A model generated the notes under the pieces. It had not been told where the DNA came from. It saw only the letters and a list, made by a program, of their open reading frames with translations, and made no database searches. Position numbers and translations under genes: made by a program. Positions 1-64,000 of a stretch of 64,000 nucleotides of DNA are shown one piece after another. This DNA comes from Mageeibacillus sp. GTDB taxonomy: Bacteria > Bacillota > Clostridia > Saccharofermentanales > Saccharofermentanaceae. The number at the start of each line of letters is the position of its first letter. The first letter of the stretch is position 1. The DNA lies in NCBI GenBank assembly GCA_022484595.1, contig JAKVLB010000001.1, positions 186,001-250,000 on the forward strand. The letters are read 5' to 3'.

Positions 1-612
1 GACATGCTTAAGTCTTTTAATCACACTATTCAGGTGATCTCGGACGAGCCTTACATAGACCTGATTTATGATGGAATCAGTGTTCCTTGTGCTATGAGCT
101 ATATTGACAATATCGTTGTGTGTTTTTCGTGGAGCAAATCTTTGTCGCTCCCCGGCGAGAGAATCGGCTATACTCTGGTCTCTCCCAAGAATGCGGATTA
201 CGACGACCTGACAGCTGCAATTGTTATCTCCAACCGCAGTCTTGGCAGTGTAAACGCTCCTGCAATATGGCAGAGAGTCATAGAGAAATCCCTCTACGCC
301 AAGGTTGACGTCGCAAACTATGAACACAGACGCAATCTGCTTTATTCAAATATCACCGATGCAGGATTCTGCGCCGTAAAGCCAAACGGAGCTCTGTATA
401 TCTTTATGAATACTCCAGCCGGTCTTGACGACGAGGAGTTTGCCGACAAGTGCGCCGCGCATAATCTCCTGCTTGTCAAAGGGTCAGCCTTCGCCTGCCC
501 CGGTTATTGCAGACTTGCTTTCTGCGTATCTGAACAGACAATAAGAGGCTCACGTGAAGCTTTCTTTATAATTGCCGATGAGCTTGGAATAAGTCACAGA
601 AAAGCACTTTAA
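1..612 (+). CDS. PLP-dependent class I/II aminotransferase, C-terminal part
   Basis: This is the 3' part of a gene that begins before the window, so the first in-frame ATG (position 4) is internal. The fragment carries class I/II aminotransferase signatures: the cofactor-contacting DEPY stretch near residue 16, SWSKSLSLPGERIGY with the Schiff-base lysine near residue 45, and near the end YCRLAFC, whose arginine should hold the substrate carboxylate. It resembles the aspartate-aminotransferase-like branch common in clostridia; the amino acid substrate cannot be told. It ends convergently 16 bases from the sortase gene, with no clear terminator between them. Confidence 0.85.
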   Translation, partial: DMLKSFNHTIQVISDEPYIDLIYDGISVPCAMSYIDNIVVCFSWSKSLSLPGERIGYTLVSPKNADYDDLTAAIVISNRSLGSVNAPAIWQRVIEKSLYAKVDVANYEHRRNLLYSNITDAGFCAVKPNGALYIFMNTPAGLDDEEFADKCAAHNLLLVKGSAFACPGYCRLAFCVSEQTIRGSREAFFIIADELGISHRKAL

Positions 613-628
613 CTTCTATCCTGATGAT

Positions 629-1300
629 TCAATCATCCGATATCGGATGACAGACAGCTATAAAGCGCCAGCCTTTCCCATATTCGGTCGCGCAGGTAAT
701 AAGTGTCAGCGATTCACCCGTTCCCTGTTCAAGATAACCGGGAATATGAGACGGCGGGCACGTAACCGTCTCATACACTTCGTAGATTCTCTCGGTTCCG
801 TCTTTAAGCATGAGGACTACCTGTTCTCCGGCAACAAGCTCCTGAAGCCTGTAAAAACAAGTCGACGTGTGTCTGTTGCGATGTCCTATAATAATGCAGT
901 TTCCGGCTTCGCCGGGATTAACCGATGTCTTCCAAAGCACCACTCCGTAGCGCATCGCCACAGAATCACATTCCTTCCATACGGGTTCTTCCAGTTCAAT
1001 TTCCGGAATATCAAGTATCGCGGCCAGATGAAGACCGGCTTCAGCTTGTCCGTAACTGCCATAATCTGTTTGATCATCAACATAATCTTCTCCTGTTATT
1101 GACAGAATACTCGCTGCCGGAACGCTGCACGTTATCTCCTGATTTCCCTTGATTATCTCAGCGCGCGAATAGCTCAACGCTTCGTCGATAAAGCTTTGCC
1201 TTATATGACTCTTAATCTTGTCAGCATATGCAAGTATTGTTCCCGTTATAAAAAACGACGCAATGAGTATTCTCCCCGCCATGTGAACCTTCTTTATCAT
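629..1300 (-). CDS. Sortase (membrane-anchored cysteine transpeptidase)
   Basis: Sortase of 223 residues. An N-terminal hydrophobic segment (about residues 8-25) anchors it outside the membrane. Catalytic residues are visible: His140 in IIGHRNRH, Cys203 in LTLITC and Arg212 in GWRFIAVC. The LTLITC block followed by an arginine nine residues later fits class C/D/E-type sortases better than class A; I cannot fix the class by eye. Its ATG overlaps the stop of the upstream surface-protein gene by one base (TAATG), implying translational coupling. That neighbour ends in an LPATGEE sorting signal and is the obvious substrate. The enzyme should cleave between Thr and Gly and link the protein to peptidoglycan or to another subunit. 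A 16-base perfect palindrome (634-649) lies in its last codons. Confidence 0.9.
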   Translation of the reverse strand: MIKKVHMAGRILIASFFITGTILAYADKIKSHIRQSFIDEALSYSRAEIIKGNQEITCSVPAASILSITGEDYVDDQTDYGSYGQAEAGLHLAAILDIPEIELEEPVWKECDSVAMRYGVVLWKTSVNPGEAGNCIIIGHRNRHTSTCFYRLQELVAGEQVVLMLKDGTERIYEVYETVTCPPSHIPGYLEQGTGESLTLITCATEYGKGWRFIAVCHPISDD

Positions 1301-4300
1301 TATATGTACTTCTTTCTTTCTCCTGTAACATAAATTACGAAAACAGCGGCACTGCCGGTCATGAGCATCGCAATTCCTGCCATCGTATAGTCCGCAATCT
1401 CTTCACCTGTTGCAGGAAGGCTATATAAAGTGACACTTTGATCCTTGCTGCTGATATCATTGTGCCTGCCTATCTCTATGTCTGCATTCTGAATTCCTCT
1501 GTCCTTCTCTTCTTCTGTCGCAACATCGTAAATATTCTCATATATGACAACAGTCTGTCCGTCGCTCATGCCCGATGTCGAAAAACTGACAGGAACATTA
1601 ACCGTTCCATTGCATGAATCCGGCGTAAACACAACTGTGTTCACAACCTGACTTCCATCCCTCATCAAAGGTTCACCGTTACTCATATAAAGCGAAGCTT
1701 CTATTCTGTATGTCGTGTCACTGCAAAGTCCTCTGTACGATACGCGGTCTGTAACCGCAGCGACCTCATCCGGATAAATGATTTTTCCGCCGTGATTACT
1801 GTCTGCGGCAGTCGACACATATACACTTCCAAGCGTCTGATACATGCTGTTTATATCTTTGTGTTCGAACAAACCGTCTTCGGTTCTTATAGTCTCAAAG
1901 GCAACTACCGAATCACCATTAAGCATGGTTGTATCCACAGTGAAATCAACTTCTACGGTCTCCTTACATGATGATGCCTCAAATTCGGCTACCGACACAT
2001 ATGGACTGCCGTTTGCGTCAATCCACGGTTCACCTGTGCTCTTAAGCATAAGCTCTCCTGTGACAGTGTAAGTCTGCCCGGCTTCAAGGCCTTTACAGAA
2101 TACATAGTCAGTAATACACACTTCTGTTCCGTAAGACACCTCATGACAGTAATCGCCTTCAAGCTCTACTGTTGATTTATCAACTGTGTTGATATGGTCG
2201 TCAAGAAGAACAGTTCCGGCTATCGGCCTGTAATTTACAAATCTTCCGGCAAGACCTTCCTGCCCGGCGAAAGAATTTGTTATAACTGCAGTGCAGCATT
2301 CTCCTGTAATATTGAATTCATATATGGTGTCATCCCTTAAGTAACCGTCAGGAGCCTTCATTTCCTTAAGATAATATGTACCTTCCCCAAGACCGCGAAG
2401 CACATATTTCCCCGTATCGCTCTCATACTCAAGCTCTCCTGCAAGGCTTGAACAGCCTTCATCACTATAGACTTCAAAAGAGGCACCTTCGAGGTTAATG
2501 CCGTTATCATCGCACTTAAAGACAACTGCACTTCCCGGCTTGTTCTTTATAAGAACACCCTGAATAATTGCGTTATCAATGTCAGCTCCGTCTTCCGGAA
2601 CATTTATGCTGACTGCGGCACTGTTCATATCGGAGGTAACATTGCCGTTCTCGTCACAGTAGAAATATCCCTGGGGCAGAGTTGTCTCGACAATAACATA
2701 TTTGCCTGCCCTTAAGTTATCAGATGAATATACTTCCCTGATCTCTCCGGTATCACTGTCGGCAAATTCACCTTCATTCCAGTTCAATCGTTTGACTTCA
2801 AAAGTTACCCTTTGAGCATCAGCAGTCACTGCTTCCGGTTCGCAATCCTGATGAATTCCGTCGCCGTTTGTATCCTCATACACAGTGAAACCTGCGCCAT
2901 TAATAAACTCGCCTGTCTCCGAGTCATTTTTGACAAGTCTTAACGATGACTGGTAAGGTGAATCGAGAATTCTGACGGACGCCCCCTCATGGCTGTCAAT
3001 CACAACACTGCAAAGATTCGAATTAATACAGTATCCGTAAGGCGCAGCTTTCTCCTCAATCAGATAATGGCCGGATGAGATATCGCTGATTTCGAGTATG
3101 CCGTCCTTATCGCTGTCTGTAATCTGTCTGTATGAGATTCTCTCATTGTCATCCAGAACGCAGTCGCAATCAGTATCCGCATACATGCTGAATACTGCAG
3201 GCAAACCCTCATAATCGCTGATTACGGCGCCTGTCCACTCATCACATTTCTCAATCACCACTTTTGCACTGATTCTGTTTACTGCTGTTACACTTACAAC
3301 CTGGTTGTCGGACATCTCTCCCATATGGATAACCTTGTATCCCTCAGTCTGCCCGTCAATCCATGTGCATGAATACCCCTCAGGCACCCGTTCCTTTATA
3401 CGGTACCATCCAAGCGGAACATTCTCATAAACAGCAACGCCGTCATCCTCTGTGGTCCCAGTACACAGAGGTTCCGACTCCCACAAAGGCAATGCTCCGT
3501 TTCCTCCGGCATAAATATCGAAAGCTATATCCGCTATTTTTCCGTCTTCTGAAAGCTTGCAAACAGCTATATCCGCCTGGCTTCTGTCGTTGGCAACATT
3601 CTGATTGATTCTCTGCGAGGCAGCAATCGTAATTTCCTTATACCAGTAGCGGCCGTCTTCAGAGGCTGTGAAACCTGACGGGACATGATAGTAATACTCT
3701 GCCTGTGTATCTTCAAAAGAGCGCGTCGACGGAACATATTCACGTATCTCATAACTGCCCGAAGGACAGGTCAGTTCATAGACATCTGATTCGTCGCCTG
3801 TCGTCCACAAGACTCTTCCCTGATTATCTGACAATCCGTCAGCAACCCTGATGGTGCCTTCTTCATTCCAAAGCTCGAAAACAAACCCATCGGCGGTATC
3901 TCCTTCATCACTGACAGTCTTGGTTAATGAGAGCTGCGATGCATTCCAGTTGTTCTCAGCCGTAACTCCGATTATGCCGTACTCAGGAAGACTTCCCGCA
4001 GTAAAACCGTATGTATATGAATTCTCGCCGTCAGGTGTCCATCCGATGCTGTCATTTACAACACAATACTCCAGAGTATTGCCGTCAGCGCAGGACATCA
4101 CCGGAATATCGAAGCTCTCCCTGACAACATATCCGGCTCCTGACTTAACCGGAAGTGAGGATATATCCATATAATTACCATCACAGTCAAACCATTTAAA
4201 GCCGTCTTGTGAATACCTGTACGTCGCCACAGTCAGGTCGTTCTCGAGAATCGTAAATACCGTTGATGACGTGTCAAGATTCGTGACTGTCTCTTTCGCA

Positions 4301-5592
4301 AGCTTAAGTGAAGACGCTTCAATCATTGACGCAGCAGAATCACTCTGGTTCGTTATATATACGCAGCCTCCCTGAAGAGGAAAGCTGTCGATTGTTTTGT
4401 CATACAGTTTTGTCGTAGAACCGTCTTTGACAAGGCTCACCGTATAGACCATCCTGCCTGAATTTCCGATTATGCTGCCGAGAAACATGTCAACACGGTA
4501 GATATTGCTGTCAAAAAATCTGTATTGTTCTCTTATGTCAGACACTTCGCATTGTCCGTTCTCACCCCATCCGCAGCAGCGCAGATCAATGACAGATGAG
4601 CCGTTTCTTATCAGATACGGGCAGAAAGTCTCAGTTATGTATATGCTCTTTGAGAAACCCTGACCGGTGTTATCGAGGCGCATAAGGTTTTCACCGTTGC
4701 TTCCGTGGTAATCGCACGTCATTCCGTCAAGGTTGTCATCAGTAACCGAGCCTAATTGATTGGTTCTCGCAAGGCAGTCGGCTTCACTTGAAAACACACC
4801 GTAGGAAGCGCCTGCAAGTGTCATGCCGTCAGCTGTCTTCTTGTCAATCGCAAATCCGGTAAAAGCAGCGTTGTTCGAAGTTCTGAAGCGCTGCATAAAC
4901 GTTATTGTATGTCCCTTCTTGCCTGAACCGGATATATATGCTATTAATCGCTCGGCGACCCCGGTTGACACACCGGAATGCCACATATAAGCGCCGTGCA
5001 CACTGTCGCCGCCCGCACATGAGCTTCTGTCTTTCACGCCGGAATATATGCCGATATGAAGGTCTTTACCTTCTTCATCGTAGAAAACAAGAAAATCTCC
5101 CGGGTCGCAGTTATCCTGACACCACAAAGTAATCTGTTCATTGGACATTCTCGCGGCATTTACAACGGAAGAACCGTTGACAGCGACTCTTTGGACATTT
5201 GGATCGCCGGTATCAATCTGACCGGCAAACAGCTTCAGAAACTCACTTACCTGCATATTGCCGTCATTTATCATATAGTTTCCGAAATTAACGCAGCCGC
5301 TGTCACACAGTACCTGTGCCGCATAATTTGCGCAATCCATCTCGCTGTACGGTCTTCCGGCATACTTTGCCGCATTTGCAAGAATCTGTTCCTTCATTCC
5401 GGCTGCATTCCATGGTGACCAGTCTGATATCGTACCTGTATTAGCCGTAAAGTCATAATCATTCATACCTACGGGTTCTGTATACCCGGTTGCGGCATCC
5501 AGTATACTGCCGGCAAAGAATGCTACAAGAACAAGTGCCGCCGAAAATGAAGCCATGAAATGAAGTATCTTATTAATGTTTCTGATTCTCAT
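1300..5592 (-). CDS. VaFE/SpaA-repeat LPXTG surface protein with N-terminal NlpC/P60-like domain
   Basis: Wall-anchored protein of 1430 residues. A signal peptide (hydrophobic residues 10-32, likely cut near residue 34) is followed by an NlpC/P60-like cysteine peptidase domain: Cys87 in MDCANYAAQVL, His179 in LHIGIYSG and further histidines at 199 and 205. After a Cys-rich middle region come about five SpaA/Cna-B-like beta domains (beginning near residues 555, 690, 790, 885 and 1030), then two VaFE-type domains with VVAFETI and VVIYENIY. The C-terminus has the sorting signal LPATGEE (from residue 1392), a hydrophobic helix and a basic tail. SpaA and VaFE domains of Gram-positive adhesins often carry self-formed isopeptide bonds; whether these do is inference. 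It overlaps the upstream DUF5688 gene by ATGA and the downstream sortase by one base. Many cysteines and Ca-loop-like DxDxD segments are unusual for this class. Confidence 0.9.
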   Translation of the reverse strand: MRIRNINKILHFMASFSAALVLVAFFAGSILDAATGYTEPVGMNDYDFTANTGTISDWSPWNAAGMKEQILANAAKYAGRPYSEMDCANYAAQVLCDSGCVNFGNYMINDGNMQVSEFLKLFAGQIDTGDPNVQRVAVNGSSVVNAARMSNEQITLWCQDNCDPGDFLVFYDEEGKDLHIGIYSGVKDRSSCAGGDSVHGAYMWHSGVSTGVAERLIAYISGSGKKGHTITFMQRFRTSNNAAFTGFAIDKKTADGMTLAGASYGVFSSEADCLARTNQLGSVTDDNLDGMTCDYHGSNGENLMRLDNTGQGFSKSIYITETFCPYLIRNGSSVIDLRCCGWGENGQCEVSDIREQYRFFDSNIYRVDMFLGSIIGNSGRMVYTVSLVKDGSTTKLYDKTIDSFPLQGGCVYITNQSDSAASMIEASSLKLAKETVTNLDTSSTVFTILENDLTVATYRYSQDGFKWFDCDGNYMDISSLPVKSGAGYVVRESFDIPVMSCADGNTLEYCVVNDSIGWTPDGENSYTYGFTAGSLPEYGIIGVTAENNWNASQLSLTKTVSDEGDTADGFVFELWNEEGTIRVADGLSDNQGRVLWTTGDESDVYELTCPSGSYEIREYVPSTRSFEDTQAEYYYHVPSGFTASEDGRYWYKEITIAASQRINQNVANDRSQADIAVCKLSEDGKIADIAFDIYAGGNGALPLWESEPLCTGTTEDDGVAVYENVPLGWYRIKERVPEGYSCTWIDGQTEGYKVIHMGEMSDNQVVSVTAVNRISAKVVIEKCDEWTGAVISDYEGLPAVFSMYADTDCDCVLDDNERISYRQITDSDKDGILEISDISSGHYLIEEKAAPYGYCINSNLCSVVIDSHEGASVRILDSPYQSSLRLVKNDSETGEFINGAGFTVYEDTNGDGIHQDCEPEAVTADAQRVTFEVKRLNWNEGEFADSDTGEIREVYSSDNLRAGKYVIVETTLPQGYFYCDENGNVTSDMNSAAVSINVPEDGADIDNAIIQGVLIKNKPGSAVVFKCDDNGINLEGASFEVYSDEGCSSLAGELEYESDTGKYVLRGLGEGTYYLKEMKAPDGYLRDDTIYEFNITGECCTAVITNSFAGQEGLAGRFVNYRPIAGTVLLDDHINTVDKSTVELEGDYCHEVSYGTEVCITDYVFCKGLEAGQTYTVTGELMLKSTGEPWIDANGSPYVSVAEFEASSCKETVEVDFTVDTTMLNGDSVVAFETIRTEDGLFEHKDINSMYQTLGSVYVSTAADSNHGGKIIYPDEVAAVTDRVSYRGLCSDTTYRIEASLYMSNGEPLMRDGSQVVNTVVFTPDSCNGTVNVPVSFSTSGMSDGQTVVIYENIYDVATEEEKDRGIQNADIEIGRHNDISSKDQSVTLYSLPATGEEIADYTMAGIAMLMTGSAAVFVIYVTGERKKYI

Positions 5593-6551
5593 AACGCTTC
5601 CCTCTCAAGGTAATCAATGCACTGTATTGAGCCTTTGTCCCTGCTGAACAGATATATGCTGTCAGACAGTCTGTCGCCTACACTCACCTGTGACTCATTG
5701 GTGCTTCTTACAAGTTCGGCAAGTCTTCCGGCTTCTTTGTACATACCTGAAGACAGAATAATTATCTCGTGTATCGATGAAGGCAGCAGGTAACAGTCGG
5801 TTCCGATTTTACCGGCAACAGCCTTTATAAACTCCGGATAAAGAAGCACTGTAGCTCCAAGATATTCAGAATCATTGCTTGCAACATAGACGCATTCTCT
5901 GGGCGGTGTCCTGTTAAACTCAGGAAACATATCGTCAAATACGAAATCTTTGTTATTGCAGCGTGACATTATTCTGCCCATCATCTCTTCAATTCTGAGA
6001 GCGATGTACGGAAACAGCTCTGGCGTATTCCTGAGTGCCATATCATAGAGCTCGGCTTCTGTCCAATGTTCTGACCTTGCAATGTTGTCGTTGATGAGGA
6101 AACCTGATACTCCGTCCGGCAAGATATCAGTAATCATTCTGTAGACAACAGTCAGATCCAGATAATCCCTGTGTGGGCAATTTGCTATCATATCGGTATT
6201 TCTCAGCCGGTTGACAAGCTGGAAGACAATCCTGCCGGTCATTGACGAGAAATCCATATCTCCAATGTCCCGGGGAAGATAATTTACCGATTGCATCAGA
6301 ATCTCCGACTGAGTACTGAGACATTCTTCAAAATTACCTGCGTCCCGGTACTGTTCATAGAGCCTCTCAAGATAGAATGTAGGTGCTGCATATCTGTCAC
6401 CATCATTCTCCGGCACAATCGCAACTCCGGTGAGAACCTCGTTTATCTTCGTAACCTTGTGAAGTTCCAGCCTGCAATCGGAATATTCGATTGGAAGATA
6501 ATCAATAAATTCGCTCAGAACTCTCTCCTTGAACTGCTCATAATCCATCAT
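5589..6551 (-). CDS. DUF5688 family protein
   Basis: A 320-residue soluble protein with no signal peptide or membrane segment. The start MMDYEQFKERV, the early HKVTKINEVLTGV stretch and the later YLGATVLLYPEFIKAVA and YLLPSSIHEIIIL segments match my recollection of DUF5688, a family of unknown function abundant and often multicopy in Lachnospiraceae. The first of two ATGs is favoured by GGAGGA at 6561-6566, ten bases upstream. Its stop overlaps the ATG of the VaFE surface protein (ATGA, 5589-5592), so it is the first gene of a tightly coupled operon with that protein and its sortase. A role in making, sensing or controlling the surface protein is inference from position only. Confidence 0.8.
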   Translation of the reverse strand: MMDYEQFKERVLSEFIDYLPIEYSDCRLELHKVTKINEVLTGVAIVPENDGDRYAAPTFYLERLYEQYRDAGNFEECLSTQSEILMQSVNYLPRDIGDMDFSSMTGRIVFQLVNRLRNTDMIANCPHRDYLDLTVVYRMITDILPDGVSGFLINDNIARSEHWTEAELYDMALRNTPELFPYIALRIEEMMGRIMSRCNNKDFVFDDMFPEFNRTPPRECVYVASNDSEYLGATVLLYPEFIKAVAGKIGTDCYLLPSSIHEIIILSSGMYKEAGRLAELVRSTNESQVSVGDRLSDSIYLFSRDKGSIQCIDYLEREAL

Positions 6552-6582
6552 GTGTTTGCGTCCTCCTATATTAATAATTGCA

Positions 6583-6613
6583 ATAAAAAACGCACCGGAA
6601 TTTCCGATGCGTT
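6583..6613 (-). terminator. Intrinsic terminator between thiN and DUF5688 gene
   Basis: On the minus strand the sequence ACGCATCGG-AAATT-CCGGTGCGT is followed by TTTTTTATT, a nine-pair stem with one G-T pair and a U-tract. It would stop read-through from the thiN operon. It also lies downstream of the promoter at 6635-6663 and upstream of the DUF5688 start codon, so it could act as an attenuator in that leader. Confidence 0.8.
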
Positions 6614-6634
6614 ATGTTTAATCTTGCACTTTAT

Positions 6635-6663
6635 ATTTTAGGGGGTATGCCGGTATCATTCAA
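6635..6663 (-). promoter_or_regulatory. Sigma-A-type promoter ahead of the surface-protein operon
   Basis: Minus-strand -35 TTGAAT (6658-6663), 17-base spacer and -10 TAAAAT (6635-6640). The expected start is near 6628, only about 15 bases before the terminator hairpin at 6583-6613. The spacer contains a run of five C on the coding strand. The next gene is the DUF5688 gene, start at 6551. Confidence 0.6.
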
Positions 6664-6690
6664 CGGACAAAAGTCTCATTTTCGAGGGGT

Positions 6691-6717
6691 AAAAAACAAA
6701 GTCTTTCAATGAAGACT
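6691..6717 (-). terminator. Weak intrinsic terminator after thiN
   Basis: Minus strand AGTCTT-CATTGA-AAGACT followed by TTGTTTTTT, 27 bases after the thiN stop. The six-pair stem is short, so termination may be partial; the stronger hairpin at 6583-6613 would complete it. Confidence 0.5.
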
Positions 6718-6743
6718 GTTCTCAAAAGCAGATAACACGCGGT

Positions 6744-7391
6744 CTATACGGCTTTTGTGACAATTACGGCAAGTCTGCCGGATTGAATTGATATTTCAAA
6801 ACCGGACTTTCCTGAAGCCAGCCTGTTGCTGAAAGAAAATGTCTTTCCGGCGGCAAGCGATTCACCTCCAAGCCTGTAATAAAGATCTGTCGTACGCACT
6901 CCGGTAACCTGGGCGTCAAAACTCAGCGGAACAAGAGATACAGCCATCTCACAGGCATCATCAATCTCCCTGCATAAAAGATCGTCAGGCCCTGTCATCA
7001 TGTATATATGCGTGATTCCGTCAGACAGAACTATCCGCCCTAACCTCTCAGACATCTGCGACGCAAGCTGGATGTTGCCGATTACATGATCTATTCTTCC
7101 TTCAATCGGGCAGATAAGAGTAACATCAGCACCCGCCGGAACCTCACCGAGAGCAATTTCAGTGTCGGTCCAGTCTTTCTCACACGGGTAAACTTTTGTA
7201 CTGATACTTCTGCTTCTGATAAATTCCAGTCCTTCTTCAGAAATAGAATCCATATCGCCATAAACACATTGAGGCAGAAGGCCATGCAATCTGCAGAAAT
7301 CGGCACCGCCGTCCGCACAGAAAACTGTCCCTTCAACATCTTTCTGTGCTTCATCGGGAATCGGTCCGCCTGTTATCACCGTGTAATGCAT
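6744..7391 (-). CDS. thiN: Thiamine pyrophosphokinase
   Basis: Makes thiamine diphosphate from thiamine and ATP. The 215-residue length and motifs fit: VFCADGGADFC near residue 25, YGDMDSIS near residue 45, DWTDTEIAL near residue 74 and the GRIDHVIGN loop near residue 100. The C-terminal half is the beta-sandwich that forms the thiamine pocket. The ATG at 7391 lies inside the end of rpe (16-base overlap), matching the Bacillus order rsgA-rpe-thiN. It is the last gene of this operon and is followed by terminators. I see no THI-box riboswitch, as expected for a gene in the middle of an operon. Confidence 0.93.
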   Translation of the reverse strand: MHYTVITGGPIPDEAQKDVEGTVFCADGGADFCRLHGLLPQCVYGDMDSISEEGLEFIRSRSISTKVYPCEKDWTDTEIALGEVPAGADVTLICPIEGRIDHVIGNIQLASQMSERLGRIVLSDGITHIYMMTGPDDLLCREIDDACEMAVSLVPLSFDAQVTGVRTTDLYYRLGGESLAAGKTFSFSNRLASGKSGFEISIQSGRLAVIVTKAV

Positions 7392-8035
7392 GCTTTGAGT
7401 TCCTCTATTGCACGTCCGGGGTCATCCGAACCAAATACGGCATTGCCGGCAACGAAAAGCCGTGCACCGGCATCGTAAGCCTCCCGGATTGTTTTCGCGT
7501 TTATTCCGCCGTCAACAGCAAGAATCGCACCGGAATTACACTCATCAAGAGCATTCCTCACACGCGCAATCCTTGACGTAGATCCGTCAAGATATCCCTG
7601 CCCGCCGAATCCTGGTCTGACAGACATTACAAGAATAAGGTCACACCTGCCGGCCATAGGAATGAGTCTTTCAATATCAGTATCCGGATGAATCGCGATA
7701 CCTGCCTTACAGCCTGACGCCCTTATATGGTCAACAAGTGCCTCCGGTTCATCCGTGCATTCAATATGGAAAGTAATAATGTCCGAACCGGCCGCTGCAA
7801 AAGCATCAACATATTTCTCCGGTTCGGTTATCATAAGATGCGTATCGAATATCATTCCGGTAGCCTTACGTATCGACTTTACGACCGGCAGACCGAAAGA
7901 GATGTTGCTGACATAATGACCATCCATTATATCCAGATGGAGATATTCTGCCCTTCCCTCAACCTTCTTAATATCGCGTTCAAGATTACAGAAATCCGCT
8001 GAAAGCAAAGATGGTGCTATATCAAAACCGCTCAT
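7376..8035 (-). CDS. rpe: Ribulose-phosphate 3-epimerase
   Basis: Interconverts ribulose 5-phosphate and xylulose 5-phosphate in the pentose phosphate pathway. The 219-residue TIM-barrel protein shows APSLLSADF at the N-terminus, HLDIMDGHYV with metal-ligand His and Asp, FDTHLMI, MSVRPGFGGQGY and AVDGGIN, all family hallmarks. It starts with ATG at 8035, overlapping the rsgA stop by one base (TAATG), and overlaps thiN at its end, so translation of the three is coupled. Confidence 0.96.
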   Translation of the reverse strand: MSGFDIAPSLLSADFCNLERDIKKVEGRAEYLHLDIMDGHYVSNISFGLPVVKSIRKATGMIFDTHLMITEPEKYVDAFAAAGSDIITFHIECTDEPEALVDHIRASGCKAGIAIHPDTDIERLIPMAGRCDLILVMSVRPGFGGQGYLDGSTSRIARVRNALDECNSGAILAVDGGINAKTIREAYDAGARLFVAGNAVFGSDDPGRAIEELKACITR

Positions 8036-8970
8036 TAAATTTTCCTCCGGCGATAGTTGTTACGTTCATTATATAATTCCTCATTGAAACTGCGATAACG
8101 ATTATATCGCGATTGCTCTATTAATCCATCTTCAACAGCCTTTGTGACAACACAACCAAGCTCACTTATGTGCCTGCAATCGTCAAAACGGCATCCGCCT
8201 TCAAATCTCATTATCTCCGGATAACCCAGTCTCACCTTCCTATAGTCTATATCAAGATTCAGAAGAGACAGAGAAGTAAAGCCCGGAGTATCAGTCAGAA
8301 AACCTTCTCCGAAATCGAAAAGCTCAACATGTCTTGTAGTGTGTTTACCACGTCTGAGCCTGTCTGATATCTCGCCAACGTCCATAATCTTTGTACCCAG
8401 GATCGAATTGCACAGCGTACTTTTTCCTACGCCGGAAGGACCTGCGAATGCTGCAGTGCCGTTTCCGACTATCTGCTTGATATCATCGGATGTGACAGGA
8501 CAGTTTCCGGATGATATAAGAACGCGATATCCCGCCTTCGTATAGATACCCGAAAGTTCCATAGCTTCATTCTCGCCCAGGTCTTCTTTGGTAAAAATAA
8601 TGACAGGAACTATATCAAGGTTGCCACAGATAATAAGCATCTTGTCCAGCAGAGTTAAATCCGGCTCCGGATTCACTGCCGCAAAAGTCAGCAGAAGATA
8701 GTCTACATTTGCTATGGCAGGTCTTGTAAGGGTGTTTCTGCGCGGAAGAATGTCACAAATCACATAAGGATTGTCAGCATCTCCGGACTCCTGAACAATA
8801 ACTCTGTCACCTATCTGCGGGAGAATCTGCCGGTTTCTGAACAAACCTCTGATACGACAGCTTACCCTTCGTCCGCTCATGCATGAAGACCCGCCTGAGT
8901 TATCTCCACGAAGTCTTACAACATAAGTACCGCCGACTCCTTTTGTGATAATTCCTTCATAATCCGTCAT
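8035..8970 (-). CDS. rsgA: Ribosome small-subunit GTPase RsgA
   Basis: Circularly permuted GTPase that helps mature the 30S subunit. The 311-residue protein has an N-terminal OB fold, then the permuted G motifs: FTKED (G4), GPSGVGKSTL (G1, P-loop) and DTPGF (G3). A C-terminal zinc knuckle has Cys and His in CRFDDCRHISELGC. It overlaps prkC by ATGA and rpe by one base. In Firmicutes the protein (CpgA/YloQ) is a known substrate of the neighbouring PrkC kinase, which fits the shared operon. Confidence 0.95.
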   Translation of the reverse strand: MTDYEGIITKGVGGTYVVRLRGDNSGGSSCMSGRRVSCRIRGLFRNRQILPQIGDRVIVQESGDADNPYVICDILPRRNTLTRPAIANVDYLLLTFAAVNPEPDLTLLDKMLIICGNLDIVPVIIFTKEDLGENEAMELSGIYTKAGYRVLISSGNCPVTSDDIKQIVGNGTAAFAGPSGVGKSTLCNSILGTKIMDVGEISDRLRRGKHTTRHVELFDFGEGFLTDTPGFTSLSLLNLDIDYRKVRLGYPEIMRFEGGCRFDDCRHISELGCVVTKAVEDGLIEQSRYNRYRSFNEELYNERNNYRRRKI

Positions 8971-11033
8971 TGCTGAGGCTGATTAGGATCAGACGTCGGC
9001 ATCGGCAAAGGCGTCGGCGTAGGAGGAACAGGTGTAGGTGTAGGAACCGGCGTGGGAGTAGGCGCTGCCTTGAATACCGCGGTATATGTTGTCGCGCCGC
9101 TCGCGCACACTATTGTATAGTTGGGTGACAGACAGACGGTATTTCCAAAACTGTCCAGCCAGCAGTCAAATTCAAATCCGGCTGCCGGTGAGGCTGACAG
9201 AGTAATCTGCGTTCCGACATCATATGAACCTCCGCCAGTTACCGTTCCTCCGTTTCCGGAAACAGTAACGTTAATTACAGCCTGAGGCGGCGTAGGCGTA
9301 GGTGTTCCGCCGTTATTGAAATCATCCTGCGTACCGACATAAAGTTTGATAGACGACTTCCTGTCGACGGATGTTCCCGCAACAGGATCTGTAAACATAA
9401 TAATCTGCTGGCTCTTAGGCAGCGCGAGCACATCGGCGCTTCCATCAAGAGTATAATTCAGTCCTGCATCGTCAAGTGTTGTACCGGCAGCCTCTACGCT
9501 CTGACCGGCCACATCGGGGACAACGCTGCTGGTAGGCTCTGTTGCGTATATTACAACCACCGAATCACCTACATTAACCTGCGTTCCCGCCTGCGGCTCA
9601 GTTCTTATAACGAGTCCCGGATCGACATCATCTGAAGCTTCTGACCTTAATGACACACTAAGTCCCAGATTTGTTAGGGCAGTGTATGCGTCCTGATAAT
9701 TCATGTTGGCGTAGTCTGACAGAGTAACAGAATCAGAAGCCGCGGATACAGTGAGAATCAGTTTGCTGATATTGCTGTCGGCGGAAATAACAACTCCCTC
9801 CTCTATACTCTGCTCGAGCACGATACCAGGCTCGTAATCATCTGTCTCCTCATACTTTATCTCATAGTTAACGTTATTTGCCTCAAGGTCGCTTATAGCC
9901 TCATCAGCTGTCATCCCGACATAATTCTTTACTGTGTAGTCAGTGTTCTCAGATATATTTGTATTGTTCTCGATACCCTTAATTACAAGAACACCGATTC
10001 CGATAAGTACACCAACAATCGCTACGATTATAAGCACAAGTATTATGTTGTCGCGGAATCTCGAGAATCTTCTGGATTCTGCGCTCTTCTCAATCTCGCT
10101 GATTTTGCTGTAGCTCGGATCCTGTCTGAACGACACATTTGTCTCAGTCTTATCTGCATCAGGAGTATTGCTGATAACTCCATAGACGCCGTTAGGGTCA
10201 ACAAGAAGTGCATCAAGCTCGGTAACCATCTGTCTCATTGACAGATATCGCTTCTCCGGGTTCTTCTGCATACACTTGTTGATTATCGCATCAAGTCCAG
10301 CAGGCACGCCAGGCATAACTGAAGAAGCAGCCGGAGGCACTTCCTGAAGATGCTTTACGGCAATCGCCACATTGGTATCGCCGTCAAACGGCACTCGCCC
10401 TGTCACCATCTCAAAAAGTGTTACACCAAGAGAATATATATCGGACTGAGGTCCGACATTTCCGCCTCTCGCCTGTTCCGGTGAAAAATAATGAACGGAT
10501 CCCATCGCGCCGCCCGTCATTGTAATGGTTGTGCTTGAAGCTGCGCGGGCGATGCCGAAATCGGTTATCTTCGCTATCTTGTCACGCGTAATAAGAATAT
10601 TCTGCGGCTTTATGTCTCTGTGGACAATACCGTTATTATGCGCATATTCCAGCGCAAGACCAATCTGAATTACAATAGGTACGGCATTTCTCCAGTCGAG
10701 ATGTCCATTCTGATTGATAAGTTCCTTTACAGTGATGCCGTCAACATATTCCTGAACTATATAACGAAAATTGCCTTCGTGTCCGACACCGAACACCTTT
10801 ACAATATTATTCTGCTTTAAAGACGATACAGCCTTGGCTTCCGTGTCAAAGCGCCTGATGAAGTCCTCGTCGGAAGAATACTCCGGTTTAAGTATTTTAA
10901 TAGCGACATTGATACCTGAGTCCATGTCTATGCCAAGATAAACATTCGCCATACCGCCGCTGCCGATAAGTCTTACAATTCTGTATTTGTTTGCAAATAT
11001 CATGCCCTCCGGGCCATGTACTTGATTTGGCAT
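8967..11033 (-). CDS. prkC: PASTA-domain Ser/Thr protein kinase (PrkC/Stk1) with extra C-terminal domain
   Basis: Membrane eukaryotic-type kinase that senses cell-wall fragments and phosphorylates cytoplasmic targets. The kinase domain (about residues 15-275) has the glycine loop GSGGMANVYLG, Lys46 in VAIK, HRDIKPQN (Asp140) and DFG at 158-160. A single membrane helix spans about 329-352. Three PASTA domains follow at roughly 366-430, 435-497 and 502-567. Unusually, the protein continues for 120 residues: a PTPTPP linker, an InlB-B-repeat-like domain of about 70 residues (585-655, with GGTVTGGGSYDVGTQITLSA and FDCWLD), and a Pro-Thr-rich tail. The ATG at 11033 has GGGAG six bases upstream. 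It overlaps rsgA and follows the cognate phosphatase gene by 15 bases. Confidence 0.95.
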   Translation of the reverse strand: MPNQVHGPEGMIFANKYRIVRLIGSGGMANVYLGIDMDSGINVAIKILKPEYSSDEDFIRRFDTEAKAVSSLKQNNIVKVFGVGHEGNFRYIVQEYVDGITVKELINQNGHLDWRNAVPIVIQIGLALEYAHNNGIVHRDIKPQNILITRDKIAKITDFGIARAASSTTITMTGGAMGSVHYFSPEQARGGNVGPQSDIYSLGVTLFEMVTGRVPFDGDTNVAIAVKHLQEVPPAASSVMPGVPAGLDAIINKCMQKNPEKRYLSMRQMVTELDALLVDPNGVYGVISNTPDADKTETNVSFRQDPSYSKISEIEKSAESRRFSRFRDNIILVLIIVAIVGVLIGIGVLVIKGIENNTNISENTDYTVKNYVGMTADEAISDLEANNVNYEIKYEETDDYEPGIVLEQSIEEGVVISADSNISKLILTVSAASDSVTLSDYANMNYQDAYTALTNLGLSVSLRSEASDDVDPGLVIRTEPQAGTQVNVGDSVVVIYATEPTSSVVPDVAGQSVEAAGTTLDDAGLNYTLDGSADVLALPKSQQIIMFTDPVAGTSVDRKSSIKLYVGTQDDFNNGGTPTPTPPQAVINVTVSGNGGTVTGGGSYDVGTQITLSASPAAGFEFDCWLDSFGNTVCLSPNYTIVCASGATTYTAVFKAAPTPTPVPTPTPVPPTPTPLPMPTSDPNQPQQ

Positions 11034-11048
11034 ATATATCTCCCGCCT

Positions 11049-11786
11049 TTACCTGAGGCTAGTATTCCCTATCAGTATCGTCATATTATCGTTGCTTTTA
11101 TTTCTTATCGCAAGTGCTATGAGTTTATCACATATTGCTTCAAGCGAACTCTTATTCTTCACGGCAGCGGCAATGTCACCGGTTCCGACAAAAGAATAAA
11201 GACCGTCTGAGCAAAGAATAATCAGATCACCATAGATAATATTATAACTGTAAATGTCTGGATTTAGATACTGATTTTCGCCTACTACCTTTACAAGTCT
11301 GTTACGGCTTCCGTGACTTCTGGCTTCATCCTCGGTAATAAGACCCTTCTCAATTAACTCGGCGGCTTCATTATGATCCTGAGTGAGTTTGATAATATTG
11401 GAACCATGACATAAATAAACCCTTGTGTCACCTATGTGTCCTATTACAAGTTCCCGGCCTTTTACAATCGCTGCCGAGAGAGTAGTACACATACCCCTCA
11501 TGCTTGAATCTTTCAAAGAGTCCAGCAACACTTTGCGGTTGGCACTGTTAAATGCGTTGCAGATAACCTTCCCTATCGTCTCTTTACTGTCGTCAGCAGA
11601 CAGCATTACACGCAGTTCATCAAGCAGAGTATCAGCCGCAGTCCTGCTGGCAACTTCGCCGCAGGCTTCGCCGCCGAGACCATCGGCTATTACCATGCAC
11701 ATATAATCACCAATCTGCTCATAAGCGCAATAGTCTTCGTTATTGCTTCTTACCGGTCCGGTCTCTGATTTGCCGAAGCAGATCAT
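11049..11786 (-). CDS. prpC: PP2C-family Ser/Thr protein phosphatase
   Basis: Metal-dependent phosphatase that reverses PrkC phosphorylation. The 245-residue protein carries the PP2C motifs SNNEDY near residue 14, IADGLGGEACGEVAS near residue 33, GHIGDTRVYL near residue 115, LTQDH near residue 135 and CSDGLYSFV near residue 193, with aspartates to bind two metal ions. No membrane segment is present. It sits between rlmN (ATGA overlap) and prkC (15-base gap), the standard Firmicutes phosphatase-kinase pair. Confidence 0.95.
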   Translation of the reverse strand: MICFGKSETGPVRSNNEDYCAYEQIGDYMCMVIADGLGGEACGEVASRTAADTLLDELRVMLSADDSKETIGKVICNAFNSANRKVLLDSLKDSSMRGMCTTLSAAIVKGRELVIGHIGDTRVYLCHGSNIIKLTQDHNEAAELIEKGLITEDEARSHGSRNRLVKVVGENQYLNPDIYSYNIIYGDLIILCSDGLYSFVGTGDIAAAVKNKSSLEAICDKLIALAIRNKSNDNMTILIGNTSLR

Positions 11787-12820
11787 TTCTTGTCCTCCTC
11801 GATTCCCCTTCGAAGCTGGCCGCAGGCCGCCATTATATCTGTTCCCATTTCTCGCCGCAACGTTACGTTGATTCCCATAGTCTCAAGTGTTTCCTGAAAT
11901 TTTCTGACATACTCTCTGGAACTTCTCCTGTATGCGCTTCCAGGAAACTCATTTGCAGCGATAAGATTTACATTGCAAAGCATCCCCTTAAGAAGTCTTG
12001 CAAGCGCTCTGGCATGAGCTTCAGAATCATTCACACCTGCGAAAAGGCTGTATTCAAAAGTAATTCTTCTGTGCGTTTTCTCCGCATAATCCCTGCAGGC
12101 AGGTATAAGTTCATCCAAAGAATACGCTTTGGCAATCGGCATCAGTTCTCTTCTCAATTCATCATCGGGAGCATGAAGAGAGATCGCCAGGTTGACCTGT
12201 GAATCAAGTCTTGTAAACTCTTCAATCTTAGGCACGATACCGCATGTCGATACCGTAATGTGCCTTGCCCCGAGATTGAGTCCATCCTTATCCGTAGCAA
12301 GCTTTATGAAACCGATCAGATTGTCATAGTTATCGAAAGGCTCACCTATACCCATAACGACGACGCTCCTGATTCTTTCTTCAACTTCTCTTTGCGACAA
12401 TATAACCTGAGCGAACATCTCGCCGGAAGTAAGCGAACGCCCGAAACCGAGTTTTGCAGAAGCGCAGAAGCTGCATCCCATCTTGCATCCGGCCTGGGAA
12501 GAAATGCAAATCGACAGACCGGTGCGATATCTCATTACCACCGTTTCTATGACATTGCCGTCTGTCAGTCTGTAGACAAACTTCACTGTTCCGTCGATTT
12601 CGGAAACAAGCTTACGCACACAGGTCATCGAACCGAATACAAAATCCGCATCAAGCATCTGTCTCAGACTCAAAGGTATGTTTGTCATCTCGTCAAGATT
12701 AATGACTCCCGAAGACAGCCATCTATATATCTGATCTGCCCTGAAAGCAGGAATATTTTTCTCCCTGCACCATGTCTTAAGCTCATCGTGAGTCAGGTCA
12801 AGGCAGAATTTATCAGACAT
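11783..12820 (-). CDS. rlmN: Dual-specificity RNA methyltransferase RlmN
   Basis: Radical SAM enzyme that methylates C2 of A2503 in 23S rRNA and A37 of some tRNAs. The CxxxCxxC cluster site is in AGCKMGCSFC. The SAM-binding VVMGIGEPFDN motif follows, and the conserved catalytic cysteine is in MAACGQLRR near the end. I place the start at the ATG at 12820, eight bases after GGAGAG, rather than at an in-frame GTG two codons earlier. That gives 345 residues, the family norm. It overlaps the end of rsmB by eight bases and prpC by four. Confidence 0.95.
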   Translation of the reverse strand: MSDKFCLDLTHDELKTWCREKNIPAFRADQIYRWLSSGVINLDEMTNIPLSLRQMLDADFVFGSMTCVRKLVSEIDGTVKFVYRLTDGNVIETVVMRYRTGLSICISSQAGCKMGCSFCASAKLGFGRSLTSGEMFAQVILSQREVEERIRSVVVMGIGEPFDNYDNLIGFIKLATDKDGLNLGARHITVSTCGIVPKIEEFTRLDSQVNLAISLHAPDDELRRELMPIAKAYSLDELIPACRDYAEKTHRRITFEYSLFAGVNDSEAHARALARLLKGMLCNVNLIAANEFPGSAYRRSSREYVRKFQETLETMGINVTLRREMGTDIMAACGQLRRGIEEDKK

Positions 12821-14222
12821 CAGCACTTCTCTCCATTCTGCAGATAAAGAAGCCGTCGCATGAGTCGGTATCAGGAAGCAGTGTAATCATTCCGTTGTGA
12901 AGCTCTTTTAACCTCTCATCGTCTACATTCAGTTTCTCCGGCATAAAACGTTCTATCGAAACAGTATGGAAGTTCTTATGCTCTTCAAGAAAATCGGCAA
13001 TCCTCGCGCCGTTCTCCGCACTGTTGAGTGTGCATGTACAATAAACAAGTGCTCCGCCGGGACGCACCATCTTTGAAGCATTATCCAGTATTTCGGCCTG
13101 AACAGACAGCAGAGATTCCACGCCGTCAAAAGTCAGCTTGGTTCTGATATCAGGTTTTCTGGCTATCAGACCAAGCCCGCTGCATGGAACATCGCAAAGA
13201 ACAATATCATAACTCTTGCGTGAGTCCTTGTCTTTGGATAATTTGGTGGCATCCATACATTTCACGCTTACAGACTTAATCCCAATCCTTTCGCAGTTCT
13301 CCTCAATCAGTTCAGTCCTCGACTCATTTATATCGACAGCAACAATCTCGCACTTGTCGTGAGCTAATTCCGCCATGTGGGTAGACTTTCCGCCCGGAGC
13401 CGCACAGCAGTCAAGTATTCTGTCGCCCTCGTGAGGATCCGCAACTACTGAAGCCAGCTGGGCACCTTCTCCCTGAACGAAAACGCCGTATCTGGCAAAT
13501 GCCTCAGACTGTTCAAGCCCTTTTATTCCGCCTTCAACAGCAAGACAGTCAGGCATAAAGCTGCTGCCGGTACAATTAATTCCGTCACGCTTAAGGCTTG
13601 CTTCAAGCTCTTTGCCGGAAACCCTGTCAGGATTGAACCTTATCGTAACAGGCGCAGGTTTCAGGAAAGCTTCTCCTATCTCAAATGCTCTGGACTTCCC
13701 GTAATCTTTCTTCAAGATTCCGTAGATCTCAGGCTTGAGCGACACCCTTATACCTGGCTTATACTGTTCAAGATACTTCTTTGCCTCAGGTGCACCGCAG
13801 TATTTGCGAAGAACCGCGTTGACATAACCGGCAGCTTTGGCGTTATACTTTTTCGCTATCTCCACTGAGCTGTCACATACCGCGTATTCCGGAATGTTGT
13901 TTCCGAACTGCAGCTGCCAGACAGCCATTCTTATCAGAGTTCTTGAGACAGGATCCATCTCTTCCGGTACTTCCTTCGTGATGTGTCTCACAAGAAAATC
14001 TATTGTAAAAGAATATGTCAAGGTTCCGTAGAGCATCGCACGGACAAAATCAAGTGATTTATTGTATGACGCCGCAATCCTGTCCGCTTTCTTGATAACA
14101 AGATTTGAGAAAGCATCTTCTTCATACACTTCGAAAAGCATAAGAAAACAGAGTTCCCTGTCATTTCCGTCCTCAATCAGCTTCTCTATATCCTTCTTCT
14201 TGAATTTAACGTCAATACCCAT
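12813..14222 (-). CDS. rsmB: 16S rRNA (cytosine-967-C5) methyltransferase RsmB
   Basis: Methylates C967 of 16S rRNA. An N-terminal NusB-like RNA-binding domain (about residues 1-140) is followed by a Rossmann methyltransferase domain with CCAAPGGKSTHMAE, the first conserved cysteine in DVPCSGLG and the catalytic TCTLNSAEN region. The ATG at 14222 is chosen because GGAGG lies five bases upstream; an upstream in-frame TTG at 14234 would overlap that site. The 469-residue length suits the family. The gene is 12 bases downstream of fmt. Confidence 0.94.
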   Translation of the reverse strand: MGIDVKFKKKDIEKLIEDGNDRELCFLMLFEVYEEDAFSNLVIKKADRIAASYNKSLDFVRAMLYGTLTYSFTIDFLVRHITKEVPEEMDPVSRTLIRMAVWQLQFGNNIPEYAVCDSSVEIAKKYNAKAAGYVNAVLRKYCGAPEAKKYLEQYKPGIRVSLKPEIYGILKKDYGKSRAFEIGEAFLKPAPVTIRFNPDRVSGKELEASLKRDGINCTGSSFMPDCLAVEGGIKGLEQSEAFARYGVFVQGEGAQLASVVADPHEGDRILDCCAAPGGKSTHMAELAHDKCEIVAVDINESRTELIEENCERIGIKSVSVKCMDATKLSKDKDSRKSYDIVLCDVPCSGLGLIARKPDIRTKLTFDGVESLLSVQAEILDNASKMVRPGGALVYCTCTLNSAENGARIADFLEEHKNFHTVSIERFMPEKLNVDDERLKELHNGMITLLPDTDSCDGFFICRMERSADV

Positions 14223-14234
14223 AAATTCCTCCAA

Positions 14235-15191
14235 TCAAAGGCTCTGTCCGATTTTATAATTATGCGCGCAATCAGCGGCGGAAAGTCTCTTTCCGCCTTC
14301 ATTCTGTATAATATTCAGTTTGAGATATCCTTTACCGCACTTAACAATCAAATCCGACTTCTGTGCTTTCACAACGGTTCCCGGCAGATACTGTTCTGTA
14401 TCGCAGTCATCAAAAGAAACGACTTCTGAGTCATAAATCTTTATTTTCTTGCCGTCAACCATCGTACAGGCACCGGGCCATGAGCTCAAAGCCCTTACCC
14501 TGTTATGTATCGCAACGGCATCCTCATTCCAGCTGAACATGCCTTCCGAAGGATCAATAGGTGGACACACGCTTGCCTTCCCACTGTCCTGCTTTACAGA
14601 AGTGACATTCCCTTCAATATAATCCGGAAGCATCTCTATAAGGAGTTCCGATCCGGCCTTTGCAAGCTCTGACATCAACTCCGGAGTATGAACATTAGGT
14701 GATATGGGAACTTCTACAGAACAGAGAATATCCCCGGTGTCCATTCCCGCATCCATCTTCATAATCGTAACACCGGTGACATCGTCGCCTTCAAGTATGG
14801 CTCGCTGAACAGGCGCAGCACCTCTTCTTCGCGGTAAAAGACTTCCGTGACAATTGATGCAGCCCAGACGCGGTATATCAAGAATATTCTGCGGGAGAAT
14901 CTTCCCGTATGCTGCGGTGACAATCAGATCCGGTGCGCTTTCCGTGATTGTGCGCAGTGCGTCGTCTCCGCGAAGAGAAGAAGGCTGATAGCAGTCAATT
15001 CCCGTTTCTTCCGACAATATCTTTACCGGCGGACTCGTGAGAATATGTTTCCTTCCGACTGGCTTATCCGGCTGACATACGGTCATCACCACATTGTAGC
15101 CGGCTGAAATAAGATGTGAAAGACAAACAGAAGCAAACTCCGGTGTCCCCATAAAAACGATTCTGATATCACTCGGGTTAATCAATTTCAT
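14235..15191 (-). CDS. fmt: Methionyl-tRNA formyltransferase
   Basis: Transfers a formyl group from 10-formyl-THF to initiator Met-tRNA. The 318-residue protein has the N-terminal FMGTPEFASVCL, QPDKPVGR, the catalytic NCHGSLLPRRRGAAPVQ (Asn-His) and MDAGMDTGDI, followed by the C-terminal OB-like domain. Its ATG overlaps the stop of def (15188) by four bases, so the enzymes that add and later remove the formyl group are translationally coupled, as in most bacteria. Confidence 0.96.
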   Translation of the reverse strand: MKLINPSDIRIVFMGTPEFASVCLSHLISAGYNVVMTVCQPDKPVGRKHILTSPPVKILSEETGIDCYQPSSLRGDDALRTITESAPDLIVTAAYGKILPQNILDIPRLGCINCHGSLLPRRRGAAPVQRAILEGDDVTGVTIMKMDAGMDTGDILCSVEVPISPNVHTPELMSELAKAGSELLIEMLPDYIEGNVTSVKQDSGKASVCPPIDPSEGMFSWNEDAVAIHNRVRALSSWPGACTMVDGKKIKIYDSEVVSFDDCDTEQYLPGTVVKAQKSDLIVKCGKGYLKLNIIQNEGGKRLSAADCAHNYKIGQSL

Positions 15192-15664
15192 TCCTCTTCT
15201 GTTTTGTATACCTTGCCGTCAACGGATTTATCTATAAACAACACTCCGTCCAGATGGTCATATTCGTGACAGATGCAGCGTGCAAGAATATCCGTAGCTT
15301 CCAAAGTGAATTCTTTACCTTCACGATCGAGTGCCTTGGCTATGATGTGGCTCGGTCTGTCGACATCACAGGTCTTTCCCGGGACAGAAAGACATCCCTC
15401 ACCGCCGATCTGTGAACCTGACATTTCAATAATCTCAGGATTAATAAATTCTATCTTACCGTGTTCATCTCCGACATCAACAATAAACACACGCCTCAAA
15501 ACGCCGACCTGGGGGGCAGCGATGCCTATCCCACGGTTCTCGTAATACATAGTATCTGCGAGATCATCCAGCAGTTTAATAATTCTTGGTGTAATCTCAT
15601 CGACCGCACGTGACTTCTTTCGAAGCTGCGGATCGCCTTCCAAAACAAGATTTCTCAACGCCAT
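15188..15664 (-). CDS. def: Peptide deformylase
   Basis: Metalloenzyme that removes the N-formyl group from new proteins. The 158-residue protein shows the three motifs GIGIAAPQVG, EGCLSVPG and ICHEYDHLDG (HExxH, where the two His and the Cys of motif 2 bind Fe/Zn). The start MALRNLV at 15664 is supported by GGAGG eight bases upstream; an in-frame GTG at 15682 lies next to that site. It is the first gene of the def-to-thiN operon, with a promoter at 15707-15735. Confidence 0.96.
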   Translation of the reverse strand: MALRNLVLEGDPQLRKKSRAVDEITPRIIKLLDDLADTMYYENRGIGIAAPQVGVLRRVFIVDVGDEHGKIEFINPEIIEMSGSQIGGEGCLSVPGKTCDVDRPSHIIAKALDREGKEFTLEATDILARCICHEYDHLDGVLFIDKSVDGKVYKTEEE

Positions 15665-15706
15665 ATAACAATCCTCCGGCACAATGCCGCTTATTTATCC
15701 ACAACC

Positions 15707-15735
15707 ATTATAGATTTTTAACTGCCTATCGGCAA
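15707..15735 (-). promoter_or_regulatory. Sigma-A promoter of the def operon
   Basis: Minus-strand -35 TTGCCG (15730-15735), 17-base spacer and perfect -10 TATAAT (15707-15712). The predicted start is near 15700, about 36 bases before the def ATG. The -35 lies inside the last codons of the AMP-ligase gene and is part of a small inverted repeat, TGCC-GATA-GGCA. Confidence 0.75.
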
Positions 15736-17396
15736 GTTTCCGGGTGTTTAGTCCTTATAAGCGCCTCCGCGTCAATCTTGCCTATGGCTGTCCGCGGCAA
15801 TTCCTCAAGAATCATATAACTTCTGGGAAGCTGATATCTCGAAACACTGAGCTTCAGGTCATTCTTTATGCTCTTCAATGCTTCGTCCTCTTCGCCTCTC
15901 TTTATTACCGAATAATCGAAAACAATAAACGCTTTCACTATCTCGCCGCGCATTCTGTCAGGAATCCCTGTCACACAACATTCAAGGACACTCTCATGAG
16001 CACTGATAACGTCTTCAAGTACACCGGGATAAATATTGTATCCGTTAGAAATTATCATCCGCTTTATTCTGGAGTCAAAATAAACAAGGCCGTCATCGCC
16101 GATGTGACCGCAGTCGCCTGTATGAAGCCAGACGTTTCCGTCATTATCTCGCTCAAGAGCATTGTCACTCTCTTCCGGCTCATTGAGATAACCCAGCATT
16201 ACAGCCGGTCCGCAGATTAGAATCTCACCTGATTCTCCGTTCACAAGCTCCTCATTACTGTCAATACCAACTATACGGAATCTTGTATCTTTATAGACAC
16301 TTCCGATGCAGTTGTCTTTGGCACAGTGCTCAGGAACAAGACAGACACCGGACAGGCATTCGGTAAGGCCATAGCCCTGACGTATGGTTGTTCTCGAGCC
16401 GTGTGACACAAGAAGTTCATTAAAACTGCGCATAATGTCGTTAGGAAGTCTGTCTCCGCCGGAGATTACGAGCTTTACAAAGCTCATATCGCAGTTTTTG
16501 CTTACACCCGCAATCATCGCACCGAAAATCGCCGGAACACCGGCAAGAATCTCCGGCTTGTACCTGTTAATAAGCGCATCTATGGACTTCATTTTAAAAG
16601 TCGGCATCAGAATTGTAGTACCGCCAAACATAAGGACGGTATGCACTCCGACTCCTAGTCCAAAACCGTGAAACACAGGGAGAATCTCGAGCATCTTATC
16701 GCCGGCCTTAAGGCACCCGCAGCTGTCTATCGCCTCATCCGCACTTGCATTGAAATTTCTTGAACTTAGCAAAACGCCTTTGGGTTTGCCAGTTGTTCCT
16801 CCGGTATAAAGAACCGCACAAGGCTCATCAGGCTTACTGAACTCAATATCTTTTACCTGCTTCACTGCCGCCTTGTCAGCATGGGCAATAAAATCACGAT
16901 AGGTCTCAAAGCCTTCCGGCATACTATTCTTAGTCTTTGTACGAATTTTATAACCGAGTTTTGATAATGCCGGAAGAGATTCACTTGCGCTGACAATAAA
17001 CACTTTCTCGACAAACTGAGATATAAATCCTATGTTTGGTGCAAGTGCTTCAAACGCAAAAACAATTCTTGCCTCAGACTGTCTGATGTAATTCTCAAGC
17101 TCATGCACGGATGAAAGCGGATGAATCATATCACAGATCGCCCCGATTCTGTTAGAAGCATAAAACAGTATAACAGCTTGAGGAATATTTGGCAGAATTA
17201 CCGATATATGATCGCCGCGACCGACATTGAGTGAATGAAGCGCAGCCGCACACTTGTCTATACTCTTAAGCAAACAGGAATAAGTCATCTTTCTTCCGTA
17301 ATAATTTACAGCGATACCGGAACCGTACTTCTTTTTGCTGTTTGCAATAACTTCGTATATTGAACAGTCCGGGATATCTGCTTCAGAATCACTCAT
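15726..17396 (-). CDS. Class I adenylate-forming enzyme (acyl-CoA synthetase/AMP-ligase family)
   Basis: A 556-residue ANL-superfamily ligase with the core motifs in order: LYTGGTTGKPKGV (phosphate loop, near residue 195), QGYGLTE (near 342), WLHTGDCGHIGDDG (near 425), RIKRMIISNGYNIYP hinge and a C-terminal PRTAIGKID with the catalytic lysine. It would activate a carboxylic acid as the acyl-AMP, probably for CoA transfer. The sequence resembles fatty-acyl-CoA ligases, but the substrate cannot be read. It starts one base after the ahcY stop (TGA-T-ATG), so it is co-transcribed with ahcY and pnp. Its 3' end contains the def -35 box. Confidence 0.88.
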   Translation of the reverse strand: MSDSEADIPDCSIYEVIANSKKKYGSGIAVNYYGRKMTYSCLLKSIDKCAAALHSLNVGRGDHISVILPNIPQAVILFYASNRIGAICDMIHPLSSVHELENYIRQSEARIVFAFEALAPNIGFISQFVEKVFIVSASESLPALSKLGYKIRTKTKNSMPEGFETYRDFIAHADKAAVKQVKDIEFSKPDEPCAVLYTGGTTGKPKGVLLSSRNFNASADEAIDSCGCLKAGDKMLEILPVFHGFGLGVGVHTVLMFGGTTILMPTFKMKSIDALINRYKPEILAGVPAIFGAMIAGVSKNCDMSFVKLVISGGDRLPNDIMRSFNELLVSHGSRTTIRQGYGLTECLSGVCLVPEHCAKDNCIGSVYKDTRFRIVGIDSNEELVNGESGEILICGPAVMLGYLNEPEESDNALERDNDGNVWLHTGDCGHIGDDGLVYFDSRIKRMIISNGYNIYPGVLEDVISAHESVLECCVTGIPDRMRGEIVKAFIVFDYSVIKRGEEDEALKSIKNDLKLSVSRYQLPRSYMILEELPRTAIGKIDAEALIRTKHPETCR

Positions 17397-17397
17397 A

Positions 17398-18660
17398 TCA
17401 GAAATCCCATGAATTTACGTAGCGGTACTGTTCATCGGTAAGCTTGTCAATGCTGATTCTCTTTGTCTCAAGCAGAATCTCCGCAACACGGTTATCAATA
17501 ACTTCAGGAGTCTGATAAACATCTATCGGAAGCTTCTGTGGCTGGGAAGCAATATATCTTGCAGACTGCGCCTGAAGCGCAAAACTCATATCCATAATCT
17601 CAACGGGATGTCCGTCACCAGCTGCAAGATTTACAAGCCTTCCTTCCGCAAGAATGCAGATGGTATTGCCGTTTGACAGCTTATAACCAATAACATTCTT
17701 CCGAAGTTCGGATTCATCCACAGCGATGCCCTTAAGCTGAGCAACGTTCACTTCACAGTCGAAATGTCCGGCATTACAGCAGATTGCACCGTCTTTCATA
17801 AGGTTAAAATGACGTCCTACAATAACATCCTTGCATCCCGTAACAGTGACAAAAACATCTCCGACCACAGCCGCCTGATCCATAGTCATAACGTCATAGC
17901 CTTCCATTATGGCTTCACATGCCTTTACAGGATCTATCTCAGTTACGACCACCTTTGCACCGAGACCTTTTGCCCTCATCGCGACGCCTCTTCCGCACAT
18001 TCCGAATCCGGCGACAACAACAGTCTTTCCTGCAACAACAAGATTAGTCGTCGCCATTATTGCAGTCCATACAGATTGGCCTGTACCGAATCTGTTGTCG
18101 AACAGATGCTTGCATCTGGCATCATTTACGGCAACAACCGGGTATGCAAGCTGATTCTGCTTCTTAAGAATTTCCAGTCTGTGAACTCCTGTTGTAGTCT
18201 CCTCACATCCGCCAAGAATATTAGGAACGAGATAATTCATATCAGAGTGCAGCAGCATTGCAAAGTCACCGCCGTCATCAATTACAATATCAGGACCGAA
18301 AGACAATGCCATCTTAAGATGATTGATGTAGTGCTCTTCATCATCTCCGTGTACCGTGTAGACATGCATTCCGGATTCAGCAAGTGCCGCAGCAACATCA
18401 TCCTGAGTAGACAACGGATTGCATCCGGTAAGTGCAACATCAGCACCGCCTCTCGCAAGAGCCCTTGCAAGACACGCCGTTTTTGCTTCTACGTGAACAG
18501 AAACGGATATCTTAAGCCCTTTGAACGGCTGCTCATCAATCAGTTCACGTTCGATTGCACGGAGAACCGGCATATTGCGATATGCCCATTCAATCTTCTC
18601 CATACCGTAAGGTGCAAGCTTTATATCCTTAATATCGTATTCCGGAATATCCATAATCAT
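17398..18660 (-). CDS. ahcY: Adenosylhomocysteinase
   Basis: NAD-dependent enzyme splitting S-adenosylhomocysteine into adenosine and homocysteine. The 420-residue protein has the substrate-site HVEAKTACLARAL and GCNPLSTQDDVAAAL, then the Rossmann loop VAGFGMCGRGVA and VVTEIDP. It lacks the C-terminal KPxxYRY of the common long form, matching the shorter type seen in Thermotoga and archaea. AGGAG lies four bases before the ATG at 18660; a second ATG two codons later is also possible. Many Firmicutes use Pfs/LuxS instead, so this route is noteworthy. The following gene (AMP-ligase) and the preceding one (pnp) are tightly linked. Confidence 0.93.
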   Translation of the reverse strand: MIMDIPEYDIKDIKLAPYGMEKIEWAYRNMPVLRAIERELIDEQPFKGLKISVSVHVEAKTACLARALARGGADVALTGCNPLSTQDDVAAALAESGMHVYTVHGDDEEHYINHLKMALSFGPDIVIDDGGDFAMLLHSDMNYLVPNILGGCEETTTGVHRLEILKKQNQLAYPVVAVNDARCKHLFDNRFGTGQSVWTAIMATTNLVVAGKTVVVAGFGMCGRGVAMRAKGLGAKVVVTEIDPVKACEAIMEGYDVMTMDQAAVVGDVFVTVTGCKDVIVGRHFNLMKDGAICCNAGHFDCEVNVAQLKGIAVDESELRKNVIGYKLSNGNTICILAEGRLVNLAAGDGHPVEIMDMSFALQAQSARYIASQPQKLPIDVYQTPEVIDNRVAEILLETKRISIDKLTDEQYRYVNSWDF

Positions 18661-18668
18661 TTTTCTCC

Positions 18669-19514
18669 TTATATGTTGGCTATAAATCCTTCCACAAGAC
18701 TGCAGCTCTCACCTGAAGCTTCGGACGCCATTGCGAGCACTTCCGCTTCAGACAACTTGTTTGAAGACATTCCTGCGGCCATGTTTGTGATACACGAGAA
18801 TGCGGCTACACGAATTCCCATATGACTTGCTGTGATGGCTTCGGGTACGGTAGACATTCCAACGCACGAAGCACCGAGAGTTCTGAGAGCTCTTATCTCG
18901 GCCGGTGTCTCATACTGCGGCCCTTTGCTGTATGCATATACACCCCGCTTGAGATTAATGCCGCGTTCCTTAGCAACTTTATCCATAATATCCAGATACT
19001 CTCTGTCATAAACAAAGCTCTGATCCGGAAATCTGACGCCGAATCTGTCAGGGTTAGGTCCGCGCAATGCCGGCTCCGCGAAAAAAGAAAGGTGATCTTC
19101 CACGGCAACAAGTTCCGGCGGAACCATGTCTTCGCAAATACCGCCGGCCGCATTGGTAAGCAACATTGTCTTCACTCCGATGACGCCCATAACCCTAACA
19201 TAAAATGTAACTTCATCAAGGCTGTATCCCTCATAATAATGGAATCTTCCGCTCATCATGAAAACATTCCTGTCAGCGAGTCTTCCGGCAATCAGTTTTC
19301 CGGCATGTCCGGGAGCTGTAGATACAGGGAATCCCGGTATGTCAGAATACTTGATTTCCTTAACAATACTGCACGAATCCGTAAGAGGTCCAAGGCCGGA
19401 ACCAAGGACTATAAGGATGCTCGGAGAAGACTCAAACAGACCTGCAATGCAGCTCTTGATGTAATCAGCAGCTTTATCAATCTGTCTGTAATACTCACCG
19501 TTATCCCTGATCAT
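18669..19514 (-). CDS. punA: Purine-nucleoside phosphorylase (trimeric class)
   Basis: Phosphorolyses purine nucleosides to base plus ribose 1-phosphate. The 281-residue protein has the phosphate-site VLGSGLGPL near residue 36, GHAGKL, GRFHYYEGY near residue 91, TNAAGGI near residue 116, and YAYSKGPQYETPAEIR with the base-site Glu. I start at the ATG at 19514, preceded by AGGAAGTG and just after the secA stop; a longer reading frame would lie inside the secA tail. Being next to ahcY suggests it handles the purine released from SAH breakdown, though this class normally prefers inosine and guanosine. Confidence 0.93.
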   Translation of the reverse strand: MIRDNGEYYRQIDKAADYIKSCIAGLFESSPSILIVLGSGLGPLTDSCSIVKEIKYSDIPGFPVSTAPGHAGKLIAGRLADRNVFMMSGRFHYYEGYSLDEVTFYVRVMGVIGVKTMLLTNAAGGICEDMVPPELVAVEDHLSFFAEPALRGPNPDRFGVRFPDQSFVYDREYLDIMDKVAKERGINLKRGVYAYSKGPQYETPAEIRALRTLGASCVGMSTVPEAITASHMGIRVAAFSCITNMAAGMSSNKLSEAEVLAMASEASGESCSLVEGFIANI

Positions 19515-19518
19515 ATAA

Positions 19519-22296
19519 TCACTTCCTACCGCAGCAATCCTTATACTTCTTACCGGAACCGCAGGGGCAAAGGTCATTTCTTCCCACCTTATCAGGATCT
19601 CTCCTTACTGGCTGTGCCGGAGCACTGTTTGCGGCTGTCCCTTCAATAGGCTTTGAAACCGAGCGAGCCGTGACTTCACTTGCGTGACCTTCACTTGTAA
19701 CTCTTGCAGTCGGCTGAGCTTCTACCCGGTGTTCTTCCGAGAACTGAACTCTCATTATAAACTTGACGGCATCGTTCTGGATTGCTTCGTTCATCTCATC
19801 AAACATTGCAGAGCCTTCAAGCTTGTACTCAACTACAGGGTCATGCTGTCCTATACTCCTCATTCTTATTGACTGAGACAGCTGATCAAGGGCATCAATA
19901 TGATCCATCCACTTTAAATCAACGGTTCTGAGCATAATCTGTCTCTCAGCTTCGCGGAAAATAACGGTTGATATCTTCTCTTCCTTGGCTGCAAGAACTC
20001 CCTTTGCCTGCTCTGTAATCGTCGCTACAAGCTCATCTACAGAAGGCATAACCTCATCATCTTTCTTTATAAGCTTTATAATATCGAGCTCTCCGTAAAT
20101 ATCCTCCAGCTGCATGCCGAGAGCATAACGCTCCGAGCCTGACACAACTCCGTCAAGAGCGTAATTATTTACAACCCGAACAGCGACCTTCTCAATCATG
20201 TTAAGGAAAATATCATGAACATCCTCGCCGTCGATGATTCTTCTTCGCTGCTCATATGTAATGGTTCTCTGAATATTGTTGACATCATCGTACTCAATGA
20301 CATTCTTACGCGCTGAGAAATGCATCGCCTCAAGCTTCTTCTGTGAACTGTCAATAAGTCTCGCAAGAGTCTTGACCTGAATCTCCATGCTCTCATCAAT
20401 TCCAAGACTGTCTGCTATGGCAGTTACCTTGTCGCCGCCGAAAATTCTCAGGAGGTCGTCCTCAAGAGACAGGAAGAACTTTGATCTTCCTGGATCTCCC
20501 TGACGTCCGGAACGTCCCTTGAGCTGATTATCAATACGTCTTGATTCGTGTCTCTCTGTACCTACGATAAACAAGCCGCCGGCCGCCTTTACTTCCTCTG
20601 CTTCGGCATTAAGACCTTCCTGAATGTCAGCCTTGAGAGCAGCAAACTTGCTTCTTGCTTCAAGAAGAACCTCATCTTCAGTCTCATTGTGTGCGTCAGC
20701 CTGTTCAATAAGCTCGTCGCTGTAGCCCTGCTTTCTCATCTCCTGCTTAGCGAGGAATTCAGAGTTACCTCCGAGAATGATATCGGTACCACGGCCTGCC
20801 ATGTTGGTCGCAATTGTAACAGCGCCCTTGCGTCCGGCCTGCGCAACAATCTCAGCCTCACGCATATGATTCTTTGCATTCAATACGTTATGCTTGATTC
20901 CGTATTTTGAGAATATTCTTGACAGGAGCTCGGATCTGTCGACGTTTACTGTACCTACAAGTACAGGCTGTCCTTTGTCGTTAGCTTCCTTGACCACTTT
21001 AAGAATAGCCGAATATTTTCCGTTCTCTGTCTTAAATACAGCATCGCAGTCATCTTCTCTGATTACAGGCATATTCGTAGGAATCTGAATAACATCAAGA
21101 TTATATATCTGACGGAACTCGGCTTCCTCGGTATATGCGGTACCGGTCATACCTGAAAGTTTATTGTACATACGGAAGAAATTCTGGAATGTAATTGTCG
21201 CAAGTGTCTTGTTCTCGCTTGCAACCTTTACACCTTCCTTGGCCTCTATAGCCTGGTGAAGTCCATCACTGAAACGTCTGCCCGGCATAAGTCTTCCGGT
21301 AAAGTCATCAACAATTATTACTTCACCTTCCTGAACGATATACTGCTGATCTTTCTTGAAGTTTCCGTTAGCCTTTAGAGCATTGTTAATGTAGTGCTGA
21401 AGGTCAAAGTTGTCAGCATCTGACAGATTCTCGACTCCGAAAAACTTCTCTGCCTTGGCAATACCGTTTGCAGTAAGAACTGAAGTCTTGGCCTTCTCAT
21501 CAATAACATAATCAGCGTCCCCGACAATGTCGTCCATATCAACCTTGTCATCTGTCTCGACAACAACATATTCCTTCAGATTCTTAACAAACGAATCAGC
21601 TCTCATGTAAAGCTCTGATGATTCTACGCCCCTGCCGGAAATAATAAGCGGCGTTCTCGCTTCATCGATAAGTATCGAGTCAACCTCATCGACAATGGCA
21701 TAATTAAGGTCACGCTGAACAATCTGTTCCTTGCGGGTAACCATGTTATCACGAAGATAATCGAAACCGAATTCGTTGTTTGTACCATAGACAATGTCGC
21801 AGGCATACATAGCCTGTCGGTCTTTGTTGGGGACATCATGAATGATGAGGCCTACAGACATACCGAGGAAACGATAAATCTTTCCCATCCACTCAGAGTC
21901 ACGTTTTGCGAGATAGTCGTTTACCGTTACAACGTGCACACCGTCACCGGTAAGTGCGTTCAGGTATACAGGCATTGTTGCGACGAGCGTCTTACCTTCA
22001 CCTGTCTTCATTTCTGCTATTCTGCCCTGATGAAGAATGATACCGCCGATAACCTGGACTCTGTAAGGCTTCATGCCAAGTACTCGCCATGATGCTTCTC
22101 TTACAGTTGCAAAAGCTTCAGGCAGAAGCATATCGAGTGTCTCTCCTGCTTCGAGTCTGTTCTTGAATTCCTGTGTCTTTCCTTCAAGTTCTGAATCTGT
22201 AAGGTTGGAAAACTCCTCCTCATACATAAACACTTTGTCGACCTGCGACTTGATTCTCTTGAGCTCTCTGTCACTGTGTGTGCCGAATATACCCAT
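19519..22296 (-). CDS. secA: Preprotein translocase ATPase SecA
   Basis: ATPase motor that drives proteins through SecYEG. The 925-residue protein is full length: Walker A MKTGEGKTLVA near residue 100, YAIVDEVDSILIDEA (DEVD box), the preprotein crosslinking domain, the second nucleotide fold with ATNMAGRGTDIILGG, the scaffold and wing domains, and a zinc-binding SEC-C tail [13 protein letters not shown]. The start MGIFG at 22296 is preceded by GAGGAG. It lies six bases after the yerC-like gene and five before pnp. Confidence 0.97.
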   Translation of the reverse strand: MGIFGTHSDRELKRIKSQVDKVFMYEEEFSNLTDSELEGKTQEFKNRLEAGETLDMLLPEAFATVREASWRVLGMKPYRVQVIGGIILHQGRIAEMKTGEGKTLVATMPVYLNALTGDGVHVVTVNDYLAKRDSEWMGKIYRFLGMSVGLIIHDVPNKDRQAMYACDIVYGTNNEFGFDYLRDNMVTRKEQIVQRDLNYAIVDEVDSILIDEARTPLIISGRGVESSELYMRADSFVKNLKEYVVVETDDKVDMDDIVGDADYVIDEKAKTSVLTANGIAKAEKFFGVENLSDADNFDLQHYINNALKANGNFKKDQQYIVQEGEVIIVDDFTGRLMPGRRFSDGLHQAIEAKEGVKVASENKTLATITFQNFFRMYNKLSGMTGTAYTEEAEFRQIYNLDVIQIPTNMPVIREDDCDAVFKTENGKYSAILKVVKEANDKGQPVLVGTVNVDRSELLSRIFSKYGIKHNVLNAKNHMREAEIVAQAGRKGAVTIATNMAGRGTDIILGGNSEFLAKQEMRKQGYSDELIEQADAHNETEDEVLLEARSKFAALKADIQEGLNAEAEEVKAAGGLFIVGTERHESRRIDNQLKGRSGRQGDPGRSKFFLSLEDDLLRIFGGDKVTAIADSLGIDESMEIQVKTLARLIDSSQKKLEAMHFSARKNVIEYDDVNNIQRTITYEQRRRIIDGEDVHDIFLNMIEKVAVRVVNNYALDGVVSGSERYALGMQLEDIYGELDIIKLIKKDDEVMPSVDELVATITEQAKGVLAAKEEKISTVIFREAERQIMLRTVDLKWMDHIDALDQLSQSIRMRSIGQHDPVVEYKLEGSAMFDEMNEAIQNDAVKFIMRVQFSEEHRVEAQPTARVTSEGHASEVTARSVSKPIEGTAANSAPAQPVRRDPDKVGRNDLCPCGSGKKYKDCCGRK

Positions 22297-22302
22297 TGAT
22301 TT

Positions 22303-22758
22303 TTACTCCTCTGTTTCTTTTTTATTTTCCGCCATCTCTTCGAGGCGCTTCAAAGCGGTTCTATAACCACCTTCTGTTTTCTGGTAACAACGCTTTACGC
22401 GTGAAATTGTAGCCGAACTGATCTTTGTGTCATTCCTTGGTTTCCCCTTAACTCTTCCTATGTGGTGCTCGTAATCGGAACAGCAAACGGCTCCGGGAAT
22501 ACTGTCAGAAGATGAAGCTCCGGGATTGTCAGGCTTGGACATCTCATTGATTATGTCCTCGTAGCTCTTGCCCTGTTCAATTCTTCTTACAATCTTCCAC
22601 CTTCCGAGAAAAGAGTGCAGTTCATTAACGGAGCAAAGATCAGCGAAAAACATATTAAGTTCCCTGGGATTCTTCATTGTAAGAATAGCATCATACAAGT
22701 CTGTCAATTCAGGAAGATCTTCTTCATTAAATGAAGGCGCATCTATTTTATCTAACAT
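22303..22758 (-). CDS. YerC/TrpR-like DNA-binding protein with split helix-turn-helix
   Basis: A 151-residue relative of the YerC/YecD (TrpR-related) family. Residues 12-71 match the usual helical body, with FFADLCSVNELHSF and RIEQGKSYEDIINEM. The hallmark recognition segment ISSATISRVKRCY is also present, but about 40 residues (73-112) containing a CC pair (92-93) and an HH pair (98-99) sit between the two halves of the helix-turn-helix. Family members I know run straight through this turn. The ATG at 22758 follows AGGTGG by four bases; a 13-residue upstream extension would overlap the preceding gene. It probably regulates transcription; ligand and targets are unknown. The secA gene begins six bases downstream. 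Confidence 0.75.
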   Translation of the reverse strand: MLDKIDAPSFNEEDLPELTDLYDAILTMKNPRELNMFFADLCSVNELHSFLGRWKIVRRIEQGKSYEDIINEMSKPDNPGASSSDSIPGAVCCSDYEHHIGRVKGKPRNDTKISSATISRVKRCYQKTEGGYRTALKRLEEMAENKKETEE

Positions 22759-22780
22759 ACTCCCACCTTTTTCTGTCAAA

Positions 22781-23014
22781 TCATTGAACTGCATCACTTA
22801 GAAAGTTGAAAAGAGGATTAGCATAGCCCATATACACAATCACAATCAGTGCAGTTACGAAGAGTATTGTCATAATCGCTGTCAGACACCTGAAGAAGAA
22901 CAGATTGCTCTTTGCTTCACGAAGAGTATCACCTATTGATAATGACGATTTCTTGTCCGTCTTGATTGTTGAATTCGCAAGGTTGGGTCGCCTTACGGAG
23001 TTAACGTGTTTCAA
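22781..23014 (-). CDS. Small single-pass membrane protein, unknown function
   Basis: I choose a TTG start at 23014, nine bases after a GGAGG at 23024-23028, giving a 77-residue protein. A positively charged N-terminal half (residues 1-35) is followed by one strong membrane helix with FFFRCLTAIMTILFV and ALIVIVYMGY, then a short polar end, suggesting the N-terminus stays in the cytoplasm. It resembles SecE only in general layout; I do not see the SecE core motif and do not call it so. It heads the yerC-secA run and overlaps neither neighbour with the starts chosen here. Confidence 0.6.
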   Translation of the reverse strand: MKHVNSVRRPNLANSTIKTDKKSSLSIGDTLREAKSNLFFFRCLTAIMTILFVTALIVIVYMGYANPLFNFLSDAVQ

Positions 23015-23102
23015 ATATGCATACCTCCAAAAATCACCATACAATATTAACGCATTATGTATTTTAATACAACAAACCCAAAATCGCTATTTATTATTTA
23101 TT

Positions 23103-24098
23103 CTAATGGGAATATTTATCGGAAGTGCCGTATTCCTGAACATTCAGCGTAACCCCGCGAGAGCTTGCGTAGCCTGCAGCACTGTCAAGTGCCGCTCTGG
23201 CGGAATCAGGAGAATTACCGGGAATAATTACCGTAAGATTGCGCGAAGATACAGGCCCTGCAGAATAATTCCGCCCGTCTATTCTGACACTCGTACTCTC
23301 AAATTCGGCCAGGTCATCTATATGTTCATATACTGATTCCGTGATACCGGCAGAAGACTGGTACGTCGGAGCCGTCAGATCCATACTTACAAGAGATGTC
23401 GCCTCTCCTGCTGAATAAGAATCAATAACCGGAAAAGTCTTTGGAAGATTGCTTCCGTAAATTTCCCTGAAGCTGTCTCCTCTGTCAAAATTGTTCTTTT
23501 CCCAGATATCACCGGAATCGTCAGGACTTTGGGCAGCATTGAAGAACATATCGTTCGAGCCGTACACGGGGATAACGTCATAGACACAGCGACCGATGTG
23601 TCCTACCATAGTAACAATGGAATACTCTACATATACCCCGATACAATTGTTGTCTCTGTCATATTCAAGGGACACGTCAATGACATCCGGAAGAAAAAAA
23701 TCCGAGCCTCCGTTATGCTCAACATAATAATCAGAAATATCGTCGGCGATATGTCCGCCATAGATTTCTTCGCTGACAAGCATCTCAACTGAATATCCGC
23801 CTGCGATGTCAGCTCCTGTCATAATCTGAGCAACAGTGCTTATTACCTTCGAAGAATCACTGTTATCTATTCCAAGATCCGGAAAAGCATTTATCGCCGT
23901 AGACATATAATCCGATGCCGTAACCGATAACGGCATAACCAGAGTATTCTTCTCACAGACCTGCGCCGCAGCCCTCTTTATGATTATATCTGTGCGGTAG
24001 AAGTTCACTATACTTGCTATCGAAGCTATAAAAACAATAGCGATGCTGAAAGTTACAGCCGTCTCAAGTGTTATTGAGCCCCTCGAACTGAATGACAT
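23103..24098 (-). CDS. TadE/TadG-like exported pilus-assembly protein
   Basis: A 331-residue protein beginning SSRGSITLETAVTFSIAI and FIASIASIVNFY: a G-S/T-LE motif followed by one hydrophobic helix, as in TadE/TadG minor pseudopilins. The rest (residues 40-331) is a polar extracellular domain without a recognised fold. The end has a VTLNVQEYGTSDKY segment typical of proteins in clostridial Tad-like clusters. It begins one base after the stop of the DUF5702 gene. No TadA ATPase or TadB/C platform genes are in the window, so how it is processed is unclear. Confidence 0.7.
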   Translation of the reverse strand: MSFSSRGSITLETAVTFSIAIVFIASIASIVNFYRTDIIIKRAAAQVCEKNTLVMPLSVTASDYMSTAINAFPDLGIDNSDSSKVISTVAQIMTGADIAGGYSVEMLVSEEIYGGHIADDISDYYVEHNGGSDFFLPDVIDVSLEYDRDNNCIGVYVEYSIVTMVGHIGRCVYDVIPVYGSNDMFFNAAQSPDDSGDIWEKNNFDRGDSFREIYGSNLPKTFPVIDSYSAGEATSLVSMDLTAPTYQSSAGITESVYEHIDDLAEFESTSVRIDGRNYSAGPVSSRNLTVIIPGNSPDSARAALDSAAGYASSRGVTLNVQEYGTSDKYSH

Positions 24099-24099
24099 T

Positions 24100-25497
24100 C
24101 TATCCCTCCCGGTTATACATCGTATAGCCTTTGTCTATGCTGTAATCTATCCCGTTAATATCCGCCTGCATATTAATCCGGGTGTACATCTGACCGTAAT
24201 CGCGTCTGAGAACTGTTATAATTCTGTTCATCATCTTGTCATCAGGGACAAAAAGCATAAAAGCAAAAATGAAATCCCTGTATCCAAGACTTATTGCTCC
24301 GACGTTCTCAAACTCAAGCAATGTAAATTCTTCGCCATTAAGCACATCAATCAGTGTTTTTACGCTTTCTGCCGCCGCTTTAATTACAATCATAACCGTT
24401 GTCAGTATCTCAGGGTCAATAACGACTGTACCGCACGAGACAACGCCAATGATGGCTGAGATTGCGGCAGAAACACCGTCAAGAACGGCTCTAAGCTCCT
24501 CATCTGCAAAATCATTGATAATATTCTTCGTAAAAACCGTAGCATAAATCATCATCGCAATAAAAACAGTTCCGCCGGGACCGGATAGGCCTGTCAGAAT
24601 ATACTCCGAGTCAGAATTGTTGCTTCCGTGAATCTCACTGAAACCGGTACCGTTTATCGTTGAATCACAGTCATTAGACAGATTGCAGTCAAAATTATAA
24701 GCAGCATAATGTGCGCACAGCGGGTGAAACGCAACCGTCATAACATCATCACTTATATCGGATTTGATATTAATAAAGCTGTCAAGACAGTTAAGTACAC
24801 TGCCAAAGTCCGTTATGTCAATTCCGATATTCAGACTCTCAAGATCATTATCGGCATTCACGACTGACTCCTGATAAGCTGAACAGTCATTCGCCTCGTC
24901 ACAATACTCATCGCCGTTAAATGCCTTATCCGTATCAGCAGCAGTATTTATAAGTCCGTCAACAGTCGACGCACCTGACAGAATGTTCTGAACATATCCC
25001 GCGCTGTCACTTGAAGTAATGTCTTTTATCGCATCGCATACCCCGATCTGATCAAGAGAATCAATCATTCCGGACAGACAGTCAATTAATTCGGAAAATA
25101 GAATCCCGCTGCTTCTGTACGAGTAATACCCGGATATCGCCGCCCTTAAATCGTCGGTACTTATAGGTTCGACCCCGAAAGCTTCAATTCTGTCGCCTTC
25201 TTCATAACCGTTGGCTTCGATAACTCTGCGGAAAATATCGTCATTGACTGAGTCTTCAAAGAAAGCATATATACCGTAAACGTTAAACAGCTGTCTGTTA
25301 TAATCGCTCAGTATACACTCGGTCTGTGCTTTGATTGCCTGATTAACTGTCATCTGATAGTTAAGATTCCAGACAAAAACAAGAAATGTACACTCAACCA
25401 GAACGAGTGCAGACAGAACGATACCAAGGAATACCGTGGTCGTTCCGTGTCTGCTTCTTACGCTGTAATGCTTATGTACAAGTAACGGATTACTCAT
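24100..25497 (-). CDS. DUF5702-like exported protein of a Tad-type cluster
   Basis: A 465-residue protein with an N-terminal helix containing GTTTVFLGIVLSALVLVECTFLVFVW, then QAIKAQTECILSDYNRQLFNVYGIYAF, the signature start of DUF5702 proteins that accompany TadE-like genes in clostridia. A second hydrophobic stretch near the C-terminal third (AAISAIIGVVSCGTVVI) may be a membrane helix. The ATG at 25497, with AGGTGA seven bases upstream, is preferred over an in-frame GTG three codons earlier. Its start overlaps the stop of the 101-residue TadE-like gene by eight bases. Confidence 0.65.
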   Translation of the reverse strand: MSNPLLVHKHYSVRSRHGTTTVFLGIVLSALVLVECTFLVFVWNLNYQMTVNQAIKAQTECILSDYNRQLFNVYGIYAFFEDSVNDDIFRRVIEANGYEEGDRIEAFGVEPISTDDLRAAISGYYSYRSSGILFSELIDCLSGMIDSLDQIGVCDAIKDITSSDSAGYVQNILSGASTVDGLINTAADTDKAFNGDEYCDEANDCSAYQESVVNADNDLESLNIGIDITDFGSVLNCLDSFINIKSDISDDVMTVAFHPLCAHYAAYNFDCNLSNDCDSTINGTGFSEIHGSNNSDSEYILTGLSGPGGTVFIAMMIYATVFTKNIINDFADEELRAVLDGVSAAISAIIGVVSCGTVVIDPEILTTVMIVIKAAAESVKTLIDVLNGEEFTLLEFENVGAISLGYRDFIFAFMLFVPDDKMMNRIITVLRRDYGQMYTRINMQADINGIDYSIDKGYTMYNREG

Positions 25498-25795
25498 CTG
25501 TATCACCTGCTTCCGAATCAGCAGCAGAACTCACCGAACCGTAAACAATCCGATAGTTATCAGACAATCCGGACAGATAAGTACAAAGCTTCTCTGCAGA
25601 GGCATCGTATACAGTTAATCCGTCAAGCTCAGATGTCGCAAGAAGCCCGCTGTCGCTCAGATATATCTGTGTCTCAGCGCTTCCGTCTCTGGCAGCTTCC
25701 AAAGAATTTATCGCGAGTTCTTCAGTTCCGGTAATGAGAAAAGTAAGAAATGTTAGAACTGCCGTAAAGACTATTGCAGTTTCAAGTGTTGACAT
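25490..25795 (-). CDS. Small TadE-like pseudopilin
   Basis: A 101-residue protein starting MSTLETAIVFTAVLTFLTFLI, that is, a TLE motif and a single hydrophobic helix like TadE/pseudopilin N-termini, followed by a short acidic domain. The ATG at 25795 has GGGAGG seven bases upstream; the 13 codons before it are excluded for that reason. It heads the three-gene Tad-like group (this gene, DUF5702, TadE/G-like) that follows the pheT terminator. Confidence 0.65.
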   Translation of the reverse strand: MSTLETAIVFTAVLTFLTFLITGTEELAINSLEAARDGSAETQIYLSDSGLLATSELDGLTVYDASAEKLCTYLSGLSDNYRIVYGSVSSAADSEAGDTDE

Positions 25796-25855
25796 AAGAC
25801 TACCTCCCTTGATGAATGTAACCTTATGATACAATGCAAAGGATGCTCGAAATTC

Positions 25856-25884
25856 CTACAAAAAACTACAAAAAACTACAAAAA
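25856..25884. repeat. Three tandem 10-base units CTACAAAAAA
   Basis: The unit CTACAAAAAA occurs three times at an exact 10-base period (the third copy runs into the terminator stem). It lies upstream of the TadE-like operon, directly downstream of the pheT terminator on the minus strand. The helical period could mean protein binding on one DNA face, or it may just be an A-rich slippage product. Confidence 0.6.
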
Positions 25885-25906
25885 CGGCACCCGTTAAAGG
25901 TGCCGT
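25880..25906 (-). terminator. Intrinsic terminator of the pheST operon
   Basis: Minus-strand ACGGCACC-TTTAACG-GGTGCCGT followed by TTTTG. The eight-pair GC-rich stem lies about 50 bases past the pheT stop. Confidence 0.85.
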
Positions 25907-25957
25907 AGATGTATCAATATAACCTGAATATCCGTCTGTCTGAACGGGAAATATCAG

Positions 25958-28378
25958 TTACTGCCTGAGTTTGGCATTGAGTTTGGTCTCAAGCCTGCCG
26001 ATAACATTTGCAACATCGCCCTTGATATCGTCGTCAGACAGCGTCTTTTCATCGGACCTGAACAGAAGCGAAATTGCAACCGACTTAATGCCGATTCCAA
26101 GCTTATCATCCTGGTAAACATCGAAAAAGCTTACATCGCAAAGATACTTGCCGCCGGCAGACCTCGCGGTCTTCATAATGTCGGCAACCGTTATATCCTT
26201 GGAGCAGATAACCGCAAGGTCTCTTGTAATACCCGGGAACTTAGGCAGCTGTCTGTATACCCTGAGCGTCTTCGCGGCATTAATCAGCGCTTTGACTTCA
26301 ATATCAAAAACACAGGTGTCTTCCGGCGCATCAAAATTTCCGGCAACATCAGGATGAATAACCCCGATAACACCGACCTTCTTACCGTTGACAATCAGTG
26401 AAGCAGTGCGTCCCGGGTGGAATGTCGGATTGTCGGTAAGCGGTTCAAAACCGTACGACTTAATTCCCAGAACCTTCATAAGCTCTTCGACAGAAGCTTT
26501 TACACTGTAGAAATTTTTCGCGCCGTCGCCTTCTCCGTATGCGAAGCCTGACAGCATTCTCCGCTCTTCAGGGAGTTCAAAACAGTCATCGGAAGGCAGA
26601 TATATATATGCCACTTCGAAAACCTTTGCTCTTGCGACACCCCTGCTGAAGTTACGTGCTGCGATTTTGACAATCGACGGAAGCATCGAAGTTCTCATTA
26701 CGGAAGTATCATCTCCCAAAGGATTGGTAATCTTCAGCTGTTTTCTCAGCGGACTGTCCTTGGAAACCAGCAGGCTGTCCATATCTGAAGGTGACTCAAA
26801 AGAATAAGTTATCGCTTCATAAAAACCGTTATAAACCAATGTATTGCAGATTTTCTCAACCAGTTGCTGCTGAGTTGTCCTGCCGCCGAGTGTCGTCTGC
26901 TTGCCTGACAAAAGTGTCGGAACGATTCTGTTATAACCGTAAAATCTGGCGATTTCTTCAGATATATCAGCCTCGCCTTCGAGGTCAGGTCTATATGTAG
27001 GCGGAACAATTGTCTCTACACCATTCTCACTTACTATATCGCATCCAAGCAGCTTAAGCGTCGAACGCATAAAAGCATCATCTGCATCTATACCTATGAA
27101 ACTGTTTATTCTGTCCGGTCTGTACGGAATATGGCTTACTTGCCTTTTGGTGGGATAGCAGTCAACCGCGCCGTCAGATACCTTGCCGCAGCCCAGAAGC
27201 TCGACTAACTCACAAGCTCTGTCAAGCGCCCTCATGGCATTCTCGGGGTCAAGTCCCTTCTCGTATCTCGAGGATGACTCAGTGCGAAGACCGTTCTTTA
27301 TGGCGGTTCTGCGTACAGAAACGCCGTTAAATACAGCGGACTCGAAAAGTATCTGCCTTGTGTCACTCAGGACCTCAGAGTTCTCGCCGCCCATAACACC
27401 GGCAAGTGCACATGCCTTCTTCTCATCGGCAATGACAAGCATGCTTGAATCGAGTGTATGATCAGTTCCGTCAAGAGTCTTTATCACTTCACCGTCTTCG
27501 GCTCTCCTCACGATAATGTGATTATTACTGATATAATTAAGGTCAAAAGCATGCATCGGCTGACCGAGTTCGATGCAGACATAATTCGTTATATCAACTA
27601 TATTGTTTATTGGCCGCATTCCGGCCGCTGTAAGCTTGTCACACATCCATGCAGGTGAAGGACCGATTTTGACGTCCTCTACAACTCTGCATGTGTATCG
27701 GTAACAGAGGTCAGCCGCTTTGACATCAACCTTGATCATGTCAGATGTTTTGAGCTTACCCTCACCGTTAACCTTAGGCATAACCGGTCTGAAAGGCTTT
27801 CCGAGAGTAATTGCCGCCTCGCGTCCGAGTCCCTCTATAGAGAAACAGTCCGGACGGTTCGATGTAATCTCGAAATCTATCGTTGTGTTACCGAGTCCCA
27901 AAATATCCTTGATGTCAACACCAAGGGGCGTATCCTTCGGCATATTCCAGAGTCCGTATTCATCCGCACCCTCATGGCCCTCCGGAGCAACGCCAAGTTC
28001 GTCGATTGCGCAGCACATTCCGCAGCTCTCGACACCTCTCAGTTTGCCCTTCTTAATATGAACATCACCCGGCAGACGCGCTCCGATTACCGCAACCGGA
28101 CAGATCATTCCTTCGTATACATTCGGCGCGCCGCAGACTATCTGCAGATCGTGACCGAACTCGTCTCTTCCGGTATCAACCCTTAATACATGTAAATGGT
28201 CAGAATCCGGGTGTTCTGCGACCGAGAGAATTTTACCTGTGTAAACACCGCTCAGAGTGTCTTCTGCAGAAATAATCTCTTCAACCTTTGAACCCGTCAT
28301 GGTCATGGCATCCGCCAGAGCTTTGGGTTCAACATCAATATCCGTAAAATCTTTAAGCCAGATTATAGGAGCTTTCAT
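25958..28378 (-). CDS. pheT: Phenylalanyl-tRNA synthetase beta subunit
   Basis: An 806-residue subunit of the PheST heterotetramer. Domains in order: N-terminal B1, the EMAP-like tRNA-binding domain (about residues 40-155, with DHLHVLRVDTG and VCGAPNV), B3/B4 editing region with NNIVDITNYV and GRE-type motifs, B5 with FIGIDADDAF, the catalytic-like core, and the C-terminal FDX-ACB anticodon-binding domain starting near LPKFPGITRDLAV. It begins 18 bases after pheS and ends at a strong terminator. Confidence 0.97.
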   Translation of the reverse strand: MKAPIIWLKDFTDIDVEPKALADAMTMTGSKVEEIISAEDTLSGVYTGKILSVAEHPDSDHLHVLRVDTGRDEFGHDLQIVCGAPNVYEGMICPVAVIGARLPGDVHIKKGKLRGVESCGMCCAIDELGVAPEGHEGADEYGLWNMPKDTPLGVDIKDILGLGNTTIDFEITSNRPDCFSIEGLGREAAITLGKPFRPVMPKVNGEGKLKTSDMIKVDVKAADLCYRYTCRVVEDVKIGPSPAWMCDKLTAAGMRPINNIVDITNYVCIELGQPMHAFDLNYISNNHIIVRRAEDGEVIKTLDGTDHTLDSSMLVIADEKKACALAGVMGGENSEVLSDTRQILFESAVFNGVSVRRTAIKNGLRTESSSRYEKGLDPENAMRALDRACELVELLGCGKVSDGAVDCYPTKRQVSHIPYRPDRINSFIGIDADDAFMRSTLKLLGCDIVSENGVETIVPPTYRPDLEGEADISEEIARFYGYNRIVPTLLSGKQTTLGGRTTQQQLVEKICNTLVYNGFYEAITYSFESPSDMDSLLVSKDSPLRKQLKITNPLGDDTSVMRTSMLPSIVKIAARNFSRGVARAKVFEVAYIYLPSDDCFELPEERRMLSGFAYGEGDGAKNFYSVKASVEELMKVLGIKSYGFEPLTDNPTFHPGRTASLIVNGKKVGVIGVIHPDVAGNFDAPEDTCVFDIEVKALINAAKTLRVYRQLPKFPGITRDLAVICSKDITVADIMKTARSAGGKYLCDVSFFDVYQDDKLGIGIKSVAISLLFRSDEKTLSDDDIKGDVANVIGRLETKLNAKLRQ

Positions 28379-28396
28379 AATATTTGCCTCCTCAAC

Positions 28397-29428
28397 TTAC
28401 TTGAACTGTTCTAAGAATCTGACATCGTTCTCGTAAAGAAGCCTTATGTCATCAATTCCGTAACGTCCCATGGCGGTTCTCTCGACACCTATGCCGAAAG
28501 CAAAACCGCTGTATACCTCAGGATCAATTCCGCAGTTGGAAAGAACCTCTGGGTGTACCATTCCTGCTCCGAGAACTTCAATCCAGCCCTCGTTCTTGCA
28601 GACACGGCAACCTCTTCCACCGCATGACCAGCATGTCAGGTCGACTTCTACAGAAGGCTCTGTAAACGGGAAATGGTGAGGTCTGAGCCTTATCTCGGTC
28701 TTCTCACCGAAAAGCTTTTTCGCGAAAAGCCTGAGAGAACCAACAAGGTCGCCCATAGTTACGCCCTTGTCCACAACAAGACCTTCTATCTGATGGAATA
28801 CCGGAGAATGCGTAGCATCAAGCGCATCAGACCTGTATACCTTACCCGGGCATATGACCTTAAGAGGCGGCTTCTGCTTCTCCATAATACGGATCTGCAT
28901 GCCGGAAGTCTGAGTTCTCAGAAGAACCTTGTCATTAAAGTAAAAAGTATCCTGTGTATCTCTGGCAGGATGTCCCTCAGGTATTCTGAGAAGCTCGAAG
29001 TTATACTTGTCAAGCTCGACTTCAGGACCTTCGGCTATTGAATAACCAAGGCCGAGAAATATATCAAGTATCTCATTTATGGCCATATTGAGCGGGTGAC
29101 GGCTTCCGGCACCGGGAATATCCGAAGGAATTGTAACATCAATGACTTCACGCTTAAGTTTGTGAGATTTCTCTTCTTCCTTAACCTTCATAGCTATGTC
29201 GGCAAGTTTGTTCTCCATATGAGTACGAACTTCATTCGCAGCTTTTCCGATAACCGGCCGTTCTTCGGCAGACAGTCCGCCCATTTCCCTCAGAACTGAA
29301 GTAAGTTTTCCTTTCTTTCCAAGGAAAGAGACTCGCAACTGCTCCGCAGAAGCAGAGTCCTTAACCATTTCCATTGCCTTATCGAAATCTTCGCGGATTC
29401 CGTTAAGGGACTCTCTCATATCACTCAT
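28397..29428 (-). CDS. pheS: Phenylalanyl-tRNA synthetase alpha subunit
   Basis: Catalytic subunit of 343 residues. After an N-terminal coiled coil (residues 1-85) come class II motifs: [19 protein letters not shown] (motif 1), DTFYF with [19 protein letters not shown] (motif 2) and [18 protein letters not shown] (motif 3). The phenylalanine pocket [12 protein letters not shown] is intact. The ATG at 29428 has GGGAGG seven bases upstream; 21 upstream codons are excluded. No T-box leader is visible in the 108-base gap to the preceding gene, which carries only an AT-rich promoter-like TATGCTAAAAT around 29500. Confidence 0.97.
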
Positions 29429-29536
29429 AAAAACCTCCCAGAAGGGTAATTTATAACATAACAAACAAGTGCCTCTCAGCACAATCTGCAATATTTTAGC
29501 ATAATATTAAAAGAATGGGCGCAAAATTACAAAGTA

Positions 29537-30163
29537 TTAATTGAAATACGGATTATTCTCAAGCTCTGATTCAATCGTTGACTCAGGTCCGTGACCGGGA
29601 TACAGCTTCAGCGACTTATCAAAGCCCTTAATGAGTTCTATCGATGATTTCATATCTTTCCACGATCCGCCTGTCATGTCCGTTCGGCCTATCGAGCCTT
29701 TGAACACCGTGTCTCCTGTAAAAAGGGCTTTCTCACCGGACGAGTCTCCGGATACAAGTATGCTGCACGAACCTTTGGTATGTCCCGGTGTCTCGTACAC
29801 CTTTGCGCCCAGCCTTCCGAGACCTGTCAGCGTTCTAATATCCGTAAATTCAAAGCCGAAGGAAAGATCCAGACCATTAAGCACAGAACAGTTGGAAGTT
29901 GAAGAAGACAAGAGCGGTCTGTCTTCCGGACTCATATAAACTGCGACATCATGAGCTGACGCCAGATATTGAGAAATACACATAATGTGATCAAAATGAC
30001 CGTGAGTAATCACAATGGCGCGCAGACAGCTTAAATCAAACCGGAAATAAGAAGCCGCAACCTCGTAAGCAACAGACGGGTCAACAATAAAAATATCGTC
30101 ACCGTCAGCAATTATATACATATTTGAAGAGAGAGGACCGAACGGAACAGTAACAACCTTCAT
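29537..30163 (-). CDS. Metallo-beta-lactamase-fold hydrolase (glyoxalase II-like)
   Basis: A 208-residue hydrolase with the metal site THGHFDHI (HxHxDH, near residue 52), the further histidine in ETPGHTKGSCS near residue 133, the Asp in FTGDTVF and the last His in LYPGHGPES. This pattern fits the YcbL/GloB-like group of thioester hydrolases. It sits 18 bases after the methylglyoxal-synthase-like gene; glyoxalase II enzymes act in methylglyoxal removal, so the pairing is suggestive, but that neighbour's activity is doubtful. Confidence 0.85.
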   Translation of the reverse strand: MKVVTVPFGPLSSNMYIIADGDDIFIVDPSVAYEVAASYFRFDLSCLRAIVITHGHFDHIMCISQYLASAHDVAVYMSPEDRPLLSSSTSNCSVLNGLDLSFGFEFTDIRTLTGLGRLGAKVYETPGHTKGSCSILVSGDSSGEKALFTGDTVFKGSIGRTDMTGGSWKDMKSSIELIKGFDKSLKLYPGHGPESTIESELENNPYFN

Positions 30164-30181
30164 CTATATCCTCACATCTGA

Positions 30182-30592
30182 TCAGACAACATCGCCCGCG
30201 TCTTCGTTCTTCCATTGACGGTAATCAAGAGCTCCTGCGTCAATCGCTGTGATAAGCACCTCGGCAGACGCAATGTTGGTGGCATAAGGAATAGTATTCT
30301 GGTCACACACATCGAGAAGATGACCCGGATTGGATCCTTCCTTTATTCTGCCGTCTCTCAAGTAAATAACGCAATCTATTCCGTCAAATTCAGCTCTTGA
30401 AGCAAGCTGCTCAAATCCGCTTGAATAATCAACGGAGAGTCCGGATACGTCGAGTTCGGCGGAAGCCTTCAATAACTTGGCGGTGTTATATATAGAAATC
30501 AGCTGGTGCTTCTCAAGCAGTGCTTTATAAGCAATACAAAAATTGACAAGAAGCTCTGTCTTTCTGTTGTCAGCCATTAAAACAATCTTCAT
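30182..30592 (-). CDS. Methylglyoxal-synthase-like protein, active site degenerate
   Basis: A 136-residue protein that follows the MGS fold along its length, most clearly in the C-terminal stretch IPYATNIASAEVLITAI and GALDYRQ. True MGS has AHD, TGTTG, GGDQ and a PHxxDV segment holding the catalytic Asp and His. Here the same places read ADN, YNTAKLL, SGFEQ and EGSNPGHL. The catalytic aspartate appears to be Glu and the conserved His is displaced or lost. It may be a regulatory MGS-fold domain or an enzyme with a different reaction. Genes downstream: an MBL-fold hydrolase, then pheST. Confidence 0.75.
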   Translation of the reverse strand: MKIVLMADNRKTELLVNFCIAYKALLEKHQLISIYNTAKLLKASAELDVSGLSVDYSSGFEQLASRAEFDGIDCVIYLRDGRIKEGSNPGHLLDVCDQNTIPYATNIASAEVLITAIDAGALDYRQWKNEDAGDVV

Positions 30593-30622
30593 CTACAATA
30601 CCCCATTAAAATTTTATTAGTA

Positions 30623-30651
30623 AGTTTAACCCAGTTTCGATTACGAAACAA
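30623..30651 (-). promoter_or_regulatory. Promoter of the MGS-like gene with an embedded inverted repeat
   Basis: Minus-strand -35 TTGTTT (30646-30651), 17-base spacer and -10 TAAACT (30623-30628), about 31 bases before the start codon. The perfect inverted repeat GTTTCG-ATTA-CGAAAC (30634-30649) covers the spacer and overlaps the -35, where a repressor could block RNA polymerase. The rest of 30593-30698 is AT-rich with no gene. Confidence 0.5.
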
Positions 30652-30698
30652 TTTATCTTTCTTACAAAAGAACTACAACAAAATATACATTTTGACCA

Positions 30699-33047
30699 TT
30701 AGCCGGCCGTATCATCTGTGGCGGATGAAGGCTCAACATCCGGAAGATAGTCGCCGACAATAGGATAATTGTCGTAAAGAGATACGGAAGAATCATACTG
30801 CGAACCAAAATAAGCGGCAAGGAGCTTTTTTGCGATTACGATAGTTGAGGCACCCCACTCGCCTTTTTCTACAACAAGTGCAATTGCTACCTGAGGGTTA
30901 TCCGCGGGTGCGTAACATATAAACAGACCGTTTGAATATTCCTTGCGGATCTCCTCATATCCGGTCTCCGCCGTACCCGTCTTGCATACTATATCTATCG
31001 GGAAGTTTGCGAACTGAGCCTGAGCGGTACTGTCCCATGAACTTGTTCCTGTTACAACACAGCGCATAGCGGTTCTGACTGCATTGATGCTGCTGTCCGA
31101 GATACCGAGATCGACAGATTCTGTCTGTCCCTTGTAAAGAACTGACCCGTCGCTTCCGACAACGCTGTCAATAACATAAGGTGTCACAAGTTTATTGGTC
31201 GCAATTCCGGCAGTGTATCTGCAAAGCTGCAAAATAGTAAAGCAGTCATCAAACTGACCGATTGCAGCCTGCGCTGTATTTGACGGAAACCATGTCTTGT
31301 CATACTCCGACTCATGTAAAAGCCTCTTGGTCTCGCGGCTTGACATGACTCCGGATATCTCGCCGGGAAGATCTATACCGGTCTTTACTCCGAGTCCGAA
31401 ACGGTTTGCCATCTCTGATATATTGTCGATTCCCGTGTCAACACCGAGCAGCATAAAATAGATATTGCACGAAGTGGCCATGGCACTGTTCAGATTGAGC
31501 GGGCCATGTCCGGAATCAGGAAACTCAAGGCATCTGAATATCCATCCGCCGATATCTATAGGGCTCGTGCAGATGCGGGTATTGGAATTTGGGGTAATTG
31601 TGCCGTGCTCAAGCCCTGCGAGCGCGGTTATCGGCTTGAAGGTCGAACCCGGCGCGTACATTGACATAAATGCCCTGTTCCACAAAGGCAGGTCAGCGGC
31701 CGTTATATCCTCATATTCATCAATTCCGAGGTAATATTTGACCTGCTCTGCCGCCTGTTCATCACCATAGTTGGCAAGTATGAAATCATTCGGGTCATAG
31801 TTTGGATATGATCCCATCGCCAGCACCGCTCCGGAGTTGACGTTCATCATAACAAAAGCACCGGAGCTCGCAGTGGCATAACCGGTCTGCTCAACAGCTT
31901 CTGCAGCCTGAGCTTCGTTGATATAGTCCTTGAGTGCCTCTGTTCCGACTTCCTGGAGATGCGAATCGATTGTAAGGTTCACCGTCGCGCCGGCTTCCGG
32001 TTCGACGCCGTAGTCCGAAGAAACATACAGGCCATCTTCGCCCTGCGAAGTCCAGACATTATACGGAGTAATCCCGCTGCTGCCGTGCAGATAACGTTCC
32101 ATCTGCGATTCAACGCCGGACTTGCCTACCATATCTTCACTTGTATAGCCGAACTGCGACAGGTTGGCAAAAGACTCCTGCGATATTTTGCCTACATAAC
32201 CGAGAACATGGCAGCTGTAAAGAGCGAGCGGCGAATAGGTGCGCGCATATTCCTTGCCCGCAACTATTCCCATGTAATGGTAATTCTGCTCCTCGAAAAT
32301 AGATATCAGCTCGTCAGGCACATCTGTAGCTATCTTGACCGGCGTACCCTTGATAAACGACCAGTTATCTTCAAATATCTGATAACGGATTCTCATAATT
32401 CTGTATGCTTCATCATCTGAGTAACTGTTGTCTATCCCGTACTTCTGCCTCAGGTAGAGGAAAAAAACCTCAGGATCCGTCTTGACGTAGTTATCGGTAA
32501 ATGTAACTATGACACCCTGTGAATAATCTTCAAGCGCGAAAAGATTGGTATCAGTCTGCCAGAGTCTGATAGCCTCTTCATCTTTCAGGAACTGCGGCTC
32601 CGGGTTCATTACAAAATAAGTGTCAAGATCACTGACCTGGATACAGTTGTACTGGTCAAAAAGGTAGCTGAGCTCAAGACACATTGAATTAAGAGTCGCA
32701 TCATCGAGATACGCATTGGCTATCATTACGGTATTGTATTCGACATTGGAGGCCATAAGAACTCCGTTGCGGTCATATATGTTTCCTCGCGGTGCATCTG
32801 AAACATACTGTCTGGAAATACCAGACGATGCCTCAGAAATCGTGTTCTGATAGTCAGAGAACTGAAGTTTGACGGTCATTGCAAGTATAATGACGCCAAA
32901 AATGCAGAACGCCACGGCAAGAACAAGATAACGGCTGCCGAACATACCGAGAAGAGCGCTCAGAAAACCCGAATGTCTGCCAGTGCTGCTTTTCGCGGAG
33001 TTGCGGTCAAAAGCTCCGTAATCGTCAATCTTCATATTCGGAGCCAT
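30699..33047 (-). CDS. mrdA: Penicillin-binding protein 2 (elongasome transpeptidase)
   Basis: A class B PBP of 782 residues that crosslinks peptidoglycan during rod elongation. One membrane helix (about residues 39-59) is followed by a dimerisation/pedestal region (RGNIYDRNGVLMA near residue 87) and the transpeptidase domain: SxxK in APGSTFKP (Ser468, Lys471), SCN at 526-528 and KTGTAE near residue 690. A short hydrophilic tail closes it. It overlaps mreD by 16 bases, in the conserved mreC-mreD-pbp order. Confidence 0.94.
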   Translation of the reverse strand: MAPNMKIDDYGAFDRNSAKSSTGRHSGFLSALLGMFGSRYLVLAVAFCIFGVIILAMTVKLQFSDYQNTISEASSGISRQYVSDAPRGNIYDRNGVLMASNVEYNTVMIANAYLDDATLNSMCLELSYLFDQYNCIQVSDLDTYFVMNPEPQFLKDEEAIRLWQTDTNLFALEDYSQGVIVTFTDNYVKTDPEVFFLYLRQKYGIDNSYSDDEAYRIMRIRYQIFEDNWSFIKGTPVKIATDVPDELISIFEEQNYHYMGIVAGKEYARTYSPLALYSCHVLGYVGKISQESFANLSQFGYTSEDMVGKSGVESQMERYLHGSSGITPYNVWTSQGEDGLYVSSDYGVEPEAGATVNLTIDSHLQEVGTEALKDYINEAQAAEAVEQTGYATASSGAFVMMNVNSGAVLAMGSYPNYDPNDFILANYGDEQAAEQVKYYLGIDEYEDITAADLPLWNRAFMSMYAPGSTFKPITALAGLEHGTITPNSNTRICTSPIDIGGWIFRCLEFPDSGHGPLNLNSAMATSCNIYFMLLGVDTGIDNISEMANRFGLGVKTGIDLPGEISGVMSSRETKRLLHESEYDKTWFPSNTAQAAIGQFDDCFTILQLCRYTAGIATNKLVTPYVIDSVVGSDGSVLYKGQTESVDLGISDSSINAVRTAMRCVVTGTSSWDSTAQAQFANFPIDIVCKTGTAETGYEEIRKEYSNGLFICYAPADNPQVAIALVVEKGEWGASTIVIAKKLLAAYFGSQYDSSVSLYDNYPIVGDYLPDVEPSSATDDTAG

Positions 33048-33652
33048 GAACTGTCACCGTAAGCCTTAATTACATCGTCCTTCTTGTCATTTCCACCTCG
33101 TCTGTAAGGCCCCATGAACTTGAGAAGGAAAACAATCGGAATTGAAGCAAGGAAATTAAGCATAACCTGAGGAATGATTGAATCGGTAAGACAGCTCATC
33201 GGCGTAACATTGTATACTCCGCCTGCCAGAATCTTAATCCAGAAAAATTCCAGAAGATTGCCGATAACTTTGTAGCAGAATGTTAAGAATATGACTGCAA
33301 GAAAAGCAAACGGCAGATTTCTGTGCATCTTCTGAGTAAAGAACGAAGATCCGGCGGCACCTGCAAGAAACAGAACAAGTATTCCGAGACCCGCAGTCAC
33401 CTGAACAGTACCGTCAAGGCTCATAACCGCCGGAGATGCAAACGAATCCCTGATAAGACCCGTGATAATACCGACGACGGCAGCATCTCCGAAGCCAAAG
33501 AAATATCCCGTAAGGACAACAAAAACAAATGTCAGGTCAGCTATCTGCCCGTGAAAACTTATTGTTCCGGGGAAAGACACCTGAAAGCACGAAAAAAGCA
33601 GTATATATACCAGATAAACTATAATCTTTCGAAAAGGAAACTTACGAAGCAT
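33032..33652 (-). CDS. mreD: Rod shape-determining protein MreD
   Basis: Integral membrane protein of 206 residues with about five or six hydrophobic helices (beginning FRKIIVYLVYILLFSCFQV). PGTISFHGQIADLTFVFVVL and GYFFGFGDAAVVGIITGLIRD match the MreD pattern. It links MreC to the elongation machinery. It overlaps mreC by 11 bases and PBP2 by 16 bases. Confidence 0.88.
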   Translation of the reverse strand: MLRKFPFRKIIVYLVYILLFSCFQVSFPGTISFHGQIADLTFVFVVLTGYFFGFGDAAVVGIITGLIRDSFASPAVMSLDGTVQVTAGLGILVLFLAGAAGSSFFTQKMHRNLPFAFLAVIFLTFCYKVIGNLLEFFWIKILAGGVYNVTPMSCLTDSIIPQVMLNFLASIPIVFLLKFMGPYRRGGNDKKDDVIKAYGDSSWLRI

Positions 33653-34580
33653 CGCTGTTCACCTCTGATGTTTCTGAAGGCGTGGTCTCATCCGCAGGCG
33701 CTGATGCGTCTTCGTTTCCCGAAGCCGTGTCGGTCTCAGACGCATAAGGAATCATTACAAATACATCCTCCAGGTCTCCGATGTTCGCATATGGTCTCAG
33801 CGTCGCAGTAACGTCAAGCGGATTGGAATCATCGACAGACACAATAACTCCGACAGGAATTCCTTCCGGAAAGAGTCCGCCGTCGCCTGAAGTAACTATC
33901 TCTGTTCCGGGCGCCAGCGCAGCGTTCTCATCAATATCCGTAACCATGCAAAGTCCATCCTGCTTTAAGGAAGCATCCCCGCTGACAAGCAGTGACGCGC
34001 TGTTAACCTCATTGGCTTTGCATGAAACAGCAAATCCTTCGTGCAGAAGCGGAAGAACCTTAGAATCATTTGTATCTGTCTCTATGACTCTCCCGACAAG
34101 GTTCATCTCAACATCAACCACAGGATATGACTGACCTTCGCTCAGTACCACGCCGTCAGATTCGCCCGCACCTATACGGATAACGGAGAACCATTCATCT
34201 GCTTCTCTGGAAAGTATGGATGCGCCGAAAATATCATAGCTGCTGAAAGTATCGCTGATATGGAAGGCATCCTTAAGTTCTTCATAGCGTATTGCTGCTT
34301 CTTCATTCTGCGTGAGCTGATATTTGAGATCAGCTATCTCATTCTGAAGTTCCTGATTCTCCTGCCTGACAGCCATACCGTCAGTAAGCGCCGCCCAGAA
34401 ATCCGATACTGTCTCACCGGATTTGCGGACAAAACTCTGAACCGGAGACAAAGCTGCCGATACAGGACGCTTGATAAAACCGACAGGACTTCCCGGCACA
34501 AGGCTGAGAACCACGCAGGCACAGAGAAGAAGCACCACCATAAGAACAATAAACCATTTTGCTTTAAGGAATTTCTTCAA
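33642..34580 (-). CDS. mreC: Rod shape-determining protein MreC
   Basis: A 312-residue bitopic protein: a membrane helix at residues 8-28, a coiled coil (about 65-105, with NQELQNEIADLKYQL), and the beta-barrel domain with ILSREADEWFSVIRIGAG and a GxxxV-type core. The last 35 residues are an acidic Ser/Thr/Ala-rich tail. It couples the cytoskeleton to PBP2 outside the membrane. No mreB is next to it: the preceding gene, 24 bases away, encodes a SEC-C protein. Confidence 0.92.
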   Translation of the reverse strand: MKKFLKAKWFIVLMVVLLLCACVVLSLVPGSPVGFIKRPVSAALSPVQSFVRKSGETVSDFWAALTDGMAVRQENQELQNEIADLKYQLTQNEEAAIRYEELKDAFHISDTFSSYDIFGASILSREADEWFSVIRIGAGESDGVVLSEGQSYPVVDVEMNLVGRVIETDTNDSKVLPLLHEGFAVSCKANEVNSASLLVSGDASLKQDGLCMVTDIDENAALAPGTEIVTSGDGGLFPEGIPVGVIVSVDDSNPLDVTATLRPYANIGDLEDVFVMIPYASETDTASGNEDASAPADETTPSETSEVNSDAS

Positions 34581-34604
34581 AACAGCAACACAACCTCGAA
34601 AAGA

Positions 34605-35129
34605 TCAGACTTTTCTGCCGCAGCAATTCTTGTACTTCTTGCCGGATCCGCAAGGGCACGGATCATTTCTTCCAACCTTGTTCGAGTGAGCAATGCTGGC
34701 GTCGCGGTATTCACGCGTAATCTCCGCAATCTTGGCTTCATCAAGAATGTTCTTCCATGCGGGAAGCTTAAAGAGCCAGTCGGCCTTCGCGTCGCGCATA
34801 TTGTAATACAGCTTCTCATAATCGATATCAAGCTTTATCGCTGACTCATCTTCAATTGCTTCAAGATCAATATCGTCTGCGTTTCTGAGACTGGATTTGA
34901 TTCCGTCGATAAAACCGACAAAAATATCCATTGAATCACCTGCAAAACCAAGCTTTATTGCGAGTTCCTTTGCCTTGCCTTCAACAAACTCTGCATTATC
35001 CGGATAAGCCTTGAGAATCTGCTCATAAGCATTCTTCTCAAGTGCATAATAGCGGTTGATATACTCTACATAAGTCTGCTGATTGACAGCATCCTCCGAA
35101 CGGTCCATCCATGTCTTGTAGTAACTCAT
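34605..35129 (-). CDS. SEC-C zinc-motif protein
   Basis: A 174-residue soluble protein: a helical region of about 145 residues ([17 protein letters not shown] at the start) with no recognised domain, ending in [19 protein letters not shown]. That tail is almost the same as the C-terminus of the window's SecA, where the zinc knuckle binds SecB or ribosomes. The N-terminal part is unknown to me. It sits 16 bases after icd and 24 bases before mreC, so it is likely co-transcribed with the cell-shape genes. Confidence 0.75.
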
Positions 35130-35145
35130 ATTGCCCTCCCTTTAA

Positions 35146-36342
35146 TTAAAGCTTCGCGGCGATCGCCGTTAAGAACTCATCTGTTGTAACTACCTTTTTG
35201 TCATCTCTTGCAAGAAGCGGGTTAAGGTCACCGGTAATTATACCCGATTTTATCGTCTCAATTGAGGCTTTTTCGAGTCTGTTTGCAAAATCTTCAAGCT
35301 CCGGCAGACTGTCGAGCTGTGCGCGCTTCCTCAAAGCCCCGGACCACGCGTAGAGGGTGGCCATCGGATTTGTCGATGTCTTCTCGCCCTTCAGATACCT
35401 GTAATAATGGCGCGTTACAGTTCCGTGTGCCGCCTCATATTCATATATTCCGTCAGGTGATACAAGTACCGAAGTCATCATCGCAAGCGAACCGTTCGCA
35501 GAAGCGAGCATATCGCTCATGACGTCTCCGTCATAATTCTTGCATGCCCAGACAAATCCGCCCTCGGAGCGCATGACTCTGGCGACTGCGTCATCAATCA
35601 GCGTATAGAAATAGCCTATCTTGCAGTCTTCAAACTTTGCCTTGTATTCTTCCTCATATATCTGTGCGAAAATGTCTTTGAATCTGTGATCATATGTCTT
35701 TGAGATAGTATCTTTTGTTGCGAACCACAAATCCTGTCTGACATCCAGCGCGTAATTGAAGCATGACCTTGCAAAAGCCGAAATTGACTTGTCTGTATTA
35801 TAAAGACCCTGAAGCACACCTGCTCCCTTATATTCAAATACCGTCTGCTTCTCAACTCTTCCGTCCGGATATGTGACGACAAGCTCCGCTCTGGCAGGTC
35901 CGTCAATTCTGAGCTCTGTATCCTTGTAAACATCTCCGTAGGCATGACGCGCAATAGTAATCGGCTTCTCCCAGCATGAGACGAGCGGCTTTATACCGTC
36001 AACAATTATAGGGCTTCTGAAAACAGTGCCGTCGAGAATGGCTCTGATTGTCCCGTTCGGACTCTTCCACATCTGATGGAGATTATATTCTGTCATTCGC
36101 TGTGCGTTAGGAGTTATTGTCGCACACTTGACGGCTACGCCAAGTTCCTTTGTGCGGTTGGCTGAATCGATTGTAACCTGGTCGTTTGTTCTATCGCGGT
36201 TCTCAAGTCCCAGATCAAAATACTCGGTCTTGAGATCTACAAAAGGCGTAATGACGATATCCTTGATCTGTTTCCAGATAATCCTGGTCATCTCGTCTCC
36301 ATCCATCTCTACAAGAGGCGTTCTCATTGCAATCTTTGTCAT
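35146..36342 (-). CDS. icd: NADP-dependent isocitrate dehydrogenase
   Basis: Converts isocitrate to 2-oxoglutarate for glutamate synthesis. The 398-residue protein begins with MDGDEMTRIIW, which identifies the homodimeric eukaryote-like (type II) IDH group rather than the E. coli type. Other features are KCATITPN, KSPNGTIRAILDGTVFR with the substrate Ser/Asn/Arg residues, YDGDVMSDMLA with metal-binding Asp, and HGTVTRHYYRY near the cofactor. GAGGGAG lies nine bases before the ATG. Confidence 0.94.
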   Translation of the reverse strand: MTKIAMRTPLVEMDGDEMTRIIWKQIKDIVITPFVDLKTEYFDLGLENRDRTNDQVTIDSANRTKELGVAVKCATITPNAQRMTEYNLHQMWKSPNGTIRAILDGTVFRSPIIVDGIKPLVSCWEKPITIARHAYGDVYKDTELRIDGPARAELVVTYPDGRVEKQTVFEYKGAGVLQGLYNTDKSISAFARSCFNYALDVRQDLWFATKDTISKTYDHRFKDIFAQIYEEEYKAKFEDCKIGYFYTLIDDAVARVMRSEGGFVWACKNYDGDVMSDMLASANGSLAMMTSVLVSPDGIYEYEAAHGTVTRHYYRYLKGEKTSTNPMATLYAWSGALRKRAQLDSLPELEDFANRLEKASIETIKSGIITGDLNPLLARDDKKVVTTDEFLTAIAAKL

Positions 36343-36411
36343 ATAATGTCTCCCTCGTTAAAATTTACTAAACGATTTTAAGTCATTGCAGGCATATCGT
36401 CAAATACTCTG

Positions 36412-37446
36412 TCACTGCTTCTCTGAAGCTTTGATTATCAGGCACTCGAGACTAATCCGCTCATCGGCAAGCCCGTGTTTGACCGCACTGTCATTGTTTA
36501 CGCTGAGCAGATAAAGGTCAATAAGATGTTCCAACGTAAACCTGTTCGTCTGGTTTACCAGCTTTCTCGCTACAAAATCCGCGCATCCGAGTCTTTGCGA
36601 AACAGCAGAAGGATCTCCGAGCTCTTTGGCACATATCATTCGCTTGAGGTGGTTCATCAGCGTAACACGGATAAGGATTACAGGCTGGCGCGTGAGTATC
36701 AGATTATCCAGGGTATAAAGCGCCTGCCCCGCATTGCCCGTGCCGCAGGCATCCATAATGGTAAACACTTTGCCGCTCAGGTCAGGCGGGCAGCATTGCT
36801 CGATAGTATCTGCGTCAATGATATGAAGATTCTCTTCTCTGGCATATAACGTGAGCTTTATCACTTCATTATAAATCATCATCATGGTGCAATCACACCT
36901 CGATGCAAGCGACACCGCTGCTTCGCGGTCGATTTTTATTCCAGACTTCGCGAAAAGTGAATCAATCCAGTCCGCAAGCTCCTTCTCATCAAGCTTCATG
37001 CACTGACCGACTACTCCAATCTCCGCTATTCTCCTGAAGGCTTTCCTGGTGGCATTGCCTTTCTCCTCAGCTATAAACACAAAGCAGTAATCCGGAATAT
37101 CTGCAAGAATCTTCAGATGCTCATCGGTAATATCGGAATCAAGTATTCCGGAACTGCGTATGACTATGAGTTTGCGCTTTGACATCCACGGCGGCATAGA
37201 CAGCTGTTCATCAAGCATCTCGAAGCTGAACCTGTCTGCGCTCCGGCAGTCAAATACCTTCATATCCATATCTTCGGCATCAGGACTTATGAGCTTAGTC
37301 TTAAGAATTGACAGACAACTGTCGATAAAAAACGGCTCATCTCCATACATGACTGCCAGCCTGATTGTATCGGTCTCATTCTTGATTTTTCTCAGGAAGT
37401 CCCTGCTGGTAAGCACTCCCTTTGGCGGTCCGCTCTTCTTTGCCAT
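36412..37446 (-). CDS. holA: DNA polymerase III delta subunit
   Basis: The clamp-loader delta subunit opens the sliding clamp. The 344-residue protein has the expected shape: an N-terminal region with LAVMYGDEPFFID, then FAWD-like LDEKELADWIDSLFAKSGI and LASRCDCTMMMIYNEVIKL, and the C-terminal collar domain with LGCADFVARKLVNQ. The ATG at 37446 follows GGGGAA by eight bases and the stop of the GH25 gene by one base. A longer frame overlapping that gene is rejected. Confidence 0.9.
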   Translation of the reverse strand: MAKKSGPPKGVLTSRDFLRKIKNETDTIRLAVMYGDEPFFIDSCLSILKTKLISPDAEDMDMKVFDCRSADRFSFEMLDEQLSMPPWMSKRKLIVIRSSGILDSDITDEHLKILADIPDYCFVFIAEEKGNATRKAFRRIAEIGVVGQCMKLDEKELADWIDSLFAKSGIKIDREAAVSLASRCDCTMMMIYNEVIKLTLYAREENLHIIDADTIEQCCPPDLSGKVFTIMDACGTGNAGQALYTLDNLILTRQPVILIRVTLMNHLKRMICAKELGDPSAVSQRLGCADFVARKLVNQTNRFTLEHLIDLYLLSVNNDSAVKHGLADERISLECLIIKASEKQ

Positions 37447-37447
37447 A

Positions 37448-38593
37448 TCAATGTTCCCCGTAATACAAATCAATGTCGACAGGACCGTCTATTCCGTCAA
37501 TTCTTCCGATACAGTTAACCTGCCACATGACATAATCGCCTTCATAGGCTGTCTGGTCAGTATAATTGGCAAGCCAGACTGCTGTGTCGCTGTCCGGCTG
37601 CCATACGGTCTCAAGATAATACTTGCTGGCATACAGCATCGACTCATAGCCTGCCTGCTGCATCCTGTCTCTGAATGTACTGTACAGTTCATTCAGGTCA
37701 CTCATGCTTAATTTATACTGCTGACAGCATGCCCAGCTTTCCCAGTCAAATGCCACCGGGAAATCGAGTGTCTGTCCGTCCAGAAGCTCAATCAGGGCTT
37801 CCGCGTGCTCCGCGACCGTTTGTGTATCGGCGGCGTTGGTGTTGTAATACACCCCGACCTTAAGCCCGGCAGCCTTTGCATTTGCAAGATTCTGACTGAA
37901 ATAGTCGTCAACGCCAAGTTCGCCTTCGGTATATTTGAGAGCGCGTATCATTACAAAATCACAGCCTGCCGCCTTCACAGCGTTAAAATCTATCTCGCCC
38001 TGCCATTTGGAAACGTCGATTCCCACAAGAACGCCGTCTTCACTGTACCGGCTTATGAAATCATCATAGTTTATTCTCGGAGTCTCCGTTGCCTGAGTCT
38101 GTTCACCTGGATCAGCTGCATCGGACTGTGCTGCAACCGAGACGGTAATGTCATGTGACCTTGAATTGCCGGCATCGTCAGTAATTATCGCTGATATGTC
38201 GTATGTTCCTGCAGATGACGTGTCAACATTGCCGTCTACGGTAAGATTTACATCAGAGTCCATATTATCTATATAACTCACATTATCGTATACATTGAAT
38301 TCATCACCTGTATTTACGGTTATCTGATCCGGGCAGCTCAGAAACAACGGTGCTTCCGTATCCTTCTGAGTCTGAGTGACTGTCTGAATCTGCTCCGATG
38401 CAACGGCAGCGGAAGACTCTGTCAAAGCACTCTCAATCGAAGATTCGGATGGTGGCACTGATGCGGCGGCAGCCTGTGCAGACGAATCAGACATATTTGT
38501 TTCCAGGGAACCCGTTGCAGTAGTTTTGCCGCCAGAACAGGCAGCCAGAACAAACGATACAGCAAGAACCTGAATTACCAACAATTTCTTCAT
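37448..38593 (-). CDS. GH25 lysozyme-like lipoprotein with Ig-like domain
   Basis: Exported muramidase-type protein of 381 residues. A lipoprotein signal peptide ends at LAAC (Cys19). Residues 20-78 are a Ser/Ala-rich linker. Residues 80-153 form a DUF5011/Ig-like beta domain (APLFLSCPDQITVNTGDEFNVYD is its start region). The GH25 catalytic domain follows from about residue 188, with GIDVSKWQG (Asp193) and AFDWESW (Asp283, Glu285) at the active site. It would cut glycan strands of peptidoglycan from the outer membrane face. It has its own promoter upstream and is followed after one base by holA, an unusual pairing. Confidence 0.9.
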   Translation of the reverse strand: MKKLLVIQVLAVSFVLAACSGGKTTATGSLETNMSDSSAQAAAASVPPSESSIESALTESSAAVASEQIQTVTQTQKDTEAPLFLSCPDQITVNTGDEFNVYDNVSYIDNMDSDVNLTVDGNVDTSSAGTYDISAIITDDAGNSRSHDITVSVAAQSDAADPGEQTQATETPRINYDDFISRYSEDGVLVGIDVSKWQGEIDFNAVKAAGCDFVMIRALKYTEGELGVDDYFSQNLANAKAAGLKVGVYYNTNAADTQTVAEHAEALIELLDGQTLDFPVAFDWESWACCQQYKLSMSDLNELYSTFRDRMQQAGYESMLYASKYYLETVWQPDSDTAVWLANYTDQTAYEGDYVMWQVNCIGRIDGIDGPVDIDLYYGEH

Positions 38594-38629
38594 TATATTA
38601 AACTACCTCATAATTAATGCGCTTCAAGT

Positions 38630-38684
38630 CCGGATATAATATCCGGCTTCGTTAATTATAACAGAAATACTCTGTTCACCGAAA
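38630..38684 (-). promoter_or_regulatory. Promoter and 5' hairpin of the GH25-holA transcript
   Basis: Minus-strand -10 TATAAT (38655-38660) with a weak -35 (TTTCGG or TTCGGT, about 38678-38684). The predicted start near 38648 falls just before a perfect inverted repeat CCGGATA-TAA-TATCCGG (38630-38646). A stem at the very 5' end of the mRNA would be expected to slow decay. No U-tract follows it, so it is not a terminator. Confidence 0.5.
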
Positions 38685-38690
38685 ACCATA

Positions 38691-40916
38691 TCAGCTGATC
38701 TCACATATGACTGCTCCTTCCCGGTCTGTCCTTAGTATTACCGCGCCGCAGCCACTAAGCCTTTCAAGGGTCTCTGCCGCCGGATGTCCGTAGAAGTTGC
38801 CGGCGCCGACTGAAATTACGGCGTATTCCGGTCTGACCGCGTCCAGAAAAGCGGTAGCGGTCGAGAATCTTGAGCCGTGATGCGCGACCTTGAGAATATC
38901 GCAGTCCGGCAGAATGTTCTGATCAATGAGCATTCTCTCGGTCTCTTCTCCGATATCACCTGTAAACAGCACAGTCTTTGTACCCGTCTCAAGTGCCATC
39001 ACAAGACTGTCCTCATTTCCGCCCCCTGCGGCGTTCTCCGGAAATAATATCTTAAGTCTGATTCCGCGGCCCAGATCAAAGGCTTCGCCTGCGTGAACCG
39101 CCTCAGTACCGGACATGAAGCTGTCGATTGGGATATTGTCTTCATCGAGCTTTGACACAAAACTCTCAACTTCGTCGTCAACTCCGTCAAAGCCCGTATA
39201 TACAGCTTTGATTCTGTGCTGATTGTACAGTGCCACAAGTCCGGCAGCATGATCCGAATCCCAATGACTCACGAAGGCGAAGTCCACCTGCCCTATTGCG
39301 TAATAATCCAGAAGATCTCTTACTGTTTTTTCTCCCTCCTCATATACTCCTCCGTCAATAAGACAGCTTCGGCTGTCTGTCATTACGAGACAGCAGTCGC
39401 CCTGCCCGACGTCCGCAAACACTATTCTGACGGAAGGTCTGCAAATAAATACTGCTGACTGCGCTCCTATAAGAACAGCCAGAATCGCGGCGCAGGGCTT
39501 GAGAAGGTATCTCCTGATTATTATCCCGGGAGGAAATAATGATAAACATATAAATACGCAAAGACACAAAAGTAATGCTCTGCCGCTGATAAGCCTCGCA
39601 GAAGAATAGACCGCAACTGCAGAACCCGCCTCAGTAAGCCCGGCAAGCATTTCAAGACAGGCGGCGACCGGTCCGGATATTCCGAGAATTACTCCCGGAA
39701 TGAAAAAGATGCAGGCAAACTGCGCGAGAAAAACAGCACCCAGCTGCACAAGAAACAGCATCAGCGAAAGTCTCATGCCGGTATCAATCCAGAACGGCAT
39801 CATTCCGATAAGACTTGATATCGCCGGACTTATGACACCGGCAACAGATTCCGGAACTGATATCTTCCCCAGAATCCGCATTAATCCGGGCGAACACAGT
39901 TTGATGGCGCACGCCGAAGCAAAACTCATCTGGAAGCCCGGCATAACCGCCGCGAAAGGATTCGCACCGATCATTACAATTGCGGCAAGGCACATACCTG
40001 AAACAGAATCTCTTGCCGCGTAGGCGCAGCAGCTCATAACAGCCGCCCTTGTGACAGACTCGCTCCATCCGGTAAGCTGCCCTGTCAGAAAGGCACACAG
40101 AACATAGACAATTATGTTTCTTCTCCTGTCCTGAGCAGCCGCATTGAGAATATAGGGCAGTACCATAAGGAAGCCTGCAAAATGTGTGCCTGATACCGCA
40201 AGAAGGTGTGAACAGTCCGACATTCTGAAAAACCTTTCGGTATCATCATCAAGAAGCGAAGTATCCCCAAGACAGATCGCGGCGACGAGAGCTTTGGATC
40301 TGTCATCAAGACCTGATGTGAAATTTGCAAACATATTCTTTTTCAAGGCAAATGACACACCGCTATAGCCGTTAATCAGTGTATAAAGCCATCCGCTTTG
40401 CTTCTCAAGGCCGGCCGATTCAACATACAGACAGTATTTAATTCCTTTCCGCCTGAGATACTGTCTGTAATCAAACTCTCCGGGATTGCCTGCATCCTCA
40501 GCCTCTTCCAATGTACCTCGCACTCTGACTGCATCTCCTGAAAGGAACTTTGAGAAGTCGACATCCCCGCCCGGAGTAACAGCGACCCTGATGCCGTCAA
40601 TAACTCCGTAAAAGGAATCTTTGCCTGAGAGTTTGGCGGTAACTCCCGTGATGATAACGTCGTAAGTTCCGTCACCCAATGACACAGCCTTGCAGGCGAG
40701 ACTTCGCGTTATCGAAAATCCGCAGTAAAGAACAACCGCCGCTGTGATAAAATATCCGAGGAACACTGCAGCTCTTTTATCAGGCGACATTGCAAAGACG
40801 ATAAGACTGAGGACGCACAGAACATACGCCGGCAGCATGTCTGACAGACAATAACATAAGATGCCCGAGCACAGCATCATTATCGCAGGAACGAGAAGCG
40901 GCCTACGGGATATCAT
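38691..40916 (-). CDS. comEC: DNA internalisation protein ComEC/Rec2
   Basis: Polytopic channel protein for uptake of single-stranded DNA. The start at 40916 (AGGAG eight bases upstream) gives 741 residues; an ATG 17 codons upstream is possible but has no such site. N-terminal helices are followed by an OB-like loop region, the competence domain with HLLAVSGTHFAGF, several membrane helices, and a C-terminal metallo-beta-lactamase-like domain with FADVGQGDCCLV, SHWDSDHAAGL and KVAHHGSRFST. All parts are present, so the gene looks functional. It is divergent from engB. Confidence 0.93.
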   Translation of the reverse strand: MISRRPLLVPAIMMLCSGILCYCLSDMLPAYVLCVLSLIVFAMSPDKRAAVFLGYFITAAVVLYCGFSITRSLACKAVSLGDGTYDVIITGVTAKLSGKDSFYGVIDGIRVAVTPGGDVDFSKFLSGDAVRVRGTLEEAEDAGNPGEFDYRQYLRRKGIKYCLYVESAGLEKQSGWLYTLINGYSGVSFALKKNMFANFTSGLDDRSKALVAAICLGDTSLLDDDTERFFRMSDCSHLLAVSGTHFAGFLMVLPYILNAAAQDRRRNIIVYVLCAFLTGQLTGWSESVTRAAVMSCCAYAARDSVSGMCLAAIVMIGANPFAAVMPGFQMSFASACAIKLCSPGLMRILGKISVPESVAGVISPAISSLIGMMPFWIDTGMRLSLMLFLVQLGAVFLAQFACIFFIPGVILGISGPVAACLEMLAGLTEAGSAVAVYSSARLISGRALLLCLCVFICLSLFPPGIIIRRYLLKPCAAILAVLIGAQSAVFICRPSVRIVFADVGQGDCCLVMTDSRSCLIDGGVYEEGEKTVRDLLDYYAIGQVDFAFVSHWDSDHAAGLVALYNQHRIKAVYTGFDGVDDEVESFVSKLDEDNIPIDSFMSGTEAVHAGEAFDLGRGIRLKILFPENAAGGGNEDSLVMALETGTKTVLFTGDIGEETERMLIDQNILPDCDILKVAHHGSRFSTATAFLDAVRPEYAVISVGAGNFYGHPAAETLERLSGCGAVILRTDREGAVICEIS

Positions 40917-41040
40917 CCCGTAGATCTCCTGATGTCGCTGTTTGCTTTTTGTGTTAATTTTATACATGGTTATATTTTAAAAGCTGCGGCGGACGGAAAT
41001 ATCGACAAAATACTACAAAAACCGACAAGGATAACTAAAA

Positions 41041-41637
41041 ATGGAAAAACTCAATTTCAACAAGACCAGATTTCTCAAGGTCGCGGCAGGGATAAACGAT
41101 CTTCCCCCTCAGGATCGCCCTGAAATAGTACTGTCAGGCAAGTCCAATGTCGGCAAGTCATCACTTATTAACGCGCTGGGCAACAACAGAAAACTTGCAA
41201 AAGTATCTCAGACGCCCGGGAAAACAAGGCAAATCATATATTTCGATGTGGATGACAGACTCCTTATCGCGGATCTGCCCGGCTACGGCTATTCCGGAGC
41301 TTCACACGAGAAGACTGCCGAATTTTCGGCTCTGTGCGACAATTATTTCAAATCCGGCAGAGCTTTCAGACTGGTTCTGTGCCTTATTGACATACGGCAT
41401 GAACCCTCAGTATCGGACATTGCGATGATTGAATACCTTAACAACGCCAACATCCCGTATTTCTGCGTCTTTACAAAGTGTGACAAACTCTCAAGAGCTC
41501 AGACGGCAAAACAGATTGATATGATGGCTCATTATCTGGATTTTTGCGAAGATGCGCATGTTTTCGCTGTCTCTGCACAGAATCAGGCGGGAATTTCTGA
41601 CTTGAGAGACGCCATTGCTGATGCGGTCTCAAAGTAG
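41041..41637 (+). CDS. engB: Ribosome-biogenesis GTPase EngB (YsxC/YihA)
   Basis: Essential GTPase for large-subunit assembly. The 198-residue protein shows SGKSNVGKSSLINAL (G1), TPGKTRQI (G2), DLPGYGYS (G3), TKCDKL (G4) and VSAQ (G5). AAGGAT lies about ten bases before the ATG. The 124 bases back to comEC are AT-rich with no gene. Confidence 0.96.
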   Translation: MEKLNFNKTRFLKVAAGINDLPPQDRPEIVLSGKSNVGKSSLINALGNNRKLAKVSQTPGKTRQIIYFDVDDRLLIADLPGYGYSGASHEKTAEFSALCDNYFKSGRAFRLVLCLIDIRHEPSVSDIAMIEYLNNANIPYFCVFTKCDKLSRAQTAKQIDMMAHYLDFCEDAHVFAVSAQNQAGISDLRDAIADAVSK

Positions 41638-41668
41638 TGCAAATTAGAAATTTACAAAAAATTGAACA

Positions 41669-41686
41669 AGTTTTCAGAAACTTTTC
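41669..41686 (+). terminator. Weak terminator after engB
   Basis: AAGTTT-TCAG-AAACTTTT, a six-pair stem 32 bases after the engB stop, with only a short T-run. Termination is probably partial. Confidence 0.35.
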
Positions 41687-41711
41687 GTGCAATTTTCAAC
41701 ATGAATACACT

Positions 41712-41739
41712 TTGAAAAGGAAAGTCGTTCAGATAATAT
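41712..41739 (+). promoter_or_regulatory. Promoter of the prs operon
   Basis: -35 TTGAAA (41712-41717), 16-base spacer and -10 TAATAT (41734-41739). The AGGGGG ribosome site of the first prs gene follows at about 41755. Confidence 0.55.
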
Positions 41740-41771
41740 TTTAATAGCATTAAAAGGGGGCATCACTTGTA

Positions 41772-42989
41772 ATGAGCGATTTATATGTTAATTCCGGCTT
41801 TAAACAGGCTACTCTGGCTCCCTTTGGGCCTATCGGCATCATAGCGCATACCACGAACATTGATTTTGTCCGCAAAGTATCGGATGTACTTTCTTCCAAG
41901 AGAAATAAACGAATAGCTGACGGCAGAACACAGTACGCATCGAACCCCGGATATGCAAGAAGCGACTATCTCATTGATTCCAAACTTATAAGATTCCAGT
42001 CCGGCGAAGGCAAATGTGCTTTAGGCGAGAGTGTAAGAGGCAACGATATCTATATTATCACCGATGTTCTGGCACATAACGGCACTGTCAAGCTCATTGA
42101 CGGAGAACATGTCATAAGTTCGGACGATCATTATATGGACCTTCTCCGAATCATCTCGGTATGTCGCGGGAAAGCAAGAAGAATCAATGTTATTATGCCT
42201 TTTGTATATGAAGGCCGACGTGAGAAGCTTGACACGCGCGGAGAATCATACGATTGCGCCGATGTACTGAAGAAGCTCTACAGTCTCGGAGTAGCTAACC
42301 TTATCGTTTTCGATCCTCACGACGCAAGAATAGCGAATGCTGTTCCGCTTATGAGCATTGAATATCCGAGATGTCAGTTCAAACTCACCTCCGCCCTTCT
42401 CAGCAAGTTCGGTTCAATCAAGCTCGATAAAGATAATACTATTGTTGTAAGCCCCGATGAGACAGGCGTCTCAAGGGCTATTTTTTACTCTTCGCATTTG
42501 AATCTTCCTCTTGGAATTTTCTACCGTGACCGCGACTACACAATCAAAGTCAACGGTGAGCATCCCATAAAGGAATTCAGATATCTGGGCGATGATGTCA
42601 AAGACAGGGATATTCTCCTTATCGATGACATGATCAACTCAGGCTCAACAATGCTTCGCACAGCAGCGAAGCTCAAGACTTACGGCGCGGGCGATATTTA
42701 TTGTCTGTCGCCTTTCGGTCTGTTTACGGAAGGCTTCGATGGCTTTGACAAGGCATATGAAGAAGGCATTATCAAGAGCGTTTGCTGCACCAATCTGGTC
42801 TATCACCCGGAAGGTCTTGACAAGCGCGAATGGTATCTTGACGCCGATATGGTGCCGTATGTGGCGCGCATCATTGACGCACTCAACGTAGATGAATCCA
42901 TCTACGACTTGATTAATTCAACCTCAAGACTTACTGAGCTCGTCAGCCAGATAAGGATTGGGGAGGTTTTCGACGAATTTAACGAATAA
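41772..42989 (+). CDS. Ribose-phosphate pyrophosphokinase paralogue 1, altered catalytic loop
   Basis: A 405-residue PRPP-synthetase-family protein, about 90 residues longer than the standard enzyme. Recognisable parts are FQSGEGKCALGESVRGND (N-terminal half), RINVIMPFVYEG, FDPHDARIANA (the ATP-site His) and the PRPP-binding loop DILLIDDMINSGSTM. The flexible loop that normally starts with KRR reads YRDRDYT here, so the catalytic Lys is replaced by Arg and the first Arg by Asp. The next gene, 25 bases downstream, is a close homologue with KRR intact. This copy may be a poorly active or regulatory subunit. Confidence 0.85.
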   Translation: MSDLYVNSGFKQATLAPFGPIGIIAHTTNIDFVRKVSDVLSSKRNKRIADGRTQYASNPGYARSDYLIDSKLIRFQSGEGKCALGESVRGNDIYIITDVLAHNGTVKLIDGEHVISSDDHYMDLLRIISVCRGKARRINVIMPFVYEGRREKLDTRGESYDCADVLKKLYSLGVANLIVFDPHDARIANAVPLMSIEYPRCQFKLTSALLSKFGSIKLDKDNTIVVSPDETGVSRAIFYSSHLNLPLGIFYRDRDYTIKVNGEHPIKEFRYLGDDVKDRDILLIDDMINSGSTMLRTAAKLKTYGAGDIYCLSPFGLFTEGFDGFDKAYEEGIIKSVCCTNLVYHPEGLDKREWYLDADMVPYVARIIDALNVDESIYDLINSTSRLTELVSQIRIGEVFDEFNE

Positions 42990-43014
42990 CACACACGAAA
43001 GGCAGGCTGCATTT

Positions 43015-44220
43015 ATGACTTCAGCATCTGATGAGAAAGCTTACTCACGCTATGACCAATACGGTGACAACCCAATGGCACCGGTAGGTCCTATCGGACT
43101 CATCGCACTCAAGGGAAGCGAGGACTTCACGGAGAAGGTAAACTATTACCTCAACAGGAGACGTTCAGAGTATCAGAAAGAACAGTTCGTAAACACATAT
43201 CCGGGATTTTTCCGTGAGGACTACAGAATTCCTGTAGAGAACGCGAGATTTTCCTCGGGCGAAGGCAAGGCCGTAGTCAAGAACACGGTAAGAGGTCATG
43301 ACCTCTATATTCTTGCCGATGTCATGAACTGCTCTTGCACATACAAGATGTTCGGTCAGGATAACAGAATGAGTCCGGACGATCATTATCAGGACCTGAA
43401 GCGAGTCATACTCGCCTGCTCCGGTAAATCCAGAAGAATCAACGTCATCATGCCTTTCTTATATGAGAGCAGGCAGCACAAGAGGAACGCAAGAGAATCT
43501 CTGGACTGCGCATTCGCGCTTGAAGAGCTTTATGACCTTGGAGTCGCGAATATTCTGACATTCGATGCACACGACGAGCGAGTAGCGAACGCTATTCCTC
43601 TCGCAGGCTTTGAGTCACTTCCCACCACATATCAGATCATAAAAGAGATGTACCGTCAGGTTCCTGACCTTAGCTTTTCTAAAGGCAAGTTCATGGTGGT
43701 ATCACCCGATGAAGGCGGTATTCCGAGAGCAATGTACTACGCATCAATTCTCGGCGTACCTCTCGGAACCTTCTATAAGAGAAGAGATTACACAACAGTA
43801 GTAAACGGACGCAACCCGATAATCGCCCATGAATTCCTTGGCGATTCCGTAGAAGGTCTTGATATTCTTATCGTGGACGATATGATTTCTTCCGGCGATT
43901 CCATGCTCGACATAGCTCGTGAGATGAAGGAGCGCGGAGCTCGCAAGGTGTTCTGTGCCGTCACTTTCGGTCTTTTCACCGAGGGAATCGACAAGTTCAA
44001 CAAAGCATATGAAGAAGGTGTAATAAATAAGATTTTCGCGACGAACGCTACTTATCGCCGCCCTGAGCTTCTTGAAGCACCGTGGTATGCGGATGTCAAC
44101 CTTTGCAAGTTTGTCGCTTTGCTGATAGATGCCATCAACCACGACGCTTCCCTTTCAAATCTCATCAGCCCTACCGAGAAGATAAAGAGACTCCTCAACG
44201 AGAAAGAGAATCTCGGTTGA
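43015..44220 (+). CDS. prs: Ribose-phosphate pyrophosphokinase paralogue 2
   Basis: Makes PRPP from ribose 5-phosphate and ATP. The 401-residue protein matches the upstream copy throughout: FSSGEGKAVVKNTVRGHD, INVIMPFLYESRQHKRNARESLD, FDAHDERVANAI and DILIVDDMISSGDSM. It keeps the catalytic YKRRDYT loop, so it is the likely active enzyme of the pair. I start at 43015, about eight bases after AGGCAGG, rather than at an upstream ATG that lies inside the end of the first copy. This long form of Prs is common in Lachnospiraceae-type genomes as I recall. Confidence 0.88.
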   Translation: MTSASDEKAYSRYDQYGDNPMAPVGPIGLIALKGSEDFTEKVNYYLNRRRSEYQKEQFVNTYPGFFREDYRIPVENARFSSGEGKAVVKNTVRGHDLYILADVMNCSCTYKMFGQDNRMSPDDHYQDLKRVILACSGKSRRINVIMPFLYESRQHKRNARESLDCAFALEELYDLGVANILTFDAHDERVANAIPLAGFESLPTTYQIIKEMYRQVPDLSFSKGKFMVVSPDEGGIPRAMYYASILGVPLGTFYKRRDYTTVVNGRNPIIAHEFLGDSVEGLDILIVDDMISSGDSMLDIAREMKERGARKVFCAVTFGLFTEGIDKFNKAYEEGVINKIFATNATYRRPELLEAPWYADVNLCKFVALLIDAINHDASLSNLISPTEKIKRLLNEKENLG

Positions 44221-44224
44221 CGAT

Positions 44225-44560
44225 ATGGTCAGGAAGGCAGCGGAAGGCAGAACAACACGAAGGTCTTCGTCCTCATCAAAGGCGAAGACCTCTTCAAATA
44301 ACGGCAGGAGAAAAGTGTCTCCTGCGGTGACAGACACCGTGACAGCCGGAGATTATTGGCATGCTTTCACCGGCACTCGCGCTTTTATCCCGATTATCAC
44401 AATATTGGCGACGCTCGTTATTGTCGGTATTGACCTTCTTATTTCATGGAACGGTTTCAACCTGTTCTTTAAGCTTCTGGGTGTTCAGATTCTCATCGTT
44501 TTCGCTGTCTGGATAATCAGGATACTGGTATCTCTTGGCAACGACAAGAGCGACAGATAG
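44225..44560 (+). CDS. Small two-helix membrane protein, unknown function
   Basis: A 111-residue protein. Residues 1-40 are basic and Ser/Arg/Lys-rich (TTRRSSSSSKAKTSS), followed by two hydrophobic helices (about 55-74 and 80-101). It starts four bases after the prs stop and ends ten bases before rqcH, so it is part of that operon. I do not recognise the family. The positively charged tail should face the cytoplasm and could contact nucleic acid or ribosomes, which is speculative. Confidence 0.6.
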   Translation: MVRKAAEGRTTRRSSSSSKAKTSSNNGRRKVSPAVTDTVTAGDYWHAFTGTRAFIPIITILATLVIVGIDLLISWNGFNLFFKLLGVQILIVFAVWIIRILVSLGNDKSDR

Positions 44561-44570
44561 AGAGGCAAAG

Positions 44571-46484
44571 ATGGCACTCGACGGAATAATCTGCGGACTG
44601 TTGACTGACGAACTCAATTTTGAATTATCCGGTCAGCGCATAGATAAAATATACATGCCTGACCGACACACCTGTATACTTCATATCAGAATGCAGACAT
44701 GTGTCAGACGGCTGCTTATATCCATTGACCCGAGTTTGCCGCGCGTCGGTCTAACCTCGAGCTGCCGCGACAACCCGGCTATGCCTCCCTCTTTCTGTAT
44801 GCTCCTGCGCAAATATCTTTCCGGTTCTCACATCGAGAAAGTTACAAATCCCGGGTATGAACGCATCATCGAATTTCATATCGTTAATACAGACGAGCTT
44901 CACGATTCAAAACGGTACAGACTTATAGCCGAACTTATGGGCAGATTCTCAAATCTCATTCTTGTGAATGAGTTCGGTAAAATAATAGATTCCGCAATAC
45001 ACGTCGACTGCTCGGTCTCACGTGTACGTGAAGTTATGCCTGCGAGAATCTATGAATATTCGCCATCCCAGGACAAACTGACACCGGCTGAAATTATTGA
45101 TATGTGCAGGTCTTCCGTTATTCCTGTCAAAGACGATGAGAAAGCCAGACCTGTAGACAAAGCTCTCGTAAATTCAATCAAAGGCATAAGTCCTCTTATC
45201 AGCCGTCAGCTGTGCCACAAAGCCGGCGTTGACGACCGGAAGACGGTACTGATGCTGACAGAAGCAGAGACATCGTCGCTTATACGCGAGTGTCTGACGC
45301 TTTTCGAAGAGATCGGAAATAAGAGCTATACACCGCGCGTATATTACGGTGAAGACGGCGAACCCGCGGAATACTCTGTTATGAAGCTTGACGGCTATGA
45401 ATCATTCAGAGAGTTCAGCAGCATATCAGAAGCCATTGACAGTTACTACGAAGAGCGCGACAGACTTATAGACATCGTCGATAAGAAACACCGTCTTATT
45501 CAGATTGTATCTTCAGCTATTGCCAGAATTATGAAGAAGAAGGAAATTCACGAAAAGGATCTGTCCGAAGGTCTCAAAGCCGATAAATACAAGCTCTTCG
45601 GCGACCTCATACTGACCTACAAATATCAGATCAGACCCGGGGACAAATCTGTCACTGTAATGAACTACGAGAGTAATCCGCCTGAGGACATTACCATAGA
45701 ACTTGACCCTACCCTTGACGCCATTGCCAGCTCTCAGGACTTCTACAGGCATTTCCGCAAGGCCAAACGTAAATATGAGATGGCTGACAGTTACATCAGA
45801 GACGATGAACTCGGTCTTGCCTATCTTCGCAGCATAAAGACCGCCATAGACGCGGCTGACAGCGATGAAGATTTATCCGCACTCGATGAAGAAATACGCT
45901 CCGAAATTACATCCGGTTCCGGAGCCAGAGCAAAAACGGTCTCTCCCAAAGGAGACCCCAACAGAATGGTAGGAACTGCCAAATCCGGAAAAGCTTCATC
46001 AAGAGCACTCAGAGAAGCGGCCAAAAATGCCGGTGCCGCCAAAAACAGACAATCCAGGCAGTCAAAAGCTTTGTCTTTCCGCCGTTTTGTTACAAAAGAC
46101 GGTTACGAGATTCTGTCAGGCCGCAACAATATTCAGAATGACCAGCTGACCTTCTCGACTGCTTCCCGCAGCGACTGGTGGTTCCACATTAAAGGACTGC
46201 CCGGCACTCACGTAATTCTGAAGCTTCATCCCGGCGAACAGGTTCCTTCCGATGAATCGGTTATTGCTGCAGCACAGCTCGCAGCCTTCTTCTCGAAAAG
46301 CACCATTCTTGAAGAACATCTTGAAGGCAAAGGTTCAAGCTCCGGCGCAATCAAGGCAGAAGTCGACTATTGTCCGGTATCACACGTGAAAAAAATACCC
46401 GGTGCAAAGCCCGGAATGGTCATTTACAAGGAACACTACTCGATTCTCGTCGATGCTAAAGTTCCGGCGGTTCAAAGCTTCTGA
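44571..46484 (+). CDS. rqcH: Rqc2/NFACT-family ribosome quality-control protein
   Basis: Binds stalled 50S-peptidyl-tRNA complexes and recruits tRNA-Ala to add alanine tails. The 637-residue protein has NFACT-N (residues 1-about 250, starting ALDGIICGLLTDELNFELSGQRIDKIYMP), a helical coiled-coil middle, and the C-terminal NFACT-R domain with FVTKDGYEILSGRNNIQNDQL and RSDWWFHIKGLPGTHVIL. The ATG at 44571 follows GAGAGG by five bases. Its last 29 bases overlap the 3' end of queH on the other strand. Older annotations call it a fibronectin-binding protein. Confidence 0.94.
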   Translation: MALDGIICGLLTDELNFELSGQRIDKIYMPDRHTCILHIRMQTCVRRLLISIDPSLPRVGLTSSCRDNPAMPPSFCMLLRKYLSGSHIEKVTNPGYERIIEFHIVNTDELHDSKRYRLIAELMGRFSNLILVNEFGKIIDSAIHVDCSVSRVREVMPARIYEYSPSQDKLTPAEIIDMCRSSVIPVKDDEKARPVDKALVNSIKGISPLISRQLCHKAGVDDRKTVLMLTEAETSSLIRECLTLFEEIGNKSYTPRVYYGEDGEPAEYSVMKLDGYESFREFSSISEAIDSYYEERDRLIDIVDKKHRLIQIVSSAIARIMKKKEIHEKDLSEGLKADKYKLFGDLILTYKYQIRPGDKSVTVMNYESNPPEDITIELDPTLDAIASSQDFYRHFRKAKRKYEMADSYIRDDELGLAYLRSIKTAIDAADSDEDLSALDEEIRSEITSGSGARAKTVSPKGDPNRMVGTAKSGKASSRALREAAKNAGAAKNRQSRQSKALSFRRFVTKDGYEILSGRNNIQNDQLTFSTASRSDWWFHIKGLPGTHVILKLHPGEQVPSDESVIAAAQLAAFFSKSTILEEHLEGKGSSSGAIKAEVDYCPVSHVKKIPGAKPGMVIYKEHYSILVDAKVPAVQSF

Positions 46485-47025
46485 CGATCTTGTCGTAGAA
46501 CTTCGATTCCTCAAGTGAAAAAATGCAGCCGCAGTACTTCTGACGGTAAAGCCCGATCTCTCTGGCCAGATCCTGCCCGTGCCGAAATCCCGGTCTGAAA
46601 TCCATATATTCAAACCTGACTCCGTATTTATCAGCCTTTGAAGACGCAATCTGCGCAATTCTGTCATGCTGCTGATAAGGACTTACGAGAAGCGTCGTTG
46701 AGAATGAAGTATAACCGCCCTCCATCGCCGCCTTTGCCACCGCGTCCATCCGGACGTCGTAGCACATCTCGCACCGTGATGAGAATTCCTTAAGGTACTC
46801 ACCCGATCTCCAGTATTCCTCTTCGCAGCCTTCTCCCTGTCTGATGAGCCTTACGTTATAATGATCGGCAGCCTTGACCAGGTTGTCGTATCGTCTGTCC
46901 CATTCAAACTGCGGCTGAATATTCGGATTGAACCAGAACACATCAAGGTCTTTACCCATTGTACCCAAGAGTTCAAGCGGATACATTGAACAAGGACCGC
47001 AGCATGCGTGAAGAAGCATTGACAT
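46456..47025 (-). CDS. queH: Epoxyqueuosine reductase QueH
   Basis: Catalyses the last step of queuosine synthesis in tRNA. The 189-residue protein has the metal-cluster cysteines: LHACCGPC at the N-terminus, CEMCYDVRMD in the middle and a CGC near residue 170. It starts with a one-base overlap of the ruvB stop (TGATG), so it is coupled to ruvB. The end overlaps rqcH tail-to-tail by 29 bases. Confidence 0.92.
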   Translation of the reverse strand: MSMLLHACCGPCSMYPLELLGTMGKDLDVFWFNPNIQPQFEWDRRYDNLVKAADHYNVRLIRQGEGCEEEYWRSGEYLKEFSSRCEMCYDVRMDAVAKAAMEGGYTSFSTTLLVSPYQQHDRIAQIASSKADKYGVRFEYMDFRPGFRHGQDLAREIGLYRQKYCGCIFSLEESKFYDKIVRSFEPPEL

Positions 47026-48146
47026 CAGGCTTCATCTCCGTTCCCTGCAGTCCATTCCTCGATTGTTATGTTGCCGGATTCGCCTGCGGCAGAATTTGTT
47101 CCCGGAACACCCCTGCCCTGAATATACGCAGGCGGCACGGGAATACCAAGATGTTCAAACGCTCTCTTGGTCAGTACCCTTCCGCGCGGTGTCTTCTGAA
47201 TATATCCGTTCTGAAGCAGAAAAGGTTCATAGACATCCTCAATTGTAACCTGATCTTCACCGGTAGTTGCAGCAAGCGTCTCAAGTCCTACAGGACCGCC
47301 CGCAAAGACATCTGCCATAGTTGTAAGCATTCTTCTGTCTATGCTGTCAAGACCGATATCATCAATATCAAGCTGCTTAAGTCCGAAATCCGATACTTCC
47401 CTGTCAATGATATCCTTGTTCATATATGAAGCGAAATCGCGCATTCTCTTGAGCAGTCTTATCGCGATTCTCGGTGTTCCCCTGGATCTTGAGGCAATAT
47501 TGCGAAGACCTTCTTCGTCAAACTCTATCTCAAGCAGTGCCGCATCCCGCTTAAGAATATTCATAAGTTCTTCGGTCTCATACAGCTCAAGCCTGTTAAT
47601 CATTCCGAATCTGTCCCGCAGCGGCGCCGACAGCATTCCGGCTCTCGTCGTGGCTCCGATCAAAGTAAAATGGGGCAGATCAAGCCTTACCGACCTGGCC
47701 GACGGGCCTTTGCCTATCATCAGGTCAACCTTATAGTCTTCCATTGCCGGATAGAGTATCTCTTCGACACTTCTGTTAAGCCTGTGAATCTCATCAATAA
47801 ACAGGACTTCATTCTCTTCAAGGCTTGTAAGCAGCGCCACAAGATCGCCCGCCTTCTCGATTGAAGGTCCGGTCGTTATATGCATTCCGACGCCCATCTC
47901 ATTGGCTATGATTCCTGCGAGAGTCGTCTTGCCGAGTCCGGGAGGACCGTACAGAAGAACGTGGTCAAGAGACTCATTGCGTGTGCGCGCGGCATCTATA
48001 AATATCTTGAGGTTTGTCTTGACCTTGCTCTGCCCGGAATAATCTTCAAATCTGAGAGGTCTTAAAGTCTTCTCGTCATTATCACCCGGCTGCTGCACAC
48101 GTCCGATTACTCTCTCTTCATCTTCGCCGTTGTTATAATCCATCAT
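47025..48146 (-). CDS. ruvB: Holliday junction branch-migration ATPase RuvB
   Basis: Motor of branch migration. The 373-residue protein carries [12 protein letters not shown] near residue 30, Walker [14 protein letters not shown] near residue 63, Walker [13 protein letters not shown] near residue 114, sensor [18 protein letters not shown] and the C-terminal winged helix ([17 protein letters not shown]). It overlaps ruvA by ATGA. Confidence 0.97.
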
Positions 48147-48760
48147 GCAAATCTACTCCCGGAAGCAAACTTCAAAGCCTTCTTTATCAGCGGCTCAAGT
48201 GCGATTCCCTCTTCATATGAAGCCGCAACCGCTTCTTCAGCTTCCTGCTCTCTGAAGCCCAGCACCAGAAGTGCGCCGACAGCATCTCCCGCAACGCTGG
48301 ATGCGGCAGGAGCACCCGACGAGGCAGCCGTTACTGTGCTGCCCGAAGCTCTGACCTGAGCCGTGACCTTATCCTTTAGCTCAAGAATTATTCTCTCCGC
48401 AGTCTTTCTGCCGAGGCCCTTGACCGATGTAAGAAGCCCGACATTGCTGCCCATAACGGCTACTGCAAGCTGTTCAGGTGACAGTGAGCCGCAAATTGAA
48501 TGCGCTACCTTCGGTCCTATCCCGCTGACTGTAATCAGCTTGAGAAACATATCCTTCTGTTCCCTCGTCGCAAAACCGTATAGCGAGATATCATCTTCCT
48601 TAACGCTCTGATAGACATATACCGTAACTTCATCACCGACTCTTCCGAGCTCTGAAGACACTGCCACCGGACAGTTAATCAGATAACCTATCCCGCTGTT
48701 CTCTACGACTATCTGTGTATCGCTGTTTCCCGACAGAATTCCTTTAATATAAGCGTACAT
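48143..48760 (-). CDS. ruvA: Holliday junction DNA-binding protein RuvA
   Basis: Binds the four-way junction and loads RuvB. The 205-residue protein has the N-terminal OB domain (MYAYIKGIL start, [20 protein letters not shown]), the paired HhH motifs ([13 protein letters not shown] and [19 protein letters not shown]) and the flexible C-terminal RuvB-binding domain ([10 protein letters not shown]). AAGGAG lies five bases before the ATG. It begins 16 bases after ruvC. Confidence 0.97.
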
Positions 48761-48776
48761 ATCTTCTCCTTATCTC

Positions 48777-49337
48777 TCAACCGAAATCATTCCTCTTGGT
48801 ATAACCGTATCTTCCATACTGATATCCGGCAACCGATCTCTGCGCAAACTGAATTCCGGAATTTGCAAGGCATATGGCAAGAGCCAGTGCATCTGCCGCA
48901 TCATCAGGCTTCGGTATATCATCAAGCGAGAGAATCGACTTCGTCATAAGCTGAACCTGCCTCTTCTCCGCTTTGCCGTAACCAGTGATTGCAAGCTTGA
49001 CCTGACCCGGGGTAAACTCATAAACATCAATTCCCGCTCTCGCGGCCTCAACAACCGCAACACCTCTGGCCTGCGCAGTTCCTATAACGGTCGTATGATT
49101 GTTGCCCATGAAAAGCTCCTCAACAGACATCAGTTCAGGGTTGTACTGTTCAATAAGGGCTCTGATCTTATCATTAATCGCAAGAAGTCGCACAGGAAAA
49201 TCCATCTTTGGCTTTGTCTCAATAACGCCATAATCAACCGCCGTAAGCCTGTTACCGCACTTATCGATAATACCGTAGCCTGTAATGGCATAACCCGGAT
49301 CAATCCCGATTATTCTGTTATGTACCGGACTTGGCAT
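48777..49337 (-). CDS. ruvC: Holliday junction endonuclease RuvC
   Basis: Resolves the junction by symmetric nicks. The 186-residue protein shows the acidic residues in IIGIDPGYAITGYG, SVEELFMGNNHTTV, and DAADALALAICLA near the end. It heads the ruvC-ruvA-ruvB-queH operon, with a promoter at 49372-49399. Confidence 0.97.
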   Translation of the reverse strand: MPSPVHNRIIGIDPGYAITGYGIIDKCGNRLTAVDYGVIETKPKMDFPVRLLAINDKIRALIEQYNPELMSVEELFMGNNHTTVIGTAQARGVAVVEAARAGIDVYEFTPGQVKLAITGYGKAEKRQVQLMTKSILSLDDIPKPDDAADALALAICLANSGIQFAQRSVAGYQYGRYGYTKRNDFG

Positions 49338-49371
49338 GGCAGGTGTTCCTTCGCTTAAAACATTTGTTCGT

Positions 49372-49399
49372 ATTATACACCAAACGCCGATTAAGACAA
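49372..49399 (-). promoter_or_regulatory. Sigma-A promoter of the ruv operon
   Basis: Minus-strand -35 TTGTCT (49394-49399), 16-base spacer and perfect -10 TATAAT (49372-49377). The -35 lies within the last codons of the pyrimidine nucleoside phosphorylase gene. I see no LexA/SOS box. Confidence 0.7.
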
Positions 49400-50716
49400 G
49401 ACATCGATTACAGCTCTGCGGGGCTCCGGAGGTGTGTCTGCGAACTCATAGGCATCGAGTATCAGATTCATGACATCGAAAAGCACTTCATCATCAATCT
49501 TCGCGTTCTCCCCGTGACACAGAGAACATAATGTATCGCCTCTTTTGACCCTGTCTCCGACCTTGGCATAGAAACATATTCCGGCACCGTAATCTATTGA
49601 ATCGCCCTTTGACAGCCTTCCGGCACCGAGCATCACCGAAGCTTTGCCTATGACATCTGCCCTTATCCTCGTAACATAGCCGTTCGCAGGGCTGTTGACA
49701 TGCATTGCGTCGAACGGGTACTCGCGATAGAGCGGAGAGCCTGTCGGGCTTAACCTTCCTCCCTGAGATGTGATCAGGAGACGATACTTTTCAAGCGCTT
49801 CGCCGTTAAGAAGCCGTCTGCGGCACTCTGCCACGAGTTCTTCCATATTGCCGTAAATGTCCTTCTGTGCGAGCGTCACCAGGTGTGCAGCGAGCGTCGT
49901 CACAACTTCGACGAGGTCGCTGCTTCCGCTTCCGTTGAGAACTTCGTAGACCTCCTGCATCTCAATCGTATTTCCGCACGTGCGTCCCAGCGGCTGATCC
50001 ATATCGGTAATAACCGCGACGGTCCTGCGGCCGGCGAGATTACCTATTCTGATCATGGCCTGTGACAGCTCTCTTGCCTCTTCCGGCGTCTTCATAAAAG
50101 CGCCGCTGCCGCATGTTACGTCAAGAACAATCGCTTTCGCCCCGCCCGCAAGCTTCTTGCTCATAATACTTGATGCAATCAAAGGAATTGAGTCAACGGT
50201 GCCGGTGACGTCCCTCAGCGAATAGAGAATCTTGTCTGCCGGCGCCAGATCCGGTGTCTGACCGGATATAACCATTCCGCAGCTCTTTGCCAGAACCGGG
50301 AACTCATCCTGACTTATCTCGACATTAAAGCCCTCAACAGATTCAAACTTATCGACAGTGCCGCCGGTAAATCCCAGCCCGCGGCCCGACAGCTTTACCG
50401 TCTGAACGCCAAACGTCGCAATCAGCGGAATCAGAAGAGGCGTCACTTTGTCTCCCACGCCGCCGGTACTGTGTTTGTCTACAGGAATTCCGTCAAGATA
50501 CGACAGGTCATTCTTCTTGCCTGAATCGCACATCTCAAGCGTCAGTGTTGTCATCTCACGCTCATCCATACCGTTAAGAACAATGGCCATCAAAAGACTG
50601 GACGTCTGATAGTCGGGAATCGTGCCGTCAGTGACTCCTTTTACAAAAAACCTGATCTGCTCGTCGCTGAGCTTACGTCCGTAGCGTTTATCCAGAATAA
50701 TATCAAGCATAGTCAT
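49391..50716 (-). CDS. pdp: Pyrimidine-nucleoside phosphorylase
   Basis: Splits thymidine, deoxyuridine or uridine with phosphate. The 441-residue protein has the family core KHSTGGVGDKVTPLLIPLIA near residue 85, SGRGLGFTGGTVDKFESV, GSGAFMKTPEEA and the C-terminal lipoyl-like domain. The ATG at 50716 (GGCGG 11 bases upstream) is chosen; a longer frame would run into the divergent oxidoreductase gene. I cannot tell uridine from thymidine preference. No terminator follows before ruvC. Confidence 0.93.
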   Translation of the reverse strand: MTMLDIILDKRYGRKLSDEQIRFFVKGVTDGTIPDYQTSSLLMAIVLNGMDEREMTTLTLEMCDSGKKNDLSYLDGIPVDKHSTGGVGDKVTPLLIPLIATFGVQTVKLSGRGLGFTGGTVDKFESVEGFNVEISQDEFPVLAKSCGMVISGQTPDLAPADKILYSLRDVTGTVDSIPLIASSIMSKKLAGGAKAIVLDVTCGSGAFMKTPEEARELSQAMIRIGNLAGRRTVAVITDMDQPLGRTCGNTIEMQEVYEVLNGSGSSDLVEVVTTLAAHLVTLAQKDIYGNMEELVAECRRRLLNGEALEKYRLLITSQGGRLSPTGSPLYREYPFDAMHVNSPANGYVTRIRADVIGKASVMLGAGRLSKGDSIDYGAGICFYAKVGDRVKRGDTLCSLCHGENAKIDDEVLFDVMNLILDAYEFADTPPEPRRAVIDVLS

Positions 50717-50743
50717 AAAGCATTTTTCCGCCTTTTTTATTTT

Positions 50744-50773
50744 ATTATAATCCAACAGCCCCGCTGTTATGCT
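50744..50773. promoter_or_regulatory. Divergent promoter region with inverted repeat
   Basis: A minus-strand -10 TATAAT (50744-50749) faces pdp, and a plus-strand -10 TATGCT (50768-50773) faces the oxidoreductase. Between them lies the inverted repeat AACAGC-CCC-GCTGTT (50754-50768). Neither -35 is good. A shared operator is possible. Confidence 0.4.
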
Positions 50774-50806
50774 ACACTTATCTAAAACTAATTTCGGAGG
50801 ACAGAA

Positions 50807-51922
50807 GTGTCTCTTTCTATTATTATCGTCGGCTGCGGACGCGTCGCAGTGAAACATCTGAAAGCAATATCAGAGCTTAAAGGTCTCGATCTCAAAGGCG
50901 TTGTGGATACCAACCCGGATGGCGCGAATCGCCTTCTTGGTTCTGTAGGAGGTTTTAGGAACACTCCCGTATTCAGCAGCTACCGGGAGGCAATAAACAC
51001 GGTCAGGCCTGATATCGTGTCAGTAACCGTCCCATCGGGACTTCATTTCGAGATTGCGAAGTATGCTATGGAGAACGGATGCAATCTGCTTCTCGAAAAA
51101 CCTATGACCATGTCATCCGCCCAGGCCAGAGAGCTTTACGAACTGTCGGCAAAGACCGGCAGAAAGATTGCCATGGGGCACATCTACCGCTATCTCCCTG
51201 TTGTAGGTCTTGTTCGCGATGACATAGCCAAGGGAGTATTCGGTAAAGTAACCCACGGCACCATATATGTCCGCTGGGGACACGGCGAAGACTACTATTC
51301 AAGCTCACCCTGGCGCGGAACATGGAAGAGCGACGGCGGCGCCCTTATGAATCAGACGATACATGCCATTGATTTGCTTATATGGCTTATGGGTTCTGAA
51401 CCTGTCGAAGCTCAGGCCATGCTATCACAGAGACTGCGTTCAATCGAAGCCGAAGATCTCGGAATGTGCCTGCTTCGCCTTGAGAACGGCAGTCTGGCGT
51501 CCATCGAAGGCACAACCGCGACCTTTGAGAAAAGACACATGGCTGAATTCACTGTATTCTGCGAACGCGGCCAGATAAGCCTCGGTCTGACTTCCGGTAA
51601 ACCCCATGTCGCCATATATGCGCTGAACAGTGCCGGTAAACCCGTCAAGCGCAACGCACACTACCTGAGATGTCAGCTTGCTCAAGGCGGTCTGTTCTCG
51701 TACAGATGCGCGCTCAATCCGCATATGGGAATATATGCAGACCTGAGAGACTCAATCAATAATAACAGGCAGCCTGTTGCCGATGCATACGCCGGTTATT
51801 CTTCCGTCGACACACTCATGGGAATCTATAAATCCGCATTGCTGAAGCGTTCTGTAGAGCTTCCTTTGACCGAAGATTTCTCGACTTCGGATATGAACGG
51901 TTTTTTTGAAAAAAACTGTTGA
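50807..51922 (+). CDS. Gfo/Idh/MocA-family oxidoreductase
   Basis: NAD(P)-dependent sugar or sugar-alcohol dehydrogenase-like protein of 371 residues. The N-terminal Rossmann motif is IIVGCGRVAVKHLKAI. VTVPSGLHFEIAKYAMENGCNLLLEKPM holds the conserved EKP lysine, and MNQTIHAIDLLIWLMG carries the catalytic-region His and Asp. It starts with GTG at 50807, six bases after GGAGG. The substrate is unknown; neighbours give no pathway. Family members often act in surface-sugar synthesis. Its stop codon overlaps the -35 box of tRNA-Lys. Confidence 0.88.
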   Translation: MSLSIIIVGCGRVAVKHLKAISELKGLDLKGVVDTNPDGANRLLGSVGGFRNTPVFSSYREAINTVRPDIVSVTVPSGLHFEIAKYAMENGCNLLLEKPMTMSSAQARELYELSAKTGRKIAMGHIYRYLPVVGLVRDDIAKGVFGKVTHGTIYVRWGHGEDYYSSSPWRGTWKSDGGALMNQTIHAIDLLIWLMGSEPVEAQAMLSQRLRSIEAEDLGMCLLRLENGSLASIEGTTATFEKRHMAEFTVFCERGQISLGLTSGKPHVAIYALNSAGKPVKRNAHYLRCQLAQGGLFSYRCALNPHMGIYADLRDSINNNRQPVADAYAGYSSVDTLMGIYKSALLKRSVELPLTEDFSTSDMNGFFEKNC

Positions 51923-51947
51923 CTTGTAAATAATCAATAGTTATAAT
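51919..51947 (+). promoter_or_regulatory. Sigma-A promoter of tRNA-Lys
   Basis: -35 TTGACT (51919-51924), 17-base spacer and perfect -10 TATAAT (51942-51947), ending 19 bases before the tRNA. This is the best promoter match in the window. Confidence 0.85.
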
Positions 51948-51966
51948 TGTTCACGTTGCCTGACAC

Positions 51967-52042
51967 GCACCTCTAGCTCAGATGGTAGAGCAACTGACTC
52001 TTAATCAGTGGGCCCAGGGTTCGAGTCCCTGGAGGTGCACCA
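51967..52042 (+). tRNA. tRNA-Lys (CTT)
   Basis: A 76-base cloverleaf. The acceptor stem is GCACCTC with GAGGTGC, the D arm contains AGCTCAGATGGTAGAGC, the anticodon stem-loop ACTGA-CTCTTAA-TCAGT gives anticodon CTT, and the T arm has GGGTTCGAGTCCC. CCA is encoded at 52040-52042. It is a single tRNA gene with its own promoter and terminator. Confidence 0.97.
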
Positions 52043-52047
52043 GACAC

Positions 52048-52085
52048 AAAGAAAGCCTTGATTCGAATGAATCAAGGCTTTCTTA
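52048..52085. terminator. Bidirectional intrinsic terminator
   Basis: AAGAAAGCCTTGATTC-GAAT-GAATCAAGGCTTTCTT, a stem of about 16 pairs with A/T-rich ends on both strands. It ends the tRNA-Lys transcript and, on the minus strand, the polysaccharide deacetylase transcript. Confidence 0.9.
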
Positions 52086-52111
52086 TTGCTGTTTTCATAT
52101 TGTGACAGATA

Positions 52112-53959
52112 TCACCTGAAGCTTCTGTAGACTGTTCCGCTGTTCATACCGCCGTTTCTTAAGAGTGCAAGCTCATCAACAGTCACAAGCTGATATCCGC
52201 GGGAAATCAGCGTCGGGATAATTGTCCTGCATGCTGTGACTGTGGATTTAAGACGGTCATGCATAAGAACTATATCTCCGCTGCGCACATGGTCGCAAAC
52301 GGCTGCGATCGTCTTTGCAGCGTTCCTGTGCTCCCAGTCTCTCGTATCTATTGACCATGTGACAAGCGGTCTTCCGACAGCTGCACAGACAGTGTCATTA
52401 AACTCGCCTCCCGGAGGTCTCATAATTGAAGTAGGTGTTCCGATGGCAGCCTCAACAGCAGAATCGGTTCTGCTGAGCTCGGATTGAATAACATCCGCTG
52501 ACACTTTCGTAAGCGTAGTGTGATCATATGTGTGGTTGCCGATCTCACATCCCAGCGAATTCTCGCGCTGAATAAGTCCCGGACGGGCTGCTGCCAGAGA
52601 GCCGCATACAAAGAACGTCGCCACTGCATTATTCGAATCCAGTATATCCAGAATATCACTCGTATAAGACGTAGGACCGTCATCAAAAGTCAGTGCGACA
52701 AGCGGCCTGCTTCCATCAACTGAACGGTAGATTGCGCCGTCGTTATTGGTCTTATACAACACCGAACCGATGACCTCGTTGGCATTGCGCTGAAGGGCGC
52801 AGTTTACGAAAAGGAAATTAACTCCGTTAATCAGAACGCTTCCGTCCATAAAATGTGTTCCGTCGAGATAGCGAATATCGCTGCCGACCGTAATCCACCC
52901 GTGATATACTCCTGCAGAAAGAAGCGCGCTCATATTCGAAGAATCAAAAGAAGACGATGATGTGGCAGACGACACGCCGCAAACGATGTCAGCAGGCTGT
53001 GCGCCCTTCGCGACCAGAACTATCTGAATAGCCTCAAGTCTTAACGCAAGACCGCCCGTACCTGCCATCTCACCGTTGTGTGCCCAGTTAAGCCACCCGA
53101 TTCCCTGGACATGAACTCTGTAACATATGTCATACATATCCGCCAGATCTCCGGTCAGCTCAATCTCAATAGCTTCCAGACGTTTGCCGCTGCCCTGCGT
53201 TCCCGACACGGTGCCGCTATCCACCCATGGCATCCAGCCCTTGTCCTGAACGTGAGTACGGTAAATAACACCTCCTGTCTTATTGGTAGCTGATACGGTA
53301 AGGCATATAGCTTCAAGACGCTTGCCTTCGCCGGTAGTTCCTGATACTTCTCCGTTGGACTTCCAGCCGACTTCCCATCCGTAATCCTGGCGGTGAACTC
53401 TGTAAGTGACATTGGCATCCTGATAATTTGAATTCTTCAAAGCAAGTTTAATCTTAATCTCTTCAATCCGTTTGCTCTCGCCGGTAGTTCCGGCAATCAC
53501 TCCGTTGCTGACCCAGCCCTGTGAGTCACCGTAATCCTGAATATGTGCCATATAGAGAACGTCATATTTAACGGCAAGTCTGCCGGTAAGCCTGAACTGT
53601 ACAGCTTCAAGCCTCAAACTGCTGCCTGAAGTACCGGCAGGATTGCCCTGGTCTGTCCAATCGGTCCAGCCATTGTTCTGTATATGAACCCTGTACTGCA
53701 AACCTCCGTCGAAACCGGTATTGTTTAGCAGACTGACACAGATCTGTTCAAGTCTCAGACTCTGTCCCTCTGTTCCAAGCACCAGCATTCCGTTCTCAGA
53801 CCGGCCTGAAACATTCCCGATATTCTGGACATGGGCCGTACCGGTAAGAATATAGTTCTCATCTGCGTTAACAATTACTGAAGAAGAACAGAATGCCACA
53901 AGCACAATCAGACTGAGCATCAGACTCAGACAATTTCTTACAAACTTGACAAACTTCAT
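52112..53959 (-). CDS. Exported polysaccharide deacetylase with six ChW repeats
   Basis: A 615-residue secreted protein. The signal peptide spans residues 1-32. Six tandem ChW repeats (about residues 38-335, each 45-50 long, with patterns such as YRVHIQNNGWTDW and GKRLEAI) probably hold it at the cell surface. A short linker domain follows, then the NodB/CE4 domain with LTFDDGP (near residue 425), NHTYDHTTL (metal His), MRPPGGEFN and IVLMHD. It should remove acetyl groups from peptidoglycan or another glycan. The ribosome site is weak (AGAGCTG). It follows the GH5 gene by 66 bases. Confidence 0.92.
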   Translation of the reverse strand: MKFVKFVRNCLSLMLSLIVLVAFCSSSVIVNADENYILTGTAHVQNIGNVSGRSENGMLVLGTEGQSLRLEQICVSLLNNTGFDGGLQYRVHIQNNGWTDWTDQGNPAGTSGSSLRLEAVQFRLTGRLAVKYDVLYMAHIQDYGDSQGWVSNGVIAGTTGESKRIEEIKIKLALKNSNYQDANVTYRVHRQDYGWEVGWKSNGEVSGTTGEGKRLEAICLTVSATNKTGGVIYRTHVQDKGWMPWVDSGTVSGTQGSGKRLEAIEIELTGDLADMYDICYRVHVQGIGWLNWAHNGEMAGTGGLALRLEAIQIVLVAKGAQPADIVCGVSSATSSSSFDSSNMSALLSAGVYHGWITVGSDIRYLDGTHFMDGSVLINGVNFLFVNCALQRNANEVIGSVLYKTNNDGAIYRSVDGSRPLVALTFDDGPTSYTSDILDILDSNNAVATFFVCGSLAAARPGLIQRENSLGCEIGNHTYDHTTLTKVSADVIQSELSRTDSAVEAAIGTPTSIMRPPGGEFNDTVCAAVGRPLVTWSIDTRDWEHRNAAKTIAAVCDHVRSGDIVLMHDRLKSTVTACRTIIPTLISRGYQLVTVDELALLRNGGMNSGTVYRSFR

Positions 53960-54025
53960 GTTATAATCAGCTCTTTTCTTTGATTACCTTTTTGCCATTG
54001 ATTATCCGCCATCGGCGTCTGTATA

Positions 54026-55219
54026 TCAATCCTCAGTCGGAATATATTCAATACCCAGGAGATGGGCTCTCACGAACAAACCGGACTTGCTGATAAACTC
54101 ATCAGGCCAATGACCGGCATATTTCTCTTCGATGGTAAGCACATCAGAGTTGAATCTGAGTGCATTCGACGATTCGGCAGCCGCTCCTCCTATTGACCAG
54201 TTGCACCATGAAATATTGCGTTCATCAAGGAAATCAAGCCACTGCTGTGCTTCATCAAGATAGAGCATTCCTTTGCCTGTATCGTTGGTCGTTCCCCACT
54301 CAGTAACGAAAACGCAGCAACCGTTGTCGTTAGCTGTCACAATCTTGTCCCTAAGTTCCTGCCCATGAGAACCTGCATAGAAATGACACGTATAGCAGAT
54401 ATTGTCTCCGTCAATCGGGTCTTCAGATGCTATGTCAACATCCTGACTCCAGTTCGGAGTTCCGACTATAATGATGTTGTCGGGATCATTCTCCCTAATG
54501 GCGTCAATGACGTCCTCGGCATAGGGCTTTATGCATCCGTCCCAGTCAACTTCACGCTGATCGTCGTCATAGCACATACCGTTAGGCTCATTGCAGATTT
54601 CATACATTACATTCGGTGTATCTCCGTAAATCGCAGATATTCTTGAGAAAAAGTCAATTGAAGCATCCTTGAACTCATTCGGATCGCCGTCGTATAAAAT
54701 ATGCCAGTCGATAATGACGTACATTCCCTGCGCTATTGCAAGATCGGTAATGTTGCATACCATATCGAAATACTTCTCCGGGTTTACATTATAATCATCA
54801 GAATCACCCTTGGTTGTCATCGCCAGTCTCAGCACGTCCGCGCCCCAGTCCTGCGCTATTGTCTGAACGGTGTCACTGTTAAACATATCCGGACACATGT
54901 TGAGTGCATAAGTGCTCATACCTTTTAGCTGAACGACTTCTCCCGCACTGTTCACTATATTGGTACCGTCAACCGACAGCTGACCGTCAATATCTGCTAT
55001 GCGGTCCGTTACCTGAGCGGTACTTAGCGGCCCGTGCGTCTCTTCCGTCGACTCTGTTGTCTGTAGCAGGCTTTCGCTTGTCTCAGAAGGCTCTGCGGAA
55101 GTAGTAGGATTTGTAGCGACTTCAGAAGGAACAGTCTCCGGTGCGAGTCTGTTGGAACATCCGAATACAGAGAAGGCAACTGACAATATGAGAACGGCTG
55201 AGATAATTTTCCTGTGCAT
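54026..55219 (-). CDS. GH5 endoglucanase-like lipoprotein
   Basis: A 397-residue surface glycoside hydrolase. The signal peptide ends at VFGC (Cys21, lipoprotein), and a Ser/Thr/Glu-rich linker covers residues 22-75. The GH5 barrel follows from about residue 80: LKGMSTYAL, VIIDWHIL, the acid/base Glu211 in YEICNEPNG, CYTCHFYAGSHG and the nucleophile Glu307 in VFVTEWGT. These match subfamily 2 cellulases. It suggests use of beta-glucan outside the cell. It has a promoter at 55255-55282. Confidence 0.92.
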   Translation of the reverse strand: MHRKIISAVLILSVAFSVFGCSNRLAPETVPSEVATNPTTSAEPSETSESLLQTTESTEETHGPLSTAQVTDRIADIDGQLSVDGTNIVNSAGEVVQLKGMSTYALNMCPDMFNSDTVQTIAQDWGADVLRLAMTTKGDSDDYNVNPEKYFDMVCNITDLAIAQGMYVIIDWHILYDGDPNEFKDASIDFFSRISAIYGDTPNVMYEICNEPNGMCYDDDQREVDWDGCIKPYAEDVIDAIRENDPDNIIIVGTPNWSQDVDIASEDPIDGDNICYTCHFYAGSHGQELRDKIVTANDNGCCVFVTEWGTTNDTGKGMLYLDEAQQWLDFLDERNISWCNWSIGGAAAESSNALRFNSDVLTIEEKYAGHWPDEFISKSGLFVRAHLLGIEYIPTED

Positions 55220-55254
55220 AACTAATCCTTCTTTCGCAGTTAAATAATAAAAAT

Positions 55255-55282
55255 ATTATAAAGCAACTACTTGTAAAACCAA
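55255..55282 (-). promoter_or_regulatory. Promoter of the GH5 gene
   Basis: Minus-strand -35 TTGGTT (55277-55282), 16-base spacer and perfect -10 TATAAT (55255-55260). On the plus strand another -10 TATAAT (55361-55366) faces the HEAT gene. The rest of this 178-base divergent region is AT-rich with no other element seen. Confidence 0.6.
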
Positions 55283-55397
55283 ATAGAAATATTTAACATA
55301 AGTAGATACTGTTTCACATTTTGTACACAGAAAGTTCAAAAATTAAAACTCTATATATTTTATAATAAAGCAAGGATAAAACCTAAGGAGCTACACT

Positions 55398-55739
55398 ATG
55401 GGACGTACTGACGCAATAAAAGATAAGATTCTCAAACTTGGTGCCAAGCAGAAGCTCAGTGCCGTAATTAAGTTTGCAGATAACAGTGAAGATGACGTTC
55501 GTGTTGCTGTGGCGATTGCCATGGGTATGATTCCGTCTTATGAATCAGGAATGGCGCTGATACCTCTTCTCCGTGATTCATCTCCGGCCGTAAGGGCAGC
55601 AGCAGCTACTGCCGCCGCAGACATAAAGGCCAAGCACTGTGAGGAATACGTCAAGAAGCTCGCTTTCGCTGATGCTGACCCTACTGTCAGGCAGATTGCA
55701 AAAGCTGCATTCGATAAGCTCAAGGACAACGTGGTCTGA
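55398..55739 (+). CDS. Small HEAT-repeat protein
   Basis: A 113-residue helical protein with about three HEAT-type repeats (EDDVRVAVAIAMGMI, SSPAVRAAAATAAADI, DPTVRQIAKAAFDKL), usually a protein-binding scaffold. AAGGAG precedes the ATG. It has a perfect TATAAT -10 at 55361 and its own terminator, so it is a one-gene transcript. Partner unknown. Confidence 0.8.
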   Translation: MGRTDAIKDKILKLGAKQKLSAVIKFADNSEDDVRVAVAIAMGMIPSYESGMALIPLLRDSSPAVRAAAATAAADIKAKHCEEYVKKLAFADADPTVRQIAKAAFDKLKDNVV

Positions 55740-55753
55740 TTTCGATGAACATC

Positions 55754-55792
55754 AAAAAAAACAGCCGTGGAATTTTCTCCCCGGCTGTTTTT
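55754..55792. terminator. Bidirectional intrinsic terminator
   Basis: AACAGCCG-(14)-CGGCTGTT with TTTTT on the plus side and seven A (T on the minus strand) on the other. It serves both the HEAT gene and the convergent exporter operon. Confidence 0.85.
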
Positions 55793-55819
55793 GTCAGTAT
55801 ATCCTGCAATGTAAACAGG

Positions 55820-58048
55820 TTACTTCTGAATCGTCACAAATGAATATACGAGTCCCGAAGCATACCTGTAATATATTGTTGTTCCTTCGGTGATTCCTGA
55901 CTTAATCTCTACGTTTGTTCCGTCAGATATTCCGGTCTCAACGACTGTCTCGCCTCCCAGAGTATCGCTCTCCTCATCATATGACGTATAGCATACGGTA
56001 GTCGCTGATTTATCTGTAAGCGCCTGAGCAGGAACGCACAGCACACTGTCTTCACTTACCGGGATAAGTACCGTTGCATTCATTCCGACAAGCATATCAT
56101 CAGTCCTGTCCATAGTTACCGTTATCTGATATTTTGTGTTTCCGCCGTCATTTGTACCTTCGGTGTCGATTGATGCAACCTCGCCGTCGTAAGTCTTTCC
56201 TTTAACCGCGTCGAGAGATATTGACACGCTTAGGCCGACGCTTATATCCTTTATGTCGAGTTCGTCAATCGTAAGTGTGACCGACATCTTCGTAGTGTTG
56301 ATTATTGAAGCAATAACCGTCTCATCAACCGTATAATCCTCTTGTGCGGACGTCTGTGATTCTGATGTCTGCGTCGTGATTGCGTCCGTCAGGGAATCCA
56401 CTACGGTTTGCGAATTCACTGCCGAAGAATCAGACGGAGTGCTGTCCGCACTTCCGGAGCTCACCGGAATGCCGGAAGAAGGCACGATTGATGAAGATCC
56501 CGTCGCGCCTGCCGAATATCCGGAAGAACCTGTCGATACGTTAGCGGCCGATGTACCGGATGAAGTCGTGCCTGTAGACGCAGATGTCCCCGTCGATGCC
56601 GCTACGCGGACTATCCATACAGGACTGCCCGAGGAATTCAGCGTGATAACAAGAATGTCGCCGACCTCTATATCAGATACTGTAGCGGCTGTCCAGCTGC
56701 CTGTATCAGACGAATACGAATATACCGGAAGACTTGCATCCGGTGTGATCACCGAACTCTGCGTAAACAAAGATGTATCAAGTCCCGAACAGGCGGTGTA
56801 ATCAATATCACCCAGAGGATCACTCCCCATTAGAACAGAGATTGCCCCATAACCTACGTGCGTTACTGTTGCTCCGGTATTGGTATATCCTGTGTCGTCC
56901 TCGCCTGTCGGGCTGTTTATCATTTTCGACGGTGAAGTCTTCTCTTTCTCCGTTGTCGTTTCTGAAGTCGCGGTTGTTTCCGTTGTGTCTGTTGTGTCTG
57001 TATCCGTTGTTTCAGTTGTATCCTCCGTGTCAGTATCTTCTATTCCGCTCACCTCACCATCGCAATCCGCAAGAATCTGTCCGCTCTGATATATCTCGAA
57101 AAGTTCTTTCATCCTGTCTTCAAGTATCCCGCGCTTGTACATAAGGCTGCTGTACTCACCCGAATATCTGGTATCAGTCAGAGTGAACAGCTCGTCACCT
57201 TCTGAAACAGTATCGCCTTCAGATACCGCTATGTCGTCAATTACACCGGCACTTGCGACAACTTTAAGTTCGTCATCTATGTAAAGCTGAGCGCTTCCCA
57301 GAGAAGTGCCGTCCTCTGATACGATGCTGACAGTATCTCCGTAATCTGCATTCTCGTCACTTAAAGTTACTGTGGCGGTTTTGTCAGTAACGCTTGTAAC
57401 CTTGCCGGACACTTCCTCGCCGTCAGACAGAGCGACAGTGACACTCAACCCCGGCTCAATATCAGAAGTTCTCTCAATATCGGCTGCCATGAGACCGTCT
57501 AAGGACATAAGCATCACAGCGCCGTTATCAGACATAACAGATGTAGCAGTGTCTCCGTCCTGTGCATATATCTTCTTTATTCTTCCGTCGGCGCTGGAAT
57601 TAACGCTTGTATCATCATCGCAGGAGTTGATCTCGTCTATTCTGGCATCGAGCAAAGCCATGGTTTTCTGAACCGTTTCTATGGCAGTCATTACCGAAGA
57701 CTTGTCAACGGTCGCAATGGCGTCACCGCTGCTGACAATATCTCCGTCCTTAACGAGGTATTCATCGACTGTTATATCTCCCGCTACGCTTATATCCACG
57801 CTGTTTCCGGCTTCAAGCGAACCGGAAGCCGTGATGTTTGTTTTGATCGTATCTACCGCTGCCTGAGCCGTAAGCACTTCTTCATTAACGGTCACTGCCG
57901 ATGAATCCGCGCCTCTGCCAAGAGTCAGCAGATTCGGAACCACTATGGCGGCTGCCGCAACCACAGCCACAGCGGAAATGAACACAATGCGCTTTCCATA
58001 ACGGCGATGCGGTCTTATTTCAGTTTTCTTATTTTTAAAGATGTTCAT
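55820..58048 (-). CDS. Efflux adaptor (MacA/HlyD-like) B, with large Ser/Thr-rich insert
   Basis: A 742-residue adaptor. An N-terminal membrane helix (about residues 22-40) is followed by a lipoyl/hairpin half with VDEYLVKDGDIVSSGDAIATVD, a coiled hairpin, and the closing VIDDIAVSEGDTVSEGDELFTL half. The C-terminal barrel region includes VTLTIDELDIKDISVG and VLCVPAQAL. Between these halves lies an insert of over 200 residues: an Asp/Thr/Glu run, a small beta-like domain with ATVSDIEVGDILVITL, and a Ser/Gly/Thr-rich stretch. The ATG at 58048 follows AAGGAG. It is the last gene of the exporter operon. Confidence 0.85.
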   Translation of the reverse strand: MNIFKNKKTEIRPHRRYGKRIVFISAVAVVAAAAIVVPNLLTLGRGADSSAVTVNEEVLTAQAAVDTIKTNITASGSLEAGNSVDISVAGDITVDEYLVKDGDIVSSGDAIATVDKSSVMTAIETVQKTMALLDARIDEINSCDDDTSVNSSADGRIKKIYAQDGDTATSVMSDNGAVMLMSLDGLMAADIERTSDIEPGLSVTVALSDGEEVSGKVTSVTDKTATVTLSDENADYGDTVSIVSEDGTSLGSAQLYIDDELKVVASAGVIDDIAVSEGDTVSEGDELFTLTDTRYSGEYSSLMYKRGILEDRMKELFEIYQSGQILADCDGEVSGIEDTDTEDTTETTDTDTTDTTETTATSETTTEKEKTSPSKMINSPTGEDDTGYTNTGATVTHVGYGAISVLMGSDPLGDIDYTACSGLDTSLFTQSSVITPDASLPVYSYSSDTGSWTAATVSDIEVGDILVITLNSSGSPVWIVRVAASTGTSASTGTTSSGTSAANVSTGSSGYSAGATGSSSIVPSSGIPVSSGSADSTPSDSSAVNSQTVVDSLTDAITTQTSESQTSAQEDYTVDETVIASIINTTKMSVTLTIDELDIKDISVGLSVSISLDAVKGKTYDGEVASIDTEGTNDGGNTKYQITVTMDRTDDMLVGMNATVLIPVSEDSVLCVPAQALTDKSATTVCYTSYDEESDTLGGETVVETGISDGTNVEIKSGITEGTTIYYRYASGLVYSFVTIQK

Positions 58049-58061
58049 AATAATCTCCTTG

Positions 58062-59252
58062 TCAGTCTCCGTAATGAAGAGCATCTATCGGTTTCATTTT
58101 CGCCGCCTTGTTAGCCGGATAAAGACCGAAAACAACCCCTATGAAGAAGCAGAACGCCACGGCAATTATCACAACCGTAGCATTCATGCTGAACGCCAGA
58201 TCAAGACTTGACACGATCACCGAGATAACACGGAGTATTGTCCACGACAGGAAAATACCTATCGCGCAGCCTATCATGCACAGCACGACCGCTTCCAGAA
58301 GAAACTGCTGAAGTATGACGCGCCTTGACGCGCCTATTGCCTTGCGGATACCTATCTCGCGCGTGCGTTCGGTTACGGTGACAAGCATGATGTTCATAAT
58401 GCCTATGCCTCCGACAACAAGTGATATTCCTGCAATGCCTCCAAGCAGGATAGTCAGTATGCTGGTGATGTTGCTCATCGCGCTTTCAAGAGTATCCGAC
58501 GTCGTAATATCATAGGCATCGTCGTCGTCTTCAAACCTGTCAAGAAGAATCTGCTCTATCTCGTTCTTCGCAAGTTCTGTCGTTGAATTATCCGCGCAGC
58601 TGATATAAAAGCTCGTAATGTCGGACGTTGTGTCCGTTGAAAGCCTTATATAGCTCGTATACGGAATATAGCAGATCATGTCTCCCGAACCGAACATTGA
58701 TGTCAGTGAGCTTGTATCATCTTCAAGCACTCCGACGACAGTGTATTTAGCGCCGTCAAGAGAGATCACTTTACCCAGGCAGTCCTCATAACCGATAATC
58801 TCCTGTGCGAAAGTCTCGTTGATCACGCAGACATCAGTATTGTTATCAACGTCTGAAGACTTGATGAAACGCCCTAACAGCAGACTGAGATTCTCGATAT
58901 CCGCATACTGCGAAGTGGTGCCGTACACCGTCACCGTGTCTGAATTATCATCGAACTTGCCGGTCATTGAACCTGTCGCCAGAGGCGCGGCATCCTTGAT
59001 ATTGTCGGTATTCATCCACTCGTCAAGATCGCTTTGTTTAATCGGATTGCCTTTGTCGTCAGAGATTGTAACGGATATCATATTTGTTCCGAGACTGTTT
59101 ATGGTATTTTTGACGGAACCTGTCGCGCCGCTTACAAGACTTACCAGGATAACCAGCGCCATGACGCCGATTATTATTCCGAGCATCGTGAGGAAAGACC
59201 TCATTTTGTTACTGCTTATTGACTTAAGAGCCATTTTAAACGATTGAAGCAC
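58062..59252 (-). CDS. ABC transporter permease, MacB/FtsX family
   Basis: A 396-residue permease of the type VII (MacB) class: a helix near residues 18-40 (TMLGIIIGVMALVILVSLV), a large extracellular domain (about 45-270) and three C-terminal helices, with VTERTREIGIRKAIGASRRVILQQFL, the coupling sequence of the family. It starts with GTG at 59252, six bases after GGAGG, and overlaps the ATPase gene by 17 bases. Such proteins use mechanotransmission to move peptides or drugs across or off the membrane. Confidence 0.93.
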   Translation of the reverse strand: MLQSFKMALKSISSNKMRSFLTMLGIIIGVMALVILVSLVSGATGSVKNTINSLGTNMISVTISDDKGNPIKQSDLDEWMNTDNIKDAAPLATGSMTGKFDDNSDTVTVYGTTSQYADIENLSLLLGRFIKSSDVDNNTDVCVINETFAQEIIGYEDCLGKVISLDGAKYTVVGVLEDDTSSLTSMFGSGDMICYIPYTSYIRLSTDTTSDITSFYISCADNSTTELAKNEIEQILLDRFEDDDDAYDITTSDTLESAMSNITSILTILLGGIAGISLVVGGIGIMNIMLVTVTERTREIGIRKAIGASRRVILQQFLLEAVVLCMIGCAIGIFLSWTILRVISVIVSSLDLAFSMNATVVIIAVAFCFFIGVVFGLYPANKAAKMKPIDALHYGD

Positions 59253-59919
59253 TTTGTACCTCCGTTACGCGGCCGTCGAAAATATGCAGCGAACGCTCTG
59301 CCTGTCTGGCGACATTATTGTCATGTGTTATGAGTACTATCGTGTTTCCCTGACTGTGAAGCTCATGAAAAATATCCATAATCTCAATGGAAGTCTTTGA
59401 ATCAAGGTTTCCTGTCGGTTCGTCTGCCAGAATAAGTGACGGATTGGTTGCGATCGCCCGCGCTATCGCGACTCTCTGCTGCTGTCCGCCGGATAATTCT
59501 GTAGGATAGTGCTGTGCTCTTTTTGTAAGTTCAACCCGGTTTAATGCCTCCATAACGCGCTGTCTGCGCTCCTGTTTACGCATTTTCTGATATATGAGCG
59601 GAAGCTCGACATTCTCTTCGGCTGTAAGCTTGGAAATCAGATTGAAGCTCTGGAATACAAATCCGATCTTTCTGTTGCGAATCGCGGCAAGCTCATTTTC
59701 CGAATAGGCTTCAATAGGAATTCCGTCAAGTCTGTATTCACCGGAATCGGCAATATCGAGGCAGCCTATAATGTTCATCAGAGTTGATTTTCCGCTGCCG
59801 GAAGGACCTATTATACTGACAAACTCTCCGGGGCTGACATGAAGGCTCGCATGATCCAAAGCGTGCACCGCCTCATTTCCTATCTGGTATGTCTTGCAGA
59901 TATCATATAAACGTATCAT
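59236..59919 (-). CDS. ABC transporter ATPase, MacB/LolD family
   Basis: A 227-residue ATPase with Walker [17 protein letters not shown]-loop FVFQSFNLI, signature [14 protein letters not shown], Walker [13 protein letters not shown] and H-loop VLITHD. It drives the overlapping MacB-like permease. It begins 16 bases after adaptor A. Confidence 0.96.
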
Positions 59920-59935
59920 CTTAATTCACCTCTTC

Positions 59936-61627
59936 TCAGTTTCCGCTGCTTGGGCCTTTGTCCTGCGAATTGCCGCTGCCGGAATTTCCGGCTCCGTCAG
60001 GCATCTGTCCTCCCGAAGGCATCTGCCCTCCTGAAGGCATCTGTCCGCCGGTTAAGTCTCCGCCGCCGCCCTGCATTCCCGTCATACCGTTCATGCCGCC
60101 TGCCGAAGCTGAAGCTGAAGTGTCTTCATAATATACAGTGTCACCCTCAGACAAACCGGAGGTTATCTGCACATAAGTGCTGTTTGTAATTCCGACTGTG
60201 ACTTCAACCATTCCGCCCGGAGTATCGGTATCTTCATCAAGCGTTGTATAGACAAAATAGGTAGAGCCCGTATTATTGAGCGCCTCAACCGGAATAAGTA
60301 TCGCATCGTCCACGCTCTGTATGGATATAACAACCGAAGCAGACATTCCGGACAGCATTCCGTCCGCTTTATCTATGGTCACTTCCGCGGTGTAATACGT
60401 CACACCGTCAGAGGTCGTACCTGTTTTGTCTATGTCCGTTATTGTTCCGTCAACAGTCTGGTCAAGCGAATCTATGGTAACTGTCGCTGTCTGTCCTTCA
60501 GACAGTGACAGAATATCGGTATCATCGACAGACACGTCTATGGTCATTTTTTCATTCGGACATATTTCAAAACAGTCTGATGACGATGAAGAAGTTGAAG
60601 TTGAAGAATCCGAAGTTGAATCCGAAGCGGAAGAAGAGCTGTCATCATCTTCAGGAACAGCCTTAACCGTTCCTGACATCTGAGCGGTAATAGAGCCGTC
60701 GCGATAAATCTTGATCAGATCATCGAGTTCGTCTTCAAGGTCACTTCGTTCTTCGAGCAATGAGTCAAGATTGGCCGTATACCCTGTATCCGTAAGCTTG
60801 AGAAGTGTGTCGCCTTCGCTGACTTTATCGCCTTCGTCAACTGATACAGATGAGACAGTTCCTGCATAGGCAACGACAGTGAGAGGTGAATTTACATAGG
60901 CAGCTGCACTTCCCAGTGAATTACCGCCTTCGTCTGTAACAGTGCATTCCTCATCAATATCAATTCCATTGTCTGTAACAAGAATTTTCGCCGTGCCGTC
61001 AGAAACAGATTCAACCTCACCGTCATAGCTTGTATCATCTGCCGTGACTGTGACCGAATCTCCTGACGCGAGAGAAGATGAGTCTATATCCAAAGCCATA
61101 TATCCGTCCATGGAGATAATCATCAGTGCGTTGTTATCAGTCATCGCCTGAATAACATCATCACCTTTCTGCACATATACAGCTTTAATTCTGCCGTCAA
61201 CCGCAGCCTTGATTTTGGTTGCCGCGGTCTCTTCCGAAGCGGCCTCGAGCTGATCGTCAAGTGTGTCAATCCTGTCCTGCACATCATACATGGCGGACAG
61301 AACCGACGAAAGATTGACCGTGGCGACTGTATCTCCTTCGGCAACGTCATCTCCGCTTGAAACAAGAACCTCTGAGAGCTCAACGCCGTCAGGAATGTCA
61401 TACTCTTCTATATCGCAGTCTTCAAGCGTTCCCGAACCCGACACCGAAGTACTTATTGAAGAGACCTCAGCCTGAGCTGATGTATAGTCACTCGTAGAAT
61501 CCGAGAACTGCTCTTTAACCTTGCGCTTAAGTATAATAATACCTGCGATGCAAAGACCGATAACCGCAACGGTTATTATGACAATCTTTATTATCGTGGA
61601 CTTCTTCAGTTTTTTTCTGCGACTCAT
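59936..61627 (-). CDS. Efflux adaptor (MacA/HlyD-like) A
   Basis: A 563-residue adaptor: membrane helix at residues 12-31, a lipoyl-like half with LSEVLVSSGDDVAEGDTVATVN, a long hairpin, TVSSVSVDEGDKVSEGDTLLKL, a Ser/Asp/Glu-rich loop (about 335-365), and a barrel region with MTIDVSVDDTDILSLSEGQ and ILIPVEAL. The C-terminal 55 residues are rich in Gly, Met and Gln, with three six-residue GGQMPS/D units. It opens the operon adaptor-ATPase-permease-adaptor. GAGGTG lies five bases before the ATG. Confidence 0.88.
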   Translation of the reverse strand: MSRRKKLKKSTIIKIVIITVAVIGLCIAGIIILKRKVKEQFSDSTSDYTSAQAEVSSISTSVSGSGTLEDCDIEEYDIPDGVELSEVLVSSGDDVAEGDTVATVNLSSVLSAMYDVQDRIDTLDDQLEAASEETAATKIKAAVDGRIKAVYVQKGDDVIQAMTDNNALMIISMDGYMALDIDSSSLASGDSVTVTADDTSYDGEVESVSDGTAKILVTDNGIDIDEECTVTDEGGNSLGSAAAYVNSPLTVVAYAGTVSSVSVDEGDKVSEGDTLLKLTDTGYTANLDSLLEERSDLEDELDDLIKIYRDGSITAQMSGTVKAVPEDDDSSSSASDSTSDSSTSTSSSSSDCFEICPNEKMTIDVSVDDTDILSLSEGQTATVTIDSLDQTVDGTITDIDKTGTTSDGVTYYTAEVTIDKADGMLSGMSASVVISIQSVDDAILIPVEALNNTGSTYFVYTTLDEDTDTPGGMVEVTVGITNSTYVQITSGLSEGDTVYYEDTSASASAGGMNGMTGMQGGGGDLTGGQMPSGGQMPSGGQMPDGAGNSGSGNSQDKGPSSGN

Positions 61628-61673
61628 AGTGCACCTCGTAATTTAAGATTAATTACAAGTCTATGAATCCTAC

Positions 61674-61689
61674 CTTAATTTTAACTTAA
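61674..61689. promoter_or_regulatory. Direct repeat CTTAA-N6-CTTAA upstream of the exporter operon
   Basis: Two CTTAA units spaced exactly 11 bases apart, about 50 bases upstream of adaptor A and overlapping a -10-like TAAAAT (minus strand, 61678-61683) that has no good -35. An 11-base direct repeat next to a weak promoter is how OmpR-family activators often bind. Confidence 0.3.
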
Positions 61690-61730
61690 ACAAATTGAGG
61701 CTAAAGACAGGCATTGCAGCCTGTACTTCG

Positions 61731-62393
61731 TCAATGAATGATTTCCGTTATATCTCCGGATTTCTTGTAGATGGAGTTGGCGCTGACAGTGCCTCTTACC
61801 ATCGAGAGCGGATAAATTCTCGTATTGCGGCCGATTACGGACCCCGGATTAAGAACACTTCCGCAGCCCACCTCGACATTGTCGCCGATTACCGCCGCGA
61901 ACTTCTTAAGCCCGGTCTCTATCTGACCGCCGTCATATTTAACACAAACAAGAGTCTTGTCGGATTTTACGTTTGAAGTGATGGAACCCGCACCCATATG
62001 CGCCCTGTATCCGAGAATTGAATCACCGACATAGTTATAGTGAGGCACCTGTACGTTGTCGAAAAGTATCACATTCTTAAGTTCGGTTGAATTGCCTACG
62101 ACGGCATTGGCTCCTATAATCACGCTTCCGCGGATAAACGCGCAGTGTCTGACAGTTGTATCCGGTCCTATAATCAAAGGTCCCTTGAGATAGGCGGAAT
62201 CAAAAATATCCGCAGACTTTGCAACCCAGATATCTTCGCCGCGCTGTTCATAGATCTCTTTATCAAGTGTCGGACCGATTCTCATAATAAAATCCGATAT
62301 TTCAGGCAGTACCTCCCACGGATACTGTTTGCCGTCCCAAAGCGGCGCTGCGATTGTATGCGTCAGATCAAGATAATCATTTACTTCAAACAT
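61731..62393 (-). CDS. Left-handed beta-helix (GlmU-C-like) acyltransferase-type protein
   Basis: A 220-residue protein with hexapeptide repeats from about residue 70 (LIIGPDTTVRHCAFIRGSVIIGANAVVGN, VEVGCGSVLNPGSVIGRNTRIYP). The HYNYVGDSILG segment corresponds to the GlmU acetyltransferase His-Tyr-Val site region. It lacks a nucleotidyltransferase domain. Overlapping glmM by eight bases suggests a role near UDP-GlcNAc synthesis, but with no GlmU-N fused, its substrate is open. GGAGGG lies five bases before the ATG. Confidence 0.75.
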   Translation of the reverse strand: MFEVNDYLDLTHTIAAPLWDGKQYPWEVLPEISDFIMRIGPTLDKEIYEQRGEDIWVAKSADIFDSAYLKGPLIIGPDTTVRHCAFIRGSVIIGANAVVGNSTELKNVILFDNVQVPHYNYVGDSILGYRAHMGAGSITSNVKSDKTLVCVKYDGGQIETGLKKFAAVIGDNVEVGCGSVLNPGSVIGRNTRIYPLSMVRGTVSANSIYKKSGDITEIIH

Positions 62394-63744
62394 TTAAACC
62401 CTCCACAACGGAGACGAGACTTTCAGCCATCTCTCCAATTCTGTCTATGTCCCTGCCTTCAAGCATCACACGGATTATCGGTTCTGTCCCTGACGCTCTG
62501 ACAAGTATTCTTCCGTCTTCTCCGAGTTCTCGCTCAAACTGCTCAATTGCATCAGCAAGCACTTCGCTGTTCAGAATTCTCTCCTTTGAGGCCTCGCAGA
62601 TCCTGGCGCTCCTGAGAACCTGCGGAAGCACCGTTACGCATCCTGACGCTTCATTGAGCGTCTGTCCGTCGTCAATCAGCGCCTTTGACAGCGTCAGCGC
62701 CGTAAGCATTCCGTCACCTGTCGTCGCATGGTCAAGCAGAATTACATGTCCGCTCTGCTCTCCGCCGAGATTATAGCCTTCGGCGCGCATACGTTCGAGC
62801 ACATAGCGGTCTCCTACCTTTGTCTTCGCCAGGTCAAGACCTTCCCTCTTCGCCATAATAGACACGCCGAGATTGCTCATTACCGTAACAACGAGGGTGT
62901 CATTCTTAAGAATGCCTTTCTTCTTCATCGCCAGCGCGATAATACTCATAATCACATCGCCGTCAACAGTGTTGCCAAGGTTATCTGCCGCCAGAAATCT
63001 GTCGGCATCGCCGTCGAATGCAAATCCCATGTCACAGGACTCGCTGACAACAAGGCGTGACAGGTTCTCAAGATGCGTGGAGCCGCAGCCGTCATTTATG
63101 TTCGTACCGTCAGGCTTATTGCCGGTCATGACGCACGTAGCGCCCTTCTTCGAGAAAACAGACTCGGCGATAACAGACGAAGCGCCGTTGGCACAGTCAA
63201 TCGCAATCTTATATCCACTGAGATCACAGTCTACGCATCTTCCGAGATAATCCGCATAATCCGTGACCGCGTCTTTCCTCTCAAAGACTTTGCCGACGCA
63301 GTTTCCGGCCGGCAGGTTCTTATAATAATCATCAAAATTACTGATAACCTTCTCAATTTCATCTTCAACTTCGTCAGGAAGTTTGAAGCCCTCTGATGAG
63401 AAGAACTTGATTCCGTTGTATTCGTAAGAATTGTGAGAGGCAGATATCATGACTCCAGCGCCGCAGCCGTAAAGACTCGTAAGATAAGCAACACCGGGAG
63501 TAGGTAACACACCGACTGAAATAACATCGCATCCCGCCGAAGTAATTCCGGCGGAAAGAGCCGCTTCAAGCATTCCCGCGGATACTCTCGTATCATTGCC
63601 GATAAGGAAAACCGGCTTCACGGCATGGCTGCCATTCCCGGTGAGAACGAGAGCTCCGGCAAATCCAAGCCTGAATGCGAGCTGCGCAGTTAACTTCTCA
63701 TTCGCTATACCGCGAACTCCGTCTGTTCCAAATAATCTTGCCAT
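62386..63744 (-). CDS. glmM: Phosphoglucosamine mutase
   Basis: Converts glucosamine 6-phosphate to glucosamine 1-phosphate for peptidoglycan. The 452-residue protein has ARLFGTDGVRGIAN at the N-terminus, the phosphoserine loop GVMISASHNSYEYNG near residue 100, the metal loop FAFDGDADRF near residue 243, GGEQSGH near residue 328 and the C-terminal RASGTEPIIRVM phosphate site. It lies 18 bases after the ybbR/cdaR-like gene, the conserved cdaA-cdaR-glmM order of Firmicutes. Confidence 0.97.
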   Translation of the reverse strand: MARLFGTDGVRGIANEKLTAQLAFRLGFAGALVLTGNGSHAVKPVFLIGNDTRVSAGMLEAALSAGITSAGCDVISVGVLPTPGVAYLTSLYGCGAGVMISASHNSYEYNGIKFFSSEGFKLPDEVEDEIEKVISNFDDYYKNLPAGNCVGKVFERKDAVTDYADYLGRCVDCDLSGYKIAIDCANGASSVIAESVFSKKGATCVMTGNKPDGTNINDGCGSTHLENLSRLVVSESCDMGFAFDGDADRFLAADNLGNTVDGDVIMSIIALAMKKKGILKNDTLVVTVMSNLGVSIMAKREGLDLAKTKVGDRYVLERMRAEGYNLGGEQSGHVILLDHATTGDGMLTALTLSKALIDDGQTLNEASGCVTVLPQVLRSARICEASKERILNSEVLADAIEQFERELGEDGRILVRASGTEPIIRVMLEGRDIDRIGEMAESLVSVVEGLNV

Positions 63745-63762
63745 ACGAATTCTTCCTGTCCC

Positions 63763-64000
63763 TTACGATACCGAATAGATAGTAACCGATACCGTCTCGG
63801 GCACCTGCCTTTCCACACGAAAATATACATTTGCCCCAGCACTTCTGACATTTACAGGAAGTTCGACGACTCCGGTCTCGTCTTTGCTTATGGCAGAATA
63901 ATCGATAGCAGCGACAACATCGCTACTCGTCAGATTTGTTATAACATCTTCACGTCCGATGACTTCAAATTCAACGGACGTAACCGGGTATGACACCTCT
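63763..64000 (-). CDS. cdaR: YbbR-domain protein (CdaR-like), C-terminal part
   Basis: The 3' end of a gene that begins beyond the window. The visible 78 residues have two short beta-rich stretches and end in RQVPETVSVTIYSVS, the usual close of a YbbR repeat. With glmM directly downstream, it is most likely cdaR, the regulator of the c-di-AMP synthase CdaA. The upstream cdaA is outside the window. Confidence 0.75.
   Translation of the reverse strand, partial: EVSYPVTSVEFEVIGREDVITNLTSSDVVAAIDYSAISKDETGVVELPVNVRSAGANVYFRVERQVPETVSVTIYSVS

Follow-up and report, generated by a model that had tools for sequence, protein, structure and literature searches.

PRPP synthetase stands at the entry to the synthesis of nucleotides, histidine, tryptophan and NAD. 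In the mammalian PRPP-synthetase-associated proteins (PRPSAP), glycine and alanine take the places of PRPS1 K194 and R196, the flag and the dimer interfaces are conserved and the protein binds PRPS; PRPSAP2 and PRPSAP-like proteins also carry an insertion within the catalytic flexible loop (available text of PMC12238573). In yeast, Prs1 and Prs5 have a disrupted catalytic loop and work in pairs such as Prs1/Prs3 (excerpts of PMC9221600). In bacteria, expression of just one PRPP synthetase is described as typical (available text of PMC12238573). A 2026 preprint that covers 29,322 bacterial PRPS sequences assigns, in its accessible sections, all 37 pseudoenzyme events to the eukaryotic dataset, and describes bacteria as having produced new PRPS classes and eukaryotes PRPS-associated pseudoenzymes (PMC13252144). 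We found no description of a bacterial PRPP-synthetase pseudoenzyme, pair or heteromer in our searches of the open-licence PubMed Central literature, where the work of this kind that was listed was eukaryotic.

A tandem gene pair in Mageeibacillus

The DNA analysed, called the window below, is a stretch of 64,000 nucleotides from Mageeibacillus sp. (GCA_022484595.1, contig JAKVLB010000001.1, positions 186,001 to 250,000). A first-pass annotation had described two similar PRPP synthetases of about 400 residues in tandem, 25 bases apart. Both statements held: the proteins have 405 and 401 residues and match the same subfamily model, and the spacing is the distance from the stop codon of the first gene (A) to the ATG of the second (B), its neighbour on the same strand.

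41772..42989, + strand: gene A, PRPP synthetase homologue (NF005299), 405 aa, proposed non-catalytic partner subunit (from ORF, profile and residues)
42990..43014: gap between A and B, 25 bases, without a terminator-like site (scan of the gap)
43015..44220, + strand: gene B, PRPP synthetase (NF005299), 401 aa, proposed catalytic subunit (from ORF, profile and residues)

The two proteins were 45% identical by BLAST, the multiple alignment gave 168 identities over 401 aligned positions, and both proteins matched the Pfam PRPP-synthetase domains. With NF005299 (PRK06827, a phosphoribosylpyrophosphate synthetase subfamily; curated cut-off 327 bits) A scored 419.2 bits and B 559.5, both above the cut-off; the general PRPP-synthetase model TIGR01251 gave A 148 bits. 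The pair is flanked in the window by what we take to be an engB-like gene upstream and an NFACT-like gene downstream. Elsewhere in the window, a lipoprotein-like ORF (37448-38593, - strand) presumably carries a GH25-type lysozyme domain, judging from its motif.

Because the 25-base gap lacks a terminator-like site, A and B are probably made from one message. A consensus promoter scan returned 9 promoter-like sites against 5.0 expected (sd 2.3). Two matches, at 42625 and 42745 (+), lie inside the second half of A, upstream of B, and might provide B with a separate promoter. No RNA control element was matched in Rfam between 40900 and 44700 at the gathering threshold. As regards a readthrough A-B fusion, 33 of 76 genus pairs and 3 of 19 other pairs have A and B in the same reading frame. 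The gene order is reversed, with B first and A second, in family f4 and in two genomes of family f3 (L201, L202).

AlphaFold models were obtained with mean pLDDT of 89.5 for B and 84.0 for A; in the A model, residues 150-158, directly after the ATP-contact arginine, fell below 50. The A model aligned with human PRPS1 (8dbe; Z 33.6, 311 residues, 3.1 A) and with the E. coli enzyme (7xmu; Z 33.4, 303 residues, 3.3 A), and the B model with the same two structures (7xmu, Z 35.7, 301 residues, 2.0 A; 8dbe, Z 35.7). PAP39 and PAP41 were also among the fold matches of the models, and structural alignments to the class I enzymes of E. coli and B. subtilis had 20-25% identity. A is thus predicted to have the PRPP-synthetase fold, which is uninformative on activity.

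Active-site residues lost and kept

The features that bear on catalysis are as follows (E. coli numbering in brackets where it helps).

41991..42008, + strand: A flag motif RFQSGE, residues 74-79, retained (alignment; role from excerpts of PMC6332680)
42216..42224, + strand: A RRE, residues 149-151, where B has RQH, on the ATP side (96-98)
42459..42467, + strand: A ETG, residues 230-232, with the first Gly of B's EGG (Gly172) replaced
42525..42533, + strand: A catalytic-loop motif RDR, residues 252-254 (194-196) (sequence, alignment)
42624..42650, + strand: A ribose-5-phosphate loop DDMINSGST, residues 285-293, retained (sequence, alignment)
43777..43785, + strand: B catalytic-loop motif KRR, residues 255-257 (sequence, alignment)

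The first-pass annotation had read KRR in the 43777 region of the second copy, exactly where its codons are, and RDR in the 42521 region of the first; the latter motif is present, but its codons lie four bases further on. It had also presented RDR as a changed loop. The replacement of lysine by arginine is indeed telling. The aspartate alone is uninformative, because active enzymes differ in the middle residue of the motif (human PRPS2 has KER in the alignment), and only the change at the first position matters. At the positions of E. coli K194 and R196, A has R252 and R254, with the lysine gone, and B has K255 and R257. B keeps R96, Q97, H131, D170, K194, R196, D220 and D221. Of these, H131, D170, D220 and D221 are also kept in A, as H183, D229, D285 and D286. 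Beyond the loop change noted earlier, Gln97 is replaced by Arg in the window's A and Gly172 by Thr. Positions T225 and T228 read S/T in A and S/S in B, and serine at both in B is a trait of the whole NF005299 family. Of the allosteric-site residues of the E. coli enzyme, both A and B retain R49, D52 and S308, and S310 is mostly changed in A; the alignment is unsure in this part, and we base no conclusion on it.

To see how general these changes are, we gathered copies from 61 of 62 loci and from further genomes and aligned them together with partial sequences of the E. coli and human enzymes. The loci came from Saccharofermentans, Mageeibacillus, Ruminococcaceae and other Clostridia isolates, several of them from the rumen or other herbivore gut. 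ORFs below 330 aa (the frameshifted B of L053 and contig-end fragments) and sequences sharing identical last 300 residues were excluded, and the residue counts leave out L211, a duplicate of L099. Counted by sequence, so that the copies are non-independent (2 changes account for the lysine state on the 96-row tree described below), the catalytic lysine was missing from 103 of 104 A copies and present in all 146 B-type and single copies. The first-pass annotation had suggested aligning the loop across homologues, and its proposal would have been refuted by loop substitutions that were not conserved in relatives with the pair; the lysine loss proved conserved, and the proposal survives. Both K194 and R196 were also present in all 48 sampled NF005299 copies from outside the order. 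The sole A copy with a loop lysine, L121:4609-5826, reads FYKKIDYQ where its close relative L200 reads FYRKYDYQ, and may represent a reversal or the ancestral state.

The residue that replaces the lysine was arginine in 97 A copies, serine in 2, leucine in 2, methionine in 1 and asparagine in 1. That an arginine, rather than a random residue, stands at this position in 97 of 104 copies suggests a maintained chemical role, such as might be expected if A catalysed a different reaction of the same fold. We consider this very improbable; six A copies of family f2 carry S, L, M or N there, and the neighbours, taken to be engB-like and NFACT-like, point to no other pathway.

Other positions changed more unevenly. 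Of the 104 A copies, 38 lacked the loop arginine R196, 10 of these through a gap, whereas all 146 other sequences had it; both K194 and R196 were gone in 37 A copies. Gln97 was replaced in 70 and Gly172 in 102 of the 104, although both are invariant in the 146 B-type sequences. The loop of the window's A is as long as that of B, and in the columns compared other A copies had a gap or at most one extra residue. H131, D170, D220 and D221 were kept in 99 to 103 of the 104 A copies. Some f2 copies have S or A at D220 and N or A at D170. In one f2 genus (L120, L195, L196 and L197) the A copy has lost additional residues, among them the first Asp of its ribose-phosphate loop, which is A or S, and in two of these loci the metal Asp, which is N. 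The A copy of L105 (family f4) has S at D220. The f2 changes at D220, D170 and K194 would fit a role that needs no catalysis, and since the ribose-phosphate pocket is eroding in some f2 copies, A may there be structural only.

These counts bear on the alternative that A is an active PRPP synthetase isozyme, with arginine in place of lysine and altered kinetics or nucleotide use, so that the pair would be two enzymes. Weak activity of A is possible because the K-to-R change is conservative and the loop arginine (retained in 66 of 104 copies, the window's A among them) and H131, D170, D220 and D221 are mostly kept. The loss of both loop residues in more than a third of the copies, the loop gap in 10 and the replacement of Gln97 and Gly172 argue against a second enzyme. 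In human PRPS1 the activity of K194A and of R196A was undetectable, although these are changes to alanine and not to arginine (PMC4363470, text available in part). We found no measured value in the literature for a K-to-R mutant of the catalytic lysine. On balance we regard an active isozyme as unlikely.

The flag followed a different pattern. In the E. coli enzyme F35, D37 and E39 are supplied by the neighbouring chain and contact the nucleotide, while R96, Q97 and H131 act from the opposite one of the two chains (excerpts of PMC6332680); the trans role of F35 and D37 and the role of H131 are likewise given in the available text of PMC9232217. In all 104 A copies the aromatic flag residue (F35) was F or Y and the acidic one (E39) was E. 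Together, the losses and retentions suggest that A lost part of the function exerted in its own chain and kept that exerted in a neighbouring chain.

Phosphoribosyltransferase-fold proteins, PurR and PyrR among them, have turned into regulators. A might similarly be a free-standing sensor or regulator responding to PRPP or ribose-5-phosphate outside any oligomer of B; its ribose-phosphate loop is kept in most copies, and PyrR was among the fold matches. We think this improbable, somewhat more so than an active isozyme, given that Pfam and NCBIfam scans of A returned no DNA- or RNA-binding domain, that the flag, kept in all 104 A copies, has its known job in the neighbouring subunit, and that in some f2 copies the ribose-phosphate loop is decaying yet the flag is kept.

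Distribution, origin and selection

In the genome of the window (1.92 Mb, 99% complete), A and B were the only TIGR01251 matches above its cut-off. Seven weaker matches (at most 34.6 bits) covered short C-terminal spans, as in other phosphoribosyltransferases. Across 59 genomes, comprising this one and relatives (47 of them with completeness of 90% or more and contamination of 5% or less), no TIGR01251 match at E 1e-20 or better exceeded 174.2 bits; three genomes had no match at this threshold, and among the matches listed the TIGR01251 places coincided with those of NF005299. Because no other PRPP synthetase was found in the 59 genomes, the A-B pair is the most likely source of PRPP in these bacteria.

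Wider samples were searched with up to 6 candidates per genome at E 1e-60 or better, so that very diverged copies may be missed in the counts that follow: in the class, the family was present in 103 of 293 genomes, all 16 of this order having two adjacent copies, and among the other 87 family-bearing genomes 11 were multi-copy with none adjacent on one contig; in the phylum, the family was present in 16 of 299 genomes and an adjacent pair only in the window's own. One genome (G112) had its two copies on separate contigs, one of them at the contig start. In the order, 104 of 113 genomes at least 90% complete had at least two matches, 7 had one and 2 had none; these are matches per genome, with adjacency covered for some of the genomes. 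The class, phylum, order and 59-genome searches are free of the bias that comes with using A as the query.

Same-strand pairs were present in 95 of 102 order loci examined, a figure biased toward the presence of A since L041-L101 were found with A as query (L163-L179 partly overlap these), and one in which some pairs include a copy truncated by a contig end, with 150 aa as the minimum length; L102, a contig-end fragment, was left out. The seven unpaired loci were five contig ends (L080, L099, L180, L181, L182), the frameshifted B of L053 and the B-only L116 (genome G051). At L053:5203-6439 B is split by a frameshift, possibly a sequencing error since the adjacent A has an open reading frame.

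Four genomes of family f3 (G051, G676, G677, G684; loci L116, L183, L184, L185) had B without A. Each had a single match in the whole assembly, and in the last three A was absent from the fetched flanks. In G051, B retains as neighbours what we take to be comEC-like, engB-like and NFACT-like genes, of which engB is reversed relative to the window. Because these four genomes have B without A, B seems able to work alone, and A is not essential everywhere. In family f24, L124, L126, L128 and L129 are second, unlinked NF005299 copies that keep KRR, a motif that suggests active isozymes and not partners.

The origin of A was examined in trees from which the loop columns were excluded; an earlier quick tree of 115 rows had included them. 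In an 80-row tree the A copies of f1 and f4 were joined and the A partners of f2 and f3 were placed among or near B sequences. Two separate origins of A, as this tree would imply, were considered and set aside in favour of one: a single A clade was not rejected on the same tree (p-AU 0.355), and in a 96-row tree all 37 A rows lay on one side of a branch with support 70/87. The simplest account is a single duplication at the base of the order followed by losses in part of f3; we favour it without regarding it as firmly supported, and independent duplications with the same lysine change may have occurred instead.

In the genus-level set the median dN/dS was 0.092 for A (232 pairs, dS 0.05-1.5) and 0.079 for B (1102 pairs), and in 132 matched pairs the medians were 0.092 for A and 0.048 for B. 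A was less conserved than B in all 1653 matched, non-independent comparisons (58 loci), with median identity of 64% against 85%. A is under purifying selection. It is constrained yet faster-evolving than B, the pattern expected of a non-catalytic partner. An active isozyme would also be held under purifying selection; the faster evolution of A counts against one. A decaying duplicate without function could explain the faster evolution and the absence of A from four f3 genomes, but was rejected, and is scarcely credible, with dN/dS near 0.09 and at least two matches in 104 of 113 order genomes.

A proposed partner subunit and known systems

The reading we prefer, at a probability of about two in three, is that A, a PRPP synthetase paralogue with impaired catalysis, has been retained to serve B as a dedicated, non-catalytic partner subunit, in parallel with PRPSAP. 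B is presumably the PRPP synthase of the genome and the obvious enzyme of the pair, an activity that we infer. Made from one message, A and B would assemble into mixed dimers or hexamers, in which A would lend its flag (RF..GE) to the ATP site of B. The site of A itself would still bind ribose-5-phosphate and metal, without the lysine needed for transfer, and A might tune the activity, assembly or feedback of B, as PRPSAP is thought to do for animal PRPS. A more specific form, in which B performs the chemistry in a hetero-oligomer while A supplies the flag in trans and uses its dead site, binding ribose-5-phosphate or PRPP, as a built-in sensor, is tentative, and we put it at somewhat less than even odds.

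If that form is true, A would be, to our knowledge, the first bacterial PRPSAP-like subunit, evolved independently of the eukaryotic ones. A lysine-less partner across a bacterial order would break the division between bacteria and eukaryotes drawn in the accessible sections of PMC13252144. The order would also offer a naturally replicated two-gene system for studying the role of a partner, in which species with A and B can be set against related B-only genera as ready controls.

Among known systems, the class I PRPP synthetases of E. coli and B. subtilis share the fold of A and B but form a single homo-oligomer of chains of about 315 residues, compared with about 400 in A and B. The members of NF005299/PRK06827 outside the order are direct relatives; they keep K194 and R196 and had no adjacent second copy in the sampled genomes. 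Yeast Prs1 and Prs5 are, like the proposed A, partner polypeptides with a disrupted catalytic loop. They differ in having large insertions (NHRs), whereas A copies have substitutions or short deletions and the window's A has no large insertion.

The parallel with mammalian PRPSAP had been suggested in the first-pass annotation, and as a parallel it agrees with the near-universal loss of the lysine, the kept flag, the purifying selection and the usual presence of two copies in the order; it does not extend to descent. The score of A with NF005299, far above that with TIGR01251, and its grouping with sequences of its own order, in trees built without human rows, place A outside the PRPSAP lineage. 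Like A, PRPSAP1 and PRPSAP2 (PAP39 and PAP41) are PRPP synthetase paralogues that have lost catalytic-loop residues and kept the flag. A differs in being bacterial, within NF005299 and not derived from PRPS1, and its binding to B is a predicted one. The window's copy has no loop insertion, some other A copies have a deletion instead, and, in a further difference from PRPSAP, A is encoded beside its catalytic partner.
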